From: an uncultured Porphyromonadaceae bacterium
GTDB lineage: Bacteria > Bacteroidota > Bacteroidia > Bacteroidales > Muribaculaceae
Direction: 5' to 3'
Length of the DNA: 20,256 nucleotides
Assembly: GCA_947176545.1 (NCBI GenBank)
Contig: CAMWRB010000005.1
Span: 1-20,256, forward strand
The notes beneath the pieces were generated by a model. The model searched no databases. It was given only the letters and a program-made list of their open reading frames with translations, and was not told the DNA's origin. Of this stretch, positions 1 through 20,256 are shown one piece after another (position 1 is the stretch's first letter; each line of letters starts with the position of its first letter). A program made the translations under genes and the position numbers.

Positions 1-270
1 GGCGATGGCTGAGGCGGAATATTGGTCGGGAGGGCATTCTATGGTGAGGACAGAGCTGTCATCGCGTGCAGCGATGAAGCGTCCGAGAGCGTCAAGCATT
101 GAACTTTCGGTGACGATACCCACGATGTCTCCATCCTGAGTGACAGCAAGGCGACGTTCCGCGGTGTCAAGCAACAGCGGGAGCGCCTCCATCACGGATA
201 GAGAGGCATCGACAGTACGGGTCGGTGTGTCGGAGGTGAGTAAGGGCAATATGGCGTCTTTAATCTTCAT
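1..270 (-). CDS. CBS-domain protein, 5' part only
   Basis: The gene starts with ATG at 270 (reverse strand) and runs off the left edge, so only about 90 N-terminal residues are visible. They begin MKIKDAILPLLTSDTP and continue through RRLAVTQDGDIVGIVTESSML, the strand-turn-strand pattern of a CBS motif, including the G-D-I-V-G-I-V-T core. CBS pairs usually bind adenine nucleotides and regulate an attached or partner enzyme. No catalytic domain is visible in this fragment. In Bacteroidales a short CBS-domain gene next to NAD kinase commonly lies divergent from pdxJ, which fits the neighbour here, but the missing part is unseen. No open frame of the opposite strand competes with it. Confidence 0.72.
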   Translation of the reverse strand, partial: MKIKDAILPLLTSDTPTRTVDASLSVMEALPLLLDTAERRLAVTQDGDIVGIVTESSMLDALGRFIAARDDSSVLTIECPPDQYSASAIA

Positions 271-350
271 ATCAGAGTAGACATTTTCGAAATGCTCTGT
301 TAAATTATATAAAAATTAACAACCGAGGCTTATGATTGGATTAATTTGGT

Positions 351-358
351 TATTTTTG
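351..358 (+). promoter_or_regulatory. Possible -7 element for pdxJ
   Basis: TATTTTTG matches the Bacteroidota -7 consensus TAnnTTTG and lies about 95 bases before the pdxJ ATG, in the 182-base divergent spacer between the CBS gene and pdxJ. No convincing TTG box is present 19-21 bases upstream, so the call is weak. Nothing else in the spacer stands out. Confidence 0.25.
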
Positions 359-452
359 TCATTTGAAAACAGCGAGATTGGCATCGGCAACGATTGACAA
401 TCCTGTTTAAGAATGTGAAGATACAAATTTTGTGCCAAATATTAAAAAAGTG

Positions 453-1175
453 ATGACCCGTCTAAGTGTCAATGTCAATAAAGTGGCGACTCTGCGTAAT
501 GCCCGCGGTGAGAATAATCCGGATGTGATAAAATTCGCGTTGCATTGTGAGAGTCACGGTGCCGAGGGAATAACGGTCCATCCGCGTCCGGATGAGCGCC
601 ATATCCGTCGCAGTGATGTGTATGAGCTGAGCAAAGTGCTCGGCACGGAATTTAATATCGAGGGATACCCGTCTGAGGAGTTTCTGGAGCTTGTGGCAAG
701 TGTACGCCCTACGCAGGTTACGCTTGTGCCGGACAAGCCGGACCAGCTGACCAGCAATGCGGGCTGGGATGTCGTGGCTCACAGTGAGTTTCTCGCAGGC
801 ATATGCCGTCGTATGCATCAATGTGGCATACGGGTATCCATATTTGTGGACCCCGACGAGGCTCAGATAGTAGCGGCCAAGCGTGTCGGAGCTGACCGTG
901 TGGAGCTTTACACCAAAGCATATGCCGACGGCTACCGTCAGGACCGTGAGGCGGCCATAGCCCCATACATAGCCGCATCGGCCAAGGCAGCCGAGGTCGG
1001 ACTGGGGCTGAACGCCGGACATGATTTGAGCCTGGAGAACCTTAGATATTTTTATGAACGGTTACCTCTGCTCGATGAGGTGAGTATAGGTCATGCGCTG
1101 ATATGTGACGCACTCTATCTCGGTATAGATGAGACACTGAAGCGCTATCTCGCCTGCCTTGCTTTCAGTCACTGA
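453..1175 (+). CDS. pdxJ: Pyridoxine 5'-phosphate synthase PdxJ
   Basis: PdxJ condenses 1-deoxy-D-xylulose 5-phosphate with 3-amino-2-oxopropyl phosphate to make pyridoxine 5'-phosphate, the last ring-forming step of DXP-dependent vitamin B6 synthesis in the cytoplasm. The 240-residue product has the normal family length. Visible signatures are [14 protein letters not shown] (residues 6-19), [12 protein letters not shown] with catalytic-type His43, IEGYPS with Glu70, LVPDKP, and [12 protein letters not shown] with His190; these correspond to E. coli His45, Glu72 and His193. I chose ATG 453 because family members begin MT(K/R)LSVN; an in-frame GTG at 432 would add seven atypical residues. No Shine-Dalgarno is seen, as expected in Bacteroidota. 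exbB follows 26 bases later, so the genes may be co-transcribed. Confidence 0.96.
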
Positions 1176-1201
1176 TAACTAATAATTAATCACTAAAATA
1201 A

Positions 1202-1828
1202 ATGGAGACTTTATCTTTCTGGTCGTTGGTGATGGATGGCGGCTATATAATGATACCGCTTGCCGTCCTGCTGTTGCTGGCCGTCTATATATTTATAGAG
1301 CGGTGTATAGTGATAAGCCGTGCATCCAAGGAGGACCCGACATTCATGAACCGGATACGTGACTATGTTCACGAGGGAGACCTTGCGAGCGCTGTCAAGT
1401 TGTGTAAGAATACCGATACCCCGTATGCGCGCCTGATACTGAAGGGTGTGCAGCGCATAGGTCGTCCGACACAGGATGTGCTGACTGCCATCGAGAATAC
1501 GGGTAATATAGAGGTCGGTAACCTGGGCCGTGGTCTGGCGTGGCTATCGACGACAGCAGCCGGTGCGCCGATGTTAGGCTTTCTGGGTACAGTCGTGGGT
1601 ATGATACAGGCATTCTTCACTCTGGCCAAAGCGGGCACAGCCTCGAACATATCGTTGCTGTCGGGTGGTATATACCAGGCGCTTGTGACTACGGTTGCCG
1701 GTCTGGTGGTCGGTATCATCGCCCTGTTCGCCTACAACTATCTTGTGGCGCGTATAGGCAAAGTCATGAACAATCTGGAGGCCAAGAGCATGGAGTTCAT
1801 GGACCTTCTCAATGAGCCGGTAAGATAA
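1202..1828 (+). CDS. exbB: MotA/TolQ/ExbB proton channel protein
   Basis: This 208-residue inner-membrane protein forms the proton-conducting stator that, with ExbD, energises TonB. Three hydrophobic helices are visible: about residues 12-32 (YIMIPLAVLLLLAVYIFIER), 118-140 (GAPMLGFLGTVVGMIQAFF) and 155-180 (YQALVTTVAGLVVGIIALFA). The second and third carry the glycine-rich GTVxGMIxAF and TTxAGLxVGI patterns of the MotA/TolQ/ExbB family. The loop between helices 1 and 2 is cytoplasmic, as in the family. exbD starts one base after the stop codon and tonB follows, so this is ExbB of a TonB system rather than TolQ or MotA. Confidence 0.93.
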   Translation: METLSFWSLVMDGGYIMIPLAVLLLLAVYIFIERCIVISRASKEDPTFMNRIRDYVHEGDLASAVKLCKNTDTPYARLILKGVQRIGRPTQDVLTAIENTGNIEVGNLGRGLAWLSTTAAGAPMLGFLGTVVGMIQAFFTLAKAGTASNISLLSGGIYQALVTTVAGLVVGIIALFAYNYLVARIGKVMNNLEAKSMEFMDLLNEPVR

Positions 1829-1829
1829 G

Positions 1830-2273
1830 ATGGCACTGAAGAAGCAATTTCCGACGTTGGATACATTCTCGATGTCGTCAATGACGGATGTCATCTTCCT
1901 GCTGTTAATCTTCTTTATGGTGACATCGACACTTATCACACCCTCTGCCGTGGATGTGAACCTGCCTCAAAGCGGTACTCAGACCGACATGAAGCCGGTG
2001 ACGGAGGTGTATGTCGACTCGTTGCGTCAGGTATATCTTGTGGTGGACCGCAATGACTCGACGGGCGTGAACAGCATAGCTCACAAGATTGGCAAGGAGG
2101 AACTGGCATCGGCACTACGGGAAATCCAGAGCAAGGACTCCCTGCGCGCAGTGGCTCTCTATGCCGATGAGAAGGTGGAGTACGGATATGTGGTGGATAT
2201 ACTCGACATAGCCGCACGCAATAAGCTGCGCATGGTGCTTGCCACCAAGGCGCGCCGTATAGAGCAGGAATAG
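1830..2273 (+). CDS. exbD: Biopolymer transport protein ExbD/TolR
   Basis: This 147-residue protein has a short cytoplasmic N-terminus, a single membrane helix at about residues 18-37 (MTDVIFLLLIFFMVTSTLI) and a periplasmic domain. Asp20 at the start of the helix sits where ExbD/TolR family members carry the essential proton-translocating aspartate, followed by the typical IFLLLIFFMVTST pattern. The periplasmic part ends with YGYVVDILDIAARNKLRMV, the usual ExbD/TolR close. The start lies one base after exbB, which implies translational coupling. It acts with ExbB and the TonB encoded downstream. Confidence 0.93.
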   Translation: MALKKQFPTLDTFSMSSMTDVIFLLLIFFMVTSTLITPSAVDVNLPQSGTQTDMKPVTEVYVDSLRQVYLVVDRNDSTGVNSIAHKIGKEELASALREIQSKDSLRAVALYADEKVEYGYVVDILDIAARNKLRMVLATKARRIEQE

Positions 2274-2276
2274 CCC

Positions 2277-2303
2277 TCTCACCGTATCCGGTGTGATGTG
2301 AGA
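2277..2303 (+). other. Alternative small hairpins between exbD and tonB
   Basis: Just after the exbD stop, TCTCAC (2277-2282) can pair with GTGAGA (2298-2303). An alternative inner stem pairs CACCG (2280-2284) with CGGTG (2289-2293) across TATC. The two foldings exclude each other. There is no T-run, so it is not a classical terminator. It could tune exbBD versus tonB expression or be chance. Confidence 0.25.
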
Positions 2304-2347
2304 AAGGCTATTGACTCCGTTCCACTCCTAATATTATAAAACTAATC

Positions 2348-3106
2348 GTGATAGATAATAACAATCGAAATAACAGGCATCGCGACTCATTGATAGCTGC
2401 GTCACTGACCATGCTTGTGGCGCTGGTATTGTTGTTGGTGCTATACTTCGGTCATATAGATTTAAGTTTCAGTCAGATGGCCTCTATGTCCATGCCTGAG
2501 CCGGGTGTGGATGAGGAGGAACTGTTTCTTGACCCGGAACTGCTGGACCTGGGTGAGGACAAATCTGAGCAGGAGGTTGCTGCCGCTCCGGCTGCCAACG
2601 GCACTCCCGAGGTCGCGGACGAAGTGACATCGCAGGTTGTGGAACCGGGTAAAAGCGAACAACCCGCACCTCCGAAAGTCAAGCGGGTCACTCAGACCCA
2701 ACCATCTCCTGTCAAGGCAACCGAACCCAAGGCAACTGATGAGGAGCGCCGTCATGTCAAGGACCGGACAGCCGGTGCGTTCTCACCGGATAACGGCCGT
2801 AATGACGGTGTGAATAATGCCGTAGGGTCCGGTGGTACGGGAGTCGGTGTGAGCGGATATGCCGAGGGACGGGAATTTATATCGTGTCCCAAACCGAGTG
2901 TGCGGTTGCGCAACAGGACTGTCGTCAAGGTGCGTGTCACAGTCGATGCGTCGGGTCATGTGACGTCGGCATCGGCATTAAGCGGTGGCACCGCCGAGCT
3001 GCAACGCAGCTGCGAGCGTGCGGCTATGGGTGCGCGCTGGAAAGCCAAGGAGGGCGCTGCACCGGCACGTGGCACCATCACCTTCACACTCATACCGCGA
3101 GGTTGA
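2348..3106 (+). CDS. tonB: TonB energy transducer
   Basis: The 252-residue protein has one N-terminal membrane helix (about residues 17-36, AASLTMLVALVLLLVLYFGH), an acidic then proline/lysine-rich periplasmic linker (about 50-150), a glycine-rich hinge, and a C-terminal TonB domain from about 178 (CPKPSVRLRNRTVVKVRVTVDASGHV) ending TITFTLIPRG. The two cysteines flanking this domain and the LxxxCexAAmgarw segment match the TonB C-terminal form common in Bacteroidales rather than the E. coli YP-type. The start is GTG at 2348; no ATG upstream fits. It carries ExbB/ExbD energy to TonB-dependent outer-membrane receptors, none of which is encoded in the window. Confidence 0.9.
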   Translation: MIDNNNRNNRHRDSLIAASLTMLVALVLLLVLYFGHIDLSFSQMASMSMPEPGVDEEELFLDPELLDLGEDKSEQEVAAAPAANGTPEVADEVTSQVVEPGKSEQPAPPKVKRVTQTQPSPVKATEPKATDEERRHVKDRTAGAFSPDNGRNDGVNNAVGSGGTGVGVSGYAEGREFISCPKPSVRLRNRTVVKVRVTVDASGHVTSASALSGGTAELQRSCERAAMGARWKAKEGAAPARGTITFTLIPRG

Positions 3107-3152
3107 TTGGTAACATCTCTCACCCCGGCATAAACCTCTGCCACACAAGAAT

Positions 3153-3746
3153 ATGAACTATATCGAAATCATAGGGACACTGCTGGGATTGCTATATCTC
3201 TATTTGGAATATAAGGTCAATCCGTGGTTGTGGATAGTGGGAATTATCATGCCTGCCGTCTATATCTATGTATATTATCAGGCAGGGCTTTATGCAGATT
3301 TGGGTATCAGTGTCTATTATATCATAGCCTCCGTCTATGGAGTGTTCTGCTGGCGCGCACACCGCAGGAAGACTGATGGAATCCAACAGAGTAAAGAGGC
3401 TGAGGAGGAGAAACAGCATATAACATCGATACCCCGGCGGATGTATATCCCGGTGTTTGTAATATGTGTGGCTCTGACTCTGTTGCTCGGCTTTGTGCTG
3501 GAACGGTTTACGGACAGCAACGTGCCGTGGGCCGACGGCATGACGACATCTCTCAGCATCGTCGCGATGTGGATGCTGGCACGCAAGTATGTGGAGCAGT
3601 GGTTGGTGTGGATTGTAGCCGATTTGGGATGTGGAGCGTTATATATCTACAAAGAGTTGTATTTCACCGCCGGCCTGTATATTTTGTATGCCGTCATCGC
3701 AGTGGCCGGTTACAGGAAATGGCGGTTGTTAAAAGAGGAGGAATGA
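3153..3746 (+). CDS. PnuC-family vitamin transporter, probably for thiamine (PnuT-like)
   Basis: The 197-residue membrane protein has about seven hydrophobic helices, a length and topology typical of the PnuC family. The N-terminal IGTLLGLLYLYLEYK, NPWLWIVGIIMPAVYIYVYY and DLGISVYYIIASVYGVFCW segments and the later WMLARKYVEQWLVWIVADL stretch are family hallmarks. PnuC proteins move nicotinamide riboside, thiamine or riboflavin by facilitated diffusion, with a cytoplasmic kinase trapping the substrate. The next gene overlaps by four bases (ATGA) and encodes thiamine pyrophosphokinase, so thiamine is the likeliest substrate, as in the Bacteroides pnuT-tnr3 pair. This is inference from context; I did not read specificity from binding-site residues. 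No TPP riboswitch is visible in the 46-base spacer upstream. Confidence 0.9.
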   Translation: MNYIEIIGTLLGLLYLYLEYKVNPWLWIVGIIMPAVYIYVYYQAGLYADLGISVYYIIASVYGVFCWRAHRRKTDGIQQSKEAEEEKQHITSIPRRMYIPVFVICVALTLLLGFVLERFTDSNVPWADGMTTSLSIVAMWMLARKYVEQWLVWIVADLGCGALYIYKELYFTAGLYILYAVIAVAGYRKWRLLKEEE

Positions 3747-4378
3747 ATAATAAAAACTCGATATTGGATTTTGAAGCTCAGGGTGTGGTAGTCGATGCCG
3801 GTGTCTTTCCGCATGCTGAGACAGCGCTGTCATGGCTCAGACGGGGGCTGCCGGTGGTGTGTTGTGACGGAGCGGCCAACCGGTATGTCAGCACGGGTTA
3901 CGACCTGTGGCGTATAGTGGGTGATTGCGACTCTCTGTCGGAGGAGGTGATGCTCCGGTATGGAGACATCGTCAGACGTAATCCCGACCAGGAGACCAAC
4001 GACCAGACCAAGGCCATCCAATATCTGAGCAGCAAGGGGATTAGGAGAGTGGTTGTGTTGGGTGCCACAGGTATGCGCGAGGACCACACGTTAGGCAATA
4101 TCAGTCTGTTGCCGGAATATCTGCGGGAGGGTCTCGAAGTGCGTGCCTACACGGACTACGGTGTCTTTATTCCTGTGAACGGTGACGCTTCATTCCGTTG
4201 CAGGCCGGGTACTCAGGTGTCTGTCTTCAATTTCGGCTCCGAGGGTATGCATTCGGAGGGACTGAAATATCCGCTTCGCCATTTTGATGCACTCTGGCAG
4301 GGAACTCTGAATGAGGCCATGACGGGAGAATTTACCATTTATGCCCGCGGTGAATATATGGTTTTCATAAATTACTGA
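3743..4378 (+). CDS. Thiamine pyrophosphokinase
   Basis: This 211-residue cytoplasmic enzyme transfers pyrophosphate from ATP to thiamine to form thiamine diphosphate. Motifs visible in order are VVCCDGAANRY near residue 35, VGDCDSL (Gly60, Asp61, Asp63, Ser64), NPDQETNDQTKA (80-91) with its metal/ATP-binding acidic residues, VVLGATGMREDHTLGN (Asp114, His115), SEGLKYPL near 175, and a C-terminal TGEFTIYARGEYMVFI. All are thiamine pyrophosphokinase signatures. The start at 3743 overlaps the transporter stop; the open frame extends further upstream, but that part is the transporter read out of frame. A bulged hairpin overlaps the stop codon. Close coupling suggests transport followed by metabolic trapping. 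Confidence 0.93.
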   Translation: MNNKNSILDFEAQGVVVDAGVFPHAETALSWLRRGLPVVCCDGAANRYVSTGYDLWRIVGDCDSLSEEVMLRYGDIVRRNPDQETNDQTKAIQYLSSKGIRRVVVLGATGMREDHTLGNISLLPEYLREGLEVRAYTDYGVFIPVNGDASFRCRPGTQVSVFNFGSEGMHSEGLKYPLRHFDALWQGTLNEAMTGEFTIYARGEYMVFINY

Positions 4379-4401
4379 CCGGCGATTGAAACAATCGGGT
4401 C
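4377..4401 (+). terminator. Bulged hairpin at the end of the thiamine operon
   Basis: GACC-GG-CGATTG, loop AAA, then CAATCG-GGTC forms a ten-base-pair stem with a two-base GG bulge. It overlaps the last two bases of the kinase stop codon and is followed by mixed sequence rather than a T-run. It may be a transcript 3'-end stabiliser or weak terminator before the lipoprotein gene 80 bases on. Confidence 0.4.
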
Positions 4402-4483
4402 TATGTCGAATACCTTCTCTCCGGAATTAATTATCATCAACAACTACAACATAAAATATCTTTAAATTTCTACATATATACTT

Positions 4484-5614
4484 ATGAATAAAGGATTATT
4501 GCTGATTGGAATAGCCGGACTTGCAATGAGTTCGTGCGGCAGTCATACGGAGGGTGGTAATGTGACAATCCATCTGCCCGAGAATTACGGTGACTCTGTC
4601 ATAGTGGTGAGTCATGTGTCGATAGACAATATCTTCAACGCTCAGCGTCAGGAGGACCTTAAGATAATGTACGACACTCTGGAGGTTAAGTCCGGTGTGG
4701 CCATGATGGAGCTGACGGGTGACGGAGCGGCTCAGTATAGCATAGAACCTCCGATGATGATGAGTGCTCCACCGGAGTTTTACGCTTCTCCGGGCGAGAC
4801 CCTGGTGGTGGATATCAAGTCGTTCGAGCCGTTGTCATATACAGTCACCGGAAGCGAGCTGATGGATGATATGACCGCTCTGAAAGCTGTCACGGGTCCG
4901 ATACAGCAGGAATATATGATATTGGTCAGCAATAATGACAGTGTTCCCGAAGCGGAGGCCAAGGCTATGATGGAACGTTATGATGCGGCCATCAAACGGT
5001 TTGTGGCTGAACATGCCGACAGTCCCGTAGTCCCTTACGCCATTCTGGACCTTAGCGGTGATGATTTCAAAAAGATATACGATACTATGTCGCCGGCAGC
5101 CCGCAACTCGATACTGATGCCCTACGCCGAGCTGTACAACCGTCAGGTGGAGGATATGGTCAGTGAGCGTCAGGCCGAGGAAGCACGTCGTGCCGAGGTG
5201 GCCTCCGGTACGATAACTGCTCCCGACTTCACACTCCCCGACCTAAGCGGGCGTCGTGTCAGTCTGTCTGATTTCCGCGGCAAGTGGGTGGTACTCGACT
5301 TCTGGGGAAGCTGGTGCGGATGGTGTGTCAAGGGCTTTCCGGCTCTCAAAGAGGCCTATAAGCAGTATGGTGACAAGATTGTAATCATAGGTATAGACTG
5401 CAATGAATCGGAAGCCGATTGGCGTGCCGGAGTCAAGCAGCATCAGTTGCCCTGGCTCAACCTGTATAACGGCAACGATAAGAAACTGTACGAAGAGTAT
5501 AAAATCGAGGGTTTCCCGACCAAAGCTATCATCAATCCCGACGGCAAGCTCGTAGACCTCACCACCGGCGAAGACCCGAGCTTCTTCACCCGTCTCGCCA
5601 CCTTCGTCCGCTAA
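4484..5614 (+). CDS. TlpA-like thioredoxin lipoprotein
   Basis: The 376-residue protein begins MNKGLLLIGIAGLAMSSCGS, a lipoprotein signal with lipobox Ser-Ser-Cys at Cys18. Residues of about 25-240 form a beta-rich then helical N-terminal part like the DUF4369-type regions that precede thioredoxin domains in Bacteroidota. From about 245 (APDFTLPDLSGRRVSLSDF) to the end is a TlpA/AhpC-like thioredoxin fold with the redox pair in WCGWC (Cys278, Cys281) and the cis-proline loop EGFPTKAI. Such proteins reduce or shuffle disulfides in the envelope, including apocytochrome c thiols. It stands alone on the plus strand, converging with the cytochrome c synthetase gene 47 bases away, but its real partner is not shown. 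Confidence 0.88.
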   Translation: MNKGLLLIGIAGLAMSSCGSHTEGGNVTIHLPENYGDSVIVVSHVSIDNIFNAQRQEDLKIMYDTLEVKSGVAMMELTGDGAAQYSIEPPMMMSAPPEFYASPGETLVVDIKSFEPLSYTVTGSELMDDMTALKAVTGPIQQEYMILVSNNDSVPEAEAKAMMERYDAAIKRFVAEHADSPVVPYAILDLSGDDFKKIYDTMSPAARNSILMPYAELYNRQVEDMVSERQAEEARRAEVASGTITAPDFTLPDLSGRRVSLSDFRGKWVVLDFWGSWCGWCVKGFPALKEAYKQYGDKIVIIGIDCNESEADWRAGVKQHQLPWLNLYNGNDKKLYEEYKIEGFPTKAIINPDGKLVDLTTGEDPSFFTRLATFVR

Positions 5615-5661
5615 CCGCAGACCGGAGTAAAAATCAGATAATTATTTGTCAAAAGAATAGA

Positions 5662-7581
5662 CTATGCGTAGGAGTGGAGGCCGGGGAGGAGGTAGTTGGC
5701 TCCGAAGTAAGTGAATGCTACCGAGAGGATGGCGCAAAGGAGGTATATGTTCAAAATCCGATTGCGATGGAAGACTCTCAGGGAACGGGTGTGGATTGGG
5801 ACGGCATAGATTAGCATAGTCACTAATGCACAGGTCTCTTTGGGGTCCCATCCCCAGTATCGTCCCCACGATTGGTTGGCCCATACAGCGCCTATAAATA
5901 TTCCCGCTGTAATTAAAAATACCGCGGGGGTGAGGAGTGTACGGTTGAGTGTGGCTGTCTTATCCATCATCTTTCTTTCAGATGTCAAGCCGATGACGGC
6001 CAGAATAGCCATGAGCAGGAAGATAACGTACGAACACATCACAAGTATGACGTGGATGGAGAGTAACGGGGAGTCCAATACGGGCATAAGGCTGCCGATT
6101 TGCGGGGTTTTGCCGGACATGGAGGCTACAAAGAGGGCTATTGCCGTGACAAGCAGTAATGAGCTCCGTAGCAATTCGTTGGTGTAGAAGATTGAAATGA
6201 CACTTGCCGCAAAAGCCATAAACAGCATTGTCTCGCATCCATTGACCAATGGCAGATGTCCGCTGATATAGCCGCGGGCGATAAGTACAGACAGTATCAC
6301 CGTGGCAACAAGGATTGAGAACAGGGCGGATACTCTTTTAACTTTCGTGGAGTCCGCTCCTCTGATTGTCATAAACAGCAGTAACAGGGAGAATGAGAGT
6401 ATGAAAAGACCGATAACCCAGAGTCTCACATAGCGGTTATAGAATATCTCAACCCGGAATTGTGAGTCGGCGGGAAGATTGTCTATGCCCGCATATCGGC
6501 GTTGTCCCTCGCGGAGTGACTGTATGAGTTCATTGGCCTTTATGTTGTGACCCTGCAAGAGTTCGGTCTTGATATGAGGCATGGTTCCGACCATAAACTC
6601 CCATTGCTCAAAGCCCATCTGCGATGGCCGTCGTCCGGTGAGTGACAGCCATTCCATCTCTCCTCCGGCCGTGCGATAGGGAAATATCCTGAAGGCTTCG
6701 CCCGTGCCGAGCCATTGTATCAGTGCCCGTCGTTCCCGCTCTTTTTTATTGGCTTTTTCTGATGTCGCGGGTCGGGCGGAACGCTCATAGTCCGCAAGCC
6801 ATTCGTCATAATAGAACAGCCATCCGGACAGAACCTGCTCCGGTGTCATGCCTTTATAGCTTTTTGAGTCGTAAAGCTTTACGGTCACATCGTATGCCAT
6901 TGTCTGCAGCGGGGTGATTCTGTCGTTCCAATAGACATAAATAGTGCCGACATTACGCGCCAAGGGTCTCTGCAGGGTCGGCAACGTCCGTGGGGTGTGG
7001 CGGGGTGCGTAAGTGGAACACCCCGTATCGCTGACCATACCGGCAGATGCGCCGAGCGCGGGTGATGAAATAAGAAATAGAACTGCTATCATGTTGCGGG
7101 CCCGTCGCACGCCGCGCCATACTGTATGCTTCTGAAAGAAAAAACCGACCATAGCGATGAAGAGGATGAAATATCCGGTGTAAGTTATACCGATACCCCA
7201 CGGGTCGCATGCTACGGAGAGAGTAGATGAGTCGATACCCATACCGGACTGATAGAAACGCCAGCCGTCGACCTCGACAACCTTATTCATTGACACCGTC
7301 CGCACAATATCCTCTCCAATCCTGAGTGTAGAGCGGAAATCCATAGGTGTCGTCGTAGCGGGATAATAGAGTATTTCGGTGGAAACCAGACTGACCTTAA
7401 AGGGAAACGTGCCGTTGCCCGGTCCGGAGGACTTGTCGAATGTCTCGACTCCCTCCGCACCTTCGACAAGGTTGAGAGTGCCCTGAATACCAAAGAAATG
7501 GGTGACAATAGCCCCGCTCACGATTATGAGCAGGGCAATGTGCAAAAGTAATGTAAAAGGAGTTTGGATATATTTCTTCAT
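5662..7581 (-). CDS. ResB-CcsA fusion, System II cytochrome c synthetase
   Basis: The 639-residue membrane protein joins a compact ResB-like N-terminal part to CcsA. The N-terminal part has a first helix (about 10-30) and the ResB-type NKVVEVDGWRFYQSG then DPWGIGITYTGYFILFI. A periplasmic stretch follows (about 180-385). The C-terminal part is multi-helix CcsA with VNGCETMLFMAF, HVILVMCSYVIF and the haem-binding WWD segment WGRYWGWDPKET from residue 572, ending LLPGLHSYA. System II proteins export haem and ligate it to CxxCH apocytochromes outside the membrane. Its ATG overlaps the stop of the di-haem lipoprotein gene (ATGA), so a client cytochrome is made from the same transcript. The ResB half looks shorter than the separate-protein form; this needs alignment to quantify. 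Confidence 0.92.
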   Translation of the reverse strand: MKKYIQTPFTLLLHIALLIIVSGAIVTHFFGIQGTLNLVEGAEGVETFDKSSGPGNGTFPFKVSLVSTEILYYPATTTPMDFRSTLRIGEDIVRTVSMNKVVEVDGWRFYQSGMGIDSSTLSVACDPWGIGITYTGYFILFIAMVGFFFQKHTVWRGVRRARNMIAVLFLISSPALGASAGMVSDTGCSTYAPRHTPRTLPTLQRPLARNVGTIYVYWNDRITPLQTMAYDVTVKLYDSKSYKGMTPEQVLSGWLFYYDEWLADYERSARPATSEKANKKERERRALIQWLGTGEAFRIFPYRTAGGEMEWLSLTGRRPSQMGFEQWEFMVGTMPHIKTELLQGHNIKANELIQSLREGQRRYAGIDNLPADSQFRVEIFYNRYVRLWVIGLFILSFSLLLLFMTIRGADSTKVKRVSALFSILVATVILSVLIARGYISGHLPLVNGCETMLFMAFAASVISIFYTNELLRSSLLLVTAIALFVASMSGKTPQIGSLMPVLDSPLLSIHVILVMCSYVIFLLMAILAVIGLTSERKMMDKTATLNRTLLTPAVFLITAGIFIGAVWANQSWGRYWGWDPKETCALVTMLIYAVPIHTRSLRVFHRNRILNIYLLCAILSVAFTYFGANYLLPGLHSYA

Positions 7582-9218
7582 ATAGCGTCTACAAATCGTA
7601 CGACAGCATCTCTGTCGGCTTTGGAGAGTTTTCTGAATTTCTCAATCGAATATCTTGCGTCGGAGTCGGGAGAATATCCATGCCACATGATAGCCTCAAG
7701 TGCGGTTCGGGCGCGGCAGTCGTGGAGTCGGTCGGCGGTCGGTGAGCCTGTCACTTTCTGATGCAGTCCACGACCCCAGAGCGGAGTAGTGCGACACCAG
7801 CCGGTACGGATATCGTTGGCCATATGGAGTTTATGCTGTACCATATCGGTATACGGCCAAATGGTCTGATTGGGGTATCGGGGCAAAGTGTTGTCTGCTG
7901 TGAAGAAGCGTGCCGGGTCCTTGATTTTATCCGGTCCTGTGGTCCATGATGGGCGGTGACAGTAATCACACCCTATCTCTGCGAAGAGCTGACGTCCGCG
8001 TATGACGTCCGGGTCATCGACATCCCTGACGGCAGGTACGGCCAATCCTCTGTGCCATACCATAAAGTCCGTATACTCCTCATCGCTCATCTCGGCATCC
8101 AGGTCCTTGGCCAGAAGATAATTGAGGATGCGCTGTTCGATTGTGCCCTGCCACCATCCTGCATGCCTGTGTTCGGGGTCAATGCGCGCGATATAGCTGT
8201 CAAAGCCCGCATGTACGTCCGGGTCTTTGGAAGAAATCTCGGCGTATGAGCCGGCAGCGTCGAGATAGTGGTATCGGCGGTCTGAGCGGGTGACGTTGGT
8301 GATGTTCCATATAGCGTTGGCTCCGGCGGCATCCTGTAGCGGTCCGCGTGAGAGTGCGTATGTGAAGCGGCGGGCATAGGAGGTGCCGTCACCCTGAAGT
8401 GAATTGGAATATGTGCTGTTCCAGTTACCTCCGGCGTAATAGGCGGGGTTAAGCCCGTTGGGCAGAAATCCATCGGCATCTTCCTGACGGTACTGTGCGA
8501 GGATGGCATCGTCTTCGATGGCGTCAAGCAGTCCGGTACCGTAAATGCCGATTGTGGATTCGAGTCTGACCTCGTATTGTCCCGGAAGCTGATAGCCGTG
8601 ATTGACGACATATATGGCGTCTTTGGGTATTGTCACCTCCGGGTATTGCAACTCGTATGTCTCGCCGTCGTCAAAACGGTTGCCCCATCCATCGGTAGCG
8701 TTAATCCAACGAACAATGACTTTGCTCTCGTCGAGAGGGGCCTTAAAGGGTGCGACAGCGTGTCCCTGAGGCATACCGGCCAGCCAGGGGACGTATGCGT
8801 CAGTCGCGGGGTCATAGACCACCAGCAGACATCCGTTGCCCGGATTGGTGGTATTAAAAGAGCCCTCGGGAATACGCATGCCATGTCCGTAACCCGGGTG
8901 ACAGTGCAGACATGAGGTGCGGAGGTAGACCGGACCCAATCCGGCGCGGACACCGGATTGGTTGGTCATAAAGGGTTTCTCAAAGAGTGCCTCGCCATTC
9001 TTGAACTGTCGGTAGAACCCCTGACGCTCCACAGCGGGAGAGGGTTGCTCAAAAGCATTGGACGTAGATAGATATGTCGTACCCAATTCACCGCCGGCGT
9101 AATACCAGTCTGGTTTGGCGGCCGCTACAGGCTCGTCGTGAATCTCCTCGCTGCATCCGGTCAGCATGACCGGCAACAGGAGAGCTGATATAGTTGATGA
9201 TAAAGTTTTAATTTTCAT
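7578..9218 (-). CDS. Di-haem c-type lipoprotein, DUF1111 / thiol-oxidoreductase-like family
   Basis: The 546-residue product begins MKIKTLSSTISALLLPVMLTGC, a lipoprotein signal with Cys22. This fixes the start at 9218; the frame continues 12 codons upstream to 9254 but those would spoil the signal. Two c-type haem attachment sites are visible: CLHCH (Cys103, Cys106, His107) and CDYCH (Cys417, Cys420, His421). The arrangement, with GRQLFAEIGCDYCHRPSW and a late LWGRGL segment, matches the DUF1111 di-haem family related to MauG/bacterial cytochrome c peroxidases. In many genomes these sit beside imelysin/EfeO-type proteins in iron-uptake loci, as here. A redox role on iron or a peroxidase role is possible; the substrate cannot be read from sequence. 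Confidence 0.9.
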   Translation of the reverse strand: MKIKTLSSTISALLLPVMLTGCSEEIHDEPVAAAKPDWYYAGGELGTTYLSTSNAFEQPSPAVERQGFYRQFKNGEALFEKPFMTNQSGVRAGLGPVYLRTSCLHCHPGYGHGMRIPEGSFNTTNPGNGCLLVVYDPATDAYVPWLAGMPQGHAVAPFKAPLDESKVIVRWINATDGWGNRFDDGETYELQYPEVTIPKDAIYVVNHGYQLPGQYEVRLESTIGIYGTGLLDAIEDDAILAQYRQEDADGFLPNGLNPAYYAGGNWNSTYSNSLQGDGTSYARRFTYALSRGPLQDAAGANAIWNITNVTRSDRRYHYLDAAGSYAEISSKDPDVHAGFDSYIARIDPEHRHAGWWQGTIEQRILNYLLAKDLDAEMSDEEYTDFMVWHRGLAVPAVRDVDDPDVIRGRQLFAEIGCDYCHRPSWTTGPDKIKDPARFFTADNTLPRYPNQTIWPYTDMVQHKLHMANDIRTGWCRTTPLWGRGLHQKVTGSPTADRLHDCRARTALEAIMWHGYSPDSDARYSIEKFRKLSKADRDAVVRFVDAI

Positions 9219-9265
9219 TCCGGATAAATCTTTGTCCGTAATCGGATGTAGCATTTACTATTTTG

Positions 9266-10429
9266 TCATTCGTCAATGAAGATGACATCGTGAGCCTCCT
9301 CAAGAGCCTCTACAAGTGTCGTGCCGGTAGCCTTGACTGCTTCGGCAGCGAGAGTTCCGGTGGCATTTTTGGCAAACGGCTCCGGTATAACCTCAATGGC
9401 CCTGATGGCATCTTGGATTGCCTTGCGCACCTTGTTGTCGATATCCTTATCCTTGGAGCGGATATAGTCGCTGACGGAGGGGTCGCCGCTGCGTGAGCCA
9501 CAGTAGGCATTCCGGATTGAGATGATGTTGTCGACAAAGTCCTCGACAGAATTGAGCGAATAGGGTGATTCGATATAATTCTTATCCTCCTCAGTAGAGC
9601 CGATGTGGGGACGTCCGATTTTGATATTGCCGACTTCGTCCGCTATGTCGATACACCCCTGCAGGATTTCTTCGGTCGCCTCTCTGTAAGTCTTGAAGCG
9701 CGAACCGGCCTGACGTGCGTTTTTCATCTCCCAACCATAATTTTCGTTATAATCCAGCTCCGCCTCTTCGAGGATAGCCTGTTTCTCGGCTGAGATGTTG
9801 TCTGTTCCGGCCCAGCAAGCCTCCAGACATACACACTGCTGACAGAGGTCCTCAGCGACGGCACATAGATATTCGAGTTCCTCGGGAGTATAATCGAGCG
9901 AATGTACGCGTGAGGTGTTGCCGTCGGCTGAAAGCTCGAAGAGAAGATATTCCAGTGAGTGAAAGCCGATAAGGCCATATCCGCCGTTGTTGGTCAGGCT
10001 CCACGGCTTGCCGTTGCGTATATCAGCAAGCAGGCTCTCCATAGCGGCCTTGTCAAGCGGCCATGAGTCGATATGCGGGTCGATGTTATGGGTATTGGCA
10101 GGTCCGAAGAGGAATGCCTCCGACAGTTCCCAGCTCTTTCGCGATTGCTTCCATGCGATACCGGCATTCTCAACATCAGTTGCGGTAAGAGTTCCGGCCT
10201 CATAGTTATCCTTAATGACCTGACAGAGCTTATTAAGTTTGACAGCTGCGTCGGCCATGGCCGAATAGGTAGGCAGCACAGTGTTGTCGACATAGGCAAC
10301 GACCGCTTTCTGAAGGGCTGCTTCTACAGCATCGAGTGTTCCGGGTGTTGGTTCGTCTCCCTTGGAGTCAGAGCATGCCGCCATCAGGGACATGACCGCT
10401 CCGAATAGTAAAAATTTGGTTATCTTCAT
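9266..10429 (-). CDS. Imelysin family lipoprotein (peptidase M75 / IrpA-like)
   Basis: The 387-residue protein starts MKITKFLLFGAVMSLMAACS with a lipobox Cys19. It is largely helical, and the imelysin signature GxHxxE is present as GFHSLE (residues 155-160) within YGLIGFHSLEYLLFE. Imelysin proteins were first called insulin-cleaving peptidases, but many are thought to bind iron or iron complexes in the envelope, with the GxHxxE motif as a metal site. Its place between the porin gene (69 bases away) and the di-haem gene (47 bases away) supports an iron-handling role over general proteolysis. Length and motif position are ordinary for the family. The ligand is inference. Confidence 0.9.
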   Translation of the reverse strand: MKITKFLLFGAVMSLMAACSDSKGDEPTPGTLDAVEAALQKAVVAYVDNTVLPTYSAMADAAVKLNKLCQVIKDNYEAGTLTATDVENAGIAWKQSRKSWELSEAFLFGPANTHNIDPHIDSWPLDKAAMESLLADIRNGKPWSLTNNGGYGLIGFHSLEYLLFELSADGNTSRVHSLDYTPEELEYLCAVAEDLCQQCVCLEACWAGTDNISAEKQAILEEAELDYNENYGWEMKNARQAGSRFKTYREATEEILQGCIDIADEVGNIKIGRPHIGSTEEDKNYIESPYSLNSVEDFVDNIISIRNAYCGSRSGDPSVSDYIRSKDKDIDNKVRKAIQDAIRAIEVIPEPFAKNATGTLAAEAVKATGTTLVEALEEAHDVIFIDE

Positions 10430-10498
10430 ATAGGTGTGTGGTTTTTAAATATTTGCAAACTTTTGATATAGACAGTAATGATACAAGGTGTGCGGTAA

Positions 10499-11839
10499 TT
10501 ACATAAACCATCCGACGTAGGCAACTCCCAGAGAGACGGCAGGCTCGTTGTTGTATGTACTCTTGAGCAATCCGCATGTATATTCTCCCTTAATGATGAC
10601 CTGACGGATAGGGTACCAGTTGAATCCGGCTGAGACCTTGTGACGGCTGCACCATCCGAGTCGGCTGACGCCATCGACACCGGCCATGGAATTATAGCAA
10701 TCGTAACGGCCGAAAAGATAGAATTTCTGTCCGGCTGAGGTAAGGCGCGGTGACAGTGAGAAGAAGTCGTAACCCGCCTCTACTCCCGCACAAAGAGCAT
10801 CACCGGCTATCTCCTGACGCTTGGAGGTGGAATTCTTAGGCATCATTATATTGAAATTGGAGATATGTTTCGAGTCTGTGAGATGTCCCCAGTCGATAAA
10901 ACCGCGGGCGATAAGATTATGCCGGTTATATCCGAAATCAAAGGACAATACGGAGACAGTGCCGCGAATACCGTCATTCTTGGACGAAGTGGTAGGGTAC
11001 AGGGTGTTGCGGAATGAATTGCCGACATATACGCTGACTCCGAGTCTCAGTCCCGGCACCGAGTAATTGTCTACACGACCGGCAAAGGCAAAATTGTTGG
11101 CTATCTTAAACTCGAATGGTGAGGCAGACCCGTCGTGTATCCAGCTCTGATTGCCGAAACGTTCGGAATCGAGTCCCGGCATAAACATAGCCTGATATGC
11201 CCATTTGCCGGCCTGACCCATGACGGTGAGTGAAATCTCGCGCCACGTGCAGGGCATTATGGTATTCTCACCCTCAGGACGATAGACTCCGAAGAACTGA
11301 TTGGGCTCGTGCCGGGCGTTGGTGGCGCCGACCGGTACGACCTGCAGACCGGCTCGCACCTTCAGCTGAGGAAAAAACTCCTTCTGCAGATAGAACTGCT
11401 CAAGACTGACTTCGCCACCGCGTTCCACCTCGGTCTCATATTCGCCGGCTTCCTCGGTCTCAATCTCTACAGCCGCTTCGACACCCCCATGCTCAAACTC
11501 AATCTCCGAAGACATCGACCATCCGCGACCGAAATCATAGCCCAGGTATATCACCACGTGGGGAATATCAAAGCGTCCGTGTCGCTGACCGCTGTACTTG
11601 GCCGGCTCCTTGTAACGGAGATAATTATCGCTGAAAAAATTGTAAGTATATGCCACCTCTCCGTAGCCACCGACGTGAAGCCGTTTCAAAGCCTTGATTT
11701 CCTTTTTCACGCTCTGCACGGCAGCGGAATCGGCCCGCAGCGCAGTCAGGATATTATCTTCCGTATCCTTAGCCACAGCATGAGAAGTGGTTGTCGTCAA
11801 GGTCAGGAGTATAAAAAGGTAAAAAACTGATTTAATCAT
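10499..11839 (-). CDS. Outer-membrane porin-like beta-barrel protein
   Basis: The 446-residue product starts MIKSVFYLFILLTLTTTTSHAVAKD, a cleavable signal peptide, which sets the start at 11839; the frame stays open to 12034 but that stretch contains the promoter and intergenic DNA. After a short coiled stretch (about 30-55, with KKEIKALKRL) comes HVGGYGEVAYTYNF and many alternating aromatic/polar beta-strands (for example HVVIYLGYDFGRGWSMSSEI, LEQFYLQKEFFPQLKVRAG and RLGVSVYVGNSF), ending VSLGVAYVGWFM. This is typical of a phosphate-selective-porin-like or related outer-membrane barrel. It is the first gene of the imelysin/di-haem/CcsA operon and probably supplies the outer-membrane entry or scaffold. 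The solute is unknown. Confidence 0.8.
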   Translation of the reverse strand: MIKSVFYLFILLTLTTTTSHAVAKDTEDNILTALRADSAAVQSVKKEIKALKRLHVGGYGEVAYTYNFFSDNYLRYKEPAKYSGQRHGRFDIPHVVIYLGYDFGRGWSMSSEIEFEHGGVEAAVEIETEEAGEYETEVERGGEVSLEQFYLQKEFFPQLKVRAGLQVVPVGATNARHEPNQFFGVYRPEGENTIMPCTWREISLTVMGQAGKWAYQAMFMPGLDSERFGNQSWIHDGSASPFEFKIANNFAFAGRVDNYSVPGLRLGVSVYVGNSFRNTLYPTTSSKNDGIRGTVSVLSFDFGYNRHNLIARGFIDWGHLTDSKHISNFNIMMPKNSTSKRQEIAGDALCAGVEAGYDFFSLSPRLTSAGQKFYLFGRYDCYNSMAGVDGVSRLGWCSRHKVSAGFNWYPIRQVIIKGEYTCGLLKSTYNNEPAVSLGVAYVGWFM

Positions 11840-11869
11840 TTTGCGGTCGAATAATCTGATTAGACGCTG

Positions 11870-11900
11870 CAAAGTTACAACCCCTCGAATATGACCGCAA
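11870..11900 (-). promoter_or_regulatory. Bacteroidota-type promoter for the porin-imelysin operon
   Basis: Read on the reverse strand, TTG (11900-11898) is followed after 20 bases by TAACTTTG (11877-11870), a full match to the -7 consensus TAnnTTTG with acceptable spacing to a -33 TTG. Transcription would begin a few bases further on, giving a leader of roughly 20-25 bases before the porin ATG at 11839. No recognised Fur-like box was seen. Confidence 0.6.
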
Positions 11901-11974
11901 TACCATAAAATGACCAAAAAAATCACCCTTTCCCAACCGTAGCACAGCCGTTCGCCTCGACAGAAACTCCCGAC

Positions 11975-11990
11975 TACCCGATTTCGGGTA
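11975..11990. promoter_or_regulatory. Perfect inverted repeat TACCCGA-TT-TCGGGTA, candidate operator
   Basis: A perfect seven-base inverted repeat with a two-base centre lies about 75 bases upstream of the porin promoter and about 100 bases upstream of the weak rightward -7 element. In a divergent spacer a terminator is not expected, and there is no T-run, so a dimeric regulator site is the simplest reading. I do not recognise the cognate regulator. Which side it controls is unknown. Confidence 0.45.
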
Positions 11991-12090
11991 TTAATGACAA
12001 TATCAGTGCAACTTTTTGAAGAAATATCCGGCATGAAAGTTTTTTCTCAGTTTTCACACTCTATATAGGGGAGATGTCGTGAAAATTTAT

Positions 12091-12098
12091 TAGATTTG
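12091..12098 (+). promoter_or_regulatory. Weak -7-like element for the vWA-tubulin-protease operon
   Basis: TAGATTTG matches TAnnTTTG and lies 77 bases before the GTG start at 12175, but no TTG is found 19-21 bases upstream. It is the only consensus -7 match I found on this strand in the spacer. Confidence 0.3.
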
Positions 12099-12174
12099 TC
12101 ACAGTTTATCCAACGCTTATATTGAAAACCGGTCACATTATTGCAATGTTGACCATATAATATTACAAGTTCCT

Positions 12175-13944
12175 GTGTTAAAGAAAAATATTATTAAACA
12201 GATTGTGTTGTTGATAGTCGCAACTATCTGTACGTCGGGTGCATTCGCGCAACGCGAAAAGAACTACATATATTTGTTTGATTGCACAGGGTCAATGATA
12301 AAGAACGGGTTATGGGAACCTGCACAATCCGCTTTAGACAACAACATAATGTTGCGGTCATCCATTCCGGGGTCCCGCTTTACAATAATACCGTTCGGTA
12401 ATAACCCATATGAAGTATTTACCTTTAACAACGGAGATTACGCAGCAAATAAGCAAAACCTTGACAATGCGTTTGAAAAATATATAAATCAAGCGAAATA
12501 CACCAACATCTCAGATGTTCTCAAATCCGGATTCAGTCTGGTGGATTCCAAAAAGGATAATGAGATATATCTTTTTACTGACGGGATGCCGAATAATACA
12601 GATTCGCCACAAAGGGTTGCTCAAACTATCAGAGAATGGTGCGCACATCACCGTAACACCAAATTATATTATGTCGCTTTAACCGAGGGTGTCATCAATC
12701 CGGTAATAAAGCAAGCAATCGATGAATGCTCGGATGCAGCTATCGTGCAGTGCGAAAATGGTGTAATTCCGGTAATCACTTCCATTTCCAATGATGTTTA
12801 TACCAACTTAGAGGAATTGGACAGAGGGGTGGAGACATCGTTCAGCATTCCGGGCGACTATAATTTATCTGCAGAATCAAAGGATAATTATTTCGAGGCC
12901 CACATAGCGGGCGGTAAAGCGAGGGATGGTAAATTCACATTAAAAATATCGTCAAAAGAGAACCTGACTACAGACCAATTGCATGAACTCCTGCAGGGTG
13001 GAGAATATGAATTTCCAATTACAGTCCGTAGTTTAGATGAGCGGTTTACAATAGTAAATCCGATTGTCAATGTGCATGTCTCGGACGAGGTTCCGTCGAA
13101 ATTGATTTTGGCAGATGGAGTCGATGAGGTAGTGACAGATGGTGTCAAGTGGTATGATTCGTTTCTTTGGAGCAGCGCAGCTGATGATAAAAAGGTCATA
13201 TGGGATTTAGAGCCTGTGTTCAAAAACGAACTGAGAAATTCCGCTCTTTCACTCAAGTTCAATAAAGGAGAAGGTGAATCGGATGATTTTCAGGCTTGGT
13301 TTAATGGTGAAGCTATAAGAGATGGCCAAACTGTTACGCTCCGTCCAGGCGTACCGGCATTGTTGGAATTACGTTTTAATCACGATGCCACCACCGGTAA
13401 ACGTTATTTCTCTCTGACACCTGCAGGGATTGAGAGTCTCGATTTTATAAACGATACTCCTGCGGAACAGTACCGTGGGACATCGCTCCGTACGGAGTAT
13501 AATGTGGTATGGAATCCGCTCAAAACGTTCTTATGTTGGTTGAGATTCATCTTGCTGGTTGCTTTAATTGTGTGGTTCGCTTTTCTAAAACGAACGATAT
13601 TCCCATCCATTAAATTGAGTAAGATTACAATCACCGGTCCCGGTTCATATTATTCGTCCAAGAAGATAAAAGGCGCTCGTAAAATAATTCTTACAAAAAA
13701 GCGCAAATCGCAAAATATATTTTCCCGAATCTTTACCGGCGAAATCCGGTTTATCAAGGCGGACCATTTCTGCCCCGAATTGTCGATAATTGCAGTCGGA
13801 CGCAAGAAGAAGGTACGCGTTCGTTCCGAAGCAAAATCGCAGAACCCGTGGGAGATTTACCCGACCGTGATTTTCGGACAATACGATAAGGGAACACTGA
13901 CCAATAAGATTTCCAACGACAAATCAGAAATAGAATTCAGTTAA
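12175..13944 (+). CDS. Secreted, membrane-anchored von Willebrand factor A domain protein
   Basis: The 589-residue product starts at GTG 12175 with a signal peptide ending TSGAFAQ near residue 26. A vWA domain begins at once: IYLFDCTGSM supplies a MIDAS-like Asp36-x-Thr38-x-Ser40 (Thr in place of the usual first Ser), Thr110 in KYTNISDVLKSG is a plausible third ligand, and FTDG carries Asp136. Beta-rich extracytoplasmic sequence follows to about 450, then one membrane helix (about 455-474, WLRFILLVALIVWFAFL). A roughly 115-residue basic, beta-rich tail (SKITITGPGSYY to the C-terminus) should face the cytoplasm. The tubulin-like gene starts 29 bases later, so this is probably the membrane anchor or sensor of that system. 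I found no named family for the tail. Composition is AT-richer than the left flank. Confidence 0.85.
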   Translation: MLKKNIIKQIVLLIVATICTSGAFAQREKNYIYLFDCTGSMIKNGLWEPAQSALDNNIMLRSSIPGSRFTIIPFGNNPYEVFTFNNGDYAANKQNLDNAFEKYINQAKYTNISDVLKSGFSLVDSKKDNEIYLFTDGMPNNTDSPQRVAQTIREWCAHHRNTKLYYVALTEGVINPVIKQAIDECSDAAIVQCENGVIPVITSISNDVYTNLEELDRGVETSFSIPGDYNLSAESKDNYFEAHIAGGKARDGKFTLKISSKENLTTDQLHELLQGGEYEFPITVRSLDERFTIVNPIVNVHVSDEVPSKLILADGVDEVVTDGVKWYDSFLWSSAADDKKVIWDLEPVFKNELRNSALSLKFNKGEGESDDFQAWFNGEAIRDGQTVTLRPGVPALLELRFNHDATTGKRYFSLTPAGIESLDFINDTPAEQYRGTSLRTEYNVVWNPLKTFLCWLRFILLVALIVWFAFLKRTIFPSIKLSKITITGPGSYYSSKKIKGARKIILTKKRKSQNIFSRIFTGEIRFIKADHFCPELSIIAVGRKKKVRVRSEAKSQNPWEIYPTVIFGQYDKGTLTNKISNDKSEIEFS

Positions 13945-13973
13945 ATCAAAACAATAATTATCAACATACAACC

Positions 13974-16763
13974 ATGGCAAAACTTAGAAGAACTCTTCTT
14001 ATAGGACTTGGAGGGACCGGTATCAAGGCAATCCTGAATGCTAAAAAAATGTTCTATGAGAATTATGGACAAATACCCCCTATGATTGGATTTATCGGCA
14101 TGGACACCGATAAACCCGGATTGAGCAATGCTTCCGTGACTGCTAATGACGGCACAAAAATCACGCTCAACAAGTCAGAGCAACTATGCATTTCCGTTGA
14201 TGCCCCGACTGCAATCTATACCAACAATCAGTCAAAGAAGTTGTTTGACTGGATGCCGGAATGCAATGTTCAAGGCCTTACGGCACTTTCAATCGGTGCG
14301 GGGCAGATGAGAAGTAACGGCCGGTTTGCCGTGACTGTTAATGAACTTAACGTTAAATCATTCATTAGCAATAAAATCACCGAAATCAACAATGCGTCGA
14401 TAATTGATAATGTAGATTATGACCTACTTGGTTCCGAAACTGAAGTCCACATGGTGTTCTCTTTAGGTGGCGGTACCGGCAGCGGCACGTTCCTTAACAC
14501 AGCCTACCTTATCAAGCGGATGTATCCTACGATTAAATTGTCGGGATACGCGGTGTTGTCCGATGTGTTTCGCAATATGGTCACAGGTGCTATGTCAGCC
14601 CGTGTAAGACCAAATGCCAAAGGGGCCATTATCGACCTTGACTATCTGGCACATCTCACTCCCGATGACACTCCGGTTGAGATTAAATGGCTCCGCGATA
14701 CAGACCGCGTGAACTATCGTCCTTTCGATGCCTTGTATTTTATTGACAACACCAACGAAAACAACGACATGTTCAACCATGTCGACCCATTGTGCGAAAT
14801 GATTGCTCTCGCAATAGTTACATCAGTCGGTGAACTGGGAGTGGCTCTCGCTTCAGTCAGTGACAATGTCAGCAAGTTGATAGCTGACGGTACGATGGAT
14901 ATCAAGAACAAAAAAGCGTGGGTAGCGGGTTTCGGGTGCGCTGAAATTATCTTTGATGGAAAGCGCATTGCAAAGATTTATGCCCGCAAGGCAGTGGCAC
15001 AGCTCATCAACAAGATGCTTAACGGTGGTTGCGATGACCCTGTAACTATCGCCAACAACTGGTTTGACAATGTAAAAATCCGCGAAAACCTCGGCAAAGA
15101 CGATGTCATAGACTACTTTATGACTCCTATGCCGAAGCACATTTTCAGTGACCTTGACGAGCCTCAGAATCCTGAACCCGAGTGTAAGAATTATTTGGCG
15201 AAGGAGGCCGGTGAGCCACAATCCAAACTCGATGAGAGACTGGCTGAGCTTGAGAGCCGTGTCGATGAGGCTCTGACCCGTCTGACAAGTGAACAGGCCA
15301 ACCGTGAATGCGGCATATATCTCTGCCAACAGATTCTAATTTCAATTCTTCATCAAATCGAAATTTGCGACGGTGAGATGAAAGATGAAAAGGAGCACAT
15401 TGATGAAGAGATGCCGCGGTTGGAGGCCGGATTGAAGACTGCCTGCAAGGAATTGGCCGAGTGTATGGGTACGGTCTTCAAACGCAATCGCAAGGACTAT
15501 GAGGCGGAGGTTATTGACCGGACTATGAGACTCGCTGTCGCTCAACGCGAAGTCGTGCGTCGCAAGATGGCCCGTCAATTCTACAGCTGGCTTAAAGAAC
15601 GTGTAAATCAGTCTGTCAATAGGGTCGATATTATTATCAGTAATCTGCAAACCGTCAGAAATGAATGCAATACCGAGGTACAGAAAATATTACGTTCCGA
15701 CGCGGGACGCAGTTTCTTCCAATTCGACCTCTCAGCTGACTATGCCGAAAAAGTGGAGTGCCCGCTGACTGACATCGTGTTTAACGATTTTGCAAAATAT
15801 ATGCAGTCTGACGGGGGTATTTCCTCACTTGCCGCACTCACATCCAAACAGACTGAAGAAACGCTGATGCGTTTCGTTAATACGCTGCCGAAAGTGAATG
15901 AGTATGAAGATATGACAGTAGACGATGCTTTGGATAAACTGTCGGATGATGAACTCAGCAAACTGATTGGCAAAGCAGTCAAGAAGTCACTTCCATTACT
16001 GCCGTTCACGCTTCGTGGCTTTGACGCGGACCTGCGCGAAAGACCTGTCGAATGTTACTATATCGGCATAGCCAATAAGAACCGTTCGCGTCTTACCAAA
16101 GACAATCTGTTCCAGAATATCGTTTCTGATGCCAAAGATATTCAGTTCTCTGAAGTCGGTCTGGACAACCGTGTCATTATTTACCGTCAGTTGGGTGTCG
16201 TACCGGCGTTTACCATTAAAGCGCTTGACAGCTATGAAGCCGAGTATGAACGCTGGGAAAGCGACAAACATGCGGGTTCACATTGGGATAACAATCTTTG
16301 CAAACGCATGGCCGACGAGCGTTTCCAGCTTTCTCCCAAAGATGAACCATCAGCAGCCCATCTGCTGGAAATGTGGATTAATGCCATCATTTTCGGTCTT
16401 ATAAAATTTGATGCAGTATCGAATAAGTACCAAATCAAAAGCCGTGGAATGGGAGGACGTGCTCTCAAAGGATGGTTGGTCGATATGGGCGCTTCCCGTC
16501 AGGAGGCTTTCCGTTATCTCGAAGATAATATCGATGTTCTTGGTCCCGAAATACGTCAGACAATCACAACGATGGATGTTCCCGGTCCTGAAAATCCGAT
16601 ACGAATCCTTTCAGAAAAAGCCGTAAAGGCATGTCAGGACAATACCTATCTTCAGGAAGTTTCGCAATGTCCAATCTCGATTGAAAATATCGAGCACTAT
16701 CCTGCAGAGATGGACTTAATCGAGAAAGAAATTGAATACATTTTAGACAATATCGCACAATAA
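13974..16763 (+). CDS. Large tubulin/FtsZ-superfamily GTPase (Tubulin_2 / FtsZl-like)
   Basis: The 929-residue protein has an N-terminal Rossmann-like GTPase half: LLIGLGGTGIKAI (residues 8-20) as the first nucleotide loop, IGMDTDKPG near 43, and the tubulin signature VFSLGGGTGSGT with the phosphate loop Gly165-Gly171. Further superfamily-like elements are YFIDNTNEN (255-263) and VAGFGCAEIIFDGKRI (317-332). Thus nucleotide binding looks intact. Residues of about 400-560 are strongly helical with coiled-coil heptads, and about 370 more residues follow, so it is more than twice FtsZ length. Makarova and Koonin (2010) described FtsZ-like families linked to vWA proteins and predicted membrane remodelling, which fits the vWA gene just upstream. 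It is not the division FtsZ: length and context differ. The last gene starts directly after its stop codon. Confidence 0.88.
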   Translation: MAKLRRTLLIGLGGTGIKAILNAKKMFYENYGQIPPMIGFIGMDTDKPGLSNASVTANDGTKITLNKSEQLCISVDAPTAIYTNNQSKKLFDWMPECNVQGLTALSIGAGQMRSNGRFAVTVNELNVKSFISNKITEINNASIIDNVDYDLLGSETEVHMVFSLGGGTGSGTFLNTAYLIKRMYPTIKLSGYAVLSDVFRNMVTGAMSARVRPNAKGAIIDLDYLAHLTPDDTPVEIKWLRDTDRVNYRPFDALYFIDNTNENNDMFNHVDPLCEMIALAIVTSVGELGVALASVSDNVSKLIADGTMDIKNKKAWVAGFGCAEIIFDGKRIAKIYARKAVAQLINKMLNGGCDDPVTIANNWFDNVKIRENLGKDDVIDYFMTPMPKHIFSDLDEPQNPEPECKNYLAKEAGEPQSKLDERLAELESRVDEALTRLTSEQANRECGIYLCQQILISILHQIEICDGEMKDEKEHIDEEMPRLEAGLKTACKELAECMGTVFKRNRKDYEAEVIDRTMRLAVAQREVVRRKMARQFYSWLKERVNQSVNRVDIIISNLQTVRNECNTEVQKILRSDAGRSFFQFDLSADYAEKVECPLTDIVFNDFAKYMQSDGGISSLAALTSKQTEETLMRFVNTLPKVNEYEDMTVDDALDKLSDDELSKLIGKAVKKSLPLLPFTLRGFDADLRERPVECYYIGIANKNRSRLTKDNLFQNIVSDAKDIQFSEVGLDNRVIIYRQLGVVPAFTIKALDSYEAEYERWESDKHAGSHWDNNLCKRMADERFQLSPKDEPSAAHLLEMWINAIIFGLIKFDAVSNKYQIKSRGMGGRALKGWLVDMGASRQEAFRYLEDNIDVLGPEIRQTITTMDVPGPENPIRILSEKAVKACQDNTYLQEVSQCPISIENIEHYPAEMDLIEKEIEYILDNIAQ

Positions 16764-19700
16764 ATGTCTTCATCAGTCACTGTCTGGACATCCTCATCAA
16801 CGGCACTATGTCAATCCCGGGTTGCACAAATAGTAAGTGCAGCCCGGGTGGCTGATGCCGCGCATGATACTATTTCACCGACGGGTCTTTCCGTTGATGC
16901 CGTGATTGAAAGCCTCAATAAAGCCTTCAATCGATTGGTTACAATGACGATGTCGGATTCAACCCTGCACATCGTATCTGTAATTCCACTATATGAGGAT
17001 GACGCGGTTAATCAAATTCAAACGATATGCGATGCCTGCTCATTGTTCGAGCATAGTTTCACCTTGCATATCTTAGGATTAGCTCAGGGCATAAGCCATA
17101 TTTTTGAAGCAAAAGTCAATACCCGGAAAGAGAAAGAAGCATTTGAAAAATCGCATATCCTTCTCAAAGACCTCTGCCGGACGTCATCATTCGGACTCTC
17201 ATATTCCATCATCGACGATTACGCGGAGAATGGTGCTCCGATAGGATTCACGATAGAGAGTTTATCCCGCTATATAGCAACCGTTCAGGTCGCATTAATG
17301 CAGGACTATTATAAAATATTGTCACCTGCAATCCTGACAGCTCATCCGGGTGATAATTTGTCAATCGGAATTTCGTCACTATCATTCAACCGCGATTCCG
17401 TTGCACAACAAATGTTAGGGCTTGGATTTCTGGAAGCGCTTGACAACGTAGGTATCAATGACAAGGAGGTCGATGCTCAAAAAGCCGCCCGCGAGGCAGA
17501 GACCTTTTTAGAGGGTATCACAGGGCGGTATCCCAAGTTGTATGAATCCTCAATAAAACCATTATACAAAGACTCAGGTGTAGATGAAGGCAGAGTCGTG
17601 GCAAAGGCATCTCCCATTCTTGATGAAAATCTAAGGAACCTGAAGGAGGAAATTCTCTCACTGCTACATAAGGAGTCGTTGTCATTACCTGAAAGGGAGG
17701 CGGTACTCGCATTAATATTAGGCCGTGATAACGAGAATCTACGCGGGATGCAATATGAACACGAAGGTGCATTGTTGGACGATGCTTGCGAGGTATCTAT
17801 TGACATTTATGTGAAAGCATTCAATCGCTGTTGTAATGATTCAGATTTGCTTCCCAAAAGAGGTGATTTTGAAGCTTTAAAGAAATTTAAGTGGAATGAA
17901 AGCACTAAAGAATTTGAAGAAAGTGCCGAGAATTATGAAGCCTTCAATCCGTTGCATGATATAAAAAGGCTTAAACAGGAAATTATAAATGCCACTTCTT
18001 TTATCCGTGATAAGCAGGATGAGTTGGTGGGTTTGCAAACTTCTGTCCAGCAACGTCAGGATGCCGAAGAAATAAAGAGTAAATGGCATAAACCTAAAGG
18101 TGTTCTGAAAGATGTTGAATATAAGGAACAGCCACTTGACCAACAATACACTCCCTCTCCGGGGCTCAAGATTAAGGAGACGGTAGATTTAAGAAAATTT
18201 TTTACTCCGGTAAAGAATCAGTTGGACCTTGGCTCCTGTACCTCTTTCGCTGCCGTGGCTATGTATGAAGCCATGATGAATATGAAAGGTGTGGAAGGTG
18301 TTATTGACATGAGTCCTGCCTATCTCTACTACTATTCAAATATTCTCAACGGCAGGCCTGCGGGCGGAAGTAATTTCTACGAGCAACTTAAAGTCCTCGG
18401 TACTTATGGTGTCTGCAATCAGAATCTCTACTGTTATGATGCCGATTCTCCGGAGACACCGCCTTCGGAGCAGGCAGATGCAGATGCAAAGAAACACAGA
18501 GTTATCGCTGCAAAACAAATTCCTTTAATAAATGAAATAGATAAGTCCGAAACGATAAAGCAAAACCACAAGATTTTAACAAGCGCACTTTCTGAAGGTT
18601 ATCCGGTGGGTATATCGCTCAAAGTGTATGACAATCTTGGAAAGGGGGGTGCATTCATTCTTCATCCTGAAGATGCGCCTGACGCTATAGAGGAGGGTTG
18701 GCATGCGATGGTGATTGTGGGCTATTCTGAAGAAAATAATTTCTATATCGTCCGAAATTCATGGGGTCATGAGTTTGGTGAAGATGGTTATTGCTATATT
18801 CCTTCAGCCTATATTGATGACCCTGATTACATGGATTTTGCATGTATTATAACCGAGATAAGTGATGGTGCTCAAGGAGGTAAAGGTGAAATTCCAACAG
18901 TTTTAGCAAACTTCGCTGCCAAAGAAACGGAGATTCGCATAGCGGCAATCAGGAATGCTGTCGCAAAGATGCGTATAGAGTTGAAAAACAGTCAAAAATT
19001 ATATGCAGAATACTATAAGTATTATCAAAAGCTTTTAAATCAACTTACAATACCCAAAATACAGAATGACATCCGCTCTGCAGCAGAAATAGCGCAAGCG
19101 ATACGCTCCATAAATGTTGATGAAAGAAAACGCCTGCTTGAAGATACGTTCGTCGGTAAATTGAAAGATTATAAAAATTATCTTAAAAAAATCATTATCG
19201 GTCTTTCTGCCACGTCAATCGGTCTGGGACTTGCCGCCTATTACAGCAGGAGCATCGTAGTTTTTATCTTATTCCTCGTTTTCGCAGCCCTCTGTGTCGC
19301 CACAATCGGAGGATACAAATGGTGGAAGAAAATCAAACGCGACCGACTGCAGGAAGAACTTGAAAAAGTATATGTCGATGCAAAACGTCAGGAGGAGCGG
19401 TTGCTTGAAATGCAAATCCGTTTTCATGTCGCAGGCATGTGGCTGCAACGTTTCCACAAACTGTCAATAGAGATTGGAAATGTGTATGACCGCCTTGTAA
19501 GCTATAATCACATTCTGAGGACTTGGCAGGATTCCTACTCACGTAAAATCGGTGACCCCGAAATCCCGGAGGGACAGATGTTCAGAGTGCTTGATGCGTC
19601 CCCCTTGTTGCAAAGATTTTTCGAGCAGAATAAATCGGCGATAATTAAGGAGGTTAATCTTATTGAACTTTTTGATAATTATAAAGTTAATCCGGACAAT

Positions 19701-20045
19701 ATCGAACAATCCCATCAGCAGATAAAAGACTCGGTCACATCCGTCATCAACAATCTGATGTCAGATTTTAATATGGCGAATTTTTTACTTGGTGATGAGT
19801 TTCCATACCTGAATCAGATAAATATTACAGAGGAATTTGCCGCGTTGCTTAATGTCGGGCAGCCATCGTATCGTAACCGTGCCATGAATGCGACAACGCC
19901 GGTCCGCCTTGTTATGACCAATATCAGTCCGGATAGGGAGAACCAATGGATAAACCGTATCGTCACGTTGTTTCCGATGCGTCCGATAATTTTAAATTCT
20001 TCGGACAGTACGTCGCTTACTCTACTGACAATCCATCCGCAATAA
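16764..20045 (+). CDS. Pseudo-tubulin / papain-like protease / membrane-hairpin protein
   Basis: The 1093-residue protein starts at the ATG touching the tubulin-like stop (TAAATG). Residues of about 40-235 resemble the tubulin-like neighbour in order and spacing (LHIVSVIP 68-75, FTLHILGL 99-106, SIIDDYAEN 148-156, IGISSLSFN 201-209) but lack GGGTGSG. A helical linker leads to a papain-like C1A domain at about 475-705: Gln486, Cys492 in LGSCTSFA, His647 in GWHAMVIVGY and Asn665 in NSWG, a complete triad with the oxyanion Gln. Charged helices, two membrane spans (about 810-828 and 832-854), a coiled coil and a C-terminal domain follow. There is no signal peptide, and a hairpin keeps both ends on one side, so the protease is probably cytoplasmic. 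Substrate unknown; the vWA tail, the tubulin or the protein itself are candidates. Confidence 0.85.
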   Translation: MSSSVTVWTSSSTALCQSRVAQIVSAARVADAAHDTISPTGLSVDAVIESLNKAFNRLVTMTMSDSTLHIVSVIPLYEDDAVNQIQTICDACSLFEHSFTLHILGLAQGISHIFEAKVNTRKEKEAFEKSHILLKDLCRTSSFGLSYSIIDDYAENGAPIGFTIESLSRYIATVQVALMQDYYKILSPAILTAHPGDNLSIGISSLSFNRDSVAQQMLGLGFLEALDNVGINDKEVDAQKAAREAETFLEGITGRYPKLYESSIKPLYKDSGVDEGRVVAKASPILDENLRNLKEEILSLLHKESLSLPEREAVLALILGRDNENLRGMQYEHEGALLDDACEVSIDIYVKAFNRCCNDSDLLPKRGDFEALKKFKWNESTKEFEESAENYEAFNPLHDIKRLKQEIINATSFIRDKQDELVGLQTSVQQRQDAEEIKSKWHKPKGVLKDVEYKEQPLDQQYTPSPGLKIKETVDLRKFFTPVKNQLDLGSCTSFAAVAMYEAMMNMKGVEGVIDMSPAYLYYYSNILNGRPAGGSNFYEQLKVLGTYGVCNQNLYCYDADSPETPPSEQADADAKKHRVIAAKQIPLINEIDKSETIKQNHKILTSALSEGYPVGISLKVYDNLGKGGAFILHPEDAPDAIEEGWHAMVIVGYSEENNFYIVRNSWGHEFGEDGYCYIPSAYIDDPDYMDFACIITEISDGAQGGKGEIPTVLANFAAKETEIRIAAIRNAVAKMRIELKNSQKLYAEYYKYYQKLLNQLTIPKIQNDIRSAAEIAQAIRSINVDERKRLLEDTFVGKLKDYKNYLKKIIIGLSATSIGLGLAAYYSRSIVVFILFLVFAALCVATIGGYKWWKKIKRDRLQEELEKVYVDAKRQEERLLEMQIRFHVAGMWLQRFHKLSIEIGNVYDRLVSYNHILRTWQDSYSRKIGDPEIPEGQMFRVLDASPLLQRFFEQNKSAIIKEVNLIELFDNYKVNPDNIEQSHQQIKDSVTSVINNLMSDFNMANFLLGDEFPYLNQINITEEFAALLNVGQPSYRNRAMNATTPVRLVMTNISPDRENQWINRIVTLFPMRPIILNSSDSTSLTLLTIHPQ

Positions 20046-20055
20046 TCAAGTGGGT

Positions 20056-20244
20056 ATGGAAAAAAAGGTAGAAGGTATGGCCGGTGGGCCTGAGCTTCCG
20101 TACGATACGGGGGGAGTGGAGGCGTTGCTTGCGGGTCCGCGGGTCGAGGGGATTGGCTCGGCCTTTGCGGGGAGGCTCACCGCTCGCTATGGCACCCAAG
20201 CTGCAGAGGAGTTGATGAGACATACCGACACAGCTCTCTCTTAA
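20056..20244 (+). CDS. Short ORF with helix-hairpin-helix-like stretch; possibly a 5' fragment
   Basis: The 62-residue frame starts at ATG 20056 (GTG 20050 is an alternative), ten bases after the protease stop. It is markedly GC-richer than the genes before it. The segment GPRVEGIGSAFAGRLTARYG (residues about 29-48) has the GxGxxxAxxLxxxYG pattern of a helix-hairpin-helix, as in the N-terminal part of RecD2-type helicases and other DNA-binding proteins. It ends after a CTCTCTC run at TAA 20242-20244; a shift there would keep a frame open to the window edge. So it may be a true small protein, or the start of a larger gene broken by a frameshift. A possible ATG for a following gene is at 20251. 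Confidence 0.5.
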   Translation: MEKKVEGMAGGPELPYDTGGVEALLAGPRVEGIGSAFAGRLTARYGTQAAEELMRHTDTALS

Positions 20245-20256
20245 ACACATATGACG

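Follow-up and report, generated by a model that had tools for sequence, protein, structure and literature searches.

The genes for a membrane-anchored vWA protein, an FtsZl1-type tubulin-like GTPase and a large third protein, mostly a membrane-anchored papain-like protease, form a real, recurrent module found together far beyond chance. The module is a mobile accessory cassette that moves as a unit across genus lines. With a probability of roughly 0.4, we propose that it serves as a membrane signaling cassette in which the vWA protein relays a signal to the protease.

The window, i.e., the whole stretch of 20,256 nucleotides analyzed here, is one entire contig (G000:C5) of an incomplete metagenome-assembled genome (MAG; 60% complete), and its nearest named records are MAGs of Bacteroidales and Muribaculaceae. 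Three adjacent co-directional ORFs are separated by 29 bases (gene 1 to gene 2) and 0 bases (gene 2 to gene 3), as the initial annotation had reported. It had described their products as a membrane-anchored vWA protein, a 929-residue tubulin/FtsZ-superfamily protein with an intact GGGTGSG loop and a 1093-residue papain-like protease with a membrane hairpin, and the Pfam, hydropathy and AlphaFold analyses below agree with each description. The G+C content of the triad is 0.40 to 0.47, versus 0.49 to 0.56 for the remaining contig. The contig ends right after the protease gene, and anything 3′ of that gene is cut off. The final 23 bases of the window resemble a sequencing adapter. A separate canonical FtsZ is encoded in the window genome, and the same was found in 7 of 7 triad genomes tested.

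Gene 1 (12175..13944, + strand) codes for a 589-residue membrane protein composed of a signal peptide, a vWA domain, an ectodomain, a transmembrane (TM) segment and a cytoplasmic tail of about 115 residues. The vWA domain (residues 33-172; 12271..12690, +), matched by Pfam VWA and VWA_2 (E=4e-6 for VWA_2), has a full MIDAS (D36-x-T38-x-S40, T110, D136), in which D36, S40, T110 and D136 were unchanged in 12 of 12 aligned vWA proteins. The signal-peptide-like N-terminus is followed by one further TM segment (residues 453-471; 13531..13587, +), identified by hydropathy and conserved in position in alignment A2. Because of this combination of a signal peptide and a single TM segment, we placed the conserved tail (residues 472-589 in A2; 13588..13941, +) in the cytoplasm. 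Several residues around and past the TM segment were also invariant in the 12 aligned proteins. Of the parts measured, the ectodomain outside the vWA fold evolves most rapidly and the GTPase domain of gene 2 least rapidly; between the window and locus L018, identity is 47% for gene 1 residues 216-450 versus 92% for the GTPase domain.

The 929-residue product of gene 2 (13974..16763, +) was matched by Pfam Tubulin_2 (E=2e-50). Its GTP-binding loop GGGTGSG (residues 165-171; 14466..14486, +) is visible in the sequence and in an alignment of 132 tubulin rows, where G166, G167, G169 and G171 never vary; N259 and N298 are likewise constant, and D297 is present in 129 of the 132. Overall, key GTP-loop residues are kept in 127 to 132 of these rows, 4 of which are gapped at the first loop. 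Searching the PDB with sequence profile A1 returned no tubulin at E up to 1. By structural alignment, chains of CetZ, FtsZ and tubulin superimpose on the AlphaFold model from residue 4 to residues 743-790, and the alignment used to bracket the arm covers 4-766. DSSP of the model places a helical coiled-coil arm at about residues 350-690 (15021..16043, +), with helices at 416-442, 447-498 and 506-574, between H9 and S8; the second half of the tubulin C-terminal domain, S8-H10-S9-S10, would follow at residues 693-743 (16050..16202, +), these element names being assigned from the order of elements. The C-terminus is mostly helical, and the model thus has both the central coiled coil and the helical C-terminal region typical of FtsZl1/Tubulin_2. 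According to the model, both domains of the tubulin fold are complete in gene 2, with an arm of about 340 residues interrupting the fold. GTP-dependent filament formation by this protein is putative.

Gene 3 (16764..20045, +) encodes the membrane-anchored papain-like protease of 1093 residues (Pfam Peptidase_C1, E=2e-19; AlphaFold pLDDT 86.8). In the model, an N-terminal alpha/beta frame (residues 1-434; 16764..18065, +) precedes the papain domain (residues 472-679; 18177..18800, +), and a C-terminal beta-alpha-beta-beta element occupies residues 1047-1092 (19902..20039, +). The active-site residues Q486, H647 and N665 are present in 108 of 108 protease rows, and C492 in 107. A TM hairpin at about residues 808-850 (19185..19313, +), at the far end of a long stalk of helices, is predicted from hydropathy peaks, at 831-849 in the window protein with a second one at 810-828 in its close relative from locus L013, and from a break of the AlphaFold helices at 828/831. 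Since both of its flanks appear Lys/Arg-rich by eye, both hairpin ends would lie in the cytosol. Hydropathy revealed no N-terminal hydrophobic segment, and we infer that the papain domain is cytosolic. Among the matches listed, this domain aligns with proforms from residue 439 or earlier and with mature enzymes from 458-470, as expected of a latent protease. Foldseek and VIA matches for gene 3 are dominated by papain; weak BFVD matches to its other parts (FtsZ, Ras-like and vWA; E 0.16-0.9) leave the N-terminal fold undecided. With active-site, GTP-loop and MIDAS residues intact, the parts of the cassette look functional at the sequence level.

The recurrence of the arrangement was assessed in loci with a match to gene 2 over about 800 or more of its 929 residues. 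They comprise the window, nine loci from named records and twelve from further genomes, 22 loci in all with three duplicates counted once. Counting the window genome, full-length gene 2 occurs in 6 of 101 close relatives, 14 of 247 family genomes and 3 of 393 order genomes; among 395 phylum genomes the window's own was the only one, and the protein of G328 (locus L130), from the phylum set, aligns more loosely, over model positions 5-759. All 22 loci carry a vWA gene upstream and a large third gene directly downstream. For this clade, the refuting observations named in the initial annotation were thus not encountered: more than one strain carries all three genes, and full-length tubulin was never seen without a vWA gene and a third gene. 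The co-occurrence that it anticipated held throughout for these two partners and in 19 of 22 loci for the protease itself, the third protein being protease-free in the other 3. The vWA-tubulin gap is 1-50 bases where both ends are present, and the gap between tubulin and third gene is −4 to 33 bases in 19 loci and 70-113 in three. Some vWA genes were located by tblastn (L098), visible only as their last 30 residues at a contig edge (L017), cut at the start (L020), split into two genes (L106 and L107) or split into two ORFs (L102); in L020 and L101, the contig ends within the third gene. No fourth gene family common to the loci was seen across those compared.

Gene trees with 12-13 members were built for each of the three genes, together with a separate 22-row tree for gene 2. 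The well-supported (starred) forks are identical in the three trees, joining the window with L013 and then with L018, and leaving L020, L098 and L099/L100 outside. Genus g1 as one clade was rejected (p-AU 1.4e-4 for gene 2 and 1.6e-4 for gene 3). Forks with lower support are not all concordant: gene 2 groups L017 with L019 (92/99; starred with 95/97 in the 22-row tree), and gene 3 separates them (83/88). The flanking genes of the triad vary by locus. Together, the concordant forks, the rejection of g1 and the differing neighbors indicate an accessory cassette that moves horizontally. The window and L013 differ by a dN of 0.067 for gene 2, 0.127 for gene 3 and 0.185 for gene 1, with synonymous sites near or at saturation, showing that all three genes are under strong constraint. 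Phage records and viral contigs contained no match to the cassette, and plasmids gave only 28%-identical relatives from the Thermus group. At the L018 site, three of four triad-free genomes keep the right-hand genes (AsmA, HAD and DHQ synthase), the fourth having been examined for AsmA only; none of the four matched the left-hand genes, and no clean insertion site was seen. The cytochrome c assembly gene of the contig was discarded as a transfer control, as it matched in 10 of 18 genomes but near full protein length in only two.

We then considered the neighbors in relation to defense. Most of the Pfam-named neighbors scanned singly look like housekeeping genes. The triad of L013 adjoins genes for HSP70 and a UvrD-type helicase, HSP70 being found beside the triad at this locus only among the neighbors scanned singly. 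Against PADLOC, the triad proteins themselves gave no match better than E=0.015. The defense-island test covered 93 of 146 flanking proteins, of at least 110 residues and within 6.5 kb, leaving out L105-L109 and some others, and revealed no convincing defense island around the triad. Each of the 25 PADLOC families listed, of 46, matched only 1 or 2 of the 93 proteins, and the strongest matches were to PDC-S27 and PDC-S14. Ten neighbors scanned singly yielded one match, an ABC/C39 transporter; this transporter is also the source of the mads matches at L098. GajB-like matches likely come from the UvrD-type helicase next to L013.

A comparison with 17 other FtsZl1 loci of Bacteroidota put the papain component in perspective. 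This set leaves out L025, closely similar to L023, and L027, with no recognizable tubulin ORF. No match to gene 3 profiles was found at the 17 loci; as the protease is also present in only 19 of the 22 cassette loci, the papain part represents a local variant. In scans of 71 of 102 neighboring proteins, the 25 families listed of 42 with matches included vWA (3), trypsin-like (4), HSP70 (2), OmpA (1) and kinase (1). At 4 of the 17 loci (L024, L110, L111 and L114), a trypsin/HtrA-like gene lies directly downstream of the tubulin gene. The four proteins are mutually similar and each has a hydrophobic stretch near its N-terminus; PDB searches with two of them matched trypsin/HtrA-type proteases. 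As far as can be told, they account for the trypsin matches. Since the papain and HtrA-like families are unrelated, FtsZl1 seems to have acquired a membrane protease on at least two occasions. The presence of a protease beside tubulin, from two unrelated families in two lineages, would make cleavage a readable output for laboratory tests of FtsZl1. At two of the 17 loci, L130 and L131, the order is vWA, tubulin and a third gene, of 722 codons in the former and cut after 768 in the latter, whose products had no convincing match to gene 3 or to the protease-free third protein described below.

The vWA and FtsZ-like pairing that the initial annotation named is that of Makarova and Koonin 2010 (PMC2875224), in which FtsZl1 was described with a predicted function only. 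The majority of FtsZl1/Tubulin_2 operons are reported to have a vWA gene as neighbor. Partners named in the passages of that paper on the family are kinases, a GTPase and OmpA proteins, with no protease among them. Gene 2 resembles the FtsZl1 proteins described there in its N-terminal FtsZ-like domain with GGGTGSG, coiled coil, helical C-terminus, vWA neighbor and canonical FtsZ encoded elsewhere. T6-H7 and the tubulin C-terminal domain, which by that account were not confidently identified in FtsZl1, are in contrast both placed here by the model, with the helical arm between them. That paper and its reviews asked whether the filament-forming parts are present and how a periplasmic vWA protein reaches a cytosolic FtsZ (PMC2875224); a predicted model with a full split tubulin fold and a vWA protein with a conserved cytoplasmic tail would bear on both questions.

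The initial annotation did not recognize the exact three-part combination. We saw no account of the papain-bearing third gene in the open-licence literature, but Kaur et al. 2020 (PMC7159879), a study that the initial annotation did not name, had already predicted a conflict role for neighborhoods of tubulin, vWA and GTPase genes. Like the cassette, these GAP1-N2/DO-GTPase systems include a tubulin protein with a coiled-coil or helical extension and a membrane vWA protein, with a predicted conflict role. Their defining components are GAP1, GTPase and FNIII, with the tubulin theme described in Firmicutes and Actinobacteria (PMC7159879), whereas the cassette, from Bacteroidales, has three genes, one of them for a papain protease. 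Within the triad, Pfam recognized gene 2 as the sole GTPase (the neighbor families listed were 25 of 136). Near CRISPR, Altae-Tran et al. 2023 (PMC10910872) also found vWA alongside tubulin, with TM, kinase and phosphatase proteins; their passages on these systems mention no papain protease, unlike the cassette. Xylellain, the C1 protease of Xylella fastidiosa (PDB 3ois), has 291 residues, whereas the domain here lies inside a 1093-residue membrane protein, and the archaeal CetZ (PDB 3zid, 4b46) has no room for the arm of about 340 residues or the C-terminal helical region of gene 2. In our searches of the open-licence PMC literature, we found no paper on an FtsZl1-papain pairing and no later experimental work on FtsZl1. 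FtsZl1 with vWA and tubulin-vWA conflict systems are thus already known (PMC2875224, PMC7159879; near CRISPR, PMC10910872); in the open-licence literature searched, we came across no account of the papain third component, of a protease-free protein taking its place at some loci, of a split tubulin or of recurrent pairing with proteases.

In the proposed relay, the periplasmic vWA ectodomain would use its MIDAS to bind a ligand of envelope or foreign origin, and the TM segment and cytoplasmic tail would convey the state of the ectodomain to the tubulin-like GTPase. By assembling at the membrane in a GTP-dependent manner, this GTPase might then cluster or unlock the stalked protease, whose papain domain would wait in the cytosol behind a pro-segment-like linker and, once unlocked, cut cellular or invader proteins. 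The components come from sequence and models, and every arrow between them is one that we infer. The relay fits the anatomy of the cassette, with an external vWA domain, a TM segment and a conserved tail, a cytosolic tubulin and a cytosol-facing membrane protease. Given the patchy distribution and horizontal movement, a role in conflict, anti-phage or inter-bacterial, is somewhat likelier than housekeeping. Envelope-stress proteolysis fits almost as well, and the two are not separable here. The three loci whose third protein lacks the protease or the TM hairpin argue that proteolysis is not a constant part.

The same relay might instead regulate envelope stress or surface quality, the protease cutting an anti-sigma factor, a membrane protein or parts of the cassette itself in ordinary homeostasis. 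We regard this as a possible but doubtful alternative: the vWA domain is periplasmic and the protease at the membrane, an HtrA-like gene of the envelope-protease type follows tubulin in the second FtsZl1 lineage, and most named neighbors look like housekeeping genes, yet the low counts of full-length gene 2 (6 of 101 and 14 of 247 genomes) and its movement between genera are unlike core stress systems. It is rather unlikely that the cassette is a membrane-remodeling machine as proposed for FtsZl1 in 2010 (PMC2875224), in which the polymer would bend or organize the inner membrane and the protease only process or recycle components. Both partners of the tubulin are membrane-anchored and its fold looks complete in the predicted model, but Pfam matched no membrane-shaping domain in any of the three proteins, the protease active site hardly varies and the protease is kept at 19 of 22 loci. 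The rapid change of the gene 1 ectodomain would suit a vWA protein that is a substrate or adhesin, not a sensor, in surface-protein processing or assembly. This is very improbable, because the putatively cytosolic papain domain, with no N-terminal hydrophobic segment and with positive hairpin flanks, would have the ectodomain out of its reach.

The protease-free third protein, called X (L106, L108 and L109; 698-770 residues), has neither a TM hairpin nor a papain match in Pfam. The X family comprises at least 99 proteins and the protease family at least 95 in the same database, both lower bounds from 8000 scored candidates. On the gene 2 tree, the distribution of the protease needs one gain or loss (support 78/69); two long branches leave the deep part of this tree unsure. 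Judging from profiles, X is a probable relative of gene 3 at both the N- and the C-terminal end. Single comparisons gave P 0.0014-0.018 for the N-terminal parts, where a reversed control reached P 0.02, and P 9.6e-5 to 0.0013 for the C-terminal parts with the larger X profile; a three-sequence X profile gave no C-terminal signal with gene 3 (P 0.21-0.33). The score of gene 3 against X was 25.9, with a shuffled null of 17.2 ± 3.0 and a maximum of 26.8 in 60 block shuffles. X against gene 2 scored 24.1, only weakly above a null of 17.2 ± 3.4, again with a maximum of 26.8, so that chance reached both scores. Profile scores gave no support to gene 3 being a tubulin, its N-terminus scoring 17.2 against gene 2 versus a null of 16.9 ± 2.3 (60 shuffles).

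Three separate alignments nevertheless agree in register, with residue 197 of gene 3 corresponding to X 229 and gene 2 residue 316. In that register, gene 3 elements 145-150, 164-185, 199-207 and 210-228 start within one residue of the predicted S6, H7, S7 and H9 of gene 2 (253-257, 271-285, 317-326 and 329-349), and the order in the C-terminal beta-alpha-beta-beta run of gene 3 is that of S8-H10-S9-S10. The N-terminal frame of gene 3, which has weak profile matches to X, is probably common to both in outline. In the models, register closure and element order are suggestive of gene 3 being a tubulin relative. It is conceivable, albeit speculative, that gene 3 is a degenerate tubulin and the pseudo-GTPase partner of gene 2, with the papain domain and membrane stalk inserted after H9 and before S8, like the arm of gene 2, and with X possibly ancestral. 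The two proteins would then form a membrane-tethered heteropolymer in which every second subunit carries a protease and which an extracellular sensor would gate. If so, the cassette would be a GTP-clocked protease array built from a tubulin/pseudo-tubulin heteropolymer.

A further ORF starts 9 bases 3′ of the papain-like protease gene (positions 20055-20233 of the window), co-directional with the triad; only its start is present, as it is cut by the contig end. By eye, its product resembles the helix-hairpin-helix region of RecD-type helicases. The last 23 bases of the window (20234-20256) match, with 3 mismatches, a transposase sequencing adapter, a match that was found in 0 of 100 shuffles. 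The contig end is probably an artefact, and for this reason the stop of the ORF is probably not real either.

In two loci of other genomes, the vWA protein is encoded as two chains (L106:6434-8229 and L107:6584-8465), the first comprising only the vWA domain after a signal-peptide-like start, and the second a transmembrane/tail protein with a lipoprotein-like start. This split indicates that sensor and relay can be separate chains.

The order of vWA gene, tubulin gene and large third gene is also found in two more distant FtsZl1 loci, L130:5200-12686 and L131:355-7751, whose third genes (722 codons, and 768 codons but cut, respectively) show no clear relationship to the papain-like protease or to X, its protease-free replacement. 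A separate FtsZl1 lineage harbors, immediately 3′ of the tubulin gene, a gene whose product is a trypsin/HtrA-like protease that bears a hydrophobic segment at its N-terminus (L024:6409-7167, L110:11807-12565, L111:12472-13311 and L114:6901-7725). Four loci of the same genus (L022, L023, L025 and L026) represent a third type of FtsZl1 operon, with a tubulin of about 1025 residues, the conserved neighbor families F5 and F7-F10, and a neighbor family with a TonB_C/PEGA member.

The triad at locus L013, in another genome, is followed after 265 bases by genes for an HSP70-TPR protein and then a UvrD-type helicase (L013:16338-19958). This HSP70 is reminiscent of the HSP70-linked conflict systems described by Kaur et al. 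2020 (PMC7159879).
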